64,000 nucleotides of DNA from contig NZ_NSGE01000013.1 of the NCBI RefSeq assembly GCF_002294985.1, positions 62,001-126,000 on the forward strand. The letters run 5' to 3'. A program made the position numbers and the translations under genes. The notes below the pieces were generated by a model that did not search any database, was not told the origin of the DNA, and was given only the letters and a program-made list of their open reading frames with translations. Shown here in pieces: positions 1 through 64,000 of this stretch; position 1 is the first letter of the stretch; the number at the start of each line of letters is the position of its first letter. Origin of the DNA: Mesorhizobium sp. WSM3862 (GTDB lineage: Bacteria > Pseudomonadota > Alphaproteobacteria > Rhizobiales > Rhizobiaceae).

Positions 1-141
1 AGCGATCTCCTTCAAAGGGATCGTCTCGTCGAAACCGCGGCGGCCGAACACGGTTTCCACCACCTTTGCCTCCAGCGGTGTGAGATGCGGCATCATCATG
101 CGGATGCGCGGCCCCACGGCCCGAAGATCCGCGGACGTCAT
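1..141 (-). CDS. RpiR/MurR-family transcriptional regulator, N-terminal part (runs off window)
   Basis: Only the first 47 codons are in the window; the gene continues beyond base 1. The visible residues (MTSADLRAVGPRIRMMMPHL, then TPLEAKVVETVFG) match the opening of the RpiR-type helix-turn-helix domain, which in full-length proteins precedes a sugar-isomerase (SIS) effector domain. The start ATG overlaps the stop codon of the upstream isomerase gene by 4 bases (138-141), so the two are very probably co-transcribed and translationally coupled. RpiR regulators usually sense phosphorylated sugars and control adjacent sugar catabolic genes. The SIS domain cannot be checked here, so the family call rests on the short N-terminus and context. 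Confidence 0.6.
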   Translation of the reverse strand, partial: MTSADLRAVGPRIRMMMPHLTPLEAKVVETVFGRRGFDETIPLKEIA

Positions 142-1130
142 CCTGCATTTGCTCCGAGCAGGATTTCTTGGACGACAGCCTGAGAGGCAACCGCGTCCTG
201 TCCGTCGAGGGCAGCCGCCAGCCGATTGTCCTGCCCCAGCCGCTCGACGACCCGCAACATGCGCTTGACGGTCGCGATGTTGACCTCGCATTCGCGCACC
301 GGGTCGAGACCGGTCATGTCCGGAAAGGTGTCGAAATAGATGGCACCGGCGTAGCCGTCCCTGCGTATTTGACGCAGCAGCTCGATCGTCTGCAGCGTGT
401 GCACGGCGCCGACCATCAGGCCGTCGTCGCGCTTGGCGTAGCCATCGTTGAGATGAACGCCGAGCAACCTGCTGTGACGGGCGACAAGAGCGGCGGCAAA
501 GGCCGGTTGCTCGTCGGCATAAAGAACATGCGCGAAGTCGAGAGTGACGCCCAGATTGGGCAGGCCGGCCTCGCGGATCGCCAGCAACGTGGTCGCGGCA
601 TCCGGCATCAGCGAATAGGAGCGCGGCTCGTTCGGCTTATATTCGAGACTGATGGCGCAATCGGGGTCATGCGCCGCAACTTCACGAATACCGTCGATTT
701 CGTGTTGCCAAAGTGTCGCGTAGTCGGCCTGGAAAGCGTAGTCGAAACCATCCTGCCCCAGCCACAATGTCATGAGACCGGCGCCCGCCTCTCGCGCCGC
801 ATCGATGCCAGCCTTGGTAAGGTCGATGGCTTCACGCCGCACTGCCGGATCGGGATTGGTGAACGCGCCGAGCTTGAAGGCGGGATTGGAGTAGTAGCGC
901 ATCGCGAAGCCATTGATGGAAAGCCCAAGATCGCCAAGCCTCCGTGCGATTTCCCTGGGGTTTTCACCGATATGGTCGGGATAGTTGAGGTCGAGATCGG
1001 TGAGCCCCTCGACCTTGGCCGCCCGCGCCGCCATCTGCAGCACCGAGGGCTTCCCGGTAAGCCCGGCCCACTCCGCCTCGGGCCGCGAGGCGAAGGAATT
1101 GAGACGGGTGGCAAAACGGTGGGATGTCAT
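138..1130 (-). CDS. Sugar phosphate isomerase/epimerase family TIM-barrel protein
   Basis: A 330-residue protein with the look of the AP-endonuclease-2-like TIM-barrel family (sugar phosphate isomerases, epimerases and IolE/IolI-type enzymes). Metal-ligand-type segments are visible: SLEYKPNEPR (Glu), GVTLDFAHVLYAD (Asp/His) and LLGVHLNDGYAKRDDG (His, Asp). The segment YYSNPAFKLGAF resembles L-rhamnose isomerase-like or xylose isomerase-like members, but I cannot assign a substrate. The start at 1130 is chosen because an AGGA element lies about 8 bases upstream; an upstream in-frame start exists but has no such site. It is followed directly by the RpiR-type regulator and is divergent from the sulfatase gene. 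Confidence 0.75.
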   Translation of the reverse strand: MTSHRFATRLNSFASRPEAEWAGLTGKPSVLQMAARAAKVEGLTDLDLNYPDHIGENPREIARRLGDLGLSINGFAMRYYSNPAFKLGAFTNPDPAVRREAIDLTKAGIDAAREAGAGLMTLWLGQDGFDYAFQADYATLWQHEIDGIREVAAHDPDCAISLEYKPNEPRSYSLMPDAATTLLAIREAGLPNLGVTLDFAHVLYADEQPAFAAALVARHSRLLGVHLNDGYAKRDDGLMVGAVHTLQTIELLRQIRRDGYAGAIYFDTFPDMTGLDPVRECEVNIATVKRMLRVVERLGQDNRLAAALDGQDAVASQAVVQEILLGANAG

Positions 1131-1275
1131 TTGGGATCCTTGGGATGCCTGAGACTTCACATGGAAAAATGATTTTGTAAAGTTCTCTGGTGAGCTGTAC
1201 AGGCTGGTTGCCCTGGTTGGCATGCGCTGATTGTTCTGGCATTACCGGGTTCGAGAACCATTCCGACGGGCAGCA

Positions 1276-2934
1276 ATGACCTCGAAACGCAACGTCCTTT
1301 TCATCATGTGCGACCAGCTGCGGTTCGATTATCTGAGCTGCGCCGGGCACAAGAGCCTGAAGACGCCGAACATCGACCGGCTCGCCAGCCGCGGCGTGCG
1401 TTTCACCAATGCCTATGTGCAATCGACGGTCTGCGGCCCCTCGCGCATGAGCGCCTATACCGGCCGCTACGTCCGCTCGCACGGCTCGACGCATAATGGC
1501 GTGCCGCTCAGGGTCGGCGAGCCGACGCTGGGCGACCATCTGCGCGAGGTCGGCGTGCGTTGTGCACTCATCGGCAAGACACATATGAAGGCCGACGAGG
1601 AAGGCATGGAGCGCCTCGGCATCGACAGGGACTCGATCATCGGCGTGCGTGTCGCGGAATGCGGCTTCGAGCCGTTCGAGCGCGATGACGGCCTGCACCC
1701 TTCCACCAGCTACGACCCCGACCCGGCCTACGACACCTATCTGCGCCAGCATGGCTTCGAGGCCGAAAATCCTTGGGAGCATTGGGCGAATTCCGGCGAA
1801 GGCGAGAATGGCGAGAATTTCAACGGCTGGCTGCTCGTCCATGCCGACAAGGCGGCGCGCATTCCGGAGGAGCATTCCGAGACGCCTTACATGACGCGCC
1901 GCGCCATGCGCTTCATCGAGGACGCCGAGGCCAAGGGCGAAGCCTGGTGCGCGCATCTTTCCTACATCAAGCCGCACTGGCCCTATATCGTGCCAGCGCC
2001 CTACCACACCATGTACGGCAAGGCGGAGATCCAGCCGGCCGTTCGCAGCGAGGCCGAGCGCGTCTCGCCAAACCCGATCTTCGAAGCCTTCCAGCAGGAA
2101 CGCTACTCAAAAAACTTCTCGCGCGATGAGGTCCGCGAAACGGTCGTTCCCTGCTACATGGGCCTGATCAAGCAGATCGACGATCAGCTCGGGCATTTGT
2201 TCGACTTCATGGAGAAGCGCGGCGTGTTCAAGAACACGCTTGTCGTCTTCACTTCTGACCATGGCGACTATCTCGGCGACCATTGGCTCGGCGAGAAATA
2301 CCTGTTCCACGACGTCGCGGTGAAGGTGCCGATGATCGTCTACGATCCTCGTCCGGAAGCCGACGTCACAAGAGGAACCACGTCGGACGCGCTGGTCGAG
2401 ATGATCGATCTCGCACCCACCTTCCTCGATTATTTCGGCGGCAGGCCCAAGCCGCATGTCCTCGAAGGCCGCTCGCTGCTGTCGCTGACTTCGGGTGAGC
2501 GGAAGAGCCTGCGCAACTATGCCGTCAGCGAATATGACTACAGCGGCGATGCGGCGCGGCTGAAGCTCGCCATGCCGGTTTCGGGCTGCAAGCTCTACAT
2601 GATCACCGACGGCCGCTTCAAACTCGTCCATGGTGAAGGTGTCGAGCCGATGTTCTTCGATCTCCAGAACGACCCCGGCGAATTGCGCGACCTCGGCCGC
2701 GAGCCGTCGGCCGCCGGCGATATCGAGCGGCTGCGCAAAATGCTGATGCGCTGGCTGGCGCTGCCCAACAACCGCATTACCGTCCCCGACGAGTGGCTGA
2801 CGGAGATCGACGGCAAGGTCGGGCATTTCGACCCGATCATCGGCTCCGGCGTGCTCATCGGCTACTGGGACGAGGCCGAACTCGCCGAACAGCAGGAGGC
2901 GCGTCGCCGCTGGCTGACGCGCCGGGGCAAGTAG
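1276..2934 (+). CDS. Type I (formylglycine-dependent) sulfatase
   Basis: A 552-residue protein of the alkaline phosphatase/sulfatase superfamily. The N-terminus reads NVLFIMCDQLRFDYLSCAG, giving the first metal-binding Asp, and residues 53-57 are CGPSR followed by MSAYTGR. This is the C-x-P-S-R-x4-T-G signature in which the Cys is converted to formylglycine. A second metal segment, TSDHGDYLGDHWLGEK, lies near residue 340. No signal peptide is seen, so it is probably cytoplasmic, as choline sulfatases are. No formylglycine-generating enzyme is in the window, so maturation must come from elsewhere. The neighbours are sugar isomerases and a sugar ABC transporter, so a sulfated sugar or polyol is a reasonable inferred substrate. 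Other superfamily activities, such as phosphonate monoester hydrolysis, remain possible. The start at ATG 1276 is preferred because family homology begins there. Confidence 0.85.
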   Translation: MTSKRNVLFIMCDQLRFDYLSCAGHKSLKTPNIDRLASRGVRFTNAYVQSTVCGPSRMSAYTGRYVRSHGSTHNGVPLRVGEPTLGDHLREVGVRCALIGKTHMKADEEGMERLGIDRDSIIGVRVAECGFEPFERDDGLHPSTSYDPDPAYDTYLRQHGFEAENPWEHWANSGEGENGENFNGWLLVHADKAARIPEEHSETPYMTRRAMRFIEDAEAKGEAWCAHLSYIKPHWPYIVPAPYHTMYGKAEIQPAVRSEAERVSPNPIFEAFQQERYSKNFSRDEVRETVVPCYMGLIKQIDDQLGHLFDFMEKRGVFKNTLVVFTSDHGDYLGDHWLGEKYLFHDVAVKVPMIVYDPRPEADVTRGTTSDALVEMIDLAPTFLDYFGGRPKPHVLEGRSLLSLTSGERKSLRNYAVSEYDYSGDAARLKLAMPVSGCKLYMITDGRFKLVHGEGVEPMFFDLQNDPGELRDLGREPSAAGDIERLRKMLMRWLALPNNRITVPDEWLTEIDGKVGHFDPIIGSGVLIGYWDEAELAEQQEARRRWLTRRGK

Positions 2935-2939
2935 ATTCG

Positions 2940-3794
2940 TTACCCGAGTGTCAGCCCTGCCTTCTTCGCTTCGTCGCGCAGGAAGGGCAGCCCCACCTCG
3001 ATGACGTCGCGCGGGTCTTCCGCCACGGGGCGCCATACCGCGAGCCCGCCGGCGATGTCGACGTCGACATGGTTCATGCTTTCGAGCGTGATCGGGCCCT
3101 CATAGCCGATGTCGGCGATCGCCTTCATGCAGGCTGCCCAGTTCAGCATGCCGCGCCCCGGCACGCCGCGGTTGGCCTCCGACACATGCACATAGCCGAG
3201 GAAGGGCGCCGCCGCCGCGAAGCCGGCCGCGAAGCTCTCTTCCTCGATATGCATGTGGTAGGTGTCGAGATGGATGAAGATGTTGTCGGCGCCGATGCGC
3301 TCGATGACGCGCGCCGCATCGATGCCGCGGTTGATCAGATGCGTCTCGTAGCGGTTGCAGGGTTCGATGCCAAGCTTCAGGCTGCGTGCCTTCGCCGACT
3401 TTGCCGCCCGTTCGAGGAAGCGGCACATGCCGTCGATCTCCCGCGGCATCGGCGCCCGGCCGGTGGTCTTGCCGATCGTGCCATAGGTGACGCCGCCGAG
3501 CGCCTCGGCGCCCACCTCGTTGCAGACGTTGAAGGCCGGCTGCAGGAAATCGAGCGCCTCTTCCGGCCGCTCCACCACGTCGAGCGCGCGCGGCAAGCCG
3601 AGCGACGGGATGAGCTGCACGCCATAATGGTTTGCAAAACCGCGCGTGCGCTTGGTGTCGATCTCCTCGGGTCTGAGCAGCGGGATCTCCATCAGGCCGA
3701 TGCCGAGCTCCTTCAGCCGGTCCATCTGCGGCTCGATGCGGGCCAGATCCCAGACCGGGGCGATGGCGAAAGTGTGCAGTCCGAAAACATTCAT
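2940..3794 (-). CDS. Ketose 3-epimerase-like TIM-barrel protein (D-tagatose/D-psicose 3-epimerase family)
   Basis: A 284-residue TIM-barrel enzyme. Its four metal-ligand segments match the ketose 3-epimerase family: LKLGIEPCNRYETH (Glu), HLDTYHMHIEE (Asp), YVHVSEANRGVPG (His) and ITLESM (Glu). Known members epimerise free ketoses at C3 using Mn or Co; IolI-like inositol isomerases share the fold. It ends the ABC transporter operon, starting one base past the ATPase stop, and converges on the sulfatase gene with only a few bases between the stops. It probably acts on the imported sugar or its oxidation product. The precise substrate is not readable from sequence. Confidence 0.8.
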   Translation of the reverse strand: MNVFGLHTFAIAPVWDLARIEPQMDRLKELGIGLMEIPLLRPEEIDTKRTRGFANHYGVQLIPSLGLPRALDVVERPEEALDFLQPAFNVCNEVGAEALGGVTYGTIGKTTGRAPMPREIDGMCRFLERAAKSAKARSLKLGIEPCNRYETHLINRGIDAARVIERIGADNIFIHLDTYHMHIEEESFAAGFAAAAPFLGYVHVSEANRGVPGRGMLNWAACMKAIADIGYEGPITLESMNHVDVDIAGGLAVWRPVAEDPRDVIEVGLPFLRDEAKKAGLTLG

Positions 3795-3795
3795 A

Positions 3796-4568
<773 letters not shown>

Positions 4569-4572
<4 letters not shown>

Positions 4573-5561
4573 ACGCGCGACTCCTTCCGCACCTGATACT
4601 GGTCGATGAAGACCGCGAGGATCAGCACCGCGCCGATCGCCATCTGCTGGTAGTAGGACTGCACCGCAAGCAGCGTCAGCCCGTTCTGCAGCACGCCCAT
4701 GATCAGCGCGCCGATCATTGTGCCGAGGATCGAGGCGCGGCCGCCGAACAGATTGGTGCCGCCGATGATCGCCGCGGTGATCGCGGTGAGTTCGTAGTTG
4801 ATGCCGGCGGTCGGGTCGCCCGCATTGACGCGGGCGGTGAACAAGAGACCCGCAAGCCCGGCGAGCGCGCCGGAGAGCGTGTAGATGATGCGGCGATGCT
4901 GCTCGACGCGGATGCCGGCGGCGCGCGCCGCGCCCTCGCTGTCGCCGAGCGCCAAAGTGTGGCGGCCGAAGCGCGTATAGGCAAGCACCGTATGCGCGAC
5001 GATCGCCGTCAGCACGAAGATGATGACGGGCATCGGAATGCCGAGCGGCCTCCCTTGCCCGATATAGACGATCTCCGGCGGCAGGCCGTAGATCGCCCTG
5101 CCCTGCGAGATGACGAGCGCCAGCCCGCGCGCAAGGCCCAGCATGCCGAGCGTTACGATGAAGGCGGGCACGAAGGCGCGGGTGACCAGTTGGCCGTTGA
5201 TGTAGCCGGCGATACTTCCGGCCAGAATGCAGGCGATCACCGCGAAAACCGACGGCCAGCCGAGGTTGACGGCGACGAAGGCCCCCGCCACGCCGGCAAG
5301 GCCCATGACCGATCCCAGCGACAGATCGAGCCCACCTGAACCGATGACGAAGGTCGCGGCGATCGCCAGCACGCCGATCGTCGACGTCGCGAGCAGGATG
5401 TTGAGGAAATTGCTGAGCGACAGGAAGAAAGGCGACAAAAGCGCCATCGCCGCGCTCAGCAGCACAAGCACCAGCAGCGACTCCAGCCTGATGTGGAGCC
5501 TCTCGACGGATGTGCGCTGCACCCGAGCCCAAAACCCGGGCTGCGCCGTTTCGGAAGCCAT
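4569..5561 (-). CDS. Sugar ABC transporter permease (RbsC-like)
   Basis: A 330-residue, strongly hydrophobic inner-membrane protein of the BPD_transp_2/RbsC family. Characteristic segments include IGSGGLDLSLGSVMGLAG, FVPAFIVTLGMLGLARG and AAIIGGTNLFGGRASILGT, the last being the conserved cytoplasmic loop that contacts the ATPase. About eight to ten membrane segments can be seen. It lies between the binding-protein gene and the ATPase gene, with a 140-base repeat-rich spacer upstream and a 4-base overlap downstream. The family carries ribose, xylose, allose, inositol and similar sugars; the substrate here is unknown. Confidence 0.9.
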
Positions 5562-5575
5562 GTTTTGACCCTTCT

Positions 5576-5693
5576 GGGTAGGGGATTAGGGGAATAGGGA
5601 AGTCAGCGGGAGAGAGCCGGGTCTGGGAAGTGCAAACCTTCCTCCTCCTACTCCCCTACTGACCTACTCCCCTACTGACCTGCTCCCTACTCC
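5576..5693. repeat. Short tandem repeats and their inverted counterpart between binding-protein and permease genes
   Basis: On the plus strand a 16-base unit CCTACTCCCCTACTGA occurs at 5647-5662 and again, identically, at 5663-5678, followed by a degenerate third copy at 5679-5693. Across the spacer, 5576-5600 carries the opposite-strand version (runs of TAGGGG and TAGGG). The two arms are partly complementary, so the transcript could fold into an imperfect long hairpin just after the binding-protein stop. Such elements between a binding-protein gene and its permease gene often protect the upstream mRNA from 3' decay; that role is inferred. Confidence 0.7.
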
Positions 5694-5701
5694 TTCTCTT
5701 G

Positions 5702-6691
5702 CTACTTCACATATTGCAGCATCGGCTCCTTGCCGGCGTCGAGCACGTCCTTGGTCAGCACCAGGGTGGGCACCGCGATGCTTTCCTCCACCTTCTCGCC
5801 GGCCAGCGCCTTCTTAACGTTCTCGACCGCCTGCTTGCCGACGAGATAAGGAAGCTGCGCGACGGAAGCGTTCAGACGGCCTTCCTTGATCGACTTCACC
5901 GCGTCGACATTGCCGTCCACGCCGATGATCGTCACCTGCTCGCCTTTGCCGGCGGCGTAGACCGATTCCACGGCGCCCAACGCCATGCCGTCGTTGGCGC
6001 AGAAGATGGCAACCAGATCGGGATGCGCCGTCAGTGTGTCGGTGGCGATCGAGGCGGCCTTGCCGCGATCCCAATCGCCCGGCAGCGAGGCGACCACCTC
6101 GAGCCCCGGCGCCAGTTCCTTGAGCTTGTCGGCAAAGCCCTTGGCGCGCTTCTCGCCGGTGATGTTGCCTGAGAGACCCTCGATCACCAGCACCGGACCC
6201 TTGGCGTCCTTGCCAAGCTTGGAGACGAGATATTCGGCCCCTTGCGCACCCGCGGCGACGTTGTCGGAACCGATATGGAAGGTGACCTTGACGCCTTCCT
6301 TGTCGAGAACCGCCTGGTCGAGATTGTTGTCGAGATCGACGATCTTGATGCCGGCATCCTGCGCCGATTTCAGGCAGGGCAAGAGGTTGGTCGAGTTGAT
6401 GGCGGCGGTGATCATCGCCACCGGCTTGCGCTCGAGCATCGTGTTGCACAGGTTAAGCTGCGGCTCGGCCGCCTGGTCGCTTTCGGCCGCCTGCTGGAAG
6501 TATTTCACGCCGGCTTCCTTGGCGCCGTCGGCGACGCCCTGCGCCATCGCGCCCCAGAACGGATTGGCCAAGGTCTTCATCAGCACGCCATATTCGCCGT
6601 CCTCGGCCTTAGCAGTGCCCACCGCGGCAAGGGTAAGCGCCACGCCCAATGCGAGAGTAAATCGATTTATCTTTGTGGAAAGCGATGTCAT
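5702..6691 (-). CDS. Sugar ABC transporter substrate-binding protein (RbsB-like, periplasmic)
   Basis: A 329-residue periplasmic binding protein. Residues 1-27 form a signal peptide (basic start, hydrophobic core LALGVALTLAAVGT, cleavage after AKA). The mature part starts EDGEYGVLMKTLANPFWGAM, the typical ribose/galactose-binding opening, and continues with IFCANDGMALGAVESVYAAG and TIIGVDGNVDAVKSIKEG, which form hinge and ligand-pocket strands of the family. The start at 6691 is supported by GGAGGA about 7 bases upstream. It is the first gene of the transporter operon, after the LacI-type regulator gene. A candidate LacI operator lies inside its signal-peptide codons. Confidence 0.9.
   Translation of the reverse strand: MTSLSTKINRFTLALGVALTLAAVGTAKAEDGEYGVLMKTLANPFWGAMAQGVADGAKEAGVKYFQQAAESDQAAEPQLNLCNTMLERKPVAMITAAINSTNLLPCLKSAQDAGIKIVDLDNNLDQAVLDKEGVKVTFHIGSDNVAAGAQGAEYLVSKLGKDAKGPVLVIEGLSGNITGEKRAKGFADKLKELAPGLEVVASLPGDWDRGKAASIATDTLTAHPDLVAIFCANDGMALGAVESVYAAGKGEQVTIIGVDGNVDAVKSIKEGRLNASVAQLPYLVGKQAVENVKKALAGEKVEESIAVPTLVLTKDVLDAGKEPMLQYVK
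6659..6671 (-). promoter_or_regulatory. Candidate LacI-family operator inside the start of the binding-protein gene
   Basis: On the minus strand the 13-mer GATAAATCGATTT contains the perfect palindrome AAATCGATTT with a central CG, the usual architecture of LacI-family operators. The identical 13-mer occurs at 7888-7900, next to the regulator gene. This copy lies within roughly codons 7-11 of the binding-protein gene, so a bound repressor would block elongation or early initiation. Binding is inferred from the match and the neighbouring LacI gene. Confidence 0.5.
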
Positions 6692-6767
6692 TCCATCCTC
6701 CGTTTGTTGTTTTGCGCCGGATGCCTCGGCCAGGGCCGGCACTCCTCTTCGTTTTCGACAATGGGGG

Positions 6768-7841
6768 TTATTGTCGGTCTCCTCCCCCGGAATGCGGGAC
6801 GCTGCCTGGCGAGCCAACGGATTCCCGCATGAACACCTTGCAAGGTTCGAGCCGCGCCCTCGGCGGACCGCGCTCGCCTCCGATCCTGCGAAACAAAACC
6901 TCCATTGCGTTGGCGGCGATCTCGCGCACCGGCTGCACCACCGCGGCGATCGCTGGCCACGTCACCTGCATCCATTCGGCGTCGTCGAAGCCGACCAGCG
7001 AGATGTCGTTTGGGCAATGCCAGCCGCGCCGCCGAAATTCCGAAAGCGCCACCAGCGTGCCCTTCAGAAAGAGCGAATAGACCGCCGTCGGCCTGTCGCC
7101 GCCGTCTTCCCGCTGGCTGAAATAATCGCGAAGCAGCGTCCGCAAGGGCCCGACATCGCTTTCGCAGAGTACGACGTCGACCCTGATGTCGGGCGCAAGC
7201 TCAACTGCCGTCTTGCGAAACCCTTCGAGCCGGGCGCGCACGGTCGCCGCCTGCTGGCCGAGACCGACCACAAGAACATGGCGATGGCCCTGGCTGACCA
7301 GCGCGCGCGCCACTTCGGCGCTTGCCGCCGCGCTGTCGGCCGAAACCGTGTCGAAGGCGTCATCGGCAAGCACGCGGTCAATCAGCACCCCTGTCATGCC
7401 GTTCGCTTTCATGAAACCGGCCGCCGGTCCGTGCTCGTTTCGCACCGGCGCCAGTACGACGCCGGCAACGCGCCAGTCATGCATGCGGGCGAGGATCTCC
7501 TTCTCACGTTGCTCCGATTCCCGGCTGGAGGCGGCGACCAGCGTATAGCCGCGCTGCTCGGCGAGGCCTTCGAGCTCGCTCACCATCTGGCCGAAGAACT
7601 CGCTTTCGAACTCGGGCATGATGGCGCCGATGATGCGACGCTTGGCCCTGCGCATATCCGAGGCGAGCGGATCGACGCGGTAGCCCAGAAGCTCGACGGC
7701 ATCGAGGACGCGCTGCGCGTTTTCCGGTTTTACCGTGGTGACGCCGGAAAGAACCTTGGAAACAGTGGCCGCCGACACGCCCGCCTGGCTTGCCACATCG
7801 TGGATCGACGCGCGCCGCTGCTGGGCCTGCTGTTGCGCCAT
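6768..7841 (-). CDS. LacI-family transcriptional regulator
   Basis: A 357-residue regulator. The N-terminal helix-turn-helix and hinge helix are clear (ASIHDVASQAGVSAATVSKV, then AQRVLDAVELLGYRVDPLAS), followed by a periplasmic-binding-protein-like sugar sensor domain (IIGAIMPEFESEFFGQMVSE, GVVLAPVRNEHGP, ISLVGFDDAEWMQ). The start at 7841 is preferred because GGGAGA lies about 8 bases upstream. The gene sits directly before the ABC transporter operon and is divergent from the hydroxyacid dehydrogenase gene. Two copies of a palindromic 13-mer nearby suggest that it controls the transporter, itself and perhaps the dehydrogenase. The effector is unknown. Confidence 0.9.
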   Translation of the reverse strand: MAQQQAQQRRASIHDVASQAGVSAATVSKVLSGVTTVKPENAQRVLDAVELLGYRVDPLASDMRRAKRRIIGAIMPEFESEFFGQMVSELEGLAEQRGYTLVAASSRESEQREKEILARMHDWRVAGVVLAPVRNEHGPAAGFMKANGMTGVLIDRVLADDAFDTVSADSAAASAEVARALVSQGHRHVLVVGLGQQAATVRARLEGFRKTAVELAPDIRVDVVLCESDVGPLRTLLRDYFSQREDGGDRPTAVYSLFLKGTLVALSEFRRRGWHCPNDISLVGFDDAEWMQVTWPAIAAVVQPVREIAANAMEVLFRRIGGERGPPRARLEPCKVFMRESVGSPGSVPHSGGGDRQ

Positions 7842-7887
7842 TAATCTTCTCCCGGAGGCGAGTGGTCGCCCTCTCGTTAACATAATC

Positions 7888-7900
7888 GATAAATCGATTT
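7888..7900 (+). promoter_or_regulatory. Candidate LacI-family operator in the divergent regulator/dehydrogenase promoter
   Basis: The 13-mer GATAAATCGATTT, with the perfect palindrome AAATCGATTT, lies in the 138-base region between the divergent LacI-type regulator and 2-hydroxyacid dehydrogenase genes. It is identical to the sequence at 6659-6671 on the opposite strand. A further imperfect copy (TAAATCGTTT) follows at 7911-7920. Its position suits autoregulation and co-control of the dehydrogenase. Confidence 0.55.
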
Positions 7901-7979
7901 TTCGCTGTTGTAAATCGTTTCATCGGGAGTAAAAACGCTGATATGATTGGTGCGATCCAATCGCGCCGGGAGGAAAATC

Positions 7980-9011
7980 ATGTCCAACAAAGCCTCGCCG
8001 CTGGTAATCAGCGCACCCGAACCGCGCACGCTCGACCTGATCTTCACGCCGCCGCAGTTGGCGCGCTTCCGCAAAAGATATCGCATCGTCGAGACAACGC
8101 CGGAAGGCGTCTCGGAGTTGCCGACAGATGTGCTGGCCGAAGCCCGCTACATCGTCGGCCAGCCGCCGATCACCCCTCAGACGCTGGAGAGGTTGAAAGC
8201 GCTGCGCTGCATCTTCAACGTCGAGACCAATCTCATCAACAACATTCCCTATGAGACGCTGTTTGCCCGCGGCATTCACGTCGTCACCACCGGCCTGGTG
8301 TTCGCGGAGCCGGTGGCGGAACTGGGCCTTGCCATGGCGCTAAACCTGGCGCGCGGCATCGTCGATGCCGACCTCGCCTTCCGGCAAGGCAAGGAACTAT
8401 GGGGCGGTGACGGCAACCAGACGGCGCGACTCCTCTCAGGTTCGGATGTCGGCATCATCGGCTTCGGCGATCTTGGCCGCGCTCTCAATCGGCTGCTGAC
8501 CGGCTTCCGAACGCGCACTAGGGTCTTCGATCCCTGGCTACCGCCTTCCGTGCTGGTGGAGCATGGCGTCGAGCCGGCCTCGCTCGAAAGGGTGCTGTCG
8601 GAAAGCGATTTCGTTTTCGTCGTCGCCTCGGTGACCAGCGAGAACCAGGGTTTTCTCGGCGCCGACGCTTTCGCCAAGATGCGCCAGGGCGCCGCTTTCA
8701 TCCTGCTCAGCCGCGCCGGCGTCGTCGATTTCCCGGCGCTGATGGAAGCGGTCAAAAGCGGCCATGTCGTTGCGGCCAGCGACGTGTTTCCCGAGGAGCC
8801 GCTGGCGAAGGACCATCCGGTGCGCTCGCTTTCCGGCTTTCTGCGCTCAGCCCACCGCGCCGGCGCGCTCGACGTTGCCTTCAAGCGCATGGGCGACATG
8901 GTGCTGGAGGACATGGACCTCGTCGACCGCGGTCTGCCGCCGCTGCGCTCCAAGCGCGCCGAGCGCGAGACCGTTTCACGGATGCGCTCCAAGCCGGTCG
9001 ACAGGAACTGA
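7980..9011 (+). CDS. D-isomer-specific 2-hydroxyacid dehydrogenase family protein
   Basis: A 343-residue NAD(P)-dependent dehydrogenase related to phosphoglycerate dehydrogenase. The catalytic-domain strand gives RYIVGQPPITPQTLERLKAL, and the Rossmann motif is SDVGIIGFGDLGRALNRLL (GxGxxG near residue 158), followed by FDPWLPPSVL. The Arg segment LLSRAGVVDFPALMEAVKSG and the segment VFPEEPLAKDHPVRSL are present, and the catalytic His position falls in FLRSAHRAGAL. The start at 7980 has GGGAGG 6-11 bases upstream. It is transcribed away from the LacI-type regulator and shares its promoter region, so it probably oxidises or reduces a hydroxyacid in the same sugar pathway. Confidence 0.8.
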   Translation: MSNKASPLVISAPEPRTLDLIFTPPQLARFRKRYRIVETTPEGVSELPTDVLAEARYIVGQPPITPQTLERLKALRCIFNVETNLINNIPYETLFARGIHVVTTGLVFAEPVAELGLAMALNLARGIVDADLAFRQGKELWGGDGNQTARLLSGSDVGIIGFGDLGRALNRLLTGFRTRTRVFDPWLPPSVLVEHGVEPASLERVLSESDFVFVVASVTSENQGFLGADAFAKMRQGAAFILLSRAGVVDFPALMEAVKSGHVVAASDVFPEEPLAKDHPVRSLSGFLRSAHRAGALDVAFKRMGDMVLEDMDLVDRGLPPLRSKRAERETVSRMRSKPVDRN

Positions 9012-9163
9012 TCGCCCCTCGTCGCCTGGAACGTAACATTCCTGCTAATGATTGCCGCCCGTGGTGTAGTGCAACCAAACTTAACGGCCGGATCACGGAG
9101 AGTTTTCGGCCCTCTCGGTACCATTTTTCTTCAGAATTTTTTTCTGCATTTCACGGGAATAGA

Positions 9164-9188
9164 GGAACTTTGATCCGGACCTTCCGTT
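9164..9188 (+). promoter_or_regulatory. EcfG (general stress response) promoter
   Basis: GGAAC at 9164-9168 is followed after exactly 16 bases by CGTT at 9185-9188. This is the published alphaproteobacterial EcfG/RpoE2 consensus (GGAAC, 16-17 bases, CGTT). It lies 50 bases before the ATG of the small secreted protein, with no other gene between. The match is exact; sigma-factor usage is inferred. Confidence 0.75.
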
Positions 9189-9237
9189 GATGACACGATC
9201 GTTTCTCGAACGATCCGGAGAAACAGGAGGTTATGTC

Positions 9238-9543
9238 ATGAACATCAAGATGATCTGCCTTGGCGCAATGACCCTTTCGATGGTTGCCGGCTCGGCTCTC
9301 GCCGCTGGCGAAACCGGCACGTCGGCGCTGGATGACCCGGCCAAGATGCAGCCCTTCTACACCGACTCCAGCATGAAGACGATGGTCAGCAAGGACGCGT
9401 TCGTGAAGGCGTGGAAGGCAATGTCGCCGGAGGACCAGACCGCGATGATGACGGCTTGTGAGGACGAGGCCAAGAACGCCAATGCAGCCAACAGCCATCC
9501 GGAGTTCTGCAGCAGCGTCAAGGAGAACGGCGGCAGCAAGTAA
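9238..9543 (+). CDS. Small secreted protein of unknown function
   Basis: A 101-residue protein that I do not recognise. Residues 1-22 are a clear Sec signal peptide (hydrophobic core ICLGAMTLSMVAGSA, cleavage near ALA). The mature part of about 79 residues is hydrophilic and rich in Met, Lys and Asp/Glu, with two cysteines (in TACEDEAKN and EFCSSVKEN) that could form a disulfide. A strong AGGAGG at 9225-9230 sets the start at 9238. It is monocistronic, preceded by an exact EcfG-type promoter and followed by a strong terminator, so it is probably a periplasmic stress-induced protein. No function can be given from sequence alone. Confidence 0.8.
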   Translation: MNIKMICLGAMTLSMVAGSALAAGETGTSALDDPAKMQPFYTDSSMKTMVSKDAFVKAWKAMSPEDQTAMMTACEDEAKNANAANSHPEFCSSVKENGGSK

Positions 9544-9564
9544 CCAATCAGTGCAGCTACCGGC

Positions 9565-9592
9565 AAAACGGCCCCGTTGTGGGGCCGTTTTT
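9565..9592. terminator. Bidirectional Rho-independent terminator
   Basis: A perfect 11-base-pair stem (AAAACGGCCCC / GGGGCCGTTTT) with a 5-base loop GTTGT, with T residues after the stem on the plus strand and A residues before it. It sits between the stop of the small secreted protein (9543) and the stop of otsB (9636), so it can terminate both convergent transcripts. Confidence 0.92.
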
Positions 9593-9635
9593 GCGATCCC
9601 AGACGAAGGACCGCGACGCACTTTTCCCGAGATGA

Positions 9636-10418
9636 TCAGGCAACCAGATCGCTGCGGTCCGTCTGTTCGAAGCCGTCATTGAAATTCGCCGCGAGCCAGG
9701 CGATCGCGCTGGCGACATCGGCGATGGCGAAACGCGCCGCGGTCTCGCCCTGCGGTCTCACGCGGATCGAGATCCCGCCCGCGGCATTGACGGTCTCAAA
9801 ACCGTTTTCGTCGGACGTGTCGTCGCCGAGGAATACCGGACGCCGTCCGGTGAAAGGTTCAAGCTGCATGAAGCGCCGGATTGCGGCGCCCTTGGCCGCC
9901 TCTAGCGGCATCAGTTCGACACCGGCATTGCCGGCAATTACGCGGTAGCCTTTCGGCAGCCGGGCAAGTGCTGTCTCGACCAGCTCCGTCGCGCGGGCCA
10001 GCAATTGCGGCGCTGCCCGCGTGTGGATGGCGAGCACCGGCCCCTTGCGCTCGACATAGACGGCCTTGCTTGCCAGCTCCAGCTCGATTTCGTCGGCAAG
10101 TGCGGCCATATCCGCCGGCTCGTCGGCGGCCTCGATTTGTCCGTCCGGTGTCAGCCTGTGCTCCAGCCCGTAGAGGCCGGCGATCCGCAGCTTCAAAGGC
10201 TCGAACAGCCGGTCGACGGCCGCGATAGAGCGGCCGGTGATGAAAGCCAGCGCTCCATCCAGCCGGTGCTCGACCGCTTGCAGCAGCAAACGCAACTCCG
10301 CGCTGACCGCGACGCTATCTGGATGGGCGGCGTGCTCGAGCAATGTGCCATCGATATCGAGGAAGAGCGCCCACCGGCCTTCGGGGAGCGGTGGGGTCAA
10401 ATCTGCCTGGATGTTCAT
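9636..10418 (-). CDS. otsB: Trehalose-6-phosphate phosphatase
   Basis: A 260-residue HAD-superfamily phosphatase. The nucleophile motif is LFLDIDGTLLEHAAHPD (DxDGT near residue 21), followed by LAFITGRSIAAVDRLFEPL and LYGLEHR, the OtsB cap-domain segment GPVLAIHTRAAP, and the acidic motif PVFLGDDTSDENGFETVN. It removes phosphate from trehalose 6-phosphate to give trehalose, in the cytoplasm. Its ATG overlaps the otsA stop by 4 bases (10415-10418), so it is translated as the second gene of the otsA-otsB operon. Length and motifs are normal for the family. Confidence 0.93.
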   Translation of the reverse strand: MNIQADLTPPLPEGRWALFLDIDGTLLEHAAHPDSVAVSAELRLLLQAVEHRLDGALAFITGRSIAAVDRLFEPLKLRIAGLYGLEHRLTPDGQIEAADEPADMAALADEIELELASKAVYVERKGPVLAIHTRAAPQLLARATELVETALARLPKGYRVIAGNAGVELMPLEAAKGAAIRRFMQLEPFTGRRPVFLGDDTSDENGFETVNAAGGISIRVRPQGETAARFAIADVASAIAWLAANFNDGFEQTDRSDLVA

Positions 10419-12208
10419 CGGAATCCGACTGCCTGTTTGCGTTCGAAGATAGAGACGACATTGTCGCCGTTGGTGTTTGCCGAGCGGTCGGACAAGGCCG
10501 TGACGCGGTCGAGCTCGCCGCGCTTCCTCAATCGCGCCGCGTCGAGCAGCATGCTGCCGGCCCAGCGATAGACATTGTTGTCGCGTACGATCTCGCGCAT
10601 GCGGCGCATGCGCTCGCGCTGCTCGTCGGGCCCCATGACCAGCGCCTGCCGCATGGCTTCGCTCATCATCGCCGCGTCGTAAGGATTGACGATCAGCGCC
10701 TCGAGCAGTTCGCGCGAGGCGCCGGCAAACGTGCTGAGCAGGAGCACGCCCTCTTCGTCATCGCGCGCGGCAACGAACTCCTTGGCCACGAGGTTCATGC
10801 CATCATGCAGGCTGGTGACGAGGCAGATGTCGGCCGCGCGGTAGATCTTGTAGACGTCCTTCTGCGAGTGATGCTCGGCCACGAGCACGACCGGACGATA
10901 GCTGCCGTTGCCGTAGCGCTCGTTGAGTCCCTCGGCGAGCCGCTGGCATTCCTCATGCAGGTGCTTGTAGGCCGGCAATGTGCCCCGGCTCGGTGCGGCG
11001 ACCTGCAGGAACACCGCCTTGCCGATCATTTCAGGGTAGCGGATGAACAGTTCCTCCAGCGCATGGAAGCGGTCGAGAATGCCCTTGGTGTAGTCGAGGC
11101 GCTCGACACCGACGCACAGCTTGGCGTCGGCTGGAATCCCGAACCGCTCGCGGATTTGCGCGCGGCATTCCTCGACCGGCGGCAGGCTCTTCAGGAGCTG
11201 CACAGGCCATTCGATAGAGATCGGGTAGGCGTGGACCAAAGTCGTCTGGCCGCCATAGGACACCGCGGCATCCGCCCGTTCGATCCGGCTCTCCATGAAA
11301 CGGTCGACGCTCTCGGTGAAGTTGTTGGCATGGAACTGGGTGTGGAAGCCGATGATCGAGCTGCCCAGCAGCCCATCCAGGATGCGCTCGCGCCACGGAC
11401 AGATGCTGAACACTTCCGAATTCGGCCACGGGATGTGCCAGAAGGTGATGACAATCGCCTCGGGCAGGCGCTCGCGGATCATGCGCGGCAGCAGCGCGAA
11501 ATGATAATCCTGGACCAGCACGATCGGCCTCTCGTTGCGCGCCTCGGCAACCACCGTTTCGGCGAATTTGCGGTTGACGGCCTCATAGGCCGCCCAGTCC
11601 GACTCGCGGAAGATCGGCCGGGTAAAGGCTATATGGCAGAGCGGCCACAGCCCTTCATTGGCGAAGCCGAGATAATAGCCCTGATATTCCTCATCGGTCA
11701 GCCAGACCCGGCGCAGGGCATAAGATGGATTTTCGGGCGGCACCTGTACCCGGTCATGACGGTCGACGACCTGGCGATCCGCGCTTCCGCCGCCATAGGC
11801 GATCCAGGTGCCGGCGCAGGCGCGCGTGATCGGCTCCAGCGCCGAGACCAGTCCGCTCGCCGGTACGACGAGCTCGACATCGCCGTTCTCGTCCTCATTG
11901 TGGATGTAGGGCTCGCGGTTGGAGACGACGATGACCTGCGCGTCCGGCAGATCCTCGTCGAGGATCTTGCGCAGCGTCTCCGGTGACCAGGTGACGAGGG
12001 CGGCGTCGACCGACTGCCCGTTCTTCTCGAATTCGCGCAACACCTTTCGCGCGGCTTCCGATGCGACGTCCTCGCCCGCACCGGGCGTGTTCACAGCCGT
12101 TGCATGCTGGTGACGGTGCCTGGTTATTGAGACGAAGATCGCGAGAGCGCTGAGTCCGAGACTAGCTAGGATAAGGACCCACAAGAGGTCGACGCCATAC
12201 TGTGCCAT
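10415..12208 (-). CDS. otsA: Membrane-anchored GT20 glycosyltransferase, trehalose-6-phosphate synthase
   Basis: A 597-residue GT20 enzyme. The core motifs match Ots[49 protein letters not shown] and the donor-site region [13 protein letters not shown]. Unlike E. coli OtsA (about 470 residues), it carries an N-terminal extension of about 90 residues with a clear transmembrane segment at about residues 8-29 ([19 protein letters not shown]), then a hydrophilic linker, placing the catalytic domain on the cytoplasmic face of the membrane. Known OtsA joins UDP-glucose (or another NDP-glucose) and glucose 6-phosphate. Pairing with otsB supports trehalose synthesis, although a related acceptor cannot be excluded. 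An exact EcfG-type promoter precedes it. Confidence 0.88.
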
Positions 12209-12290
12209 TGATGCCAGGTTGCCTCCGGCTGTCCGCTATTTTGTTTTCGTTCTTGCCGGCTGCGGAGAGGTGTGCCGGTTCCGGTTTGCA

Positions 12291-12315
12291 AACGCATAGG
12301 GCGCTCGTCGGTTCC
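12291..12315 (-). promoter_or_regulatory. EcfG (general stress response) promoter of otsA-otsB
   Basis: On the minus strand GGAAC (12315-12311) is followed after exactly 16 bases by CGTT (12294-12291), matching the EcfG/RpoE2 consensus. It lies about 85 bases upstream of the otsA start, in the 188-base gap after the glycogen-debranching-type gene. Trehalose synthesis is a known general stress output in rhizobia, which fits. Confidence 0.75.
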
Positions 12316-12396
12316 GACATTTTTCGACTGCCGGATGCATTTGCGGAACTCCGCTCTCGTAACGGTTTTCCGCCCGGAATTGCGCAAACGACCCGC

Positions 12397-14559
12397 CTAA
12401 GTCCGCACAATCAGCGGCACCAGGCCCTCATGCCGATCGGCGAGGAAGGCAACGACGCGGTCCCCGACACGCTGGAAGGTGAGGTCGATAGTCTTATCGC
12501 CGACGGACAGATGCCTGAGCGTGAGCGTGTCGATACCGATGGGCATCCTTGGGCGAGTGACGCGCAGCTCGCCTTTCCAGCCGTCGATTTCCAGACCGAG
12601 GCAGGCCTGCATCAGCATGAAGGTGGAGCCTGCCGACCAGGCCTGCGGCAGACAGGCGACAGGATAGGCGATCGGCGCCTCGCCTGGCGCCCGGGTGAAG
12701 CCGCAGAACAATTCCGGCAGCCGCATGTTGAAGTGCACGGCCGACTCGAAAGTGCCGCTCATCAGCCGCACGACACTTTCGCGCTCGCCATAGCGCGACA
12801 GGCCGACACCGCAGAGCGCCGTGTCGTGCGGCCAGATCGAGCCGTTATGGTAGGACATTGGATTGAAGAAGATCGCGTCGTCTGCAAGCGTCCTCAGTCC
12901 CCAGCCGGAATGGAAGGAAGCCGACAGCAATTGATCGGCGACAATCTTGGCACGCTCCGGCTGCGGCAGCCCGGCATAGAGCAGATGCCCCGCATTTGAC
13001 GTTCGCACCTTGCAGGGCTGGCCTTCGCCGTCGATCGCGATGGCGTAGAAGTTTAGATCCTCGATCCAGAAGTCACGCTCGACGGCGATCCGCATTTCCT
13101 CGGCGCGGTTCTCCCAATGTTCGGCATCGGCAAACTCGCCGCGGCGGCGTGCGAGCGCAGCAAGGCCGCGATAAGCGGCAAAGACATAGCCTTGCACCTC
13201 GACCAGCGCGATCGGTCCTTTGGGCATGCGGCCATCGGCATGGAAGACCGAGTCGACGCTGTCTTTCCAGCCCTGGTTGGCGAGGCCGGACTCCGCCGCG
13301 CGTTGGTAGGCGACGAAACCCGTTGCCCGGCTTGCCTCTTCCGTCCACTCGGCGGCCGCCTTGAGCGATGGCCAGAGCGTGTCGATGAAGGCCATGTCGC
13401 CGGTGCGGTCGGCATAGGCGCAGGCGAGATGAATGTAGAGCGGGGTCGTGTCGACGCCGCCATAATAGCGGCCGAAGGGAAGCTCGCGCAGCGCCGCCAT
13501 TTCGCCCTTGCGCGTCTCGTGCATGATTTTGCCTGGCTGGGAATCGATGAAGGGCGACGTCTCCGTCGCCTGATGTTCGGCAAGGAACGCCAGCACGCCG
13601 CGCGCGAGACCCGGATTGAGCCACAGCATCTGCAAGCCGGAGATCACGCCGTCGCGGCCGAAGGCCGTGGAGAACCACGGGATGCCGGCATAAGGATAAG
13701 GCCCGGTAGGAAGCTCGGTGGTAAGCAACGCGACATCCGCGCGGGCGCGCTCGACCCAATCGTTGAAGACGCGACCGGAGCTGTGGACCGTGGCGCCATG
13801 CCGGCGCTTGGCGCGCATGGCAAAACGCGCGCGTGCGGCAGCGGCCCGGAACCGGTCGCGATTCGGCGTTTCGGCAACTTCCGGGCCCACCTCGACATAA
13901 AGCACCTTGCTGCTGCGCTTGGTCACCGCGATCAGGAAGTCGGCACGACTGTCGCTCAGTTGGTCGGGAGCTTGCGAGAAGGAGATTGCCGACTGGCGCG
14001 GCAGGCCGTCGAGACCGTCATAGCCGAGCATAACGGACGCCTTGTCGGTCTTCGCCAGATGGACCGTTCCACGTTTCGGCCGTGTCGAGCCACGCACCTC
14101 GAACATGTCGCGGAAGTCGGCGGCGAAATGCAAGGAGATGGCGATGGTCGAATGCTCGCGGCTGTAGTTGGAAAGCGTGATGCGATCGAACAACCTGTCG
14201 TGCCAGATCAGCCTGACGCGCTCGATATGGATCGCGCCTTGCGGAATGTCGCGGCCGGCGGCGCTCTGAATCGGCAAGTTGGTCAGGTTGCTGGTGAAGA
14301 GAACATTGTCCTGGCTGAGCGAGGCGCCGAGCAGCGACATCGGCCTGCCGCCGATCGTCAGGCGGAACTCGGAAAGAACGCGGGTGTCGTCGCGAAAGAA
14401 ACCGTCGCCGGCGCCCCTGATGTCACCATAGGCGTCGGTGACCGCGAAACAATCGCCCTGTTTGAGCGCGAACAGCCGGTGCGGCTCCCGCGGCGCCGTT
14501 TCGTCGAGCGAGGCAAGGGCTACGGCGGGATCGAGCTTGCGCTCGTCGAGCTGCGTCAT
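12397..14559 (-). CDS. Amylo-alpha-1,6-glucosidase / glycogen-debranching-type glycoside hydrolase
   Basis: A 720-residue protein. Residues from about 25 to 220 form the beta-sandwich N-terminal domain of the GDE_N_bis type (FALKQGDCFAVTDAYGDIRG, DGFFRDDTRVLSEFRL). The C-terminal part is an (alpha/alpha)6 barrel like GH15/GH63 enzymes, with YPYAGIPWFSTAFGRDGVIS, ELPFGRYYGGVDTTPLYI, NQGWKDSVDSVFHADGRMP and NPMSYHNGSIWPHDTALC. Acidic catalytic candidates are the Asp of FGRDG and of GWKDS. It may release glucose from branched glucans or act on other alpha-glucosides. It lies between otsA and a GT4 glycosyltransferase, in an arrangement that links glucan turnover to trehalose. The substrate is not proven. 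Confidence 0.82.
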   Translation of the reverse strand: MTQLDERKLDPAVALASLDETAPREPHRLFALKQGDCFAVTDAYGDIRGAGDGFFRDDTRVLSEFRLTIGGRPMSLLGASLSQDNVLFTSNLTNLPIQSAAGRDIPQGAIHIERVRLIWHDRLFDRITLSNYSREHSTIAISLHFAADFRDMFEVRGSTRPKRGTVHLAKTDKASVMLGYDGLDGLPRQSAISFSQAPDQLSDSRADFLIAVTKRSSKVLYVEVGPEVAETPNRDRFRAAAARARFAMRAKRRHGATVHSSGRVFNDWVERARADVALLTTELPTGPYPYAGIPWFSTAFGRDGVISGLQMLWLNPGLARGVLAFLAEHQATETSPFIDSQPGKIMHETRKGEMAALRELPFGRYYGGVDTTPLYIHLACAYADRTGDMAFIDTLWPSLKAAAEWTEEASRATGFVAYQRAAESGLANQGWKDSVDSVFHADGRMPKGPIALVEVQGYVFAAYRGLAALARRRGEFADAEHWENRAEEMRIAVERDFWIEDLNFYAIAIDGEGQPCKVRTSNAGHLLYAGLPQPERAKIVADQLLSASFHSGWGLRTLADDAIFFNPMSYHNGSIWPHDTALCGVGLSRYGERESVVRLMSGTFESAVHFNMRLPELFCGFTRAPGEAPIAYPVACLPQAWSAGSTFMLMQACLGLEIDGWKGELRVTRPRMPIGIDTLTLRHLSVGDKTIDLTFQRVGDRVVAFLADRHEGLVPLIVRT

Positions 14560-14600
14560 TCGTCACCTCTTCGCTTGCCCCGCCCAAAAGAGAATGCCGA

Positions 14601-15659
14601 TCAGGAGGCTCTCGCTTCCTGGATGCCGATCAGGCGCATATAGGCGGCAAGATAGTCGCGCGCCATCCTGGTGGCTGAAAACCGCTTTTCGAAGACCGCC
14701 CTAACCTGCCGTCGGTTAAGTTCGAGCAGGGCCGGCGTCACAGCGACCGCATCATCGACAGAGTCCACGACAAAGCCGGTCACGCCCTGGTCGATGAGCT
14801 CCGGCAGGGCGCCGCAGTTCCAGGCGATTACCGGCGTGCCGCAAGCCATCGCCTCGATCGGCGCCAGGCCGAACGGCTCCGGCCAGTCGATGGGAAACAG
14901 CAGGCCCGCGGCATTGCCCAGAAACTCGGCCTTCTCGTGTTCCGCGATCTCGCCGACATAGTCGACCCGGTCGCCGTCGATGAGGGCCTCGATCTCGTCG
15001 TGAAAATAGGCGCGATCGTCATCGCCGATCTTGGCCGCCAGCTTAAGCTTCAAACCGGAACGCCGCGCGATCTCGATCGCTCGATCCGGGCGCTTGTCGC
15101 GAGACAGCCGGCCCAGGAAAGCCAAATAGGGTTCCTCGGCCGAGGGATTGTAGGTGGGCTGATACGCATCGACCGGAATCCCGTGATGGATCGTTGCCAG
15201 CCAGTTGGCGTCGGGCAATCCGCACTTCTGGCTGTGCGAGATGGAGATCATCGGAAAGCGCGGGAAGCGCTTGTAGGCCGGCGCCAGGTCGACATAGTCG
15301 AGCCGGCCATGCGGGGTCGTCACCGTTCGCCCCGCCATGTGTTCGAAGAATGGAAAATGCACGAAATGGCTGAGATGGAAGTGTATGACGTCGAACTCGT
15401 CCGCACGCTCGCGCACCTGGCAAAGCATCGCCATATGCGCCGCAATCTCGGACTTTTTCGGCCGCGGATCGAGACGAATCGCCTGGTCGCGGCCGGGCAC
15501 CAGCCGCGCAGAGGTCTCACTGTCGCCGCTGGCGAACAGGGTCACGTCGTGCCCGACTTCCACCAGCGCTTCAGTGAGATAGGACACGATCCGCTCGGTG
15601 CCGCCATATAGTTTCGGCGGCACGGATTCATAGAGCGGCGCGACATGAGCGATGCGCAT
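14601..15659 (-). CDS. GT4-family glycosyltransferase
   Basis: A 352-residue GT-B glycosyltransferase. The N-terminus MRIAHVAPLYESVPPKLYGG and GGTERIVSYLTEALVEVGHD are typical of GT4 enzymes, and the C-terminal nucleotide-sugar site is visible as PIDWPEPFGLAPIEAMACGT (the E-x7-E motif) followed by PVIAWNCGALPELIDQGVTG. The start at 15659 has GAGGGA just upstream. It is the first gene of the block leading into the debranching-type enzyme and the ots genes, 41 bases before the former. The acceptor is unknown; a glucan- or trehalose-linked role is inferred from the neighbourhood only. Confidence 0.85.
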   Translation of the reverse strand: MRIAHVAPLYESVPPKLYGGTERIVSYLTEALVEVGHDVTLFASGDSETSARLVPGRDQAIRLDPRPKKSEIAAHMAMLCQVRERADEFDVIHFHLSHFVHFPFFEHMAGRTVTTPHGRLDYVDLAPAYKRFPRFPMISISHSQKCGLPDANWLATIHHGIPVDAYQPTYNPSAEEPYLAFLGRLSRDKRPDRAIEIARRSGLKLKLAAKIGDDDRAYFHDEIEALIDGDRVDYVGEIAEHEKAEFLGNAAGLLFPIDWPEPFGLAPIEAMACGTPVIAWNCGALPELIDQGVTGFVVDSVDDAVAVTPALLELNRRQVRAVFEKRFSATRMARDYLAAYMRLIGIQEARAS

Positions 15660-15687
15660 GGTTCCCTCAAACGTTGATGGGAACCAA

Positions 15688-15712
15688 AATGCGTCAGCCG
15701 CCAGATCGTTCC
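15688..15712 (-). promoter_or_regulatory. Possible EcfG-type promoter (one mismatch) before the GT4 gene
   Basis: On the minus strand GGAAC (15712-15708) is followed after 16 bases by CATT (15691-15688) instead of CGTT. It lies 28 bases before the GT4 ATG. The single mismatch in the -10 element lowers confidence, but the position and the neighbouring EcfG-promoted ots operon make it a reasonable candidate. Confidence 0.4.
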
Positions 15713-15751
15713 TGCCCGATTGTCGCAGGCGAGGCCTCGAGCTTCGGCCAA

Positions 15752-16522
15752 TCAACTCATCCAGTTGCCGCCGTCCACATTGAGCGTCTGCGCCACGACG
15801 TAGTCGGCCTCGCTCGATGCCAGGAAGACGGCCGCACCCCGGTAATCGTCGGGATCACCCATGCGCCCCGCCGGCACCGCCAGCCCGACCTGCCGCTTCT
15901 TCTCGCCGATCGGCAGGTTCTCGTAGCGCGCGAACAGCGCGTCGACCTGGTCCCACATCGGCGTGTCGACCACACCCGGCGCGATGCCGTTGACGTTGAT
16001 GCCGTGCTTGATCAGCGCAAGGCCGGCCGACTGCGTGATGCTGATTACGGCGGCCTTGGTGGCGCAGTAGACGGCGACCAGCGCCTCGCCGCGCCGACCC
16101 GCCTGCGAGGCCATGTTGATGATCTTCCCCTTGCGCCCCTGGGCGACCATACGCTTGGCCACCGCCTGCAGAGTGAACAACAGCCCTTTCACATTGACCG
16201 AGAATTGCAGGTCGAAGCTTTTCTCCGAAATCTCGAGAAGCGGCCCCATGTCGAAGACGGCGGCATTGTTGACCAGGATGTCGATCCCGCCATGCGTCCT
16301 CGTCACCGAAGCGACCATCGCCTCGATCGAGGCGAGGTCGCGCACGTCGAGTTGCAGAGCGGTAGCTTTGCCTTCGAGCTCGCGCGCAAGCGCTTCCGCC
16401 TTGCCTAGTGCCATATCGGCGATCACGACATGGGCGCCTTCGGCGGCGAAACCGCGCACGATGGCTGCGCCGATGCCTTGCGCGCCGCCGGTGACGACGG
16501 CGACCTTGTCCTTGAGTTTCAT
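15752..16522 (-). CDS. SDR dehydrogenase, sorbitol (L-iditol 2-) dehydrogenase-like
   Basis: A 256-residue short-chain dehydrogenase. The cofactor motif is VVTGGAQGIGAAIVRGF (residues 9-25), the NNAA motif is present (LVNNAAVFDMGPL), and the catalytic Ser-Tyr-Lys set is in NMASQAGRRGEALVAVYCAT and YCATKAAV. The stretch IAPGVVDTPMWDQVDALFAR followed by YENLPIGEKKRQVG closely resembles bacterial sorbitol dehydrogenases of the SmoS/PolS type. It would oxidise a hexitol or related polyol to a ketose with NAD. It is the last gene of the polyol operon, 39 bases after the preceding SDR. Confidence 0.8.
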   Translation of the reverse strand: MKLKDKVAVVTGGAQGIGAAIVRGFAAEGAHVVIADMALGKAEALARELEGKATALQLDVRDLASIEAMVASVTRTHGGIDILVNNAAVFDMGPLLEISEKSFDLQFSVNVKGLLFTLQAVAKRMVAQGRKGKIINMASQAGRRGEALVAVYCATKAAVISITQSAGLALIKHGINVNGIAPGVVDTPMWDQVDALFARYENLPIGEKKRQVGLAVPAGRMGDPDDYRGAAVFLASSEADYVVAQTLNVDGGNWMS

Positions 16523-16561
16523 GGCAATTCTCCTGTCTCAGCGCCCTGGCTCAGCGCCATC

Positions 16562-17320
16562 TCAGCGTGTGGTATAGCCGCCGTCGATGACCAGCACCTC
16601 GCCGGTGACGTAGCTCGAGGCGGGAGAGCACAGGAAAAGTGCGGCCGCCGCAACTTCTTCCGGCTGGCCGACGCGGCCCATCGGCGTCATGCCGCGCCAG
16701 ATCGGGAACCATTCCGGATTCTCGATGCCGCCGCGCGAAAGGTCCGTTTCGATATAGCCGGGCGCGACGGCGTTGACGCGAATGTTATCGACCGCCAACT
16801 CGCTGGCGAGGCTCTTGGTCATCATATGCACCGCCGCCTTGGAACTGTTGTAGGCAACCTGGTTCTGGGGAATGTTGGAGACGATGCCGGAAATCGAGCC
16901 GACATTGAGGATCGCGCCGCCTCCCCGGCGCCGCATCGGCGCCAGCGCCGCCCGGCAGCAGCGGAAGACGGCATCGACATTGATCGCCATCGTCTGCCGC
17001 CAGATGCCCTCCGGATAGTCGCCGCTGTCGCCATGGATGGCGATGCCGGCGCTGTTGACCAGGATGTCGAGGCGGCCGGCCTTGGCGAGCGTGTCGGCGA
17101 CCAGCCTGTCCGGCGCTTTCTCGTCCAGCATCTCGGCGGCGTGAAAGTCGAAGGCGAGGCCCGCGAGTTCCTGCCGCGCTTCATCCTTCATCGTCCGGCC
17201 CGCAACGACGACGCGTGCGCCGGCTTCGCCGAGCGCCTTCGCGATGGCGAGGCCGATGCCGCGCGTGCCGCCGGTCACCAGCGCGACCTTGTCGTCCAGT
17301 CGGAAGCGGTCGAAGATCAT
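16562..17320 (-). CDS. SDR family oxidoreductase of the polyol operon
   Basis: A 252-residue classical short-chain dehydrogenase with [17 protein letters not shown] (residues 15-31), NSAGIAI in place of NNAG, catalytic Ser in [14 protein letters not shown], and Tyr/Lys in [13 protein letters not shown]. The C-terminus [15 protein letters not shown] is typical of the family. It lies between the ribitol-dehydrogenase-like and sorbitol-dehydrogenase-like genes and is transcribed with them. The substrate is not identifiable; a sugar alcohol or ketose is likely from context. Confidence 0.8.
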
Positions 17321-17360
17321 GGCGGCGGTTCCGTTCTGCGAGGGCCGGTCGGCGAGCCGC

Positions 17361-18089
17361 TCAGATGTCCACGCTCTGCGGCAGGATGACGAGGTCGCGA
17401 ATGGTGATGTTGCGCGGTCGCGTCAGCATGAACAGCACGGCGTCCGCCACTTCCTTCGCCTCCATCAGGCTGCCGGCGGCGAGCGCTTCTTCCATCTTGG
17501 CCTTTGGCCAGTCGCTGAGCAACGCCGTCACCACCGGACCGGGAGCGACCGCACCGACGCGAATGCCGTGCTTCAGCACCTGGCGCCGGACCGTATGGAC
17601 GAACGCCTGCACGGCGAATTTCGAAGCGGTGTAGATCGGCTCCCAGACCACCGGAACGAAGCCGGCCACCGAACTGGTGACGATGATGTCGCCGCTCTGC
17701 TTTTCGATCATGTGCGGCAGCACGGCGTGCACCGTGCGGAACACGGCGTTGACGTTGAGGTTGAGCATCCTATCCCACTGATCGGGGTCGCCCGATGCCA
17801 CCTCCCCGCCGACATAGGCGCCGGCATTGGCATGGAAGATGTCGAGCTGGCCCGCTCTTTCGAGGATCTCGGGCATCATGCGGTTGACGCTCGCCGGATC
17901 GAGCAGGTCGGTGACCACCGCATAAGCATTGTCGCCGAGCTCCGCGACAAGTTCCTGAAGCCGGTCCTCGGCCCGGTCAACTAGGAAGACCTTTGCGCCG
18001 GCGGCGAGCATGGTGCGGGCGCATTCCAGCCCGATGCCCGAGGCAGCGCCAGTGATTGCGGCAACCTTGCCGGAAAGACTTTCAGACAT
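17361..18089 (-). CDS. rbtD: Ribitol 2-dehydrogenase
   Basis: A 242-residue SDR with strong recalled resemblance to Klebsiella-type ribitol 2-dehydrogenase over most of its length: [40 protein letters not shown] (the NAG motif with the family's HANAGAY form), [20 protein letters not shown] (catalytic Tyr and Lys) and the end [16 protein letters not shown]. It oxidises ribitol to D-ribulose with NAD. The start at 18089 has GAGGAT upstream. It follows the xylose-type ABC permease by 22 bases. A ribulokinase, needed for the next step, is not in the window. Confidence 0.87.
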
Positions 18090-18111
18090 TGCGATCCTCT
18101 TCGATAGGCCG

Positions 18112-19365
18112 TCAGGCGCGGCCGTGTGAGACACGCGAGCGGCGGGCGAGAGAATCGACGATGACCGCGATCGCCAGCACGCAGCCGGTAATCATGTACC
18201 GGAGCGAGGATGACAGATCGAGCAGCGTCAGGCCGCTTGCGATGGATTGGATGACGATGATGCCGAGCAGCGCCGAATAGGCGCTGCCCCGGCCGCCGAA
18301 CAGACTGGTGCCGCCGATGACGGCCGCCGCGATGGCGTTGAGATTGACGTCGCCGGTGCCGGCCTGCTGGCTGGCGGTTGCCAGGCGTGCTGCCGAGAGC
18401 AGGCCGCCCGTCGCCGCCAGCGTGGCGCAGAGCGCGAAGGCGCTGGCGTAGATCAGCCGGACGTTGATGCCGGCGCGACGCGCCGCTTCGCGGTTGCCGC
18501 CGACAGCGGTCATCGAGCGGCCCCATTGGGTGCGCTTTAGCGCATAGTTCATCGCCACGACCAGGCCGACGAACAACGCGAACATCCAGGGCACGCCGCG
18601 CGACAGACTGAGGTAGTAAGCCACCAGTTCGAGCGCGACCGTGATCGCGACGGCCTGGAGCAGCAGCCCGCCGAGCGAACGCGATGACAGGCCGGCGGCC
18701 TGGCGGCGTTGCGCCTTGCGATAGCCGAGAGCCAGGGCAAGCACGCCGGGCACGACGGCCAAAGTGTGCGACACCCAGTGCGGCATCACGAGGAGCTGTC
18801 CGAAATTCACCAGCGGCGAATCGTAAGGCAGGTTGATCGAGCCCGTCGGGCCGAGGATGTAGAGCTGCAATCCCAGGAAGGCGAGCAGGCCCGACAGCGT
18901 CGAGACGAAGCTTGGCATGCCGAGCCTGTTGAGCAGTAGCGCGTAGACGCAGCCGGTCACGAACCCGACCGCCATCGCCGCCAGCATGGCAAGCGCGACC
19001 GGCCAGCCCCACTGCACCCACAGCACGCCGAGCAGCGCGGAGGCCAGGCCGCTGACGGACCCGACGGACAGGTCGATCTCGCCCACCATCAGCACGCAGA
19101 CGATGCCGAGCGAGATGATGCCGACCGTCGAGCAGTCGAACAAAAGATTGACCAGATTGTTCGGCGACAGGAATACCGGGTTGAGCGTCTGGAAGATGGT
19201 GCAGATCAAAACCAGCCCGACAACCACGGGCAGCGAGCCGAGATCGCCGGAGCGGACGCGGTCGAGGAAGCCCCTGATGGCGCCCTTGGCGCCGCTGCGA
19301 TCCTTCAGCCGTTCGTCGCTGCGATCGAGCAGCGCGCCGGGATTGCGGTCGGACGCCGTGGTCAT
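18112..19365 (-). CDS. Sugar/polyol ABC transporter permease (XylH-like)
   Basis: A 417-residue inner-membrane protein of the RbsC/XylH permease family, longer than RbsC because of extra segments in the middle, as in XylH. Family landmarks are [57 protein letters not shown] (the ATPase-contact loop) and [21 protein letters not shown] hydrophilic N-terminus of about 40 residues precedes the first membrane segment. Its ATG overlaps the ATPase stop by 4 bases (19362-19365). With the ATPase and binding protein it probably imports ribitol or a related pentitol. Confidence 0.9.
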
Positions 19366-20174
19366 GGCTGTTCTCCTTGCGCTTTCTCGGCCGTGCGCCT
19401 GCCGCGCCGCGAGACCGCATTGTCGTCGGCGCCGGTGATCGCCGTGACCAGCTCCTGATTGGAGGCGCCGGGCAGGAAGATGCCGTTGTTGCGGCCGAGC
19501 CTCAGCACCACGATGCGGTCGGCCACGGCGCGCACGTCCTCCATGTTGTGGCTGATCATGACGACGCCCAGCCCGCGATCCCGCACGCGCTCAATGAGAT
19601 TCAGCACTTCAGCGGTCTGCGCGACGCCCAGTGCGGCGGTGGGCTCGTCGAGGAGGATCACGCGCGGCTCCATCAGCAGCGAGCGGGCGATCGCCACCGT
19701 CTGCCGCTGCCCGCCCGACAGCGACGCCACCGGCTCGCGCACGCTGGGAATCCGTGCCGAGAGCTCGTTGAGCAGTGTCCAGGCGCGGACCTCCATCGAG
19801 ACCTCGTCGAGGCGAAGCGGATGAAGCTCGCGGCCGAGAAAGATGTTGGCCACGACGTCGAGGTTTTCGCAGAGCGCGAGATCCTGGAAGACGGTGGCGA
19901 TGCCGAGCTTCAGCGCCGCGGCGGGATTGGCAAGCGTCACCGGCTGGCCGTCGAAAGTGATCGAGCCCGAGCTCGGCATATGCGCGCCGGCCAGGATTTT
20001 CACCAGCGTCGACTTGCCGGCGCCGTTGTCGCCGACCAGGGCTACGATTTCCCCGGCATTGATGTCGAGATCGACGTCGGTGAGAGCCGACACCGCGCCG
20101 AAATTCTTCGAGATGCCGCGCAGGCTAAGCACCGGCGGACGGCTCGTCGTGGGCGGTGCGTCGGGTATTGCCAT
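19362..20174 (-). CDS. Sugar/polyol ABC transporter ATP-binding protein
   Basis: A 270-residue single-domain ATPase of the carbohydrate uptake-2 group. Walker A is GDNGAGKSTL (near residue 50), the Q-loop is TVFQDLALCENLDV, the signature SLSGGQRQ, Walker B VILLDEPTAALG and the switch His in VVMISHNMEDV. The start at 20174 is chosen because homology begins shortly after it and an AGAGA element lies upstream. It is the second gene of the operon, after a 197-base spacer that holds REP-like repeats, and overlaps the permease by 4 bases. Confidence 0.9.
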   Translation of the reverse strand: MAIPDAPPTTSRPPVLSLRGISKNFGAVSALTDVDLDINAGEIVALVGDNGAGKSTLVKILAGAHMPSSGSITFDGQPVTLANPAAALKLGIATVFQDLALCENLDVVANIFLGRELHPLRLDEVSMEVRAWTLLNELSARIPSVREPVASLSGGQRQTVAIARSLLMEPRVILLDEPTAALGVAQTAEVLNLIERVRDRGLGVVMISHNMEDVRAVADRIVVLRLGRNNGIFLPGASNQELVTAITGADDNAVSRRGRRTAEKAQGEQP

Positions 20175-20280
20175 TGCGTGTCTCTCTTCCCGCGTTTTGG
20201 TCGATCTGTCCGGCCGCCAGGAGGGAGCGGCCGGACACACCCGGCTTCTCAGCCCTGACGGGCAGCCGAGCATATCGCAG

Positions 20281-20373
20281 GCGACGCGGCTGCGCCGCAT
20301 CGCTGTTGGAGACGATACGGCTCCGCCGCCTCGCTCCTCGAAGACGATGCACCCTTGGGCCGCATCGCTCCTT
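20281..20373. repeat. REP-like imperfect repeats between binding-protein and ATPase genes
   Basis: Two imperfect copies of a roughly 31-base unit occur head to tail at 20288-20318 and 20319-20350, with a partial third copy at 20351-20373. The first can fold with flanking bases into a hairpin at 20281-20303 (GCGGC TGC GCCGC core, extended by four more pairs around one mismatch); the second has the core CGGC TCC GCCG. They lie directly after the binding-protein stop on the minus strand, as REP-type elements often do. Confidence 0.6.
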
Positions 20374-21439
20374 ATTGAATGCCGAGCTTCTTGCAGCCTT
20401 CGGCGTAGCGGTCGGTGCAGAGCTGGGCTGCGGTCTGGATCTTCTTGTCGATGATTTCGGCCTTCAAATTCTCCTGCGTCACCACCGCCGGCACGAAGAG
20501 TTGCGAGGGCGTATCGTACAGCGTTGTCTCGGCTTTCGGAGTCTCGCCCTTGAGAAGCTGCACAGCAACGTTTGCCGCCGCCGCGGCGACGATTTCGCTC
20601 GGCTTGGAGATAGTGTTGTACTGGTCGCCGGCAATGATGAGCTGCAAGGCGGCGATCGTCGCGTCGTTGCCCGTCACCGGCGGCACCGGATCGACGCCGG
20701 CTGCCTTGAAGGCGGCAATAGCGCCGCCGCCCGTGCCGTCATTGGCGGCGACCACGCCGACGATCTTGTTGCCGAAGCGCGAGATCTGTCCGGCCGCCCA
20801 TTGCTGGGCATTCGAAGGCGCCCAGTTCGGCGTGTCAAACTCGGCGAGCGTCTTGTAGCTGCCGGTCTTGAGACCCTCATGGATGCCGTCCTTGATCAGG
20901 CCCGCCGCGGCGTCGGTCGGCGAGCCGTTGATCTGCAGCACGCCGAAGTCGCCATCGCTCGACACCCCCTTGGCCTTGAGATGCTCGACCAGCGAGGCGG
21001 CAATCGCCTTGCCGATGGCCTTGTTGTCGAACGACACATAGAAATCGGCCTTCGCCGTGGGGATCGGACGGTCATAGGCGATCACCTTGACGCCCTGAGC
21101 CTGCGCATTGTGCACCAGCGAGGCCGCCGCCGCCGAATCGACCGGGTCGAGCACGACAACCTTCGCGCCCTGGGTGATGACGGAGTTGAACTGCTGCTGC
21201 TGCTTGGTGACGTCGGCGTCGGCATTGAGATAGAGCACCTTGCAGCTGTCGCAAAGCTTCTTCATTTCAGCGACGAAGCCCGGATGATCATGCTCTTCGT
21301 AACGCGTCGAGCCCTGGTCGGGCATCAGGAACGCGACCGTGGAGCCGGCGATATCCTGCGCATTGGCAAAAGTCGCCCCAAGAGCGAGGCTCGAGACGGC
21401 CATCGCGGCTGCTGTCAATCTGGACACGTATCTGGACAT
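20372..21439 (-). CDS. Sugar/polyol ABC transporter substrate-binding protein (XylF-like, periplasmic)
   Basis: A 355-residue periplasmic binding protein with a signal peptide (core LTAAAMAVSSLALGATF, cleavage after ANA). The mature start DIAGSTVAFLMPDQGSTRYE resembles XylF-type D-xylose-binding proteins, as do VVVLDPVDSAAAASLVHNAQ, VIAYDRPIPTAKADFYVSFD and the hinge segment VVAANDGTGGGAIAAFKAAG. The start at 21439 has GGAGAAG 5-11 bases upstream. It opens an operon that continues with ATPase, permease and ribitol dehydrogenase, so a pentitol such as ribitol is the inferred ligand. Two nearby cysteines (LCDSCK) are unusual for the family and might form a disulfide. Confidence 0.9.
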   Translation of the reverse strand: MSRYVSRLTAAAMAVSSLALGATFANAQDIAGSTVAFLMPDQGSTRYEEHDHPGFVAEMKKLCDSCKVLYLNADADVTKQQQQFNSVITQGAKVVVLDPVDSAAAASLVHNAQAQGVKVIAYDRPIPTAKADFYVSFDNKAIGKAIAASLVEHLKAKGVSSDGDFGVLQINGSPTDAAAGLIKDGIHEGLKTGSYKTLAEFDTPNWAPSNAQQWAAGQISRFGNKIVGVVAANDGTGGGAIAAFKAAGVDPVPPVTGNDATIAALQLIIAGDQYNTISKPSEIVAAAAANVAVQLLKGETPKAETTLYDTPSQLFVPAVVTQENLKAEIIDKKIQTAAQLCTDRYAEGCKKLGIQ

Positions 21440-21666
21440 AAGGTCTTCTCCAATTCCCATTGTGTGATCTAAACGGACTTCGACATCGAGCCGCGGATGC
21501 TGCTCGCGCGCCCGATTGGAAGTCCAGTGAACTCGTGCAGCAGCCTCACGGCTTCCTCCCGCTGGCATGACACGAGGAAATACTCGTCCATCGCTGGTTC
21601 GCTTGCGCGACCCACCGCTTCGTCCTGGTTCTTGTCTAAGGCTTGTTTCTCCTCCCGAACTCCTTT

Positions 21667-22551
21667 CTATGCGGCGCGCGCGGCCGCGAAATTATCCGCA
21701 ACCAATCTCCTGAACTGCGAAGGCGGCATGCCCTTCTCGGCCAGGAATTGGCGATTGAAGTTCGACAGATTGTTGAAGCCGACCTCGAAGCAGATGTCCG
21801 AGATCTGAGCCTCTTCGTCGCTCATCAGGATCTGGCAGGCGAGGTTGATGCGCAGCCGCTTGATGTACTGCAGCAGCGACATGCCGGTATGCTTGCGAAA
21901 CGAGCGCGAGAAGGCGCTCGGCGTCTGTCCCGCGATTGCCGCCAGATCGCCTTCGTTGAATTGCTGGGTCAGGTTCTCGCGGATATAGGCGAGCGCCTGG
22001 TTCATGCCGGCAGACATGTATCCGGACGGGTCCGGCAGATAGTTCTCGCTGGCGAGCACGCGCGGCGCAGTTTCGCGGCTCAGCGCTTCCATGATCGACA
22101 TGAACAGGCTGATCCGGTGAACGCCGTAAGCATGCGTGATCTCTGCCAGCAACGGCATGACCGCCCTGCTCACGCTGGCGCTGAACAGGACGCCGCGCCG
22201 CGCGAGCTCGAGCAGTGGCGAGACCGCGCCAAGCTCGGGAAAAGTGGCGATCGCGCCGCCGATGAATTCCTCGCTGAACTGGACCAGCCTGCAGCGCAGC
22301 GGAACTGACTGACCTTCCGGAACCTCGCTGATCCAGTTGTGCGGCAGGTTCGGACCGGTGAGAACGAGGTTGCCGACCTCGAACTCGCCGATGAAGTCGC
22401 CGACGAAATAGCGGCCCTTGGTCGCCACGATCTGGTGCAGTTCGTATTCCGGATGAAAATGCCAGCGCACCGTATGGTAGGGATAGCCATGCCACCTCAC
22501 CGCGAACGACTCGCCAGGCCTTATCTGTATGACTTCCAGATCGGGTCCCAT
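21667..22551 (-). CDS. AraC-family transcriptional regulator with N-terminal cupin domain
   Basis: A 294-residue regulator. Residues up to about 110 form a cupin sensor domain (YHTVRWHFHPEYELHQIVAT, GNLVLTGPNLPHNWISEVPE). The C-terminal third holds the double helix-turn-helix of AraC proteins (AAIAGQTPSAFSRSFRKHTG and QISDICFEVGFNNLSNFNRQ). The start at 22551 is chosen because GGGAGGA lies 6 bases upstream; an earlier in-frame ATG at 22608 has no ribosome site. It is encoded upstream of, and in the same direction as, the polyol transport operon, which it probably activates. It is divergent from nasT. Confidence 0.88.
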   Translation of the reverse strand: MGPDLEVIQIRPGESFAVRWHGYPYHTVRWHFHPEYELHQIVATKGRYFVGDFIGEFEVGNLVLTGPNLPHNWISEVPEGQSVPLRCRLVQFSEEFIGGAIATFPELGAVSPLLELARRGVLFSASVSRAVMPLLAEITHAYGVHRISLFMSIMEALSRETAPRVLASENYLPDPSGYMSAGMNQALAYIRENLTQQFNEGDLAAIAGQTPSAFSRSFRKHTGMSLLQYIKRLRINLACQILMSDEEAQISDICFEVGFNNLSNFNRQFLAEKGMPPSQFRRLVADNFAAARAA

Positions 22552-22824
22552 CGATTCCTCCCGCAGGCTGTGCCAGCCTTCGAACCGCGGCCGTTTGTTC
22601 CGGCTCATCTAGGGTCAGGATAGCGGCGGCCAAGGATGTCCGCCACCTCGCCACGCCGCGCCTACTGATACGTTTTTGACCTTTTTGGCCCAGCGAAAAA
22701 CCTCCCTTCGAAAATTAGAAGCTTCGAATATCGGCGACTGGCCCGCGGCCTTTGGGCGTGGGAAAGTCGCCGCGGACCACGCTATCGCATTGCACAATTC
22801 CGGCCGGGCTGCACAATAGGAAGC

Positions 22825-23427
22825 ATGTCCGCTGGTTCGTTGACCATCCTTGTTATCGACGAGAACCGCATCCGCGCCTCGATCATCGAGGCCGGATTGC
22901 GGGACGCCGGCCATCGCCATGTCACCGTTGTTCATGACGTGGCCGGCATTGCCAAGCGCATCGCCGAGATCGAGCCGGATGTCATCGTCATCGATCTCGA
23001 AAACCCCAACCGCGACATGCTTGAGAACATGTTCCAGCTTTCGCGAGCAGTGAAACGGCCGATCGCTATGTTCGTCGACCGCTCCGACCGGGCCTCGATC
23101 GAGGCGGCGGTCGAAGCCGGCGTGTCCGCCTATGTGGTCGACGGGCTGAAGAAGGAGCGCATCAAGCCGATTCTCGACATGACGATCAGCCGCTTCAACG
23201 CCTTCTCGCGCATGGCGCGCGAACTGGAGGAGGCGCGCAGCGAGCTCGAGAACCGCAAGGTCGTCGATCGCGCCAAAGGCATATTGATGAAATCGCGCGG
23301 CTTGAGCGAGGAGGCCGCCTACGCGCTTCTGCGCAAGACCGCCATGAACCAGAACCGCAAGATCGCCGACATCGCCCAGAGCCTGGTGACGGCGGCGGGA
23401 TTGCTGGGACCGCTGGAGGGCGAATGA
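22825..23427 (+). CDS. nasT: NasT, ANTAR-domain antitermination response regulator
   Basis: A 200-residue protein with an N-terminal receiver-like domain (LTILVIDENRIRASIIEAGL, DVIVIDLENPNRDML) and a C-terminal ANTAR RNA-binding domain of about 55 residues (VVDRAKGILMKSRGLSEEAA, then YALLRKTAMNQNRKIADIAQ). NasT proteins bind two-hairpin RNA motifs in nitrate-assimilation leaders and prevent termination; NasS holds them inactive when nitrate is absent. AGGAAG lies just before the ATG. The stop overlaps the nasS start by 4 bases. A matching two-hairpin RNA and terminator occur downstream at 24859-24954, which is strong local support. Confidence 0.93.
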   Translation: MSAGSLTILVIDENRIRASIIEAGLRDAGHRHVTVVHDVAGIAKRIAEIEPDVIVIDLENPNRDMLENMFQLSRAVKRPIAMFVDRSDRASIEAAVEAGVSAYVVDGLKKERIKPILDMTISRFNAFSRMARELEEARSELENRKVVDRAKGILMKSRGLSEEAAYALLRKTAMNQNRKIADIAQSLVTAAGLLGPLEGE

Positions 23428-24656
23428 GCAAGACTGCGGCGCACGAGATCACCGCCGGCTTCATGCCGCTCTTCGACAGCGCCGTCCTTGTAGCGGCCGG
23501 CGAGATGGGCTTTGCCGCCCGCGAAGGCATCGAGCTCAAGCTGCATCGCGAGACCTCGTGGGCCAACATCCGAGACCGCATCGCCATCGGCCATTTCGAT
23601 GTGGCACATATGCTCGGGCCGATGCCGCTCGCCTGCAGCCTCGGCCTCACGCCGCTTGCCTCGGAGACCATAGTGCCCTTCTCGCTCGGGCTTGGCGGCA
23701 ACTGCGTCACCGTCTCCAATGTGGTGTGGCAAGGCATGGCGGCGCACGGGGCTGCGCCCGATCTCGATCCGGCGCGCGCCGGGACGGCGCTTGGCGCTCT
23801 GATCCGCGAGCGGGCGGCCGCCGGCCGCGAGCCTTTGCGTTTCGCCGTCGTCCATCCGCATTCCGGGCATAATTACGAGCTGCGCTACTGGCTCGCCGCC
23901 TGCAGCATCGATCCCGACCGCGATGTCGAGATCGTCATCGTGCCGCCGCCCTTCATGGCCGATGCGCTCTCCGCCGGCCGCATCGACGGCTATTGCGTCG
24001 GAGAGCCCTGGAACAGTGCCGCCGTCGCCGCCGGCACCGGCCGCATCGTCACCGTCAAGGCGCTGCTGTGGCGCAACAGCCCGGAAAAGGTGATCGGCGC
24101 GCGCAGAAGCTGGGCCGAGGAAAACCCCGACGCGCTGGCGGCGCTGCTGAGAGCGCTGCATCACTCCGCGCGCTGGTGCCAGGATCCGGTGAACCGCGGC
24201 GCGCTGGCCGCGCTGATGGCCAAGCCTGCGTTCCTCGGGCAGCCGGAGGCGATCCAGATGCCGGCACTCACCGGGCGACTTCAGCTCGGCGGCGGCCCGG
24301 AGCGCAGCGTTGAGGCTTTCTTCCTGCCCTTCGACAAGGCGGCGAACTTTCCCTGGAAGAGCCATGCGCTCTGGTTCTACACGCAGATGGTGCGCTGGGG
24401 ACAATTGCCGCATACGCCGCAAAACCTGGCGATCGCCCGCGACTGCTACCGGCCCGATCTCTACCGCTCGGCGCTGAAGCCGCTCGGCGTGGCCCTGCCC
24501 GGCGCCAACGCCAAAGTGGAAGGCGCGCTGAAGACCGCGACGCCGGTCGGCTCGGCCGGGGCGAGCCTTGTGCTCGGCCCGGACGGATTCTTCGACGGCC
24601 AGATCTTCGATCCCGATCGGATCGATGCTTACATCGCGGCCCAGAATCGCGACTGA
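23424..24656 (+). CDS. nasS: NasS, cytoplasmic nitrate sensor (NrtA/CmpA-like)
   Basis: A 410-residue protein of the NrtA/CmpA nitrate/bicarbonate-binding family (EITAGFMPLFDSAVLVAAGE, LRFAVVHPHSGHNYELRYWL, GRIDGYCVGEPWNSAAV). It lacks a signal peptide or lipoprotein Cys, as expected of the cytoplasmic sensor NasS rather than of a transporter binding protein. In the known system NasS sequesters NasT until nitrate or nitrite binds. The ATGA overlap with nasT (23424-23427) implies coupled translation and a fixed stoichiometry. It is followed by the nitrate operon leader. Confidence 0.92.
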   Translation: MSKTAAHEITAGFMPLFDSAVLVAAGEMGFAAREGIELKLHRETSWANIRDRIAIGHFDVAHMLGPMPLACSLGLTPLASETIVPFSLGLGGNCVTVSNVVWQGMAAHGAAPDLDPARAGTALGALIRERAAAGREPLRFAVVHPHSGHNYELRYWLAACSIDPDRDVEIVIVPPPFMADALSAGRIDGYCVGEPWNSAAVAAGTGRIVTVKALLWRNSPEKVIGARRSWAEENPDALAALLRALHHSARWCQDPVNRGALAALMAKPAFLGQPEAIQMPALTGRLQLGGGPERSVEAFFLPFDKAANFPWKSHALWFYTQMVRWGQLPHTPQNLAIARDCYRPDLYRSALKPLGVALPGANAKVEGALKTATPVGSAGASLVLGPDGFFDGQIFDPDRIDAYIAAQNRD

Positions 24657-24681
24657 TCTTTTGCGCGCCATTCTTGTGCAT

Positions 24682-24698
24682 TGCACAAAATTTGTGCG
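24682..24698. promoter_or_regulatory. Candidate NtrC enhancer site
   Basis: TGCACAAAATTTGTGCG contains GCAC, 7 bases, GTGC (24683-24697), which is the arrangement of NtrC sites (GCAC-N7-GTGC). It lies about 110 bases upstream of a sigma-54-type promoter and just after nasS, a normal enhancer distance. NtrC binding is inferred. Confidence 0.6.
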
Positions 24699-24807
24699 CC
24701 CTGCCCACTCCGTTGATCAACGTTTGACCGTGTCTCGGCCCGGCCGGGCCGGTGCCTGAAGCGCCTACCGCTTTGATTTTTCTGGAAATCCGTCTTCCAC
24801 GCAAAAC

Positions 24808-24823
24808 TGGCACGCTTCGTGCT
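24808..24823 (+). promoter_or_regulatory. Sigma-54 (RpoN) promoter of the nitrate assimilation operon
   Basis: TGGCACGCTTCGTGCT matches the sigma-54 consensus (TGGCACG, 4 bases, TTGCW) with one mismatch. The invariant GG (24809-24810) and GC (24821-24822) are exactly 12 bases apart, as required. Transcription would begin near 24834, so the leader RNA would contain the ANTAR-target hairpins and terminator that follow. With the upstream NtrC-like site, nitrogen limitation should activate it. Confidence 0.72.
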
Positions 24824-24858
24824 TTAAGATAATCGCGCCCCTCGCGGGCAATAGAACA

Positions 24859-24893
24859 GGCGTCCAATGGCGGGCGCCACAGGCAAAGCTGCC
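24859..24893 (+). ncRNA. Two-hairpin ANTAR-target leader RNA (NasT binding element)
   Basis: Hairpin P1 at 24859-24878 has a 7-base-pair stem GGCGTCC/GGGCGCC (one T-G pair) and the hexaloop AATGGC. After three bases, hairpin P2 at 24882-24893 has the short stem GGC/GCC and the hexaloop AAAGCT. Both loops have A at position 1 and G at position 4, the hallmark of RNAs bound by ANTAR proteins. P2 shares bases 24885-24893 with the 5' arm of the terminator, so the two folds exclude each other. NasT encoded upstream is the expected ligand, giving antitermination when nitrate is present. Confidence 0.85.
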
Positions 24894-24954
24894 GCTCAGG
24901 TCGACGCGCGATCCCGGATGTACGGACGCGACAGGCCTGGTCGGCAGCTTTTTT
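24885..24954 (+). terminator. Leader terminator controlled by antitermination
   Basis: AAAGCTGCCG (24885-24894) pairs perfectly with CGGCAGCTTT (24942-24951), a 10-base-pair stem, and T residues continue to 24954. The 47-base interior can fold further. Because the 5' arm is also the loop and 3' arm of ANTAR hairpin P2, NasT binding would prevent this terminator and allow read-through into the nitrate genes. Confidence 0.85.
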
Positions 24955-25014
24955 GTTTTGGACCGAAACGCAATCGAAGGCGCCGATCCCAGGCGGCGCC
25001 GAACGGAGACGACG

Positions 25015-25194
25015 ATGACGAAACGGATCGGAATTGGCGCTTCCCTGAAGGATTTCACCCGCCGCGATTTCCTGGCGAGCAGCATCCTGACGGCGGTGCT
25101 GTTCGCCGCCGCGCTTCTGCTGTTTCCCACCAATCACGACAGAGAGGCCAAGGGTCCGCAAGTGACCGCGCAGGTCCCAGCCTCGGCGCACTGA
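25015..25194 (+). CDS. Small single-span membrane protein with Tat-like N-terminus, unknown function
   Basis: A 59-residue reading frame with GGAGACGACG before its ATG. It shows a twin-arginine-like segment TRRDFLASSILTAVLFAAAL (residues 15-34), with the Arg pair, Phe and Leu of a Tat signal followed by a hydrophobic stretch, and then only about 20 further residues. It is either a genuine small membrane protein or the leftover signal peptide of a lost exported protein such as a nitrate-binding component. It lies after the leader terminator and before the nitrate transporter gene, so it should be expressed with the operon. I do not recognise it as a known family. Confidence 0.55.
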   Translation: MTKRIGIGASLKDFTRRDFLASSILTAVLFAAALLLFPTNHDREAKGPQVTAQVPASAH

Positions 25195-25257
25195 CCGATG
25201 CCGAGCCTTTGATCAACACAACACGCGGTGCCTCCCACGCCGCAAACGGAGCCGACC

Positions 25258-26559
25258 ATGACCGCAAACCTCCAAGCCGCGCCCAGTCAGGACAGTAGCT
25301 CCCGGCAGGCGCTCCTCATCTCCACCATCGCCTTCACCGTCTGCTTCGCGGTGTGGACGATCTTCTCCATCATCGGCGTGCGTATAAAGCAGGAGCTCGG
25401 GCTGAACGAGACCGAGTTCGGATTGCTGGTCGGCACGCCGATCCTCACCGGCTCGCTCGTGCGCATGGTGCTCGGCGTCTGGACCGACCGCTACGGCGGC
25501 AGGCTGGTTTACACCATGACCATGCTCGCGGCCGCGGTCGCGACCTTCCTGCTCGCCTTTGCACATACCTATGAGCAGATGCTGGTGGCGGCGCTCGGCG
25601 TCGGGCTTGCCGGCGGCTCCTTCGCGGTCGGCGTCGCCTATGTCTCGCGCTTTTTCCCCGCGCGCAAACAAGGCACGGCTCTCGGCATCTTCGGCGTTGG
25701 CAATGTCGGCGCCGCGGTCACCAAGTTCCTGGCGCCGCTCGTGCTGATTGCCTGGGGCTGGCAGTCGGTCGCGCTGATCTGGGCCGCGGCGCTGGTTGTC
25801 ATGGCCGGCGTGTTCTGGTTCACGACCAGCGACGATCCGGTCATCCGCGAGCGCCGCGCCGGTAAGGCAGTACCGGCGAGAAGCTTCTGGCAGGAATTCG
25901 CGCCGCTGAAGAACCTGCAGGTCTGGCGCTTCGCCTTCTACTACTTTTTTTCCTTCGGTGCGTTCGTGGCGCTGTCGCTCTGGCTGCCGCGCTATCTGAT
26001 CGGCGTCTATGGCTTCGGCATCGCCACCGCCGGCATGATCGGGGCCGCCTACTCGATCCCCGCAAGCATTTTCCGCGCTTATGGCGGCGTGCTTTCCGAC
26101 CGCATCGGCGCCCGTACCGTGCTCTATTGGACCTTCACCGTCTGTGCCGTCGCGACCCTCGTTCTGTCTCTCCCCTCGGCAGATTACGTCGTGCGCGGCA
26201 TCAGCGGGCCGATCCCGTTCCATGTCGAGATCGGCCCGCTCGCCTTCATCGCCGTCGCCTGCGTGCTCGGCTTCTTCATGAGCCTCGGCAAGGCCGCCGT
26301 CTACAAGCACATCCCCGTCTACTACCCGCAGAGCGTCGGCGCGGTCGGCGGGGTGGTGGGCATGATCGGCGGCCTCGGCGGCTTCATCCTGCCGATCGCT
26401 TTCGGCGCGCTCAACGACCTCACCGGCGTCTGGTCGAGCTGCTTCATGCTGCTCTTCGTCATCGTGGTCTCGTGCCTTCTCTGGATGCACGCCACCATCC
26501 GCCGGATGGAGCGCGCGGCCGCCGTAAAGCCCGCGCCCCTCACCTACGCCGCCGAATAG
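25258..26559 (+). CDS. NarK-type nitrate/nitrite transporter (MFS)
   Basis: A 433-residue major facilitator protein with about 12 membrane segments. Family landmarks are VRIKQELGLNETEFGLLVGT, the loop VLGVWTDRYGGRLVYTM, the nitrate signature region ALGIFGVGNVGAAVTKFLAP, and SVGAVGGVVGMIGGLGGFIL, which is the second nitrate signature with its Gly-rich helix. These are diagnostic of NarK/NasA-type carriers. It brings nitrate (or exchanges nitrate and nitrite) into the cytoplasm for the reductases encoded next. It is 17 bases before nirB. The start at 25258 has GGAG upstream. Confidence 0.92.
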   Translation: MTANLQAAPSQDSSSRQALLISTIAFTVCFAVWTIFSIIGVRIKQELGLNETEFGLLVGTPILTGSLVRMVLGVWTDRYGGRLVYTMTMLAAAVATFLLAFAHTYEQMLVAALGVGLAGGSFAVGVAYVSRFFPARKQGTALGIFGVGNVGAAVTKFLAPLVLIAWGWQSVALIWAAALVVMAGVFWFTTSDDPVIRERRAGKAVPARSFWQEFAPLKNLQVWRFAFYYFFSFGAFVALSLWLPRYLIGVYGFGIATAGMIGAAYSIPASIFRAYGGVLSDRIGARTVLYWTFTVCAVATLVLSLPSADYVVRGISGPIPFHVEIGPLAFIAVACVLGFFMSLGKAAVYKHIPVYYPQSVGAVGGVVGMIGGLGGFILPIAFGALNDLTGVWSSCFMLLFVIVVSCLLWMHATIRRMERAAAVKPAPLTYAAE

Positions 26560-26576
26560 ATCGAGGCTGACCGGAC

Positions 26577-29027
26577 ATGAGCGAGAAACTCGTCATCATC
26601 GGCAACGGCATGGCCCCCGGCAGGATGCTCGAGCACCTGCTGGAAGCCGCACCCGACCGCTACGCCGTCACCATCTTCAATGCCGAGCCACGCGTGAACT
26701 ACGACCGCATCATGCTGTCGCCGGTGCTTTCGGGCGAGAAGGAGTTCGAGGAAATCGTCATCCATGGCGACGGCTGGTATATCAAGCACGGCATCACCCT
26801 CTACAAGGGCCACAGGATCGTCGCCATCGACCGCGAAGCGAGGACCGTCACCTCGGACCACGGCGTGGCCGAAGGCTACGACAGGCTGATCATCGCCACC
26901 GGCTCGGTGCCGTTCATCATCCCGGTGCCGGGCAAGGACTTGCCGGGCGTGCTCAGCTACCGCGATCTCGACGATGTCAACGCCATGCTGCCTGCCGCGC
27001 AGTCGCGCGCCAAGGCGATCGTCATCGGCGGCGGCTTGCTCGGCCTGGAAGCGGCGGCCGGGCTTAAAGAGCGCGGCATGGACGTGACCGTCCTCCACGT
27101 CATGCCGACACTGATGGAGCGCCAGCTCGATCCGGCTGCCGGCTACCTGCTGCAGAAGGCCGTCGAGGCGCGCGGCATCAAGGTCATGACCAAGGCCAAC
27201 ACCAAGGCCATTGTCGGCAATGGCAAGGTCGAGGGCGTCGAGCTCATGGACGGCACGATCATTCCGGCGACGCTGGTCGTGATGGCGGTCGGCATCCGCC
27301 CGAATATCGCGCTGGCCAAGGACGCAGGGCTGGAGGTCAATCGCGGGATCGTCGTCGACGACCGCATGCAGACATCCGATCCGGCGATCATGGCGCTCGG
27401 CGAATGCGCCGAGGTCGGCGGCCATGTCTACGGGTTGGTTGCGCCACTCTACGAGATGGCCCGCGTGGCGGCAGCCGGGCTGGCGAACGGCGAGGACAGG
27501 CGCTTCGTCCATTCCGACACGCCGACCAAGCTCAAGGTCACCGGCATCGACCTTTATTCGCTCGGCGACTTTGCCGACGGCGACGACCGCGAGGAGATCA
27601 TCCTGCGCGACGCATCCGCCGGCATCTACAAGCGGGTCGTGCTGCAGGACAACCGCATCATCGGCACGGTGCTGTTCGGCGAGACCGGCGACGGCGCCTG
27701 GTTCAACGATTTGAAGAAGAAGGCGACCGACATCTCGGAGATGCGCGACACGCTGATCTTCGGCCAGGCATTCCAGGGAGGCGCTTCCTCGGACCCTTTG
27801 GCGGCCGTTGCGGCACTGGCGGATGATGCGGAAATCTGCGGCTGCAACGGCGTCTGCAAGGGAAAGATCACCGGCGCGATCACCGGCAAAGGGCTGACCG
27901 GGCTCGACGACGTGCGCGCCCACACCAAGGCCTCGGCTTCGTGCGGCTCGTGCACGGGTCTCGTCGAACAACTCCTGAAACTCACGCTGGGCGAGGCCTA
28001 CAATCCGGCGGCCGTGCAGCCCATGTGCGGCTGCACGAGCCTCGGTCATGACGACGTGCGGCGCCTGATCAAGGCGAAGGGGTTGAAAACGATACCGGCC
28101 ATCATGCAGGAGCTCGAATGGAAGACCTCCTGCGGCTGCGCGAAGTGCCGGCCCGCGCTCAACTACTATCTGGTCTGCGATTGGCCGGACCAATATGCCG
28201 ACGACTATCAGTCGCGCTTCATCAACGAGCGCGTCCATGCCAACATCCAGAAGGACGGCACCTATTCGGTCGTGCCGCGCATGTGGGGCGGCGTCACCAG
28301 CGCCGGTGAATTGCGCGCCATCGCCGACGTGGTCGACAAGTTCGGCATCCCGACGGTGAAGGTGACCGGCGGCCAGCGCATCGACATGCTTGGCATCCGC
28401 AAGGAGGACTTGCCGGCGGTGTGGGCCGATCTCGGCAAGGCCGGCTTCGTCTCGGGTCATGCCTATGCCAAGGGCCTGCGCACGGTGAAGACCTGCGTCG
28501 GCTCCGACTGGTGCCGTTTCGGCACCCAGGATTCGACGGGGCTGGGCATCCGCATCGAGAAGTTCATGTGGGGTTCCTGGACCCCGGCCAAGGTGAAGAT
28601 GGCGGTCTCGGGATGCCCGCGCAATTGCGCCGAAGCGACCTGCAAGGATGTCGGCGTGGTCTGCGTCGATTCTGGCTACGAGATCCACTTCGCTGGCGCC
28701 GCCGGCCTCGACATCAAGGGCACCGAAGTGCTCGGCCTGGTGAAGACCGAGGACGAAGCGCTGGAGGTGATCGTGGCGCTTGTCCAGATGTATCGCGAGC
28801 AGGCCCGCTACCTCGAGCGCATCTACAAATGGGCCAAGCGCGTCGGTACCGCCGAGATCAAAAAGCAGATCCTGGATGACGTGGAGAAGCGCCGCGCTTA
28901 TTTCGAGCGCTTCGTCTTTTCGCAGAAATTCGCGCAGGTCGACCCGTGGTCCGAACGCGTCTCCGGCAAGGACAAGCACGAGTTCCGGCCGCTGGCCTCG
29001 GTCGGGTTCGCCGAGGCGGCCGAGTGA
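26577..29027 (+). CDS. nirB: Assimilatory nitrite reductase (NADH), large subunit
   Basis: An 816-residue NirB. It starts with an FAD/NAD oxidoreductase domain (LVIIGNGMAPGRMLEHLLEA, AIVIGGGLLGLEAAAGLKER, IMALGECAEVGG), followed by two Cys-rich BFD-type [2Fe-2S] segments (ICGCNGVCKGKITGAITGKG, ASCGSCTGLVEQLL; and CGCAKCRPALNYYLVCDWPD). The C-terminal siroheme/[4Fe-4S] half follows, with ligands in TCVGSDWCRFGTQDS (C-x5-C) and VSGCPRNCAEATCKDVG (C-x3-C). It reduces nitrite to ammonium with six electrons in the cytoplasm. It is the second main gene of the nas operon and acts with NirD. No siroheme synthase gene is in the window. Confidence 0.96.
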   Translation: MSEKLVIIGNGMAPGRMLEHLLEAAPDRYAVTIFNAEPRVNYDRIMLSPVLSGEKEFEEIVIHGDGWYIKHGITLYKGHRIVAIDREARTVTSDHGVAEGYDRLIIATGSVPFIIPVPGKDLPGVLSYRDLDDVNAMLPAAQSRAKAIVIGGGLLGLEAAAGLKERGMDVTVLHVMPTLMERQLDPAAGYLLQKAVEARGIKVMTKANTKAIVGNGKVEGVELMDGTIIPATLVVMAVGIRPNIALAKDAGLEVNRGIVVDDRMQTSDPAIMALGECAEVGGHVYGLVAPLYEMARVAAAGLANGEDRRFVHSDTPTKLKVTGIDLYSLGDFADGDDREEIILRDASAGIYKRVVLQDNRIIGTVLFGETGDGAWFNDLKKKATDISEMRDTLIFGQAFQGGASSDPLAAVAALADDAEICGCNGVCKGKITGAITGKGLTGLDDVRAHTKASASCGSCTGLVEQLLKLTLGEAYNPAAVQPMCGCTSLGHDDVRRLIKAKGLKTIPAIMQELEWKTSCGCAKCRPALNYYLVCDWPDQYADDYQSRFINERVHANIQKDGTYSVVPRMWGGVTSAGELRAIADVVDKFGIPTVKVTGGQRIDMLGIRKEDLPAVWADLGKAGFVSGHAYAKGLRTVKTCVGSDWCRFGTQDSTGLGIRIEKFMWGSWTPAKVKMAVSGCPRNCAEATCKDVGVVCVDSGYEIHFAGAAGLDIKGTEVLGLVKTEDEALEVIVALVQMYREQARYLERIYKWAKRVGTAEIKKQILDDVEKRRAYFERFVFSQKFAQVDPWSERVSGKDKHEFRPLASVGFAEAAE

Positions 29028-29085
29028 TGGAGAAGTTCGCGCCATCCTGGACGCTCGCCTATCAAGCAAACACGGGAGTGTCCCA

Positions 29086-29415
29086 ATGAACTGGATCGCA
29101 ATCGGCTCCGTTTCCGACGTCCCTCGCCGCGGCGCGCGTTGCGTGGCCACCCCGCAAGGCAAGATCGCTGTTTTCCGCACCGCGGATGACAAGGTCTTCG
29201 CCATCGAAGACCATTGCCCGCACAAAGGCGGGCCGCTCAGCCAGGGCATCGTCCATGGCGCGGCGGTGACCTGCCCGCTGCACAATTGGGTGATCTCGCT
29301 GGAGACCGGCAAGGCGCTCGGCGCCGACGAAGGCTCGGTTAGGACGATCCCGGTCAGGATCGAAGGCGAACGGCTGTTCATTGCGCTCGAACCGTTGGCC
29401 TCGAAAGCGGCCTGA
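29086..29415 (+). CDS. nirD: Nitrite reductase small subunit (Rieske-type NirD)
   Basis: A 109-residue Rieske-fold protein. Both ligand pairs are present: C44-P-H46 in EDHCPHKGGPLSQG and C63-P-L-H66 in VTCPLHNWVISLETGKAL, so a [2Fe-2S] cluster could bind. E. coli NirD lacks these ligands; this longer-known Rieske form has them. It partners NirB in nitrite reduction. The start at 29086 matches the beginning of NirD homologues (MNWIAIGSV). Its stop is 3 bases before the nasA start. Confidence 0.92.
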   Translation: MNWIAIGSVSDVPRRGARCVATPQGKIAVFRTADDKVFAIEDHCPHKGGPLSQGIVHGAAVTCPLHNWVISLETGKALGADEGSVRTIPVRIEGERLFIALEPLASKAA

Positions 29416-29418
29416 GCC

Positions 29419-32088
29419 ATGGAAGAAGCACGCGAGGTGAGGACCACCTGCCCCTATTGTGGGGTGGGGTGCGGCGTGGTGGCCGAGATCGCTGCGGGTG
29501 GCAAGGCAACCGTCCGCGGCGATCCCGAGCACCCGGCCAATTTTGGCCGCCTTTGCTCTAAGGGTGCCGCGCTTGCCGAGACGCTCGGCCTCGATGGCCG
29601 CTTGCTTCAGCCGGAAATCCAAGGCAGGCAGACGAGTTGGGACGAAGCGCTCGACCTCGTCGCCGCGAAATTCTCGGACGCGATTGCCGAGCATGGGCCG
29701 GACTCGGTCGCCTTCTATGTCTCCGGCCAGTTGCTTACCGAAGATTACTACGTCGCCAACAAGCTGATGAAAGGCTTCATCGGCTCGGGCAATATCGATA
29801 CCAATTCGCGGCTGTGCATGGCGTCGTCGGTCGCCGGCCACCGCCGCGCTTTCGGCGAGGACATCGTTCCCGGTGTCTATGAGGATTTCGAGCACGCCGA
29901 TCTGATCGTGCTCACCGGCTCCAACACCGCATGGTGCCACCCCGTGCTCTACCAGCGCATGCTCGCGGCGCAGCGCGAACGCGGAACCAGGATCGTCGTC
30001 ATCGATCCGCGCCGCACCGCCACGGCCGACGAATGCGACCTGCACCTGGCGCTTGATCCGGGCACGGACGTGCTCTTGTTCAACGGCCTTCTGGCGCATC
30101 TCGTCCAGAGCGGAAAGATCGACGCGGATTTCATCCGCACCAGCACATCGGGCTTCGAAGCCGCTGCCGCGCTGGCCGGTGCCGATGCGCCGTCGGTCGC
30201 GCGCGTCGCAAAAGGCTGCGGGCTGGTGGCCACGGATGTCCAGGCCTTTTATGAGATCTTCGCCGGCACCGAACGGACGGTCACCGTCTACAGCCAGGGC
30301 GTCAACCAGTCGGCACATGGAACCGACAAGGTCAGCGCCATCCTCAACTGCCACCTCGCCACCGGCCGCATTGGCAAGCCAGGCATGGGGCCGTTCTCGG
30401 TCACGGGCCAGCCGAACGCCATGGGCGGCCGCGAGGTGGGGGGCCTCGCCAACCAACTTGCCGCGCACATGGACTTCGCGGATCAGGCCGCTGTCGAGCG
30501 GGTCTCCCGCTTCTGGAAGGCGCCCGGAATCGCGCGACGCGGCGGGCTGAAGGCCGTGGACATGTTCCAGGCGGTTGCCGACGGCCGCATCAAGGCGCTG
30601 TGGATCATGGGCACTAATCCCGCGGTGAGCATGCCGGACGCGTCGCGCGTGCGCGCCGCCCTGTCCAAATGCGATTTCGTCGCGGTTTCGGATGTGACCC
30701 GCACCGACACCACGCGCTATGCCGACGTGCTGCTGCCCGCCGCTGCCTGGGGCGAGAAGGACGGCACGGTCACAAATTCGGAACGGCGCCTCTCGCGTCA
30801 GCGGCCGTTCGTGCCGTCGCCGGGCGAAGTGAAAGCCGATTGGCGCATCATCTGCGAGGTCGCCGCGCGCATGGGCTTCGGCGATGCTTTTGCCTACCAG
30901 ACGCCGGCGGAAATCTTCCGCGAGCATGCCGCGCTCTCGGCTTTCGAGAACAATGGGGGGCGCTTGTTCGATCTGGGCGGCCTGACGGACCTCAGCGATG
31001 CGGGCTATGCCGGCTTCGCGCCGCGCCACTGGCCGGCACCAGAATCGCGCGAGTACCAGACGAGATTGTTTGCGGACGGTCGCTTCCCGACACCGGACGG
31101 CCGTGCGCGTTTCGTCCCGGTGCGGCAGGAGGCGACGGCGTTCACCGTCGATGCGGAGTATCCGCTTGCGCTGAACACGGGCCGGTTGCGCGACCAATGG
31201 CACACCATGACGCGTACCGGCACCGTGCCGCGCCTGATGGCCAACGCTCCGGAACCGGCGGTCGACCTCAATCCGGCGGATGCGGCCGCTCACCAGCTCA
31301 AGGATGGTGACCTTGCCCATCTGTCGACGCGCTTCGGTTTCGTGCGCGCGAGAGTACGTGTGACCAACGCGCAGCTGCGCGGCCATGCCTTCATGCCCAT
31401 GCATTGGAGCGGCCAGTTCGCGGCCAGGGCCGCCACCGGCCTGCTGTCCTCGCCTGTCACCGACCCGCATTCCGGCCAGCCGGAACTGAAGCATGTCCCA
31501 GTCAGAATCGTGCGCGAAAACACTGGGTGGGCCGGTGTGCTCATCACGCGGCGCGACCTCAGGCCGACCGGTTTCGTCCACTGGAGCCGCTACGCGGTCG
31601 AAGGCGGCTGGGTCTACGAACTGACCGGGACCGAGCCGCCGGACCAGGGCATTCTTCTGGCGCGCAAGCTGCTCGGCGTTCAACGGCAGGATCAACTGCT
31701 CGAATACACCGATCGCCGCGGGCTCGCCTATCGCGCCGCTGCGATCGACGAAGGCGGCGCCATGGCTGAGGCCGTGCTGGTCGCCGCTCCAGACCAGTTG
31801 CCGACGCGGGACTGGCTGGTCTCGCTGCTGGCCACCCGCCAGCCGCTGTCGCCAGCCGATCGCCATGCGCTTCTTTCCGGGCGTTCGCCAGCGCCGATGC
31901 CCGCCATCGGGCGGGTCGTGTGCTCATGCTTCCACATCGGCGTCAACCAGCTCGCTTCGGCGGTCGCTGCGGGTTGCGACAGTCTGGAGGCGATCGGCTC
32001 GACGCTGCGCGCCGGCACCAACTGCGGTTCGTGCCGCTCGGAGATAAGGGCGATCATCGACGCCCGGCACGTTCAGGCCGCCGAGTGA
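29419..32088 (+). CDS. nasA: Assimilatory nitrate reductase catalytic subunit
   Basis: An 889-residue molybdopterin (bis-MGD) oxidoreductase. The N-terminus carries a [4Fe-4S] motif TTCPYCGVGCGVVAEI and GRLCSKGAAL (Cys 11, 14, 18 and about 46). Mo-cofactor domains follow (NIDTNSRLCMASSVAGHRRA, with Cys as the likely Mo ligand; SQGVNQSAHGTDKVSAILNC; TGQPNAMGGREVGGLANQLA) and a C-terminal dinucleotide-binding domain (LALNTGRLRDQWHTMTRTG). The last 60 residues are a BFD-type [2Fe-2S] domain (VVCSCFHIGVNQLASAV, GTNCGSCRSEIRAII). This order is typical of cytoplasmic NasA/NarB-type enzymes, reducing nitrate to nitrite. It is the final gene of the operon. Confidence 0.95.
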   Translation: MEEAREVRTTCPYCGVGCGVVAEIAAGGKATVRGDPEHPANFGRLCSKGAALAETLGLDGRLLQPEIQGRQTSWDEALDLVAAKFSDAIAEHGPDSVAFYVSGQLLTEDYYVANKLMKGFIGSGNIDTNSRLCMASSVAGHRRAFGEDIVPGVYEDFEHADLIVLTGSNTAWCHPVLYQRMLAAQRERGTRIVVIDPRRTATADECDLHLALDPGTDVLLFNGLLAHLVQSGKIDADFIRTSTSGFEAAAALAGADAPSVARVAKGCGLVATDVQAFYEIFAGTERTVTVYSQGVNQSAHGTDKVSAILNCHLATGRIGKPGMGPFSVTGQPNAMGGREVGGLANQLAAHMDFADQAAVERVSRFWKAPGIARRGGLKAVDMFQAVADGRIKALWIMGTNPAVSMPDASRVRAALSKCDFVAVSDVTRTDTTRYADVLLPAAAWGEKDGTVTNSERRLSRQRPFVPSPGEVKADWRIICEVAARMGFGDAFAYQTPAEIFREHAALSAFENNGGRLFDLGGLTDLSDAGYAGFAPRHWPAPESREYQTRLFADGRFPTPDGRARFVPVRQEATAFTVDAEYPLALNTGRLRDQWHTMTRTGTVPRLMANAPEPAVDLNPADAAAHQLKDGDLAHLSTRFGFVRARVRVTNAQLRGHAFMPMHWSGQFAARAATGLLSSPVTDPHSGQPELKHVPVRIVRENTGWAGVLITRRDLRPTGFVHWSRYAVEGGWVYELTGTEPPDQGILLARKLLGVQRQDQLLEYTDRRGLAYRAAAIDEGGAMAEAVLVAAPDQLPTRDWLVSLLATRQPLSPADRHALLSGRSPAPMPAIGRVVCSCFHIGVNQLASAVAAGCDSLEAIGSTLRAGTNCGSCRSEIRAIIDARHVQAAE

Positions 32089-32104
32089 AATTCTCCCGAA
32101 CCGT

Positions 32105-33322
32105 TCAGATCACCGCTTCTTCCAGGAATGGTTCATTGCGCGGGATGCGCTCGTAGCAGAACGGTGACAGGTCCAGCGTCTGGAAGGCGCCGTGCACGAT
32201 GAGCTCCGATACCGCCCGGCCGACCGCCGGCGACTGCTGCAGGCCGTGCCCTGAGAAGCCGTTGGCGAACATGAAGTTCTTCACCTCCGGGTGAAAGCCG
32301 ACGATGCCGTTGTGGTCGAGCATGTTGTATTCGTAGTGGCCGGTCCAACTGGTCTGGACCTTGAGCGCGTCGAAGGCCGGAATGCGGTGCCACAGCGCCG
32401 GCCAGATATAGTCGTCGAACTCCTCGAAATGCATTTCGAAATCGTCGTAATCGGCCGGCCCGTCGCCCTGCGGCGTGTTGCCGGTGAGGAAGAGCTCGCC
32501 TTCCGGGCGCACGAAAGTGCCGGAAAGGTCGATGACGTTGGGCATTCGCCCAGGGATCGGGTTGGCGCTGGCGAAGACGAAGCTGTAGCGCTTGTACGGG
32601 GCTACCGGGATGGAAAGGCCGGCCATGGCAGCGACCTGCTGCGCTCGCGGGCCGGCGGCGTTGACCAGGGTTCCGCAAGCGACTGTCTCGCCGGTCGCCA
32701 GCCGAGCGGAGACAACCCGCCCATCGACGACATCCAGTCCGGTCACGGCATTGTCGATGTACTCGACCCCGCTGGCGCGGGCGGCGCGGCGGAAGCCGTT
32801 CAACATGCCCATGGAATCGAACCAGCCCTCTTCGCGCGCACCCCACGAACCGCCGCCGAGGTCGTCGACATTCAGCCAGGGGAAGCGTTCCTTCAGCGGA
32901 CCCGGCTCGAGGAAGACGGTGTGGGCGCCGAGGCTGCGCTGCAGCTCGACCCGCTCCTTGGCCGCCTCCACGCCTTCCGGCGAGCAGCAATAGAGATATC
33001 CGTGCTCCTTGAAGCCGAGATCGGGCGCCGGCTCGTTCGTGTAGAAGGGCGCCATCCGCTCCTGGAAACCGCGGATGATCTCGATGCCGAACTGGCTGAT
33101 CTTCACATTGATGGGATTGGAGTATTGCTGGCGGATGGCGCTGGTGGAGAGCGCCGTCGAGGAGAATTCGTAGCTGGAGTCGCGCTCGACCACGAGGATC
33201 GAGGCGCCACTGCCCAGCGCCTGGCTCAGCCAGTAAGCCGTCGAAGAGCCGATGACGGCACCGCCGACGATGACGATGTCGTAGGTGTAGCGCGAGGGTG
33301 CTTTGTAAGGGGGGACCGCCAC
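32105..33322 (-). CDS. FAD-dependent oxidoreductase (DAO/GlcD-amine-oxidase-like family)
   Basis: A 405-residue flavoprotein of the D-amino acid oxidase fold. The FAD-binding motif is YDIVIVGGAVIGSSTAYWLS (GxGxxG-like near residue 20), and the C-terminal part has the closing GFSGHGLQQSPAVGRAVSEL motif of sarcosine oxidase/glycine oxidase-like proteins. The start is a GTG with GGGAGA 6-11 bases upstream. It lies 15 bases after an HpaI-type aldolase gene in the same operon and converges on nasA. It probably oxidises an amino acid or hydroxyacid to an imine or keto acid; the RidA homologue encoded nearby would suit imine removal. The substrate is unknown. Confidence 0.82.
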   Translation of the reverse strand: MAVPPYKAPSRYTYDIVIVGGAVIGSSTAYWLSQALGSGASILVVERDSSYEFSSTALSTSAIRQQYSNPINVKISQFGIEIIRGFQERMAPFYTNEPAPDLGFKEHGYLYCCSPEGVEAAKERVELQRSLGAHTVFLEPGPLKERFPWLNVDDLGGGSWGAREEGWFDSMGMLNGFRRAARASGVEYIDNAVTGLDVVDGRVVSARLATGETVACGTLVNAAGPRAQQVAAMAGLSIPVAPYKRYSFVFASANPIPGRMPNVIDLSGTFVRPEGELFLTGNTPQGDGPADYDDFEMHFEEFDDYIWPALWHRIPAFDALKVQTSWTGHYEYNMLDHNGIVGFHPEVKNFMFANGFSGHGLQQSPAVGRAVSELIVHGAFQTLDLSPFCYERIPRNEPFLEEAVI

Positions 33323-33337
33323 GGCCGTCTCCCGAGT

Positions 33338-34102
33338 CTAGCGGTTGAAGGACGCAATCAGGGCGTCCGAGCCCCGCGCCAACAGGCCGAGGTCGGAACC
33401 GACGGCAACCATGGTGAAGCCTTCGGCGAAATAGCGGTCAGCGTCGGCCTTCACGGGAGCCAAAATCCCGCTCGCCTTGCCTGCCGCGGCCGTGGCCTTG
33501 CGCACGGAAGCGATCGCTTCCTGCACATGCGCAGCGCCGGGATTGCCCATCGCGCCCATATTCGTGGAAAGATCGCCGGGCCCGACAAACAGAACGTCCA
33601 CGCCATCCACCGCTGCGATCTCAGCCGCATTGGCGACGCCAGCCGCGTCCTCGATCTGCACCGCCAACAACTGCTGCTCGCGCGCTTTCGCATGATACCC
33701 GGCGATACGGCCGAAGGCGTTGGCGCGATGGCCGACCGAGAAGCCGCGGAAGCCGCCCGGAGCATAGGTCATCGCCGCGACGATTTTGCGCGCCTGGTCC
33801 GGCGTGCGCACATTCGGAATCATCAGGCTGCGGGCACCGACATCCAGGGCCTGCTTCATCAGGTTGGGATCGTCGGACGGCAGGCGCACCACCGCCTCGC
33901 ACGGAAATGCCGCCGCGACCTGAAGCTGCGCCATGATGCTGCGCAGATCGTTGGGGCTGTGCTCGCCGTCGATCAGCAGCCAGCCCGCTCCGGAACCAGC
34001 CACCACTTCTGTGGTCAGCGCTGAAGCCAGCGAGCACCAGATGCCGATATGAGGCCGGCCGGCCTTAACGGCCGCCTTCAGCGAATTGACGCGCTCTTGC
34101 AT
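33338..34102 (-). CDS. HpcH/HpaI-family aldolase (2-keto-3-deoxy acid aldolase)
   Basis: A 254-residue class II aldolase. Family motifs are GIWCSLASALTTEVVAGSGA, LLIDGEHSPNDLRS (the DGEH segment), RLPSDDPNLMKQALDVGARS, the metal Glu in LAVQIEDAAGVANAAEIAAV and the metal Asp in VLFVGPGDLSTNMG. Known relatives are HpaI and 2-dehydro-3-deoxyglucarate aldolase (GarL), which release pyruvate plus an aldehyde such as tartronate semialdehyde. A tartronate-semialdehyde-reductase-like gene is directly divergent, which supports a glucarate-like route. The start at 34102 is chosen over an earlier in-frame ATG (34195) that would overlap the promoter region. Confidence 0.85.
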   Translation of the reverse strand: MQERVNSLKAAVKAGRPHIGIWCSLASALTTEVVAGSGAGWLLIDGEHSPNDLRSIMAQLQVAAAFPCEAVVRLPSDDPNLMKQALDVGARSLMIPNVRTPDQARKIVAAMTYAPGGFRGFSVGHRANAFGRIAGYHAKAREQQLLAVQIEDAAGVANAAEIAAVDGVDVLFVGPGDLSTNMGAMGNPGAAHVQEAIASVRKATAAAGKASGILAPVKADADRYFAEGFTMVAVGSDLGLLARGSDALIASFNR

Positions 34103-34139
34103 TTGCGATCGGTCTCCAGTGGAAGAGGCATTGAAATTT

Positions 34140-34160
34140 GTATGATGTCCTATATCATAC
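34140..34160. promoter_or_regulatory. Inverted repeat, candidate GntR/FCD operator
   Basis: GTATGAT (34140-34146) and ATCATAC (34154-34160) are perfect 7-base inverted repeats separated by 7 bases, in the 104-base promoter region between the divergent aldolase and garR-like genes. Operators of FadR-subfamily GntR regulators commonly contain such TGTATGAT/ATCATACA arms, and a GntR-FCD regulator is encoded at 37150. The assignment of regulator to site is inferred. Confidence 0.55.
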
Positions 34161-34206
34161 GCCTCCATTGAGCTGCAAGACGCTCTGGCGAGCACGGGAG
34201 TTGCGC

Positions 34207-35097
34207 ATGAAAATCGGTTTCATCGGACTCGGCGTCATGGGCGCGCCCATGGCGCGGCATCTTGCCGATGCCGGGCACGAGATCGTCACGGTGCTCAATC
34301 GCTCTCCTCTGCCTGCCGATCTGAAAGCGTCGGTGCTGGCTTCCCCGGCGGAAGTGGCGCGGGTTTGCGAAATCATCATCACCATGCTGCCCGATACGCC
34401 CGACGTGGAGCGCGTCCTGCTCGGGCCGGGTGGCGTGCTCGAAGGGATTTCAGCCGGCAAGCTGGTCATCGACATGAGCTCGATCAGCCCGATCGCCACC
34501 GCGCAATTCGCGGCGAAGTTCAGGGAAGCGGGAGGCGGCTTCCTCGACGCACCCGTCTCCGGCGGCGAGGTCGGCGCAAAAGCGGCGAGTCTCACCATCA
34601 TGGTCGGCGGGCCGGCTGCCGAATTCGAGCGCGCGCTGCCCATCTTCGAAAAGCTCGGCAAGAATATCACCCTGATCGGCGAGAAGAACGGCGCCGGCCA
34701 GACCTGCAAGATAGCCAACCAGATCATCGTCGCGCTCAACATAGAAGCCGTTGCCGAAGCGCTTGTTTTTGCCAGCAAAGCGGGCTGCGATCCGGCGAAG
34801 GTCCGAAGCGCGCTGATGGGCGGCTTCGCCTCGTCCCGCGTGCTCGAAGTGCATGGCGAGCGCATGATCGCCCGCACCTTCGCGCCGGGCTTCCGCATCC
34901 GCTTGCACCAGAAGGATCTCAACCTCGCGCTCGAAAGCGCCCGCGCGCTTGGAGCCGCCCTGCCGAGCACGGCGCTGGCGCAGCAACTGATGAATGCCTG
35001 TGCGGCCCGCCCGGGCGGCGCGGAAGCAGACCACTCGTCGCTCGTCCGGGCTCTCGAGGTCCTGAGCGATCATGAACTGTCAAACGGAAAGGAATAA
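34207..35097 (+). CDS. garR: 2-hydroxy-3-oxopropionate (tartronate semialdehyde) reductase-like
   Basis: A 296-residue beta-hydroxyacid dehydrogenase. The N-terminal NAD(P) motif is MKIGFIGLGVMGAPMARHLA (GxGxMG), the substrate motif is FLDAPVSGGEVGAKAASLTI, the catalytic Lys is in GAGQTCKIANQIIVALNIEA, and the cofactor-domain end is HQKDLNLALESARALGAALP. These fit GarR/GlxR, which reduce tartronate semialdehyde to glycerate, although other 3-hydroxyacids are possible. GGGAG lies upstream of the start at 34207. It is divergent from the HpaI-type aldolase, whose product would be its substrate, and starts a plus-strand operon of about six genes. Confidence 0.82.
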   Translation: MKIGFIGLGVMGAPMARHLADAGHEIVTVLNRSPLPADLKASVLASPAEVARVCEIIITMLPDTPDVERVLLGPGGVLEGISAGKLVIDMSSISPIATAQFAAKFREAGGGFLDAPVSGGEVGAKAASLTIMVGGPAAEFERALPIFEKLGKNITLIGEKNGAGQTCKIANQIIVALNIEAVAEALVFASKAGCDPAKVRSALMGGFASSRVLEVHGERMIARTFAPGFRIRLHQKDLNLALESARALGAALPSTALAQQLMNACAARPGGAEADHSSLVRALEVLSDHELSNGKE

Positions 35098-35100
35098 CCG

Positions 35101-35913
35101 ATGCGCGGAACCGGCAAGGCCGATGTCTTCGTCATGCTGGCCCATCCCGTGGGCCACGCGAAAAGCCCTGGCATCTTCAACGAGATCTTCGAGCAGAAGG
35201 GGCTCGACAGTCTGATGGTGCCGCTGAGCTGCCGTCCGGAAGATTTCGATACTTTCTGGGCCGGCATCACGGCGGCGGAGAACATCCGCGGCGTCATCAT
35301 CTCGGTGCCCTATAAGGTCCCGGTCTACCACAAATGCGCCGCCGCCCACGATCGCGCCGCGCGCGTGCAGAGCGCGAATTCCGTGCGCCGGCAGGCGGAC
35401 GGCACCTGGTATGCCGACAATTTCGACGGCGTCGGCTTCATCGACGGCTTGAAGGCCGGCGGACACCGGATCGCCGGCCGGCGCATCCTCCAGGTCGGCG
35501 CAGGCGGTGCGGGCGCATCGCTGACCTACTGCCTCGCCGAGGAAGGCGCGACGGAGATCCGCCTCGCCGACATCGACAGGGAACGCGCGCAAAAGCTCGC
35601 TTCGCTGGTCAGCAGGTCGTTCCCCGATTGCCGCATCGAGGTCGGCGAACCCGATCCGTCCGGAATGGACATGGCGATCAACGCGACGCCCTCCGGGCTG
35701 AAGGGCGGCGATCCGCTGCCGATGGATGTGAACAAGCTGACGCCGGAGATGACCGTGGTCGACATCATCATGGAGCCGGCCGAAACGGCCCTGCTCAAGG
35801 CGGCGAAAGAGATCGGCTGCCGCATCCAGCCCGGACGCCCGATGATGGACTTCCAGGTCGAGGCCATGGCCGCATTCTTCGACATCGAGCGAAAGGAGCG
35901 CCACAATGGCTGA
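35101..35913 (+). CDS. AroE-like shikimate/quinate dehydrogenase family protein
   Basis: A 270-residue protein of the shikimate dehydrogenase family. The N-terminal substrate motif is LAHPVGHAKSPGIFNEIFEQ, the catalytic Lys is in IISVPYKVPVYHKC, and NFDGVGFIDGL stands where standard AroE has NTDGxGF, so the Thr is replaced by Phe. The NAD(P) motif is LQVGAGGAGASLTYCLAEEG. These pocket changes suggest a paralogue acting on a different cyclic or open-chain hydroxyacid rather than housekeeping AroE. It starts 3 bases after the garR-like stop and overlaps the next SDR by 8 bases. Confidence 0.78.
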   Translation: MRGTGKADVFVMLAHPVGHAKSPGIFNEIFEQKGLDSLMVPLSCRPEDFDTFWAGITAAENIRGVIISVPYKVPVYHKCAAAHDRAARVQSANSVRRQADGTWYADNFDGVGFIDGLKAGGHRIAGRRILQVGAGGAGASLTYCLAEEGATEIRLADIDRERAQKLASLVSRSFPDCRIEVGEPDPSGMDMAINATPSGLKGGDPLPMDVNKLTPEMTVVDIIMEPAETALLKAAKEIGCRIQPGRPMMDFQVEAMAAFFDIERKERHNG

Positions 35914-36712
35914 GGCTTCGACCGCGGTCGTCATCGGCGGCACGTCCGGGATCGGCCGCGCTATTGCGGAGCGCTTCGCCGAGGAAGGCTACCAGGTGGT
36001 CGTCGCAGGCCGGGACGCGAGCCGCGGCAAGGAAGCCGCCGAGGCCTGCGAGAGCGCCGGCGCCCCACGCGCCGTGTTTGTCCAGACCGATGTCGGCGAT
36101 CCCGCTTCCGTCGAGGCGCTGGCGCAAGACGTCAGCAATGCGTTCGGCACCCCTCATGTCGTGGTCAACTGCGCCGGCATCCTGCAGAGCGGCAAGCATG
36201 TGCTCGACCAGGACCTCACCGAAGACGAGCAGATGTGGCGGATCAACTATCGCGGCACGCTGCTTGGCTGCCAGTTGTTCGGCCGGCTGATGTCGGCCGC
36301 CGGACGCGGCGCGATCCTCAATGTCGGCTCGCTCGCCTCCTTCGCGCCGCTGTCGCTTCCGGCCTACACGCCCGGAAAGCATGCGGTCCTGGCGCTCACC
36401 CAGATCCTGGCTGCCGAACTCGGCCCGCATGGAGTCCGTGTGAACGCCGTAGCGCCGGGCTATACCCTCTCCGACGGGCTGAAGGCCAGGATCGCCAAGG
36501 GCGAACGCAACCCGGAAGCGATCCAGGCCACCACCGCGCTGCGCCGCTTCGTCGAGCCGCGCGATGTCGCCGAGGCGGCGCTGTTCCTCTGCTCCGACCG
36601 TGCCGCGTCGATCACCGGCGTTACGCTGCCCGTCGATGCCGGCTGGCTCGTCCAAGCGCCGTACGCGCAGTACCTGCAGGGCAACCCCATCCGGCAGACG
36701 CCGGCAATCTGA
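35906..36712 (+). CDS. SDR family oxidoreductase
   Basis: A 268-residue classical short-chain dehydrogenase with [20 protein letters not shown] (residues 8-27), VVNCAGILQSG in the NNAG position, catalytic Ser in NVGSLASFAPLSL and Tyr/Lys in PAYTPGKHAVLAL, and a normal C-terminus (SITGVTLPVDAGWLV). It overlaps the AroE-like gene by 8 bases, so the two are probably coupled in translation and used in successive oxidation steps. The substrate cannot be read from sequence. Confidence 0.8.
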   Translation: MAEASTAVVIGGTSGIGRAIAERFAEEGYQVVVAGRDASRGKEAAEACESAGAPRAVFVQTDVGDPASVEALAQDVSNAFGTPHVVVNCAGILQSGKHVLDQDLTEDEQMWRINYRGTLLGCQLFGRLMSAAGRGAILNVGSLASFAPLSLPAYTPGKHAVLALTQILAAELGPHGVRVNAVAPGYTLSDGLKARIAKGERNPEAIQATTALRRFVEPRDVAEAALFLCSDRAASITGVTLPVDAGWLVQAPYAQYLQGNPIRQTPAI

Positions 36713-36725
36713 CGAGGAAGATCCA

Positions 36726-37073
36726 GTGGGCGATATCCAACGCTTCGACTTCGACACCCGCATCCATCATGGCGTCATCCACAACGGCACGCTCTACCTG
36801 ACCGGCCAGGTTGCCAAGCCGGGCCAACCGGCGGCCGACCAGATGCGCGAGGTGCTCGCCAAGATCGATGCGCTACTCGCCACGGCAGGCACCGACAAGA
36901 CCCGCATCCTCCACGTCCAGATGTGGCTGGACGACGTGCGGGATTTCGACGAGGTCAATGCGGTCTGGGACGCCCGGATGCCGAAAGAGCATGCGCCGGC
37001 ACGCTCTTCCGGCGAGGGGAGGATGGCCAAGCCCGGCATGCTGGTCGAACTGATCGTCACCGCGGCGGTTTGA
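36726..37073 (+). CDS. RidA/YjgF-family enamine/imine deaminase-like protein
   Basis: A 115-residue RidA-family protein beginning at a GTG with AGGAAG about 6 bases upstream. Visible family segments are IHHGVIHNGTLYLTGQVAKP, KTRILHVQMWLDDVRDFDEV and the C-terminal GRMAKPGMLVELIVTAAV. The usual active-site Arg of archetypal RidA is not obvious in the last strand, so this is probably a RidA subfamily other than the housekeeping one. It is 13 bases after the SDR and before the GntR regulator. In context it may hydrolyse an imine made by the FAD oxidase. Confidence 0.82.
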   Translation: MGDIQRFDFDTRIHHGVIHNGTLYLTGQVAKPGQPAADQMREVLAKIDALLATAGTDKTRILHVQMWLDDVRDFDEVNAVWDARMPKEHAPARSSGEGRMAKPGMLVELIVTAAV

Positions 37074-37104
37074 ATGGTCTCGCCGGTTCGGGCATCATCC
37101 CGAA

Positions 37105-37140
37105 TCTGAACTTGAACGGCCCTAGTCTGGACTTGAACGG
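37105..37140 (+). repeat. Direct repeat before the GntR regulator gene
   Basis: TCTGAACTTGAACGG (37105-37119) and TCTGGACTTGAACGG (37126-37140) differ by one base and are spaced exactly 21 bases apart, two helical turns. They lie just before the GntR gene start at 37150. The spacing suits protein binding on one DNA face, but the second copy also covers the ribosome-site region, so the role is uncertain. Confidence 0.5.
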
Positions 37141-37149
37141 AAGGCCTGA

Positions 37150-37938
37150 ATGACGAAGCGCAAGCCGCTTTCCACCGTCGTGGCGGAGAGCCTGGCCGAA
37201 AAAATCCGCTCCGGTGAGTTGCAGCCCGGCGCGCAACTGCCGACCGAGGCGGAGCTTTGCGCCGAATACGATGTCAGCCGCACCGTCGTGCGCGAAGCCG
37301 TGGCGCGGCTGCGCTCCGAGGGCATGGTGGTGCCGCAGCAGGGTCGCGGCATGTTCGTCAGCGAAACACCCGTGCCGCGCAATTTCTCGATCCCGGACGA
37401 GGCGCTGAGAACCTTGCCGGAAACCATCGCCTTGCTCGAACTCAGGTTGAGCGTCGAAGTCGAATCCGCCGGGCTCTGCGCCGAACGCCGCACCGACAAG
37501 GAGGCGAGCGACATCCGTGCCATGATGGATGACATCGACGCGCAGCAGGCGGACCCGGCAGCCGTCCAGATCCACTACGACTACGATTTCCACCTCGCGA
37601 TCGCCAAAGCCGCGCGCAACGAATTCATCCATGGCTTCCTGGCCTATCTCGGACCGATGATCGTGCCGCGCTTCCAGCTCGGCTATGTCGTCGAGCCGGC
37701 CCTGAAGGACAGCTATTACGCTCGCATCCACAGCGAGCACAAAGCCATCGTCGATGCCATCGAAAGACAGGACGGCGGCAAGGCCCGCCAGGCCATGCGC
37801 AAGCATCTGCACAACAGCCTCGGGCGCGTTCGCGCATTGGCGCGGGCTTCCGGAGTCGAGGCGACCGACGCGGAGCAAAAGGCCGCCGCAGCCTCGCTCT
37901 TCACCGAAATGAAAAGGCCTGCGCCAACGGCCGGGTAA
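37150..37938 (+). CDS. GntR-family regulator, FadR/FCD subfamily
   Basis: A 262-residue regulator. The N-terminal winged helix runs from about residue 5 to 72 (SLAEKIRSGELQPGAQLPTE, AEYDVSRTVVREAVARLRSE, VPQQGRGMFVS). The C-terminal all-helical FCD domain has its metal-site residues in FHLAIAKAARN and in HSEHKAIVDAIERQDGGKAR, HLHNSLGRVR. FCD regulators usually respond to organic acids or sugar acids. It closes the garR-AroE-SDR-RidA block and is the natural candidate for the inverted repeat at 34140-34160. Direct repeats lie just before its start. Confidence 0.88.
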   Translation: MTKRKPLSTVVAESLAEKIRSGELQPGAQLPTEAELCAEYDVSRTVVREAVARLRSEGMVVPQQGRGMFVSETPVPRNFSIPDEALRTLPETIALLELRLSVEVESAGLCAERRTDKEASDIRAMMDDIDAQQADPAAVQIHYDYDFHLAIAKAARNEFIHGFLAYLGPMIVPRFQLGYVVEPALKDSYYARIHSEHKAIVDAIERQDGGKARQAMRKHLHNSLGRVRALARASGVEATDAEQKAAAASLFTEMKRPAPTAG

Positions 37939-38216
37939 GGCCGGGACGGGTTCGATCCCTCGCGTGGGCCGAATGCGATTGGCGCGCGTCGCGAAAGCCG
38001 TGTTTTTGTTCCACCGACGACCGGGAACCTTCTCCCCGCGCGCCGACGGGATTGTTTTCCTTTGGTTCGCAGCGTTGGAGGCCGCGCAGGCAGCGTGGAA
38101 CGTTTGAGCTGCCGGAAAGGCTCTCGAAAGTTTATCTTTCCTTTTTGCTGCTTTTCTTGGTTTCGCGGCACCGGTCGAGGCCGCAGACTAAAGATCAGGC
38201 AATAGGGGAAGCCCAC

Positions 38217-38927
38217 GTGACGACAGCCTTCATCACAGGTGCGACGAGCGGCATTGGGCGAGCCATCGCCATCGCGTTGAGCGACGCCGGTTACGACGTC
38301 TATGCGGTCGGTCGCAGCCAGGCGGCGCTGAAAGAACTGCAGTCCGAGCGTCCTGGCATCCTGCCGATCGCCGTTGACGTTACCGACCGCGAGGCTTTGG
38401 AATCGGTCCTGGCCGATCTCACCATCGATGTGCTGATCAACAACGCCGGCATCATGCCGCCGCTCGGCAATTTCGCCGACATGACGATCGCAGACATCGA
38501 CACCACGTTAGAGGTGAACCTCAGCGCGGCGATCCTGCTCACCCGCCTCGTCGCGCCGCAGATGCGCGAGCGCCAGTCAGGCCACATCTTGTTCACCGGC
38601 TCCACCGCCGGCCACGCGGCCTATTCCAACATCGCCGTCTATTCGGCCACCAAGGCGGCGATCTCCGGCTTTGCCGCTGCCTTGCGCGCCGACCTCTCGC
38701 CGTCCGGCATACGCGTCACCGAGATCGTCGCCGGTCGGGTCGAGACGCAGCTCTACAAAGACATCCTCGACGCCGACGCCCGGGCGGCGATGTACGCCGG
38801 AAAAGTGGTGCAGCCGGACGACGTGGGCAGGATGGTCGTCGCTGTGCTGGCGCTCCCCGCATGGGCCGACGTTACTCGTTTCGACATTATGCCGACCTGG
38901 CCGACCTCGCCCAGCGGCACCAAGTAA
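38217..38927 (+). CDS. SDR family oxidoreductase
   Basis: A 236-residue short-chain dehydrogenase starting at a GTG (38217), with AGGGGAAG about 6 bases upstream. Motifs are [20 protein letters not shown] (residues 4-23), [12 protein letters not shown], Ser in [14 protein letters not shown] and Tyr/Lys in [14 protein letters not shown]. It resembles the YdfG-like group that acts on 3-hydroxy acids such as serine or 3-hydroxyisobutyrate, but its C-terminus is short. It is 11 bases before the next SDR gene, so the two form a pair. Confidence 0.8.
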
Positions 38928-38938
38928 GGAAAACTGCA

Positions 38939-39688
38939 ATGAAGGATCTTTCCGTTCTGATCGTCGGCGGCGGCGCCGGCCTTGGCGCCCTTCTCGCTCG
39001 CATGGCTGTGGAGGCCGGGGCAGCAAAGATCGGCATCATCGACATCAACCAGGAAGCTGCCGAGAGCGCTCTCGAAGCGGCGAAGGCCAAGGGCCTGCCT
39101 ACGGCTGCCGCAGCTTGCGACATCCAGATCGGACCGCAGTGTCACGCCGCCTTCGACGCCATTGTCGCGAAGCTCGGGCGCGTCGACACGCTGATCAATT
39201 GCGCCGCGATCTATCCTCGGCGTCCGCTCCTCGAGATCACCGACGCCGAGTGGGACGCCTCCAACGGCATCAACATCAAGGGCACGTACCACATGATGGT
39301 GGCGGCCGTTCGCCACATGCAGTCGCAAGAGCCGAAAGCCCATGTGCGCGGAAGGATCGTAAACCTCACTTCCGTCGACGCCTTCAAGGCGCATCCGCAG
39401 AACGCCCATTATGCGGCGACCAAGGCCGCCGTCGTCAGCCTCACGCGCTCCTTTGCCCATCACGTCGCCAAGGACGGGATTTTGGTGAATTCCGTCGCGC
39501 CCGCCGGCATGGCCACCGAGAAGGCCAAGGCGCTCGGTTTTCTCGAGGAATTGGCCAAGGCAAGCCCGCTCGGCCGCGGCGCCGAGCCGACCGAGATCGC
39601 CGAGTGGGTGCTCATGACCGGCGGCCCGAAGAACACCTATATGACCGGTGAAAACGTAATCGTCTCAGGCGGTTACATCTACGCCTGA
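38939..39688 (+). CDS. SDR family oxidoreductase
   Basis: A 249-residue short-chain dehydrogenase with the cofactor motif [33 protein letters not shown] in the NNAG position, Ser in [15 protein letters not shown] and Tyr/Lys in [20 protein letters not shown]. The opening VGGGAGLG differs from the common TGxxxGIG, although it keeps the Gly spacing. It follows the previous SDR gene closely and is co-transcribed with it, and lies before a LysR regulator. The substrate is unknown. Confidence 0.78.
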
Positions 39689-39770
39689 ATCGGTTTCATA
39701 AGCCGGCGGCGTCTGAAATCCAGCAGTGCATGATCAACGGAGTCTCGAACGAAAGGAGGCGGACCTCACG

Positions 39771-40718
39771 ATGACCGGCAAGCTTCGCCTTCCTTCGCTC
39801 AATGCGCTTCGCGTCTTCCACGCCGTCGCACAGCACAAGAGCTTCCGGCAGGCCGCCGACGAGCTCCTGGTGACGCCGCAAGCCGTCGGTCAGCAGATCA
39901 AGCTTTTGGAAGACACGCTGCAGGTGACGCTGTTCGAGCGCAAGGGGCGCTCGATCGAGCTGACTGAGTCGGCGATCCTGCTCTCGCACTATGTCAAAGC
40001 CGGCTTCGACGAATTTTCCGAAGGCGTTCGCCGCGTCACCAAATCGAACTACCGGGACCGCATCAATCTCAATGCGAGCCCCTACTTCGCGACGCACTAT
40101 CTGCTGCCCAGGCTTTCATTGTTCCGCGAGATCCTGCCGGGCGCTGATCTGCGCCTGACGACGATGGTCGACCTGCCCGATTTCGGGCGTGACGACATCG
40201 ATATGACGGTGCAGTGGGGCTATGGCAACTGGCCGGACTACGAGACCACGCTGCTGGTGCCGGACCCGAAGATCATATGCTGCACCCCGGCGATTGGCGA
40301 GAAGATCAAGTCGGCGCAGGACCTGACGCGGTTCACGCTGCTCGACACCGTCAAGTCGAAGCGGCTGTGGCCCGACATATTGCGGCACCTCGGAGTGGAA
40401 CTGGCTGAAGGCGACCGCAGCATCGGCTTCGATGACGCCGCCACCATGCGCCGTGCGACGCTCCAAGGCATCGGTGTCGGCTTGGTTTCCGTCATCGATG
40501 CCGAGGAGGACTTCAGGTCGGGCGCGCTGGTCGCGCCACTTGGCCGTGACGCCCTCTCCGACATGAAGCCGGAAGAAGTCCCCGGCTTTTACCTCGTCAT
40601 GCCGCGCGGGCATCTGCGCGTGAAGGCGGTGGCCGCCCTGCATCGCTGGCTCGTCCAGCAGGATTGGGGCAGCGACCTCAAGCTTTCTCTGCCGAAACCG
40701 ACACCGCTCTCCGATTAG
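39771..40718 (+). CDS. LysR-family transcriptional regulator (GcvA-like)
   Basis: A 315-residue LysR regulator. The N-terminal helix-turn-helix is LNALRVFHAVAQHKSFRQAA followed by DELLVTPQAVGQQIKLLEDT. The C-terminal effector domain has the GcvA-like RINLNASPYFATHYLLPRLS and ATLQGIGVGLVSVIDAEEDF. The start at 39771 is preferred because a GGAGG lies 12 bases upstream and homology begins there; an earlier ATG (39726) has no such site. It is in the same direction as, and 84 bases before, the amino acid transporter genes, which it probably regulates. Confidence 0.88.
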   Translation: MTGKLRLPSLNALRVFHAVAQHKSFRQAADELLVTPQAVGQQIKLLEDTLQVTLFERKGRSIELTESAILLSHYVKAGFDEFSEGVRRVTKSNYRDRINLNASPYFATHYLLPRLSLFREILPGADLRLTTMVDLPDFGRDDIDMTVQWGYGNWPDYETTLLVPDPKIICCTPAIGEKIKSAQDLTRFTLLDTVKSKRLWPDILRHLGVELAEGDRSIGFDDAATMRRATLQGIGVGLVSVIDAEEDFRSGALVAPLGRDALSDMKPEEVPGFYLVMPRGHLRVKAVAALHRWLVQQDWGSDLKLSLPKPTPLSD

Positions 40719-40802
40719 GAGCGGCTTCGCGACCGAGGGCCGAGCGTGTTTCGGGCCTCCAACAACAAGAACAAGTGAACCTCAACAGTGGAGACAACAA
40801 AC

Positions 40803-41837
40803 ATGAAAATGATGAAATGGGGGGCCGCAGCCATGGCCCTTGGCCTGGTTCATTTTGCGGCGCCGGCCGAGGCGGCGGGCGGCAAGACGCTGGAAACCGT
40901 GAAGGCGCGCGGCGTGCTCAACTGCACGGGCCATGACGGCTCCTATCTCGGCTTCGCCGAGGTAGACGACAAGGGCAACTGGAAGGGCATGGACATCGAC
41001 CTCTGCAAGGCGGTGGCGACCGCCGTGTTCGGCGACCCGGCCAAGCTGAAGATCGTCCCTATCAGCTGGGCGCAGCGCTGGCCGTCGCTGCAGTCGGGGG
41101 ACGTCGACATCATCATCAAGGCGTCGGGCGGCACGCTCAGCCGAGATACCGAGCTCGGCCTGCAATTCTCGATGTCCTATTACCTCGGAACGACCAAGGT
41201 GATGGCGCATAAGGAGCTCAATCTGAAGTCGCTCAAGGACGCCGATGGCGGCTCGATCTGCATCCCCGCGGGGACGACCATCGAGCAGCAGGTCGCGGCC
41301 TATGCGCAGAAGGTCGGGATAAAGCTGGAGCCTGTCGTCATCGAAAAGACGGAAGAGCTCGAGCAAGCATACTTCTCGGGGCGCTGCGACATGTATGCCC
41401 AGTGGGGGCCAGTTCTCGCAATCGCGCGTGTCGCCAAGGGCAAGGTCGACGACCACGTGATCCTGCCCGACGTGCTCGCCGTCGAACCCGAGGTCATGAT
41501 CGTGCGGCAAGGCGACGACAACTGGGTCGACGTCGCCAACTGGACGCTCTCCGCCCTGCTCTTCGCCGAGCAGGAAGGCATCACGTCCAAAAATGTCGAT
41601 GAGATCAAAGCCAAGCCCACGTCGCCGGCAGTCGCCAAGTTCCTCGGTGCCGCGCCAGGCATGGGCAAGGGTCTCGGACTTCCTGACGACTGGGCCTACA
41701 ACGTGATCAAGAAGGTCGGCAATTATGGCGAGATCTTCGATCGCGATCTCGGCAAGGAGTCGCCCTACAAGATGGATCGCGAGCTGACCAACCTCTGGAA
41801 CAATGGCGGCGTCCTGTTCCCGCTGGTGATCGACTGA
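40803..41837 (+). CDS. aapJ: General amino acid ABC transporter, periplasmic binding protein (AapJ-like)
   Basis: A 344-residue periplasmic protein with a signal peptide (KWGAAAMALGLVHFAAPAEA, cleavage near residue 24). The mature protein starts GGKTLETVKARGVLNCTGHD, as in AapJ/BztA, followed by FAEVDDKGNWKGMDIDLCKA, SLQSGDVDIIIKASGGTLSR and ICIPAGTTIEQQVAAYAQKV. These are the typical lobe strands of polar amino acid binding proteins. The start at 40803 has GGAGA 8 bases upstream. The rest of the transporter follows in order aapQ-aapM-aapP. This copy is embedded in a catabolic cluster and is probably specific rather than general. Confidence 0.88.
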   Translation: MKMMKWGAAAMALGLVHFAAPAEAAGGKTLETVKARGVLNCTGHDGSYLGFAEVDDKGNWKGMDIDLCKAVATAVFGDPAKLKIVPISWAQRWPSLQSGDVDIIIKASGGTLSRDTELGLQFSMSYYLGTTKVMAHKELNLKSLKDADGGSICIPAGTTIEQQVAAYAQKVGIKLEPVVIEKTEELEQAYFSGRCDMYAQWGPVLAIARVAKGKVDDHVILPDVLAVEPEVMIVRQGDDNWVDVANWTLSALLFAEQEGITSKNVDEIKAKPTSPAVAKFLGAAPGMGKGLGLPDDWAYNVIKKVGNYGEIFDRDLGKESPYKMDRELTNLWNNGGVLFPLVID

Positions 41838-41914
41838 CTCCACCTCTCAACGCAGCTCGCTCTGAGCTCCGCCTGGCACCGCCAGGCGGAGCCGGCGACA
41901 ATTCGGGGAAGACC

Positions 41915-43081
41915 ATGATGGTCAGCCTGCTAAGAAATCAGAGGGTCCGCAATACGCTTTTACAGGTTCTTTATGTCGGCTCGCTTGCCGCGATGATCCT
42001 TGCCTGCGTGATGATCGCCCGGCGGAACCTGGCGCAGCAAGGCATCACCTCCGGCTTTGACTTCCTGTTCAAGTCGACGGGCTGGGATGTCAACTTCTCG
42101 CTGCTGCCCGCCACCGCCAACGACCCCTACTGGTGGTTCGTCCTCATCGGCGTGATCAACACGCTATTCCTGGGATGCACCGGGCTGATCCTGGCGACGA
42201 TCGTCGGCACCATCGTCGGCCTGGCGCGGACCTCCTCGAACGAGCTGGCGCGGCTGCTTGGCCGCACTTATGTCGACATTTTCCGCAACATCCCGCTGAT
42301 CCTCCAGGTCTTCTTCTGGTACGCCGTCATCACGCATCTGCCGACGCCACGCGCCGCGCACGAGGCCTTCGGCATTCTGCTGACCAGCCGCGGCCTCTAT
42401 GTGCCGGTCCCCAATGTCGGCGGCGTCGCGTTTGCGGCAGCTTTCCTTGCCGTAATCGCGGCGATCGCGCTGCCGGTTTGGCTGGGCCGGACCACGCGCC
42501 TCAGCCAACCGCCCGGCGAGCGGCTCGGCATTCAACTGACCGCGGCCGCGACGGCACTGGCCAGCGCAGTCATTATCCTTGCGCTGGGCCGCCTGCCGGA
42601 CCTGCCGCTGCTCGACTTCCCTGCCCTGCAAGGCCTCAACCTCAAGGGCGGCCTGCGCATTCCTCCCGAATTTTCCGCTTTAGCCATCGCCATCGCCATC
42701 TATGGCGGCTCCTACATCGCCGAGATCGTGCGCGGCGGCTTCAAGGCAGTCGGCAAGGGCCAGATGGAGGCCGCACTTTCGCTGGGGCTGAGCCCCTGGC
42801 GCGTGTTCACGCTGGTGCGGCTGCCGCTGGCGCTGCGTGCCATGCTGCCGATCCTCGCGAACCAGTATGTCTGGCTGATGAAGGCGACGACCATGGGCAT
42901 TGCGGTGGGCTTCACCGACTTCTTCATGATCGTGGCGCTGACCATCAACCACTCCGGCCAGACGCTGGAAGCGATCGGTATCCTGATGGCAGGGTTCCTG
43001 GCGATCAATCTCAGCCTGGCCGCCGCGTTCAACCGCATCAACAAAACCATTGCCCTCAAGGGCAATCAGTTGAGGGGGTGA
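41915..43081 (+). CDS. aapQ: Amino acid ABC transporter permease (AapQ-like)
   Basis: A 388-residue inner-membrane permease of the polar amino acid type. Landmarks are the first span LLQVLYVGSLAAMILACVMI, GVINTLFLGCTGLILATIVG and the ATPase-contact loop GGFKAVGKGQMEAALSLGLS followed by LPLALRAMLPILANQYV. AapQ/BztB proteins have this extra-long N-terminal half with an insertion between spans, as seen here. It lies between the binding-protein gene and aapM, with 77 bases and 3 bases between, respectively. Confidence 0.87.
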   Translation: MMVSLLRNQRVRNTLLQVLYVGSLAAMILACVMIARRNLAQQGITSGFDFLFKSTGWDVNFSLLPATANDPYWWFVLIGVINTLFLGCTGLILATIVGTIVGLARTSSNELARLLGRTYVDIFRNIPLILQVFFWYAVITHLPTPRAAHEAFGILLTSRGLYVPVPNVGGVAFAAAFLAVIAAIALPVWLGRTTRLSQPPGERLGIQLTAAATALASAVIILALGRLPDLPLLDFPALQGLNLKGGLRIPPEFSALAIAIAIYGGSYIAEIVRGGFKAVGKGQMEAALSLGLSPWRVFTLVRLPLALRAMLPILANQYVWLMKATTMGIAVGFTDFFMIVALTINHSGQTLEAIGILMAGFLAINLSLAAAFNRINKTIALKGNQLRG

Positions 43082-43084
43082 GTG

Positions 43085-44164
43085 ATGGAGATGGTAATTG
43101 TCGCTCCCCCTGCCCCTGGCAAGCTCGAAGACCTGAGGCGCCGTTTCTTCGCCACGCCGCTGCAGGCGCTGCTGTCGCTGATATCGCTGGCGATCATGGC
43201 TTTCGTTCTCTGGAAGCTGTTGAACTGGGCGGTGTTCTCAGCGGTGTTCACCACCAGCGGCGGGCCCGAGGCCTGCCAGGCGGCGGCAGGAGCCTGCTGG
43301 TCGGTCATTGCCGCCAGGTGGCGCATCATCCTCTTCGGCCTCTATCCCTTCGAGGAGCAATGGCGCTCGGCCTTGGCCTGTGTGGCCGTCGTGGTCATGA
43401 CCGTGCTGAGCTGCATTCCGGCCTTTTGGACCGGCCGCCGCATCGCGCTCGTCTGGGGCGCCGGAACGGCGCTCTACTATGTGCTGATGAAAGGCGGCGT
43501 GCTCGGCCTTCCCTATGTCGGCGAGGAAGCCTGGGGCGGATTGGCGCTCACCCTTTTCATCTTCGTCACCACCTGCCTGATCGGCTTCCCGCTGGCGATC
43601 TGCCTGGCTCTCTTGCGCCGCTCGGAGCTGCCCTGGATATCCAGGACCACGGGCCTGATCATCGACGGCGTGCGCTCGCTGCCGCTGATCTCTATTCTCT
43701 TCACCTTCGCCGTCGTGCTGCCTTTCGCGCTGCCGCAATGGATGGCAGGCGACAAGCTGTACAGAGTCATTCTCGGCTCGGCCCTGTTCTTCTCGGCCTA
43801 TCAGGCCGAGATCGTGCGCGGCGGCATGCAGGGCGTTCCGAAGGGCCAGGAAGAAGCCGCCATGGCGCTCGGCATGAGCTACTGGCAGCGCATCGGCCGC
43901 ATCCTCCTGCCGCAGGCCATGCGCAACGCGCTGCCGGCGACGATCAACCAGTTCGTCATCTCGTTCAAGGAAACCTCGCTGGTGGTTATCGTCGGTTTCT
44001 TCGAGATCCTCGCTTCCGGCAATGCCGCCTACGGCACCGGCGAATGGCGCTTCGCCTATGTCGAGGTCTATGCCTTCATTGCGCTGATCTATTTCGTCTT
44101 CGTCTTCAGCCTGTCCCGCTACGGTGCTTACCTCGAGCGCCGCATGTCGGTCGGCGAACGGTAG
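43085..44164 (+). CDS. aapM: Amino acid ABC transporter permease (AapM-like)
   Basis: A 359-residue permease paired with AapQ. Landmarks are [20 protein letters not shown] and [20 protein letters not shown], the transmembrane-domain loop [20 protein letters not shown], and [20 protein letters not shown] before [15 protein letters not shown]. The start at 43085 has GAGGGGG 7-13 bases upstream and lies 3 bases past the aapQ stop, so the pair is tightly coupled. It forms a heterodimeric channel with AapQ. Confidence 0.87.
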
Positions 44165-44177
44165 GGAGGCGCGCAAA

Positions 44178-44933
44178 GTGATTTCGACGCAGTCATCCGG
44201 CGCCGCGGTTCATATCGAGAACCTGGACAAATACTACGGCTCCTTCCACGCGCTGCGGAACATAAACCTTTCCGTGAAGCGCGGAGAAAAGATCGTCGTC
44301 TGCGGCCCCTCGGGCTCCGGCAAGTCGACCATGATCCGCTGCATCAATCGGCTCGAGCAGCACAATGGCGGGCGCATCACCGTGCTCGGCACCGAGCTCA
44401 ACGACGATGTCGGCAACATTGACGGGATCAGGCGCGAAGTCGGCATGGTGTTCCAGCACTTCAACCTGTTCCCGCACATGACCGTGCTGGAGAACTGCAT
44501 GATCGCACCGATGATCGTGCGCAAGCGACCGCGCGCCGAGGCCGAGGCGACCGCCCGGCGCTATCTGGAGAAGGTCCGCATTCCCGAGCAGGCGACGAAG
44601 TTTCCCGGACAGCTCTCCGGGGGCCAGCAGCAGCGGGTGGCGATTGCGCGCGCCCTTTGCATGCAGCCGCAGCTCATGCTGTTCGACGAGCCGACCTCGG
44701 CGCTCGACCCGGAAATGATCGCCGAAGTGCTGGACGTCATGGTGACCCTTGCTTCGGAAGGCATGACGATGATCTGTGTCACGCACGAGATGGGCTTCGC
44801 GCGCCGCGTCGCCGACCGCGTCATTTTCATGGACCACGGCGAGATCGTCGAGGAGGCGCCGCCGGAGCAGTTCTTCACCTCTTGCCGGAACGAGCGCACC
44901 CGGCAATTCCTGTCGCAGGTGCTGGGTCATTGA
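44178..44933 (+). CDS. aapP: Amino acid ABC transporter ATP-binding protein (AapP-like)
   Basis: A 251-residue ATPase starting at a GTG (44178), with GGGAGG about 8 bases upstream. Walker A is [18 protein letters not shown], the Q-loop [14 protein letters not shown], the signature [15 protein letters not shown], Walker [21 protein letters not shown] and the switch His [16 protein letters not shown]. These define the GlnQ/HisP/AapP group that energises polar amino acid uptake. It is the last transporter gene; the next gene is a flavin-dependent dehydrogenase, 53 bases on. Confidence 0.92.
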
Positions 44934-44986
44934 GCCAGGCGCCGCTGCTGTCTATACGCGGCGTGCCACATATCGCAGGTATCGCA

Positions 44987-46393
44987 ATGACCGATCCCGT
45001 CACCGCTTTGCGCGAGATTCTCGGACCGAAAGGCTGGCTTTCGGGCACCGACGCCGAGCCTTATCAGCGCGACTGGCTGAACCGCTATGGCGTCGCGCCT
45101 TTGGGCGTTGCCAGACCCGCGAACACGGCCGAAGTTGCGGCAGTCGTCAAGGCATGCCGGGTGGGCGGCGTGGCCGTGATTCCGCAAGGCGGAAACACCG
45201 GCCTGTGCGGCGGCGCCGTCGCCGATCGGGCGAACGCGGTGATCGTCTCGCTTTCGCGCATGACGGCAATAGGCGAACCGGATCCGGAGAGCGGGTCGAT
45301 TGCGGTTGACGCGGGCGTTGTGCTCGCCGCGTTGCACGACGCGCTGGAGCCGCATGGCCTGATGTTCCCGATGCATCTCGGCGCCGAAGGCAGCGCCAGG
45401 ATCGGCGGCCTGATCGGCACCAATGCCGGCGGCAGCCAGGCGTTTCGCTATGGCATGATGCAGGACCTTGTGCTCGGCCTCGAAGTCGTGACCCCGGACG
45501 GCGCGGTATGGGACGGCCTTCGCGCGGTGCAGAAGGACAATGCCGGCTATCAGCTGCGCAAGCTGTTCTGCGGTGCCGAAGGCACGCTCGGCATCGTCAC
45601 GCGCGCTGTCCTCAGGCTCTATCCCACCCCAAAACAACAGGCGAGCGCGCTTCTGGTGATGTCCGACTTCGCCGCGGCCGTTTCCTTCGGCACCTATCTG
45701 CGCGGCGAGGCCGGCGAGTTCCTTGCCGGGCTCGAATTCTTCTCCGATGTCGGCCTGACGCTGGCGCTCAAGCATCTGCCTGATCTCGCCTACCAGCTGG
45801 AAACACGAGGCGACGTCTACCTGCTCGTCGAACTGGCGTCAGGTTCGGCGCGCGTTCCGCTGGAGGAGATCCTCGCTTCGGCACTGGAATGGGGTATGGA
45901 GGAAGGTCTGGTCGTGGATGGCGCGCTGGCCAATTCGGGCGCGCAGCGGGCGCAATTCTGGCGGCTGCGCGAGGAACAACCCGAGGGGCAGCGGCTGGAA
46001 GGCGAACAGTTGAAGCACGACATCTCGGTGCCGCCGGGCGCCATCGCCCGCTTCATCGAGACCGGCGCCGGGATTTGCGACGACATCCTGCCCGGCGTGC
46101 GGATCAACCCATTCGGGCATCTCGGCGACGGCAACATCCACTACAATCTGTCGCCGCCGGAAGGCCGCGCCGATTTCGACGGCAAGGCGGGACAATTTGC
46201 CGAGGCGCTGGCTGCGCTCGCTACCGAGATGGGGGGCAGCTTCGCGGCGGAACATGGGCTTGGGCGCGCCAAGATCGCCATGGCCGAGCGGAATCGCAGT
46301 TCTGTGGAGCGGGAACTCATGGCGCGGCTGAAGGGCGCGTTCGACCCGCAGGGCACGATGAATCCCGGCGTCCTGGTTCGAATTGCAGAATAA
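44987..46393 (+). CDS. FAD-linked D-2-hydroxyacid dehydrogenase (GlcD/D-2-hydroxyglutarate dehydrogenase-like)
   Basis: A 468-residue flavoprotein of the VAO/FAD_binding_4 family. The FAD pyrophosphate loop is VAVIPQGGNTGLCGGAVADR, followed by IGGLIGTNAGGSQAFRYGMM, and the substrate end holds the metal-binding His motifs NPFGHLGDGNIHYNLSPPEG and FAAEHGLGRAKIAMAER. These mark D-lactate dehydrogenase/D-2-hydroxyglutarate dehydrogenase relatives, which make 2-keto acids and pass electrons to a quinone or ETF. In this operon a D-2-hydroxyacid could be its substrate and the keto acid the substrate of the ThDP enzyme encoded next. The start at 44987 has an AGGT element upstream. Confidence 0.87.
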   Translation: MTDPVTALREILGPKGWLSGTDAEPYQRDWLNRYGVAPLGVARPANTAEVAAVVKACRVGGVAVIPQGGNTGLCGGAVADRANAVIVSLSRMTAIGEPDPESGSIAVDAGVVLAALHDALEPHGLMFPMHLGAEGSARIGGLIGTNAGGSQAFRYGMMQDLVLGLEVVTPDGAVWDGLRAVQKDNAGYQLRKLFCGAEGTLGIVTRAVLRLYPTPKQQASALLVMSDFAAAVSFGTYLRGEAGEFLAGLEFFSDVGLTLALKHLPDLAYQLETRGDVYLLVELASGSARVPLEEILASALEWGMEEGLVVDGALANSGAQRAQFWRLREEQPEGQRLEGEQLKHDISVPPGAIARFIETGAGICDDILPGVRINPFGHLGDGNIHYNLSPPEGRADFDGKAGQFAEALAALATEMGGSFAAEHGLGRAKIAMAERNRSSVERELMARLKGAFDPQGTMNPGVLVRIAE

Positions 46394-46510
46394 AGAAAAA
46401 CTTTCGAATGGATCGCATTTCTTGATTTCGCGTCGGCCCGCCAGAGTGCAGGTATAAGTTCGAAAGGCAGGCTCCGTCTGCTTGCCACCAGCGTAAGAGG
46501 ATGCCGAAGC

Positions 46511-48181
46511 ATGGTCCGCAATGGCGGTCGCCTTCTTGTCGAGTGCCTGATCTCGCTTGGCGCGACCAAGAGCTTCGGCGTTCCCGGCGAAAGCTATCTC
46601 GCCGTTCTCGACGCGCTGCACGACACGCGTGGAAAGCTGGACTACGTGCTCTGCCGCAATGAGGGCGGTGCGGCTTTCATGGCTTCCGCCTACGGCAAGC
46701 TGACGGGCACGCCGGGCATCTGCTTTGTGACGCGCGGCCCGGGCGTGACCAATGCCAGCATCGGCGTGCACACCGCCATGCAGGACAGTTCGCCGATGAT
46801 CCTCTTCGTCGGCCAGGTCGGCACCGACATCAAAGGCCGCGAAGCCTTCCAGGAAATAGACTACCGGGCGGTGTATGGAACCGTCGCAAAATGGGCGGTC
46901 GAGATCGATGACGTCGATCGCCTTCCCGAAATCGTGGCGCGGGCCTGGACCACCGCTTTGACCGGACGCCCCGGCCCCGTGGTGGTCGCGCTGCCGGAAG
47001 ACATGCTGACGGCCATGACCGAAGCCGCGCCGCTCGGCGGGCCGGCGCCTATCTTCGAAGCGGCGCCGGCGCAGGAGGCAATTGCGTCGGTATTGAAGAT
47101 GCTTGCCGCCGCCGAAAATCCGGTGCTGCTGATGGGCGGCGCCAACTGGACGGCTGACGGACGCGCGGCGCTTCAGGCTTTCGCCGAAGCCTCCGATATC
47201 CCGGTCGTGACAGCCTTCCGGTATCAGGACCAGTTCGACAACCATTCGCCGGTGTTCGTCGGCGAGGCCGGCGTCGGGATGGTGCCGCATGTGAAAAACT
47301 TGATCCGCGACGCGGACGTGATCCTCGCCGTCAATGTCCGCTTCGGCGAGATGACGACCGACGGCTACACCCTGCTCGAAGTTCCCGTACCGCGCCAGAA
47401 GCTGATCCACGTGCACGGCTCCGATCGCGAGATCGGCAAGATCTATGTGCCCACGATCGGTATCCATTCCGGTCCGAACGCCTTCGCCAAGGCGCTCACC
47501 CCGATCAAGGGTTCTTGGGCCGACTGGCGCACGACGGCACGCAAGGCCTATGAAGGCACGTTCGCTGCGCCCGTGCAGCCCGGCCCGGTCGACATGGTCG
47601 CGGTCAGCACCTGGCTGCGCGAGACGCTGCCGCCCGACGTCATCCTCACCAACGGCGCCGGCAATTTCACCGTGTGGCCGAACAAGTTCTTCAAGTTTGG
47701 ACCGCAAGCGCGCCTGCTTGCGCCGCAATCCGGCGCCATGGGCTATGGCCTGCCGGCCGCGATCGCGGCCAAGGTCGCATACCCGCAACGCACCGTGGTC
47801 TGCTTTGCCGGTGACGGCGACTTCCAGATGAACTGCCAGGAACTCGGAACCGCCATGCAGGCCGGCGCGCAGCCGATCGTGCTGATCGTCAACAATGGCA
47901 TATACGGCACCATCCGTGCCCATCAGGAGCGCAACTATCCGGCTCGCGTCTCCGGAACCTCGCTCGAGAATCCCGACTTCGTGGCGCTGGCGAAGGCCTA
48001 TGGCTTTCACGCCGAGCGGGTCGAATCCACGGGGGATTTCGCGGCGGCGTTCGAGCGGGCGCTTAGCTCGACGACCGGCGCCGTCCTCGACATCGCCATC
48101 TCGCCCGAAGCGATAACGCCCCGGCAGACCCTCTCTCAGATGCGCGACGCCGCGCTCGCTTCCCAGAAGGCCAAGTCATGA
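46511..48181 (+). CDS. Thiamin diphosphate-dependent enzyme (acetolactate synthase/decarboxylase-like)
   Basis: A 556-residue ThDP enzyme. The N-terminal pyrimidine domain has the conserved Glu in VLCRNEGGAAFMASAYGKLT and GICFVTRGPGVTNASIGVHT. The central domain carries ENPVLLMGGANWTADGRAAL, and the C-terminal pyrophosphate domain has QSGAMGYGLPAAIAAKVAYP and the ThDP motif GDGDFQMNCQELGTAMQ ending in IVLIVNNGIYG (GDG-x-about 26-NN). It could decarboxylate or carboligate a 2-keto acid; benzoylformate-decarboxylase-like and acetolactate-synthase-like enzymes share this layout. Its stop overlaps the HyuA start (ATGA, 48178-48181). Confidence 0.87.
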   Translation: MVRNGGRLLVECLISLGATKSFGVPGESYLAVLDALHDTRGKLDYVLCRNEGGAAFMASAYGKLTGTPGICFVTRGPGVTNASIGVHTAMQDSSPMILFVGQVGTDIKGREAFQEIDYRAVYGTVAKWAVEIDDVDRLPEIVARAWTTALTGRPGPVVVALPEDMLTAMTEAAPLGGPAPIFEAAPAQEAIASVLKMLAAAENPVLLMGGANWTADGRAALQAFAEASDIPVVTAFRYQDQFDNHSPVFVGEAGVGMVPHVKNLIRDADVILAVNVRFGEMTTDGYTLLEVPVPRQKLIHVHGSDREIGKIYVPTIGIHSGPNAFAKALTPIKGSWADWRTTARKAYEGTFAAPVQPGPVDMVAVSTWLRETLPPDVILTNGAGNFTVWPNKFFKFGPQARLLAPQSGAMGYGLPAAIAAKVAYPQRTVVCFAGDGDFQMNCQELGTAMQAGAQPIVLIVNNGIYGTIRAHQERNYPARVSGTSLENPDFVALAKAYGFHAERVESTGDFAAAFERALSSTTGAVLDIAISPEAITPRQTLSQMRDAALASQKAKS

Positions 48182-50274
48182 CCTCCAGAACTGACGACAT
48201 CCGTCTCGGCGCGGACATCGGCGGCACCTTCACCGACATCGCCCTTGATGTCCGAGGGACGATGTTTTCGACCAAGGTGCTGACCAACTATGCGGCTCCC
48301 GAGCAGGCGATCCTCGACGGCATCGCCATCGTCATTCGCGACGCCGGAATTTCTCCGTCCGAGATCGGCATCATCATCCACGGCACGACACTCGCCACCA
48401 ACGCGCTGATTGAGCGCCGTGGCGCGAAGACCGCGCTGGTCACGACGGAAGGGTTCCGCGACGTGATCGAGATGCGAACGGAAAACCGCTTCGAGCAGTA
48501 TGATCTGAACCTGCAACTGCCGACGCCGCTGATCCCGCGCGAGGATCGCTTCACCGTCAAGGGCCGCATCGGCGCGGAAGGCCAGGAGCTGCAGCCGCTC
48601 GACGAAGCCGCTCTGGAAGAGATCGCCGACCGCATCGCGGCGGGCGGTTTCGGCTCGGTGGCGATCGGCTTCATCCATGCCTATGCCAACCCCGACCACG
48701 AGCGCCGGGCGCGCGAGATCCTTGCCAGAAAACTCGGCATCCCGATCTCGATCAGCGCCGAAGTCTCGCCGCAGATGCGCGAGTTCGAACGCTTCAACAC
48801 GGTCTGCGCCAACGCCTATGTGCGGTCGCAGATGGCCGACTATCTCGCCCGCCTGCAGACGCGCCTGAAGGACATGGGCGCCGATTGCCCCGTCTTCATG
48901 ATCCATTCCGGCGGCGGCCTGATCTCGGTGGAGACCGCTTCGGAATTTCCGGTCCGGCTGGTCGAATCCGGCCCGGCGGGCGGCGCGATCTTCGCCGCAG
49001 ACATCGCCAGGCGCTTTGGTCTTGAGAAGGTCGTCTCCTACGACATGGGCGGAACCACCGCCAAAATCTGCCTGATCGAGGACTATGCGCCGCGCACGGC
49101 GAGAACCTTCGAAGTGGCGCGCACCTACCGCTTCTCGAAGGGCTCGGGCATGCCGATCTCCATCCCGGTTATCGAGATGATCGAGATCGGCGCCGGCGGC
49201 GGTTCCATCGCCTGGGTCGACGCCATGGGCCGTATCCAGACCGGGCCGGAGAGTGCCGGCTCGGAGCCGGGGCCGGCCTGCTACGGGCGCGGCGGCAAGC
49301 GTCCGGCGATCACGGATGCCGATCTCGTGCTCGGCAAGCTCGACCCCGACAATTTCGCCGGCGGAGCGATCAAGCTGGACAGCACTGCGTCCGAGCAGGT
49401 GATTCTGCGCGATGTCGGCGAGCGGCTGTCGCTCGATGCCATGTCGACGGCCTTCGGCATCTGCGAGGTAGTGGACGAGAACATGGCCAATGCCGCCCGC
49501 GTCCATGCGGTCGAGAACGGCAAGAACATATCCGACAATCTGATGATTGCCTTCGGCGGCGCCGCCCCGCTTCACGCGGCGAGACTGTGCGAAAAGCTCG
49601 GCATCGACCAGTGCATCGTTCCGCGCGGCGCCGGCGTCGGCTCGGCGATCGGCTTCCTCAAGGCGCCGTTCGGCTACGAGGCGCTGGCCTCGAAGCTGAC
49701 GCGCCTGTCGCGGTTCCAGCCTGCCGAAGTGAATGCCCTGCTCGCCGATCTCAAGGCCTCCGCCGAGGGTTTTGTGCGCGGCGGCGCCAGCGGCAGGATC
49801 GTCTGCGAAATCACCGCCTTCATGCGCTATGCCGGCCAGGGCTGGGAAATCCCCGTGCCGGTGGCAGACGAGCCGTTCGGCGACGATGCCGTTTCAGAAC
49901 TCAAGGCGTTGTTCGAGGAGAATTACCAGCGCTTCTTCGGCCGCGCCATCGAGGGGCTCGACGGACTGGAAATCGAGATCGTCACCTGGTCGGTCAAGGC
50001 GACGGATGTCCGTCCCGCCGTCGCCAGGCACGAGCTCACAACTGGCAAGAAGACGAGCGAACTCAAAACGACCCGCGAGGTGTTCGATCCGGTCAGCGGC
50101 GCGCCGCGCAGCTACGGCATCGTCGAGCGCGACACGCTCCGCCCCGGCGATCGGATCGCGGGCCCCGCGGTCATCGTCGAGCGCGAAACTTCCACCGTCG
50201 TCACCACCAGCTTCGACGCCGTCATCCAGAGCGACGGCGCTATCCTCCTGATCCGCAAAGGCAGCCAGGCATGA
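48178..50274 (+). CDS. hyuA: HyuA-like hydantoinase/oxoprolinase, ATP-binding subunit
   Basis: A 698-residue HyuA-family protein. It opens with the ATP-binding motif LGADIGGTFTDIALDVRG (residues 10-27) and IIHGTTLATNALIERRGAKT, and has SGPAGGAIFAADIARRFGLE and VVSYDMGGTTAKICLIEDYA, two phosphate-binding loops of the actin/hexokinase-like fold. Family members (N-methylhydantoinase A, 5-oxoprolinase, acetophenone carboxylase alpha subunits) use ATP to activate an amide or carboxylate. The substrate is unknown. It overlaps both neighbours by 4 bases, so it is made together with HyuB. Confidence 0.88.
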   Translation: MTSRTDDIRLGADIGGTFTDIALDVRGTMFSTKVLTNYAAPEQAILDGIAIVIRDAGISPSEIGIIIHGTTLATNALIERRGAKTALVTTEGFRDVIEMRTENRFEQYDLNLQLPTPLIPREDRFTVKGRIGAEGQELQPLDEAALEEIADRIAAGGFGSVAIGFIHAYANPDHERRAREILARKLGIPISISAEVSPQMREFERFNTVCANAYVRSQMADYLARLQTRLKDMGADCPVFMIHSGGGLISVETASEFPVRLVESGPAGGAIFAADIARRFGLEKVVSYDMGGTTAKICLIEDYAPRTARTFEVARTYRFSKGSGMPISIPVIEMIEIGAGGGSIAWVDAMGRIQTGPESAGSEPGPACYGRGGKRPAITDADLVLGKLDPDNFAGGAIKLDSTASEQVILRDVGERLSLDAMSTAFGICEVVDENMANAARVHAVENGKNISDNLMIAFGGAAPLHAARLCEKLGIDQCIVPRGAGVGSAIGFLKAPFGYEALASKLTRLSRFQPAEVNALLADLKASAEGFVRGGASGRIVCEITAFMRYAGQGWEIPVPVADEPFGDDAVSELKALFEENYQRFFGRAIEGLDGLEIEIVTWSVKATDVRPAVARHELTTGKKTSELKTTREVFDPVSGAPRSYGIVERDTLRPGDRIAGPAVIVERETSTVVTTSFDAVIQSDGAILLIRKGSQA

Positions 50275-51890
50275 GCGATATTGGCGAAATCCGCATGCAG
50301 GTCATGTGGAACCGGTTGATCTCGGTCGTCGAGGAGCAGGCGCTCACCCTCCTGCGCACCGCCTTCTCGACTTCGGTGCGCGAATCCGGCGACCTGTCGG
50401 CTGGCGTGTTCGACCCGCGCGGCCAGATGCTTGCGCAGGCAGTCACCGGCACACCGGGCCACGTCAACACCATGGCCGAGGCGGTGCTGCATTTCATGCA
50501 CGAAATCCCGCGCGACCAGATGTTCGAGGGCGACACCTACGTCACCAACGATCCTTGGCAGGGCACCGGGCACCTGCACGACATCACCATGGTGTCCCCG
50601 TCCTTCTTCAACGGCGAGCTCGTCGCCTTCTTTGCCTGCACGGCGCATGTCGTCGATGTCGGCGGGCGCGGCTTCGGCGCCGACGGGAAGTCGGTCTACG
50701 AGGAAGGCATCCAGATCCCGATCATGAAGTTCGCGGAAAAGGGCAAGGTCAATCTCGATCTGGTCAGGATCCTCCGCGCCAATGTCCGCGAGCCCAACCA
50801 GGTGGTCGGCGATTTCTATTCGCTCGCTGCCTGCAACGAGGTCGGGCACCGGCGCCTCGTCGACATGATGAAGGAGATCGGCCTGACCTCGCTGGATGGG
50901 TTAGGCGATTTCATCTTCTCGCGCACCCGCGACGCCATGCTGGAACGCATCGAGGCGCTGCCCAAGGGAAGCTGGTCGAACGAGTTGGTGACCGACGGCT
51001 ACGACGAGCCGGTCAAACTCGCGGCCACGGTGTCGGTCCGCGAGGACCATGTCGAGGTCGACTTCACCGGCACCGACCCGATGAGCCGCTGGGGCATCAA
51101 CTGCCCGATCATCTACAGCAAGGCCTATGCCTGCTATGCGCTGAAATGCATGGTGGCGCCCGACATCCCGAACAATGCCGCCTCGCTCGCCTTCTTCACC
51201 GTGTCGTCGCCGGTCAACATCCTGAATGCCGTGCGGCCGGCCCCGGTGGCGTTGAGGCACATCTTCGGCCACATGGTGCCCGATCTGGTACTTGGCGCGT
51301 TCTCCAAGGCGTTGCCCGGAAAGATCCTCGCCGAAGGCGCCGGCGCGCTGTGGAACATCCACATTTCGGCGCGGCCCGTCGCCGGCCCGTCCGGCCGCCG
51401 CGCCGAAGTGCTGATGTTCAACTCCGGCGGCATGGGCGCGCGGCCTGAGCTCGACGGCTTGTCGGCGACGGCCTTCCCGTCCGGTGTCCATACGATGCCG
51501 ATCGAGGCGACGGAGCATACCGGTCCGATCGTGATCTGGCGCAAGGAGCTGCGGCCGAATTCCGGCGGCGACGGCGAGTTCCGCGGCGGCCTGGGTCAGA
51601 TCATCGAGATCGCCGCGACCGACGGCCACGAGTTCGACTTCTCCGCCATGTTCGACCGCGTGAACCATCCCCCGCGCGGACGCAATGGCGGCGAGCCCGG
51701 CGTCGCCGGCGTGGTCAAGCTCGACGACGGCACAAAGATGCGCCCCAAGGGCTGGCAGCACGTGCCCGCCGGGCGGCGGCTGATCCTCGAACTGCCGGGC
51801 GGCGGCGGCTATGGCGATCCGGCCAAGCGCAGCGCCGCCGCGCGGGCCAACGACCGATCCAAGGGTTACATCTCGGAGAACGACCAATGA
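50271..51890 (+). CDS. hyuB: HyuB-like hydantoinase/oxoprolinase, second subunit
   Basis: A 539-residue HyuB-family protein. Family segments are MWNRLISVVEEQALTLLRTA, FSTSVRESGDLSAGVFDPRG, TYVTNDPWQGTGHLHDITMV and the C-terminal GGDGEFRGGLGQIIEIAATD and ELPGGGGYGDPAKRSAAA. It pairs with HyuA in ATP-dependent hydantoinase, oxoprolinase or related amide-opening enzymes. The ATGA overlaps on both sides (50271-50274 and 51887-51890) place it between HyuA and the aminotransferase in one tightly packed unit. Confidence 0.88.
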   Translation: MSDIGEIRMQVMWNRLISVVEEQALTLLRTAFSTSVRESGDLSAGVFDPRGQMLAQAVTGTPGHVNTMAEAVLHFMHEIPRDQMFEGDTYVTNDPWQGTGHLHDITMVSPSFFNGELVAFFACTAHVVDVGGRGFGADGKSVYEEGIQIPIMKFAEKGKVNLDLVRILRANVREPNQVVGDFYSLAACNEVGHRRLVDMMKEIGLTSLDGLGDFIFSRTRDAMLERIEALPKGSWSNELVTDGYDEPVKLAATVSVREDHVEVDFTGTDPMSRWGINCPIIYSKAYACYALKCMVAPDIPNNAASLAFFTVSSPVNILNAVRPAPVALRHIFGHMVPDLVLGAFSKALPGKILAEGAGALWNIHISARPVAGPSGRRAEVLMFNSGGMGARPELDGLSATAFPSGVHTMPIEATEHTGPIVIWRKELRPNSGGDGEFRGGLGQIIEIAATDGHEFDFSAMFDRVNHPPRGRNGGEPGVAGVVKLDDGTKMRPKGWQHVPAGRRLILELPGGGGYGDPAKRSAAARANDRSKGYISENDQ

Positions 51891-53089
51891 GTTACGTTGC
51901 CTCGCGCCTCTCGGCGGTGAAGCCTTCGGCTTCCATGGCGGCTTCGCAGGCCGCCAAGGCGCTGCGCGCCAAGGGTGTGGACGTGATCGACCTCGGGTTG
52001 GGCGAACCCGATTTCCCGACCCCGCTTCACATCATCGATGCCGCGCATTTTGCCGCCAAGGCCGGACAGACGCTCTACACCGCCGCCGCGGGCACCATCG
52101 AAGTGCGCGAAGCCGTCGCCGGCAAATTCCGCCGCGAGAACAGCCTGGACTACACGGCCGACGACATCGTGGTCGCCAACGGCGCCAAGCAGATCATCTT
52201 CAACGCGCTGATGGCGACGCTGGAGCCAGGCGACGAGGCGATCCTGCCGGCGCCCTATTTCGTCTCCTATCCGGAAATGGTGAAGCTGCTCGGCGGCACG
52301 CCCGTCGTCGTCGAATGCCCGGAGACCACAGGCTTCCGGCTGACGCCGGCGCTGCTGGAAAAGGCAATCACGTCAAGGACAAAGTGGCTTTTCCTCAACA
52401 TGCCCGGCAACCCGTCCGGTGCGGTCTATTCCGCGTCCGATCTCAAGGCGCTGGGCGCGGTGCTGGCAAAACACCCGCAGGTGCTGGTCCTTTCCGACGA
52501 GATCTACGAGCACATTCTCTTCGACGGACGCGAATTCGTCTCCTTCGGCAAGGCCTGCCCCGAGCTCAAGGACCGCACCCTGATCGTCAACGGCGTCTCG
52601 AAGTCCTATGCGATGACCGGCTGGCGCGTCGGCTACGCAGCCGGCCCCGCGCCACTCATCAAGGCGATGTCGACGATCCAGAGCCAGTCCTGCACCTCGG
52701 TGTGCTCGATCGCACAAGCCGCGACCGTCGCCGCCCTCAACGGTCCGCAGGATGAAGTCGCGCGCTTCCGGCAGGCCTTCGAGGCGCGCCGCAACCTGGT
52801 AGTGGACGGCATCAAGAAGATAAACGGACTGACGTTGTCGCCGCCGGAAGGCGCCTTCTACGCCTATATCGGCTGCGCCAGCCTGATCGGCCGCAAGACG
52901 CCCAAGGGCCTAGTCCTGGAGAATGACGCGGCCGTGGCCAACTATCTTCTCAACGAAGGACGCGTGGCGTCGGTGCCGGGTGTCGCCTATGGACTGTCAC
53001 CCTATTTCCGCATCTCGACGGCGACCGGCGAAGGGGTGCTGGCCGAGGCGATTTCGCGGATCAATGCCGCCGTCGCGCAAGTGGAGTAA
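51887..53089 (+). CDS. Class I/II pyridoxal-phosphate aminotransferase (AspC-like)
   Basis: A 400-residue fold-type I aminotransferase of the AAT_I group. The sequence begins SAVKPSASMAASQAAKALRA, with VIDLGLGEPDFPTPLHIIDA (substrate and PLP strand), then WLFLNMPGNPSGAVYS, VLSDEIYEHILFDG and the PLP-binding Lys in NGVSKSYAMTGWRVGYAAGP. The C-terminal Arg that binds the substrate carboxylate is in SPYFRISTATGEG. It resembles aspartate/broad-range aminotransferases. It overlaps hyuB by 4 bases and precedes a uronate-dehydrogenase-like gene by 3 bases. The amino acid used in this pathway is unknown. Confidence 0.9.
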   Translation: MSYVASRLSAVKPSASMAASQAAKALRAKGVDVIDLGLGEPDFPTPLHIIDAAHFAAKAGQTLYTAAAGTIEVREAVAGKFRRENSLDYTADDIVVANGAKQIIFNALMATLEPGDEAILPAPYFVSYPEMVKLLGGTPVVVECPETTGFRLTPALLEKAITSRTKWLFLNMPGNPSGAVYSASDLKALGAVLAKHPQVLVLSDEIYEHILFDGREFVSFGKACPELKDRTLIVNGVSKSYAMTGWRVGYAAGPAPLIKAMSTIQSQSCTSVCSIAQAATVAALNGPQDEVARFRQAFEARRNLVVDGIKKINGLTLSPPEGAFYAYIGCASLIGRKTPKGLVLENDAAVANYLLNEGRVASVPGVAYGLSPYFRISTATGEGVLAEAISRINAAVAQVE

Positions 53090-53092
53090 ACG

Positions 53093-53905
53093 ATGCCGCA
53101 CTACGAACGTATATTGATCACCGGTGCCGCTGGCCGGCTCGGCTCGCAATTGCGCAAGGGACTGGTGCCGCTGGCAAGCAAGATCCGCCTGGCGGGCCGC
53201 GGGCCGTTCAGCGATCTTGCGCCTCATGAAGAAGAAGCCGTCTTCGATCTTGCCGACATGGAGGCGACCATCGCGGCCACCAAGGACTGCGATGCGATCG
53301 TGCATTTCGGCGGCGCGCCGCTCGAATGCGAGTGGCAGACCATCCTCGATTCCAGCATTCGCGGCTCCTACCACATCTATGAAGGCGCGCGGAAACACGG
53401 CGTGAAGCGCGTCGTCTACGCCTCCTCGGTACATGCCATCGGCTACCACGAGATCGAGGCGCACATCGGCGTCGACGCGCCGGTGCGCCCGGACAGTCTT
53501 TATGGCGTGTCGAAAAATTTCGTCGAAAGCCTCAGCCGGCTCTACTGGGACAAGTTCGGCATCGAGACGGTGTGCCTGCGCATCTTCTCGTCTTTCCCCG
53601 AGCCGGCAGACCGGCGCATGCTGTGGTCGTATCTTTCCTTCGCCGACTGCGTGCGCCTGGTCGAGGCATCGCTGACGGCGCCGCGCGTCGGCCACACCAT
53701 CTCGTTCGGCCTATCCAACAACAAGCTGAAGATGGTCGACAACAGCGGCGCCGATCATCTCGGATTCATCCCGCAGGACAGCGCCGAACCGTTCCGCGCC
53801 GCCGTCGAGGCGAAGACTCCCGTTCCCGACCCAAAGAGGCCGTCGGTGAAATATCTCGGCGGCTGGTTCTGCGAACTCGGTCATCCGGACGACAAGCCCG
53901 AATAA
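53093..53905 (+). CDS. NAD-dependent epimerase/dehydrogenase, uronate dehydrogenase-like
   Basis: A 270-residue extended SDR. The NAD motif ILITGAAGRLGSQLRKGLVP (residues 7-26), catalytic Tyr137 and Lys141 in SLYGVSKNFVESL, and Ser in VYASSVHAIGYHE match uronate dehydrogenase (Udh), as does GADHLGFIPQDSAEPFRAAV near the C-terminus, a Udh-typical segment. Known Udh oxidises galacturonate or glucuronate to the aldarolactone. Here, in a cluster with hydantoinase, ThDP and aminotransferase genes, the substrate may be a modified uronate or a different cyclic hydroxy compound. It is the last gene of the block. Confidence 0.8.
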   Translation: MPHYERILITGAAGRLGSQLRKGLVPLASKIRLAGRGPFSDLAPHEEEAVFDLADMEATIAATKDCDAIVHFGGAPLECEWQTILDSSIRGSYHIYEGARKHGVKRVVYASSVHAIGYHEIEAHIGVDAPVRPDSLYGVSKNFVESLSRLYWDKFGIETVCLRIFSSFPEPADRRMLWSYLSFADCVRLVEASLTAPRVGHTISFGLSNNKLKMVDNSGADHLGFIPQDSAEPFRAAVEAKTPVPDPKRPSVKYLGGWFCELGHPDDKPE

Positions 53906-53919
53906 CCATGCCTCGCAAG

Positions 53920-53945
53920 CAGGTCAGTTCGGAAATGCCGACCTG
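53920..53945. terminator. Possible terminator hairpin between convergent genes
   Basis: Outer arms CAGG/CCTG (53920-53923 with 53942-53945) and an inner stem TCGG/CCGA (53929-53932 with 53938-53941) around an AAATG loop, separated by a 5-base bulge. It lies between the stop of the uronate-dehydrogenase-like gene and the stop of the class III aminotransferase. No T-tract follows, so the role is uncertain. Confidence 0.3.
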
Positions 53946-53982
53946 ACCCAGCCGACACGGCGCTCCCATAGTGATCGATGGT

Positions 53983-55359
53983 TCAGCCCTGTGGCCGGAC
54001 CTGCGGCAGCGCGGCCTCGAGCGACCGTTCGAACGCGTCGACCAAAGCGTCGACCTGAGTCTCGGTAATGATCAGCGGCGGACAGAAAGCGATCGCATCG
54101 CCCATGTTGCGCGAGATCACGCCGTTGTGCTGCATGAACCCATTGACCAGCGCACCGAGAGCCGCAGGCTTGCCCCATGGCGCCTTGCTCGCCTTGTCGG
54201 CGACCAGCTCGACGGCGGCGATCAGGCCGACGCCACGCACCTCGCCCACCAGTGGATGGGAACCGAGCTTGCGCAGCCTGGCCTGCAAATGCGCGCCGAC
54301 CCTGCGCGCATTGCCGACAAGGTCGCGCTCCTCGATCAGCTTGAGGTTTTCCAGCGCGACGGCCGCGGCGACGGGATGACCGCCGCCGGTGAAGCCGTGG
54401 CCGAAGGTGCCGATGCGATCGCTCTCGTCGGCGATCGGTTCGAAAACCTTGTCGTTGATCAGCAGCGCCGAGATCGGCAGGTAGGACGACGAGATCTGCT
54501 TGGACAACACCATGATGTCGGGCTTGATGCCGAAGGTCTGCGAACCGAACATCTCGCCGGTGCGGCCGAAGCCGCAGATGACCTCGTCGGCCACTAAAAG
54601 AATGTCGTATTTCGACAGCACCGCCTGGATTTTTTCCCAATAGCCGGCGGGCGGAACGACGACGCCGCCGGCGCCCATGATCGGCTCGCCGATAAAGGCG
54701 GCGATGGTTTCCGGCCCCTCTGCGAGGATCAGTTTTTCCAGGTCGTCGGCCAGACGGCTGGAAAACTGCTCCTCGCTTTCCCCTGGCTCGGCATCGCGCC
54801 AGTGGTGCGGCGTCGAGGTGTGCAGGATATTGGCGATCGGCAGGTCGAAGGACAGATGATTGTTCGGCAGCCCGGTCAGGCTTGCGGACGCGATGGTGAC
54901 GCCATGATAGCCACGCTTGCGGCTGATGATCTTCTTGCGCGCCGGCCGGCCGAGCGCGTTCGACCGATACCAGATCATCTTGATCGCCGTGTCGTTGGCC
55001 TCCGAGCCCGAATTGGTGAAATAGGCCTTGCTCATCGGCACCGGCGCCATCTGCACCAGCTTCTCGGCGAGGTCGATCAACGGCGAATGCGCCTTCGAGC
55101 CGAAATCGTGATAGAAGGGCAGCTTCGACATCTGCCGCGTGGCCGCCTCGACCAGTCGCTTTTCCGAGAAGCCGACGGCAACGCTCCACAGGCCGGCCAT
55201 CGCCTCGATATAGCGGTTCCCGGCAATGTCCTCGACATAGATGCCGTCGCCCTTTTCGATGACCAGCGGTCCCGTTTCCTGATGCTTGCGGGCATTGGTG
55301 TAGGCGTGCATGTGGTAGCGGATATCGCGGGCTTCAGGGGAATTCGGTCTGGCGTCCAT
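53983..55359 (-). CDS. Class III aminotransferase (omega-aminotransferase type)
   Basis: A 458-residue PLP enzyme of class III (fold type I). Segments are MAGLWSVAVGFSEKRLVEAA, AYFTNSGSEANDTAIKMIWY (PLP phosphate-binding SGSEAN), KIISRKRGYHGVTIASASLT, VIGEPIMGAGG-like AAFIGEPIMGAGGVVVPPAG, ADEVICGFGRTGEMFGS (the Asp that binds PLP) and the PLP Lys in DIMVLSKQISSSYLPISALL. The AGGAGCC before ATG 55359 sets the start. Members use omega-amino acids, diamines or amines with pyruvate or 2-oxoglutarate; the substrate here is not readable. It is divergent from an L-2-hydroxyglutarate-oxidase-like gene with 263 bases between. Confidence 0.88.
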   Translation of the reverse strand: MDARPNSPEARDIRYHMHAYTNARKHQETGPLVIEKGDGIYVEDIAGNRYIEAMAGLWSVAVGFSEKRLVEAATRQMSKLPFYHDFGSKAHSPLIDLAEKLVQMAPVPMSKAYFTNSGSEANDTAIKMIWYRSNALGRPARKKIISRKRGYHGVTIASASLTGLPNNHLSFDLPIANILHTSTPHHWRDAEPGESEEQFSSRLADDLEKLILAEGPETIAAFIGEPIMGAGGVVVPPAGYWEKIQAVLSKYDILLVADEVICGFGRTGEMFGSQTFGIKPDIMVLSKQISSSYLPISALLINDKVFEPIADESDRIGTFGHGFTGGGHPVAAAVALENLKLIEERDLVGNARRVGAHLQARLRKLGSHPLVGEVRGVGLIAAVELVADKASKAPWGKPAALGALVNGFMQHNGVISRNMGDAIAFCPPLIITETQVDALVDAFERSLEAALPQVRPQG

Positions 55360-55622
55360 GATGGCTCCTGTCTGCGAGTGTAGGACCATCTCGCTGGTCG
55401 AGAAGTCCGAAATTTGCCCTCGTGTCTGAGCTGTGATGCATCATCGCACGTTCAAGCCGCAAGAGCCGCCCTGTCAGGATCGATAGCGCCATGGGAACCT
55501 GGCGCATGGTCGGTCTCGCAAGCCGCGGCGGGCACATGATTGCCCTACAGCAATGGACAACAGCCAGATGATCCTTGAGAAAGGGCTGTGAGGCGCCGCT
55601 CGCGCAACCGAATGGACTGGGC

Positions 55623-56741
55623 ATGGAACGGGTTGACTGCGTGATTGCCGGTGCCGGCGTGGTGGGCCTCGCGATCGCGCGCGGCCTTGCCGCGCAAGGT
55701 TTCGACACGCTGATCCTCGAAGCGGCGGATGCCATCGGCACCGAGACGAGCTCGCGCAATTCGGAAGTCATCCATGCCGGCATCTATTATCCGCAGGGCT
55801 CGCTCAAGGCGCGGCTCTGCGTGGCCGGACGCGAGATGCTCTATCGCTACTGCGCCGAGCGCTCGATCCCGCACCGGCGCTGCGGCAAGCTGATCGTCGC
55901 GACCGATGATGCGCAGGAGCCGGTGCTTGCCAACATTCGAGCCAATGCCGCGGCGTGCGGCGTCGGTGACTTGCGTTTCCTCTCCGCCGCCGAGGCTCAC
56001 GCGCTTGAGCCAGCGCTGCATTGCACGGCTGCGCTGCTTTCGCCCTCCACCGGCATCATCGACAGCCACGCGCTGATGCTCGCCCTGCTCGGCGATGCCG
56101 AGGGAAGCGGTGCGATGCTGTCGCTCAACACCCGCATCGTGTCGGGCCGGATCGAAGCCGACCGCATCGTGCTCCAGACGACCAGCACGGGGAGCGGCGA
56201 AGATTTCGAGATCGCCATATCGCGGCTCGTGAACGCGGCGGGCCTCGGTGCTGTCGCGCTTGCCGGCTCGATCACAGGATTCGATCGCCGGTTCCTGCCC
56301 GGCCTTTGCTACGCCAAAGGCAACTATTTTTCAGTGGCGAAGCGAGCGCCCTTTTCGCACCTCATCTATCCCGTGCCGGAGCCCGGCGGGCTCGGCGTCC
56401 ATCTGACGCTCGACCTTGCCGGCACGGCGCGCTTTGGGCCTGACGTCGAATGGACCGATGCGCTCGACTACCGCGTCGACCCCGCACGCGGCACCCGCTT
56501 CTATGCTGAAATCCGCAAATACTGGCCGGAACTGGCCGACGGCAGCCTGCAGCCGGCCTATAGCGGTATCAGGCCAAAGCTTTCCGGTCCCCGCAAAGCC
56601 AACAGAGATTTCGTCGTCCAGGATACCGGGACGCATGGCATCACGGGCCTGGTCAATCTGTTTGGCATTGAAAGCCCCGGGCTGACCTCGAGCCTGGCCA
56701 TCGCGGAGCATGTGACGCGCATCTTGCTGGAGCATCGCTAA
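55623..56741 (+). CDS. FAD-dependent oxidoreductase, L-2-hydroxyglutarate oxidase-like
   Basis: A 372-residue flavoprotein of the LhgO/DAO family. FAD motif [20 protein letters not shown] (GxGxxG), [20 protein letters not shown], then [20 protein letters not shown], the sequence typical of L-2-hydroxyglutarate oxidases, and the C-terminal [20 protein letters not shown]. It would oxidise L-2-hydroxyglutarate or a similar L-2-hydroxyacid to the keto acid with transfer to the respiratory chain or oxygen. No strong ribosome site precedes ATG 55623; homology begins there, and an upstream TTG (55575) is an alternative. Confidence 0.83.
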
Positions 56742-56907
56742 TGGACATCGGAGCTCGAGCGAAAACATGACGCTGAGAAGCCGGCTCCGGCCTGCGGACC
56801 GCCCCGATCGCACGGGCCGCAGCAAACAATATCCTTGCGGGCCTCGCGGCTGCTGACCATAGTTCGGGTATGAAATTAAGTCTCCCTGTTAGATTCCGCA
56901 GCATGAA

Positions 56908-57696
56908 ATGAGTTCCGCGAAAGAATCCCTCGTTGTCGTCGAGAGCCGCCCTGTCGAGAATGTGGGGCTGGTCGAAATCAATCGTCCCGAAGTGCGCAAC
57001 GCGCTCAACCTCGAAGTGCGGGAGAAGCTGGCCGCCGCCGTGGCAAGCTTTTCCGAGGACACGGAAATCCGCTCGATCGTCATTGCTGGGCGCGGCGGCA
57101 ACTTCGCTGCAGGAGCCGACATAAAAGCGTTCGAAAAGCTCGGCTCGGCCGACATGCTTCTGCAGCGCACCCACCGCTACTGGGACGCGATCGCCAGGTG
57201 CCCGAAGCCGGTCATTGCCGCGGTCGAAGGCTTCGCGCTGGGCGGCGGGTGCGAGCTTGCCATGCACGCCGACATCATCGTCGCCGCAAGGTCAGCCACT
57301 TTTGGCCAGCCTGAAGTCAAGCTCGGCTTGATGCCGGGCGCCGGCGGCACCCAGCGCCTGCTCAGGGCAATCGGCAAATACAAGACGCTGATGCTCCTTC
57401 TCACCGGCGACCTGTTTTCGGCCGAGGATGCCGAGCGTGCCGGCTTGGTCAGCACCCTGACGGATGAGGGCCAGGCCTTGCAGGATGCGCTGCAAATCGC
57501 TGAGAGGATCGGCCGTCTTCCGCCGCTGGCCGTCGAGCAGATCAAGGAGGCGGTCGTCAACGGCGAAGACGCTCCGTTGGAAACCGCCTTGAGGCTGGAA
57601 CGCAAAGCCTTCCAGCTGCTTTTCGATACCGCGGACAAACGGGAGGGCATTGCCGCCTTCCTGGAGAAGCGCGGACCCTCGTTCAAGGGGCGCTGA
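56908..57696 (+). CDS. Enoyl-CoA hydratase/isomerase family protein
   Basis: A 262-residue crotonase-fold protein. Segments are VGLVEINRPEVRNALNLEVR, the oxyanion-hole strand VIAGRGGNFAAGADIKAFEK, FALGGGCELAMHADIIVAAR, and the catalytic Glu region in FGQPEVKLGLMPGAGGTQRL. The two Glu expected in hydratases are present (GCELA and QPEVKLG). It hydrates trans-2-enoyl-CoA to 3-hydroxyacyl-CoA in fatty acid or aromatic (phenylacetate-type) degradation. The 3-hydroxyacyl-CoA dehydrogenase gene that follows begins within two bases of its stop. Confidence 0.9.
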   Translation: MSSAKESLVVVESRPVENVGLVEINRPEVRNALNLEVREKLAAAVASFSEDTEIRSIVIAGRGGNFAAGADIKAFEKLGSADMLLQRTHRYWDAIARCPKPVIAAVEGFALGGGCELAMHADIIVAARSATFGQPEVKLGLMPGAGGTQRLLRAIGKYKTLMLLLTGDLFSAEDAERAGLVSTLTDEGQALQDALQIAERIGRLPPLAVEQIKEAVVNGEDAPLETALRLERKAFQLLFDTADKREGIAAFLEKRGPSFKGR

Positions 57697-57697
57697 C

Positions 57698-59233
57698 TTG
57701 GCAGGCGCGGGAGGGGAGCCCACCAGTCGGATCGGGAAAGCCGGTGTCGTAGGCGCCGGGGTGATGGGTTCCGGCATAGCGGAGGTCCTGGCGGCGGCAG
57801 GCATCGATGTGATGATGGTCGATGATGCCCCCGGAAAGGCGGCGGCGGCCATCGAGCAAATCGCGTCGCGTCAGCGCGCCAGGGCAGCCGCCGGCAAAGT
57901 CAGCTCGGAGGTAGTCGAGAAGCTGCTCGCCCATATCGAACCTGCCGAAACACTTGGGCGACTGGCAGGCGCCGATCTGGTGGTGGAAGCTATTGTCGAA
58001 CGTCTCGAGCCCAAACGTCAGCTCATCGAGGCGCTGGAGACAATCGTCAGGCCGGACGCCATCATCGCGACCAACACCTCTTCGCTGTCCGTCACGGCGA
58101 TCGCTTCCGCGGCCAAGCGGCCTGAGCGGATTGCCGGCTACCATTTCTTCAATCCCGTGCCCGTGATGAAACTGGTCGAGGTCATCTCAGGAGCTCACAC
58201 GGCGCCTGGGGTCGAGCACACGCTGGTCGAGCTTGCAGCCCGCTTCGGCCACCGGCCCGTCGTCGCCAGCGACACGCCCGGCTTTATCGTCAATCACGCC
58301 GGCCGTGCCTTCGGCACCGAGGCCCTGGCCATGCTGCGGGAGGGCGTGGCCTCGATCGCCGAGATCGATGCGATCCTGCGCGACGCCGCCGGCTTCAGGA
58401 TGGGCCCCTTCGAATTGATGGACCTCACCGGGCTCGATGTCTCCCACCCGGTGATGGAGAGTGTCTACAACCAGTTCTATCACGATCCGCGTTACCGCCC
58501 TTCCGTCATCGCGGCGCAGCGTGTGGCGGCGGGCCTGCTCGGGCGCAAGACCGGACGCGGCTTCTATGCCTACGACGGCAACCGGCAAGCCGTTCCGCCC
58601 GCATCAACACAGCCGGCGGAGACCAGCGGGATTCCGGACCGTGTCACCGTCTTGGCCGACAATGACACCGGCGAAATGCAAAAACTGGTCGCGTCGGCCG
58701 GCGCCACTGTTTGCGGCCGCCAGGATCAGGCGCTAGGGCGAGACGGCCTCATCCTCGTAGGGTTGGAAGGGCACGACGTCGCCGGCGCCGCGATGCGTCT
58801 TGGCCTCTTACCTTCACTATGCCTCGGGTTCGATCCCTATTTCGGCCTGGACCGTCACGTCACGCTCGTCGCGTCGGCGGCGACGTCCGACAAGGCCAGG
58901 AGCGCCGCCCTCGCGCTTGTCAAACGCGCCGGCCGCAAGGCGACCCTAGTGAGCGACAGTTGCGGCGCGGTCTGCCAGCGCGTCGTCGCGATGATCGTCA
59001 ATATCGGCTGCGAGATCGTCGAGCAGAAGATTGCATCGGCGGCGGATGTCGACGCCGCCGTACGGCTGGGGCTCGGCTATCCCCACGGACCGCTGGAGTG
59101 GGGCAACAAGCTCGGCCCTGCCCGCATTCTGCGCATCCTGGATACGATCCATGACCGCACCCGGGATCCTCGCTACCGCGCAAGTCTTTGGCTGCGACGG
59201 CGCGCCGAATTGGGGCTTGCGCTGGAAGAATAG
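57698..59233 (+). CDS. 3-hydroxyacyl-CoA dehydrogenase (PaaH/PaaC-like, with extra C-terminal domain)
   Basis: A 511-residue NAD-dependent dehydrogenase. The N-terminal domain carries GVVGAGVMGSGIAEVLAAAG (GxGxMG) and the catalytic His in ERIAGYHFFNPVPVMKLVEV, followed by the first C-terminal domain (SDTPGFIVNHAGRAFGTEAL, GPFELMDLTGLDVSHPV) and a further one (GLGYPHGPLEWGNKLGPARI). The length of about 500 residues fits PaaH-type enzymes rather than the short 280-residue forms. The best start is a TTG at 57698, 2 bases after the hydratase stop, with AAGGGG about 8 bases upstream; no ATG start is available at the domain beginning. Confidence 0.87.
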   Translation: MAGAGGEPTSRIGKAGVVGAGVMGSGIAEVLAAAGIDVMMVDDAPGKAAAAIEQIASRQRARAAAGKVSSEVVEKLLAHIEPAETLGRLAGADLVVEAIVERLEPKRQLIEALETIVRPDAIIATNTSSLSVTAIASAAKRPERIAGYHFFNPVPVMKLVEVISGAHTAPGVEHTLVELAARFGHRPVVASDTPGFIVNHAGRAFGTEALAMLREGVASIAEIDAILRDAAGFRMGPFELMDLTGLDVSHPVMESVYNQFYHDPRYRPSVIAAQRVAAGLLGRKTGRGFYAYDGNRQAVPPASTQPAETSGIPDRVTVLADNDTGEMQKLVASAGATVCGRQDQALGRDGLILVGLEGHDVAGAAMRLGLLPSLCLGFDPYFGLDRHVTLVASAATSDKARSAALALVKRAGRKATLVSDSCGAVCQRVVAMIVNIGCEIVEQKIASAADVDAAVRLGLGYPHGPLEWGNKLGPARILRILDTIHDRTRDPRYRASLWLRRRAELGLALEE

Positions 59234-59324
59234 GCTGGCCGGAAGGAGACGATTTGGCCCAAACGGTTCGAGCAGTTCAGCACTCCCGCGCTGAACTGCC
59301 CGTGCCGGGCCTGAGCGCCTTGCA

Positions 59325-60029
59325 TCAGCTCGAAATGTAGGACGGATCAAATCCGGCTGTTTTGATCAGTCCCGGAAGATCGTGCAACTCGACGACCCCG
59401 TACCGGAATGAGGCCAGGGCGGTCTGACGCAACGTTTTCAACACGCGACTTACATGCACAGCCGAAAGTCCCAATGCATCGGCCAGTTCGCCCTGGGTCA
59501 GCGGGCATTCGAAGCGGGCCGGATAGCTCGTTGCCGATCGATGTGAGCGGCAGGCCAGTTCGAGAAGGAAATGGGCCGTGCGCTCAACGGCACCCCTTCT
59601 GCTGACGCTTGCCAGGTGTTCCGCAACCCTTGAATATCGATCCGCCTCAGCCCGCAGGATTGCTTCGCAGATGGACTGCGGATAACGCGCAGAACATGTA
59701 CGGACGGGACCGGCCAGCTCAATCGCGATAACGTCCGAGAGGGCCGTCACCGTATCGCCCGCTTTTCCGGCGAACTCGATCACCGCAATTTCGCGAGGAA
59801 GCGCAAAATCGACGATGAGACGTGAGCCATTCGGCAATGTCTTCGCAAATGCCGCCCAGCCGGCGATCATAATCAGAATAGAGGATTTGGTGTGGTATTC
59901 GCCTGCAATAGTCGCGTTGGCCGCATAGGTGCGGCGCACGGCTCCTGGCAGTACAGAGATTCCCCTTTCCCAGCTTGCGTCAGCAAGCGTGGGTCCTTTC
60001 ACCAATCCAACTTGCTTCGATAAGTTCAT
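59325..60029 (-). CDS. Crp/Fnr-family transcriptional regulator
   Basis: A 234-residue protein with a degenerate cyclic-nucleotide-binding-like domain at the N-terminus (TKSSILIMIAGWAAFAKTLP, RLIVDFALPREIAVIEFA) and a C-terminal helix-turn-helix in ECPLTQGELADALGLSAVHV followed by SRVLKTLRQTALASF. This is the wing-helix arrangement of Crp/Fnr proteins. I see no four-Cys Fnr cluster. An alternative GTG start at 60059 exists; neither start has a well-spaced ribosome site. It is convergent with the hydroxyacyl-CoA dehydrogenase gene. The target genes and effector are unknown. Confidence 0.78.
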   Translation of the reverse strand: MNLSKQVGLVKGPTLADASWERGISVLPGAVRRTYAANATIAGEYHTKSSILIMIAGWAAFAKTLPNGSRLIVDFALPREIAVIEFAGKAGDTVTALSDVIAIELAGPVRTCSARYPQSICEAILRAEADRYSRVAEHLASVSRRGAVERTAHFLLELACRSHRSATSYPARFECPLTQGELADALGLSAVHVSRVLKTLRQTALASFRYGVVELHDLPGLIKTAGFDPSYISS

Positions 60030-60059
60030 TTCCCCGAATCGCCCAAGCCCATGATCCAC

Positions 60060-60494
60060 CCCCCCGGGTCAACCTGAAGCTGCAACTATCGACTAGGCAA
60101 AAAGTTCCATCTGTCACCTCATCCGAATTGCAGCGCAGTCTACCACCTTTTGGTACAACCCTACACCCTTGGTATATTAAAGTCGCTCAGGCAGCACAGC
60201 TTTGGCTTGCAGCGCACGATGACTTCGGAACAACCGCTCGTGCCGCACCGATGCCAAGCAGCATGCCGCGGCGTGCCCGCATGCCGTCGAAATGCAGGCC
60301 CCACCGCACCGATCCCGCATACTGCGCCCGACAGTATCGTCTGGACCATCGCAAAGCCCCGGCGGGAGGCCGAGAGTCTCGTCATTACGCGCGACGCTGC
60401 GGATGCAGCGAAAAGTTGAACCGCGCTGTCGGTCCGGACAGGCTGCCCGAGAACCTGCCGCCGGAACACCGATCCTTGTCTTCGAACCTTGTTG
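60060..60494. other. Intergenic region, no gene seen
   Basis: This 435-base stretch separates the Crp/Fnr regulator from the small membrane protein gene. Open frames cross it on both strands, but none has a credible start, ribosome site or recognisable protein pattern. The first bases should hold the promoter of the Crp/Fnr gene. No repeat, tRNA or terminator was found with confidence. Confidence 0.5.
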
Positions 60495-61052
60495 TCAGGG
60501 GCCCCCACCCGTCGATGAGGCAAAATTGCGCCCTGCCGATTGCGTTGACGCCGGAGCCGCGGATTCAGGTCGCGGACCGGGCGCTTGCAGCTCTTGCCAA
60601 GGCGGCCCTGGGATATATCGCGTCTCGCTTTCTGGATTGTCCGTCGCGCCGACCGCGACGGTTTGCACCATTGCTCCGGCTTCCGGCTTCCGGCGCGAAC
60701 GCCTGACGCTGTAGGTCTGTCGCCGCTCCTCGGCGACTTCCAGGCCGTCTATTGCCGACGCGACCAATGCGAGCCGGTCCTCGATTTGCTTCATACGCCT
60801 CCAGGTGGAAAGCAAGGCCAATGAAACGAGGACGCAATAGGCGAGAAGGGCGGCGATCGCCCCCGCCCAATTCTCGATACCCAACAATAGCAACATGACA
60901 GTGCCGATAATGACGGCAAGGGTCCCGTAGCCCAGCGGCCGGCCCTTAAGAAGAAGCATCAGCGGCAGGGTTGCCGCCAGCAGAAGAATGACCCCGGGAC
61001 CGTCGAGCACCCAACCTGCAAAACTCGGAACGACTTCGCTATAAGTGTCCAT
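60495..61052 (-). CDS. Small membrane protein of unknown function next to the exopolysaccharide locus
   Basis: A 185-residue protein that I do not recognise. Residues from about 15 to 90 form three hydrophobic spans (LDGPGVILLLAATLPLMLLL, LAVIIGTVMLLLLGIENWAG, AIAALLAYCVLVSLALLSTW). The C-terminal half is hydrophilic and basic, then Pro-rich (YSVRRSRRKPEAGAMVQ). The start at 61052 has GAGG 5-8 bases upstream. It is transcribed away from the co-polymerase/tyrosine-kinase gene. Its position suggests, but does not prove, a link to polysaccharide synthesis. Confidence 0.6.
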   Translation of the reverse strand: MDTYSEVVPSFAGWVLDGPGVILLLAATLPLMLLLKGRPLGYGTLAVIIGTVMLLLLGIENWAGAIAALLAYCVLVSLALLSTWRRMKQIEDRLALVASAIDGLEVAEERRQTYSVRRSRRKPEAGAMVQTVAVGATDNPESETRYIPGPPWQELQAPGPRPESAAPASTQSAGRNFASSTGGGP

Positions 61053-61463
61053 GTCAACCTCAGAACTGCCGAGGCCGGCCGCTTCTCTCATCGTCAGGAG
61101 CATCCTTGACGATCGTAGCGTTGTAGTAGACCTCCCTGAAGGGCGAGAGGAAGGTGTCTCGGCGACTTCTTAAAGCTCGGAGAGGCATACGGGGTAGACC
61201 AGATCGACCTTTAGCCGAGTTACTACTCAATAATGGTAATGGCGGCGATGTCCGCGAAGCTGATATGTTTCTGCCTTACCGGTGACGCGATCGGTGAGTG
61301 GGCGCAGAAGAGCGATTTGGACATGTCGGCGGGACACCAACCCTTACGATTCATGCGTTTGAGAGCGCATAACAGCTAGCTGCCCGACCCATTTTGAAAT
61401 GAACGCCATTCAGCCGACGCTGAAGGGCTGGGAGTTGTGCTGTCGATCGTGAGGATTCGGGAA
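61053..61463. other. Divergent promoter region of the exopolysaccharide locus
   Basis: A stretch of about 410 bases between the divergent small membrane protein and Wzc/ExoP-type genes. It is less GC-rich than the surrounding genes and holds no credible gene. It must contain the promoters in both directions, but I cannot assign clear -35/-10 or EcfG elements. No clear terminator is seen. Confidence 0.5.
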
Positions 61464-63554
61464 ATGGCCAATCCAACTGATAATCCGAGGATGATTCGGG
61501 AATTCCTGCCCCTCGACGTCAGGGAAGTCTTCGATTTCTTTCTTCGTCGGTGGAAGCTGGTGTGCGGAATTGCCGTCATCACTTTCACACTGTTTATGGC
61601 TGCCGCATATATTCTTCCGACAACATACACCGGCGTCTCTCAGATATTGCTTGACGCTCCGATCGACTATATGACTCCACAGGATTACTCCAATTCTGAT
61701 TTTTCTGACAATCCAACGTTCATTGAAAGTCAGATCGCTGTCTTGAGGTCTGCGTCACTTCTTCAGCAGGTCGTCGACAGCCAAAAGCTGGCGGAAGACC
61801 CCAAGATAGGACCGGGAGCATTGATATGGCTCCAGAACGCGCTGGGAGTTTCGCGCGTCGGGCTTGGCAACGTCATTGAGCTTGATGTAGGCGCCTACGA
61901 TCCGGAAAAAGCGGCATCGCTCGCGAACGCGATTGCCCAGGCCTATGTAGCAGATCGAATAAGGTCCCGTTACGAAGGGGTCCAGAAGGCCTCCTCGTGG
62001 CTCAGCGATCGGGCCGCCTATCTGCGAGCGGAACTCAGCCGTTCGGAGCAAGCTGTCCAGAAGTTTCGGATCGATCACAATTTAGTGGCGACGCAGGCGG
62101 GCAGCTTGACTGACCAGCAGCTGTCCGAGTTGAACGTCGCCCTAATCAACGCGCGCGCCGAGTTATCCGAGAAACGTTCGCAATATCAGCAAGTTAGCAA
62201 GGTACAGGCTGCCGGAGGTGACATCCAGTCGATTCCGGACGTGCTGCAGTCGGTGGTGATTAACGCGCTCAGGGCTCAGCTCTCCGGAGTGACCCGGCGG
62301 GAAGCCGACCTCAAATTGAAGTATGGCGAGCGGCATCCCGAGGTCTTGTCCGCTCAGGCCGAGCGCCGCGACATCGAGGGACAGATCGCTGCCGAAGTCC
62401 AGCGCCTGATCGGCAATCTGAAGAACGAGGTCGACGCGGCCGAAGCTCGGGAGGCTTCTCTGGCTCGCGCCCTGGACTCGGTATCCAACCGCTCCGAAAT
62501 CGAAGGTCAGGTTGGCGTCCAGTTACGCGATCTGGAGAGGATCGCGGCCGCGAACAAGGAACTCTTTGAGACGTTCCTGTCACGCGCCAAGCTCACCGAA
62601 GAGAAATCCACCCTCCTCAACAGCGGCGTGCGTGTAATCACCGATGCGAGCGTTCCTGGCGCGCCAAGCTTCCCAAACAGGCCTCTTTTTGCGGCTTTGG
62701 GTGTGGTTTTCGGCATCTTCTTCGGGGGCGCCGGCGCCGTGCTGCGTGAACTCTTCGCTTCCGGCTTCATGGCAAAGAAGCAGATCGAGGAAGAATTGGC
62801 AGTTCCGGTTCTTGCGTCGATGCCAAGGATGTCAGGCTGGTCGAAAGACGTCCATGCTCAGCCTGTGGCCTATCTCGAGCGCAAACCGCTCTCCAGGTAC
62901 AGCGAAGCGGTGCGGCGGCTTCGCCTCGGTATCCAGGCCACGCCGGAACTGGACCGTTCGCCGCGCCTGGTGCTCGTGACATCAGCGATGCCCGGGGAAG
63001 GCAAGACAACGCTGGCATTGAGCCTGGCTTGCTCGGCGGCTGCCGACGGCGAACGGGTTCTGGTCATCGACGCGGACTTGCGTCTTTCGGCCGCCACGGC
63101 CTTCTTCGGCATGGCTGACAAGGTCGGATTGGTCGATCTCCTGACTTTGCCGGTGAAGGCCGCAAACGCGATCCATCTGGACGAACGCTCGGGCATATCC
63201 ATGCTGCCCGCAGGAGCAAGAACCCGCAACCCGCCTGCCCTTCTTGCTTCGGCGCGAATGCGCTCGCTGCTTGAAGAAGTTCGGGGAAAATTCGACACGG
63301 TGATCATTGACGCACCACCCGTCGGACCCGCGGCCGATGCCTCGATCCTGGCCAGGCATGTCGACAAGGTCGTCTTCGTCGTGAGGTGGCGGGAAACCTC
63401 GCGCGAGGCCGTTGCCGAAGGAATTCGACATCTTGGCGATCGGTCCAAGCTTGCGGGCATTGCCCTGACGATGGTGGACGAACCAAAGCTGCCCAGATAC
63501 GGCCGTTACACGTCGCTCGAAAGCAGTGTCTCGGACAGTTACTACCTCAATTAG
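61464..63554 (+). CDS. Polysaccharide co-polymerase with BY-type tyrosine kinase (Wzc/ExoP-like)
   Basis: A 696-residue inner-membrane protein. A Wzz-type N-terminal chain-length domain is bounded by transmembrane segments at about residues 33-52 (LVCGIAVITFTLFMAAAYIL) and 406-427 (PLFAALGVVFGIFFGGAGAV), with a long periplasmic coiled-coil-like part between. The cytoplasmic domain has the BY-kinase motifs Walker A SAMPGEGKTTLA (about 507), Walker A' VLVIDADLR (about 532) and Walker B TVIIDAPPVGPAADA (about 612). The tail YGRYTSLESSVSDSYYLN has several Tyr for autophosphorylation. It controls length and export of exopolysaccharide. Upstream in-frame starts (GTG 61437) are possible; the ATG at 61464 is a choice of convenience. 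Confidence 0.87.
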   Translation: MANPTDNPRMIREFLPLDVREVFDFFLRRWKLVCGIAVITFTLFMAAAYILPTTYTGVSQILLDAPIDYMTPQDYSNSDFSDNPTFIESQIAVLRSASLLQQVVDSQKLAEDPKIGPGALIWLQNALGVSRVGLGNVIELDVGAYDPEKAASLANAIAQAYVADRIRSRYEGVQKASSWLSDRAAYLRAELSRSEQAVQKFRIDHNLVATQAGSLTDQQLSELNVALINARAELSEKRSQYQQVSKVQAAGGDIQSIPDVLQSVVINALRAQLSGVTRREADLKLKYGERHPEVLSAQAERRDIEGQIAAEVQRLIGNLKNEVDAAEAREASLARALDSVSNRSEIEGQVGVQLRDLERIAAANKELFETFLSRAKLTEEKSTLLNSGVRVITDASVPGAPSFPNRPLFAALGVVFGIFFGGAGAVLRELFASGFMAKKQIEEELAVPVLASMPRMSGWSKDVHAQPVAYLERKPLSRYSEAVRRLRLGIQATPELDRSPRLVLVTSAMPGEGKTTLALSLACSAAADGERVLVIDADLRLSAATAFFGMADKVGLVDLLTLPVKAANAIHLDERSGISMLPAGARTRNPPALLASARMRSLLEEVRGKFDTVIIDAPPVGPAADASILARHVDKVVFVVRWRETSREAVAEGIRHLGDRSKLAGIALTMVDEPKLPRYGRYTSLESSVSDSYYLN

Positions 63555-63574
63555 GGAAGAGACAGTATTGCGTC

Positions 63575-64000
63575 ATGCTGCACACTAACTTCTGCAACAA
63601 CGGTTTTCCTGACTCGGCGGACAAAAGTCACGGCGGCGAAGCTGCGCGCTGGTGCGTGGTCCAGACGCACCAGCATTCCGAGAGCCTTGCCGAGCGGCAC
63701 CTGCTATCGCAGAACTTCCGGACCTATCTGCCCAAGCGCAGGCGAACCGTCCGGCACGCCCGCAGGGTCAGGACCGTCTCCAGCGCGTATTTCGACTGCT
63801 ATCTGTTCGTCTCCCTGGCTGTCCATCAGCAGAGCTGGTACCCGATCAACTCGACCGTGGGCGTCCGAAAGCTCGTCATGAGCAAGGGCATGCCGGTACC
63901 GGCGCCTTATGGGGTGGTTGAATCCTTGATATCGGCAACCGATGAGGACGGGATTTTGCACCCGGACATCCTGTTGAGGCCGGGCCAGAAAATCAGGATC
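63575..64000 (+). CDS. NusG/RfaH-like transcription antiterminator (3' end outside window)
   Basis: The first 142 residues of a NusG-family protein, running past the window end. Residues 24-60 begin the NGN domain (ARWCVVQTHQHSESLAERHL, then LSQNFRTYLPKRRRTVRHAR), and TVSSAYFDCYLFVSLAVHQQ and GVRKLVMSKGMPVPAPYGVV follow, as in RfaH. The end LLRPGQKIRI is the beginning of the KOW domain. RfaH-type paralogues promote transcription of long polysaccharide operons. It follows the Wzc/ExoP-type gene by 20 bases, in the same direction. The ATG has GGGAAGAGA 15-23 bases upstream, a loose spacing. Confidence 0.82.
   Translation, partial: MLHTNFCNNGFPDSADKSHGGEAARWCVVQTHQHSESLAERHLLSQNFRTYLPKRRRTVRHARRVRTVSSAYFDCYLFVSLAVHQQSWYPINSTVGVRKLVMSKGMPVPAPYGVVESLISATDEDGILHPDILLRPGQKIRI

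Follow-up and report, generated by a model that had tools for sequence, protein, structure and literature searches.

The question raised by this locus is whether one short leader may combine two signals, nitrogen limitation and nitrate, ahead of an operon for nitrate assimilation in Mesorhizobium sp. WSM3862. The leader comprises 358 bases (24657-25014) between nasS and an open reading frame (ORF) of 59 codons, on contig C5 of a 6.18-Mb genome; all coordinates refer to the window, which is the whole stretch of 64,000 nucleotides that was analysed. The initial annotation had placed NasT-NasS genes just upstream and, within the leader, an NtrC-like site, a sigma-54 promoter, two hexaloop hairpins and a terminator overlapping the second hairpin, and had proposed that both signals meet on one transcript. 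All of these elements are present at the positions given to them, and the proposed combination, a functional reading drawn from letters and homologues, is supported by the elements, by their conservation and by the regulators that the genome encodes.

Gene content of the locus

The genes lie on the forward strand in the order nasT, nasS, leader, 59-codon ORF, narK-type transporter, nirB, nirD and molybdopterin oxidoreductase. The nasT product (22825-23427) combines a response-regulator receiver domain (Pfam PF00072, 7.8e-9) with an ANTAR RNA-binding domain (PF03861, 5e-22) and has sequence matches to 1s8n, 6wsh and 4akk, which we take to be the solved ANTAR proteins Rv1626, EutV and NasR. The start of nasS (23424-24656) overlaps the nasT stop by 4 bases, and its product, an NrtA-like nitrate sensor (Pfam NMT1_2, 1.4e-71), shares up to 96% identity with proteins from Mesorhizobium. 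The gene pair by which a NasS-NasT system is recognised, a receiver-ANTAR protein and an NrtA-like sensor encoded side by side, is thereby present. Upstream of nasT no sigma-54 site was found, and the best NtrC-like site there agrees with the consensus at 10 of 14 positions.

Beyond the small ORF (25015-25194) follow a nitrate/nitrite transporter of the major facilitator superfamily (25258-26559; MFS_1, and TIGR00886 at 5.7e-64, which is below the curated cut-off), nirB (26577-29027; TIGR02374, 901.5 bits), nirD (29026-29415; TIGR02378, 2e-30) and a molybdopterin oxidoreductase with a C-terminal Fer2_BFD domain (29419-32088). The last of these reaches no NCBIfam curated cut-off among the best 25 families listed, and it is probably an assimilatory nitrate reductase of the nasA/nasC type.

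The regulators that the leader would call for are encoded in the genome. A single NtrC exceeds the curated cut-off, at 698 bits, and rpoN is matched by two full-length sequences (G000:C29:104813-105292 and G000:C2:79008-79487) and a partial third. Of the two ANTAR matches, one is nasT itself and the other, at C25:496189, is weaker (32.9 bits).

A sigma-54 promoter with upstream NtrC-like sites

Promoters of the sigma-54 type follow the consensus TGGCAC-N5-TTGCW, with the GG and GC dinucleotides 10 bases apart, and NtrC enhancers are palindromes resembling TGCACYANNNTRGTGCA that lie upstream of the promoter. The forward-strand element at 24808-24823 (TGGCACGCTTCGTGCT, that is TGGCACG and GTGCT separated by cttc) agrees with the -24/-12 consensus at 11 of 12 positions, has its GG at 24809-24810 and its GC at 24821-24822, and predicts a transcription start at 24834. 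A scan of 24640-25020 for sigma-70 promoters gave none.

The NtrC-like site of the initial annotation (24682-24698, TGCACAAAATTTGTGCG) agrees with the consensus at 11 of 14 positions and is centred near -144; directly 5′ of it lies a second site of equal score that had gone unmentioned (24664-24680, CGCGCCATTCTTGTGCA, 11 of 14 against the same consensus, centre near -162), no strand being assigned to either. When 2000 stretches of 151 bases were drawn at random from the window, 6 reached a score of 11. The position of the first site is conserved among relatives, and the second site is conserved in the Mesorhizobium rows of the alignments. Wider support comes from the 27 promoter-bearing loci retrieved with the covariance model R1 described below, in 21 of which the best NtrC-like site falls at -138 to -146 or -158 to -166 (mean 3.5 and maximum 9 in 300 shuffles) and in 19 of which it scores at least 10 (shuffled mean 4.2, maximum 10). 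The column-average score over these loci is less clear than the best sites and peaks at -65 and -122 as well. The NasS-adjacent leaders that have a sigma-54 site number 47, counting the window; the best NtrC-like site scores 10 or more in 30 of them and less in 17.

Two ANTAR-type hairpins and an overlapping terminator

Dual-hairpin RNA targets of ANTAR proteins are characterised by two hairpins of at least 3 bp with a linker of variable length between them, by hexaloops with A in the first and G in the fourth position (A1/G4), by overlap of the second hairpin (P2) with a terminator, and by binding of an ANTAR protein (Ramesh et al. 2012, PMC3369931). On the forward strand of the window, P1 (24859-24878) has a 7-bp stem, ggcgtcc with gggcgcc, closing the loop AATGGC, and after a linker of 3 nt P2 (24882-24893) has a 3-bp stem, ggc with gcc, closing the loop AAAGCT, so that both loops carry A1 and G4. 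The intrinsic terminator (24885-24959) consists of a 10-bp stem between AAAGCTGCCG (24885-24894) and CGGCAGCTTT (24942-24951), an inner stem and a T tract, TTTGTTTT. The terminator stem begins with nine bases that in P2 make up the loop AAAGCU and the 3′ arm, and these nine are common to the two structures. By analogy with such RNAs, the leader RNA would be the target of the NasT protein encoded next door.

The 24834-24965 transcript folds at -64.1 kcal/mol, compared with -51.4 +/- 4.1 for shuffled sequences (z -3.1). Folded unaided, P2 adopts a 4-bp stem with a tetraloop, closed through an A1-U6 pair, rather than the 3-bp hexaloop form. A generic terminator scan, which takes loops of 3-8 only, missed the leader terminator and listed two other sites. 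The complete arrangement occurs once on the forward strand of the window and not on the reverse strand. Markov controls did not yield it, whether drawn as 40 order-1 sequences, each 64 kb long, or as 20,000 versions of the leader with its 358 bases; the two hairpins and the terminator by themselves turned up once among the 40 sequences and in 2 of the 20,000 leaders. At gathering threshold Rfam gives no match anywhere in the window, and a match to ar35 at 24909-24929 (14.6 bits, E 1.7) was dismissed as chance. Most Mesorhizobium rows show strong conservation at the tip of the terminator hairpin (24905-24935, near CGCGATCCCGGATGTACGGACGCG), which would seem to be more than termination needs.

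Conservation beside nasS

The initial annotation had staked its reading on the conservation of the hairpins and of the P2/terminator overlap in related genomes. In 80 loci, for each of which 560 bases 3′ of a NasS match were searched for a mechanical pattern of P1, P2 and overlapping terminator with A1/G4 demanded, all three parts are kept in 45. The pattern is absent from the other 35, some of which have the element further off or visible only by the R1 model. In three loci (L015, L016, L052) the element lies 1.1-1.25 kb past the NasS match, compared with about 0.2 kb in the window, and here nasS and the leader probably have something between them.

The window and the 45 loci give 46 pattern-positive leaders, in 41 of which the P2 loop and the terminator arm begin at the same base. 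From these an alignment of 41 rows was made (A2, leaving out L007, L036, L045, L047 and L050), and from it one of 36 rows (A3, leaving out also L006, L009, L010, L043 and L071); a further alignment of 18 rows (A1) was picked after the pattern scan. A1 and G4 are invariant in the 41 aligned leaders, an invariance that the selecting pattern itself demanded, and pairing percentages are likewise inflated because these rows were selected for having stems. Compensatory changes are not automatic despite this selection. Both sides of the pair have changed in 4 of the 7 pairs of P1 and 1 of the 3 of P2 (5 of 10 together), which amounts to 20 cells compared with a shuffled mean of 3.1 and was matched in none of 500 shuffles; the number of such pairs was matched in 5 of 500. 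The contribution of P2 is a single pair, G-C to A-U in 5 rows, its remaining 2 pairs being invariant. In the terminator stem 4 of 10 pairs have changed on both sides, and for P1 and terminator together the count is 43 cells (shuffled mean 7.7; 0 of 500). The related-leader alignment that had been suggested as a check thus yields compensatory changes in P1, P2 and terminator, and since P1/P2 and the terminator both covary, there is support for each of two structures that draw on the same letters and exclude one another.

A covariance model, R1, was built from P1 and P2 alone (36 rows, the window among them), and the window scores 67.3 bits. At E 1e-6 it has matches in 40 of 151 genomes of the family, some of which may be the same species as NasS loci, and none in the other 111. 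Thirty loci from the 41 family matches were inspected for features that the model does not contain. L128 is the window; of the remaining 29, 27 have a sigma-54 site (at least 9 of 12 positions) and 28 a terminator that overlaps P2. The exceptions are L144 and L169, in which no sigma-54 site is recognisable, and L161, which has no P2 by the criteria used. Among 398 genomes of the phylum, all 14 that are R1-positive encode an ANTAR protein.

Within the reach of this model, the leader is the one predicted target of NasT in its own genome. With E allowed up to 10, R1 has 42 other matches in the genome, the highest at 23.1 bits, and nine that were inspected show no sigma-54 site. Six of these have an A1/G4 hairpin and were rejected for want of a terminator, and L133 and L136 for want of an A1/G4 hairpin; L129 has a terminator-like pairing, but it lies opposite another frame among ORFs that by eye are phage-tail-like, and was rejected too.

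A two-input model and its rivals

Taken together, these observations make us strongly confident that the leader unites two inputs ahead of narK-nirBD-nasA, initiation by phosphorylated NtrC (NtrC~P) with sigma-54 and nitrate-controlled antitermination by NasT. Under nitrogen limitation, NtrC~P bound about 144 and 162 bases upstream would activate the RNA polymerase-sigma54 holoenzyme at 24808-24823, giving RNA from about 24834. When nitrate is absent, NasS would keep NasT, P2 would be unheld, and the AAAGCUGCCG arm would pair with CGGCAGCUUU, so that transcription would terminate near 24955. Nitrate or nitrite would free NasT, whose ANTAR domains, as a dimer, would grip the A1/G4 loops of P1 and P2; with P2 held, the 5′ arm of the terminator would be sequestered and polymerase would read through into the small ORF, narK, nirB, nirD and nasA. 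The first step of this model is drawn from the sites, their position and the genes; in the second, the anatomy and covariation of the RNA are observed and the action of the protein is extrapolated from homologues; the third is deduced.

For steps that sequence does not reach, published homologues provide precedents. In P. denitrificans nitrate or nitrite is reported to dissociate NasS-NasT, and NasT to bind the nasA leader RNA (PMC3795266). A narK-lacZ fusion in B. japonicum is described as being induced about 5-fold by nitrate, with expression that can no longer be detected when nasT is missing and becomes constitutive when nasS is missing (PMC4724949), and for EutV, A1 and G4 of both loops and the pairing of the P1 stem are stated to matter (PMC3369931). 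A counter-case is reported from B. diazoefficiens, where, although hairpins are predicted, a nasT mutant shows more narK-bjgb-flp expression under denitrifying conditions, which counts against a universal rule (PMC6759348).

A first rival concerns the identity of the activator. Another sigma-54 activator, such as NtrX, or some other factor could act on the upstream palindrome, leaving termination and antitermination by NasT unchanged. This is unlikely, yet it gains some substance from a second NtrC-like protein encoded near ntrC (C1:97340, 382.7 bits), from further NtrC-like activators elsewhere in the genome, and from the palindrome TTGTGCATTGCACAA, which is readable in more ways than one; against it stand the preferred positions occupied by the best matches to the NtrC consensus and the statement that the NalA promoter is NtrC-dependent (PMC12830290).

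Two further explanations were considered. A terminator 3′ of nasS would be unremarkable, and P2 is weak by itself, so the structure might be a plain, unregulated intrinsic terminator of nasS with incidental hairpins. The covariation of P1 over the 41 selected leaders speaks against this, as does the sigma-54 start between nasS and the terminator, whose own transcript would then always be stopped, and we regard it as very improbable. Attenuation by a leader peptide is more improbable still, to the point of being scarcely credible: an AUG in the P1 loop does open a frame of 143 codons (24867-25298), but many relatives have AACGAC or a similar loop that lacks an AUG, and for this reason the peptide was rejected. 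The two-input model is retained as the preferred reading. It indicates that, in Mesorhizobium and in roughly one in four of the family genomes sampled, a single short transcript brings together the signals for nitrogen limitation and nitrate, and with it the leader offers a ready-made reporter for a genus of legume symbionts.

Relation to known systems

The initial annotation had thought the compact combination worth documenting as such, and here it was anticipated: a review attributes NtrC/sigma-54 initiation and NasT antitermination on one leader to the NalA/nirBD system, drawing on P. putida and P. aeruginosa papers (PMC12830290), so the combination is not new as a kind. As described there, NalA would share with the window a sigma-54/NtrC start, NasT antitermination, a nirBD operon and NasS as nitrate sensor (PMC12830290). 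For the NalA system an effect of c-di-GMP on NasT is also described. The Paracoccus denitrificans nasTS-nasABGHC locus likewise has nasTS upstream of the operon and leader hairpins in the intergenic region (PMC5424462, PMC3795266). There, NasT is reported to bind the leader RNA (PMC3795266), as the window NasT would be expected to do; an NtrC site was recognised at the nasT promoter, whereas in the window it lies in the operon's own leader, and for the nasA leader these papers speak of a site still to be identified (PMC5424462, PMC3795266). The Klebsiella nasF leader also controls a nitrate operon by ANTAR antitermination through hexaloop hairpins, but its regulator NasR is described as a fusion of sensor and ANTAR domain, with no NasS-NasT (PMC3369931, PMC5424462). 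A literature search for NasT antitermination in Mesorhizobium found nothing on the subject, as judged by title. The leader is thus ordinary in mechanism and sound in detail, and it is useful as a lead towards identifying the Rfam family RF03032.

The narK RNA, RF03032

Reportedly, the RF03032 family was described in a paper in NAR in 2017; the literature searched, outside which that description lay, contained no paper found to name "narK RNA" or RF03032. With cmscan the full length of the model (1-72) aligns to 24832-24895 of the window at 18.2 bits (E 0.32 in 371 bases, 2.3 in 2.7 kb), below the gathering score of 43.2. This score is not significant alone, and the link to RF03032 is made because the anatomy agrees. 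In the same genome the listed match, at C25:402220, scores higher than the leader (23.4 bits), and the gathering score is reached in none of 61 genomes of the genus. Sub-threshold matches in 51 of these 61 (E up to 1, best 0.0067) were set aside as noise, since three control genomes matched too and the match listed for the window's own genome is not this leader.

The RF03032 consensus begins with GGCaCAgcucUUGCU, which is a -24/-12 sigma-54 element, continues with a hairpin of loop AACGGC and ends in ACGACAAAGACGUCGC, which can form GAC-AAAGAC-GUC and is not annotated as paired. At E 1e-4 the family occurs in 19 of 398 genomes of the phylum, 16 of the 19 being above threshold, and anatomy was counted in 30 loci of 31 sites. 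GG-N10-GC stands at the start of the model in 29 of these 30 loci, and the base just 5′ of it is T in all 30, completing TGG. P1 has at least 4 unbroken pairs in 24, a P2 stem of 3 bp or more closing an A1/G4 loop is seen in 25 (the exceptions are L102, L119, L120, L121 and L122), a terminator that overlaps P2 and extends past the 3′ end of the model is also found in 25, and a rough NtrC pattern lies upstream in 3 only. R1, which derives from NasS-adjacent leaders only, matches 10 of the 30 at full length and in register, 7 of them at E below 0.01, and leaves 20 unmatched.

An ANTAR protein is encoded in all 19 carrier genomes, compared with 155 of the 398 overall (hypergeometric 8e-9, a figure that ignores kinship, 16 of the 19 carriers belonging to one family). 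At least 21 of the 31 sites lie within 2.5 kb of a same-strand ANTAR match, at least 12 of them downstream of it and at least 9 about 1.7 kb upstream of it; for the remaining 10 the ANTAR matches listed are further off or on other contigs. Eight proteins encoded downstream of RF03032 were tested: four are NarK over the curated cut-off, one is a molybdopterin oxidoreductase resembling nitrate reductase and below every cut-off, and three have no NCBIfam match at 1e-20 and by eye start like NrtA/NasS.

RF03032 and the window leader appear to be the same arrangement. Shared are the order of sigma-54 promoter, P1 with A1/G4 loop, P2 of the CAAAG type, overlapping terminator and nitrate genes, and an encoded ANTAR protein; they differ in the predicted spacing from start or promoter to P1, which is 1-14 bases in RF03032 loci and about 25 in the window, and probably because of this longer spacer Rfam misses the alphaproteobacterial leaders. 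It is highly probable that positions 1-15 of RF03032 are sigma-54 promoter DNA, that the RNA begins near position 26, that the annotated hairpin is the ANTAR P1 and the 3′ end an unannotated P2 overlapping a terminator, and that the family forms with the alphaproteobacterial leaders one "sigma-54 plus NasT" class of nitrate leaders, which in family f44 seemingly also stands before nasS-nasT. The window leader, outside RF03032 by the Rfam threshold, may be expected to work like a member. In this way RF03032 would have its boundaries corrected and would gain a protein partner and a function that can be tested, and the case carries the warning that promoter DNA can form part of an "RNA" consensus.

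In eight loci (L114, L117, L118, L122, L124-L127) the narK RNA precedes an ORF whose beginning resembles NrtA/NasS, and an ANTAR match follows some 1.7 kb further downstream of the RNA. This suggests that in their family nasS-nasT may stand under an ANTAR leader of their own.

The small ORF downstream of the leader

The 59-residue product of the ORF at 25015-25194 (forward strand) looks like a Tat signal peptide from an NrtA-like protein of which the remainder is absent. In two relatives (L005, L009) a similar N-terminus runs on into a protein of 438 residues. In M. jarvisii (L012:4559-4816) an nrtA-like frame 3′ of the leader ends at 85 residues and NasS-like sequence goes on (4801-5844); this nrtA-like gene looks frameshifted. 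The ORF in the window points to an exchange between nitrate transport of the ABC and the MFS type. The ORF is open in 8 Mesorhizobium copies 5′ of narK, the window included, with a median pN/pS of 0.48 over 28 pairs; it is perhaps a retained membrane microprotein.
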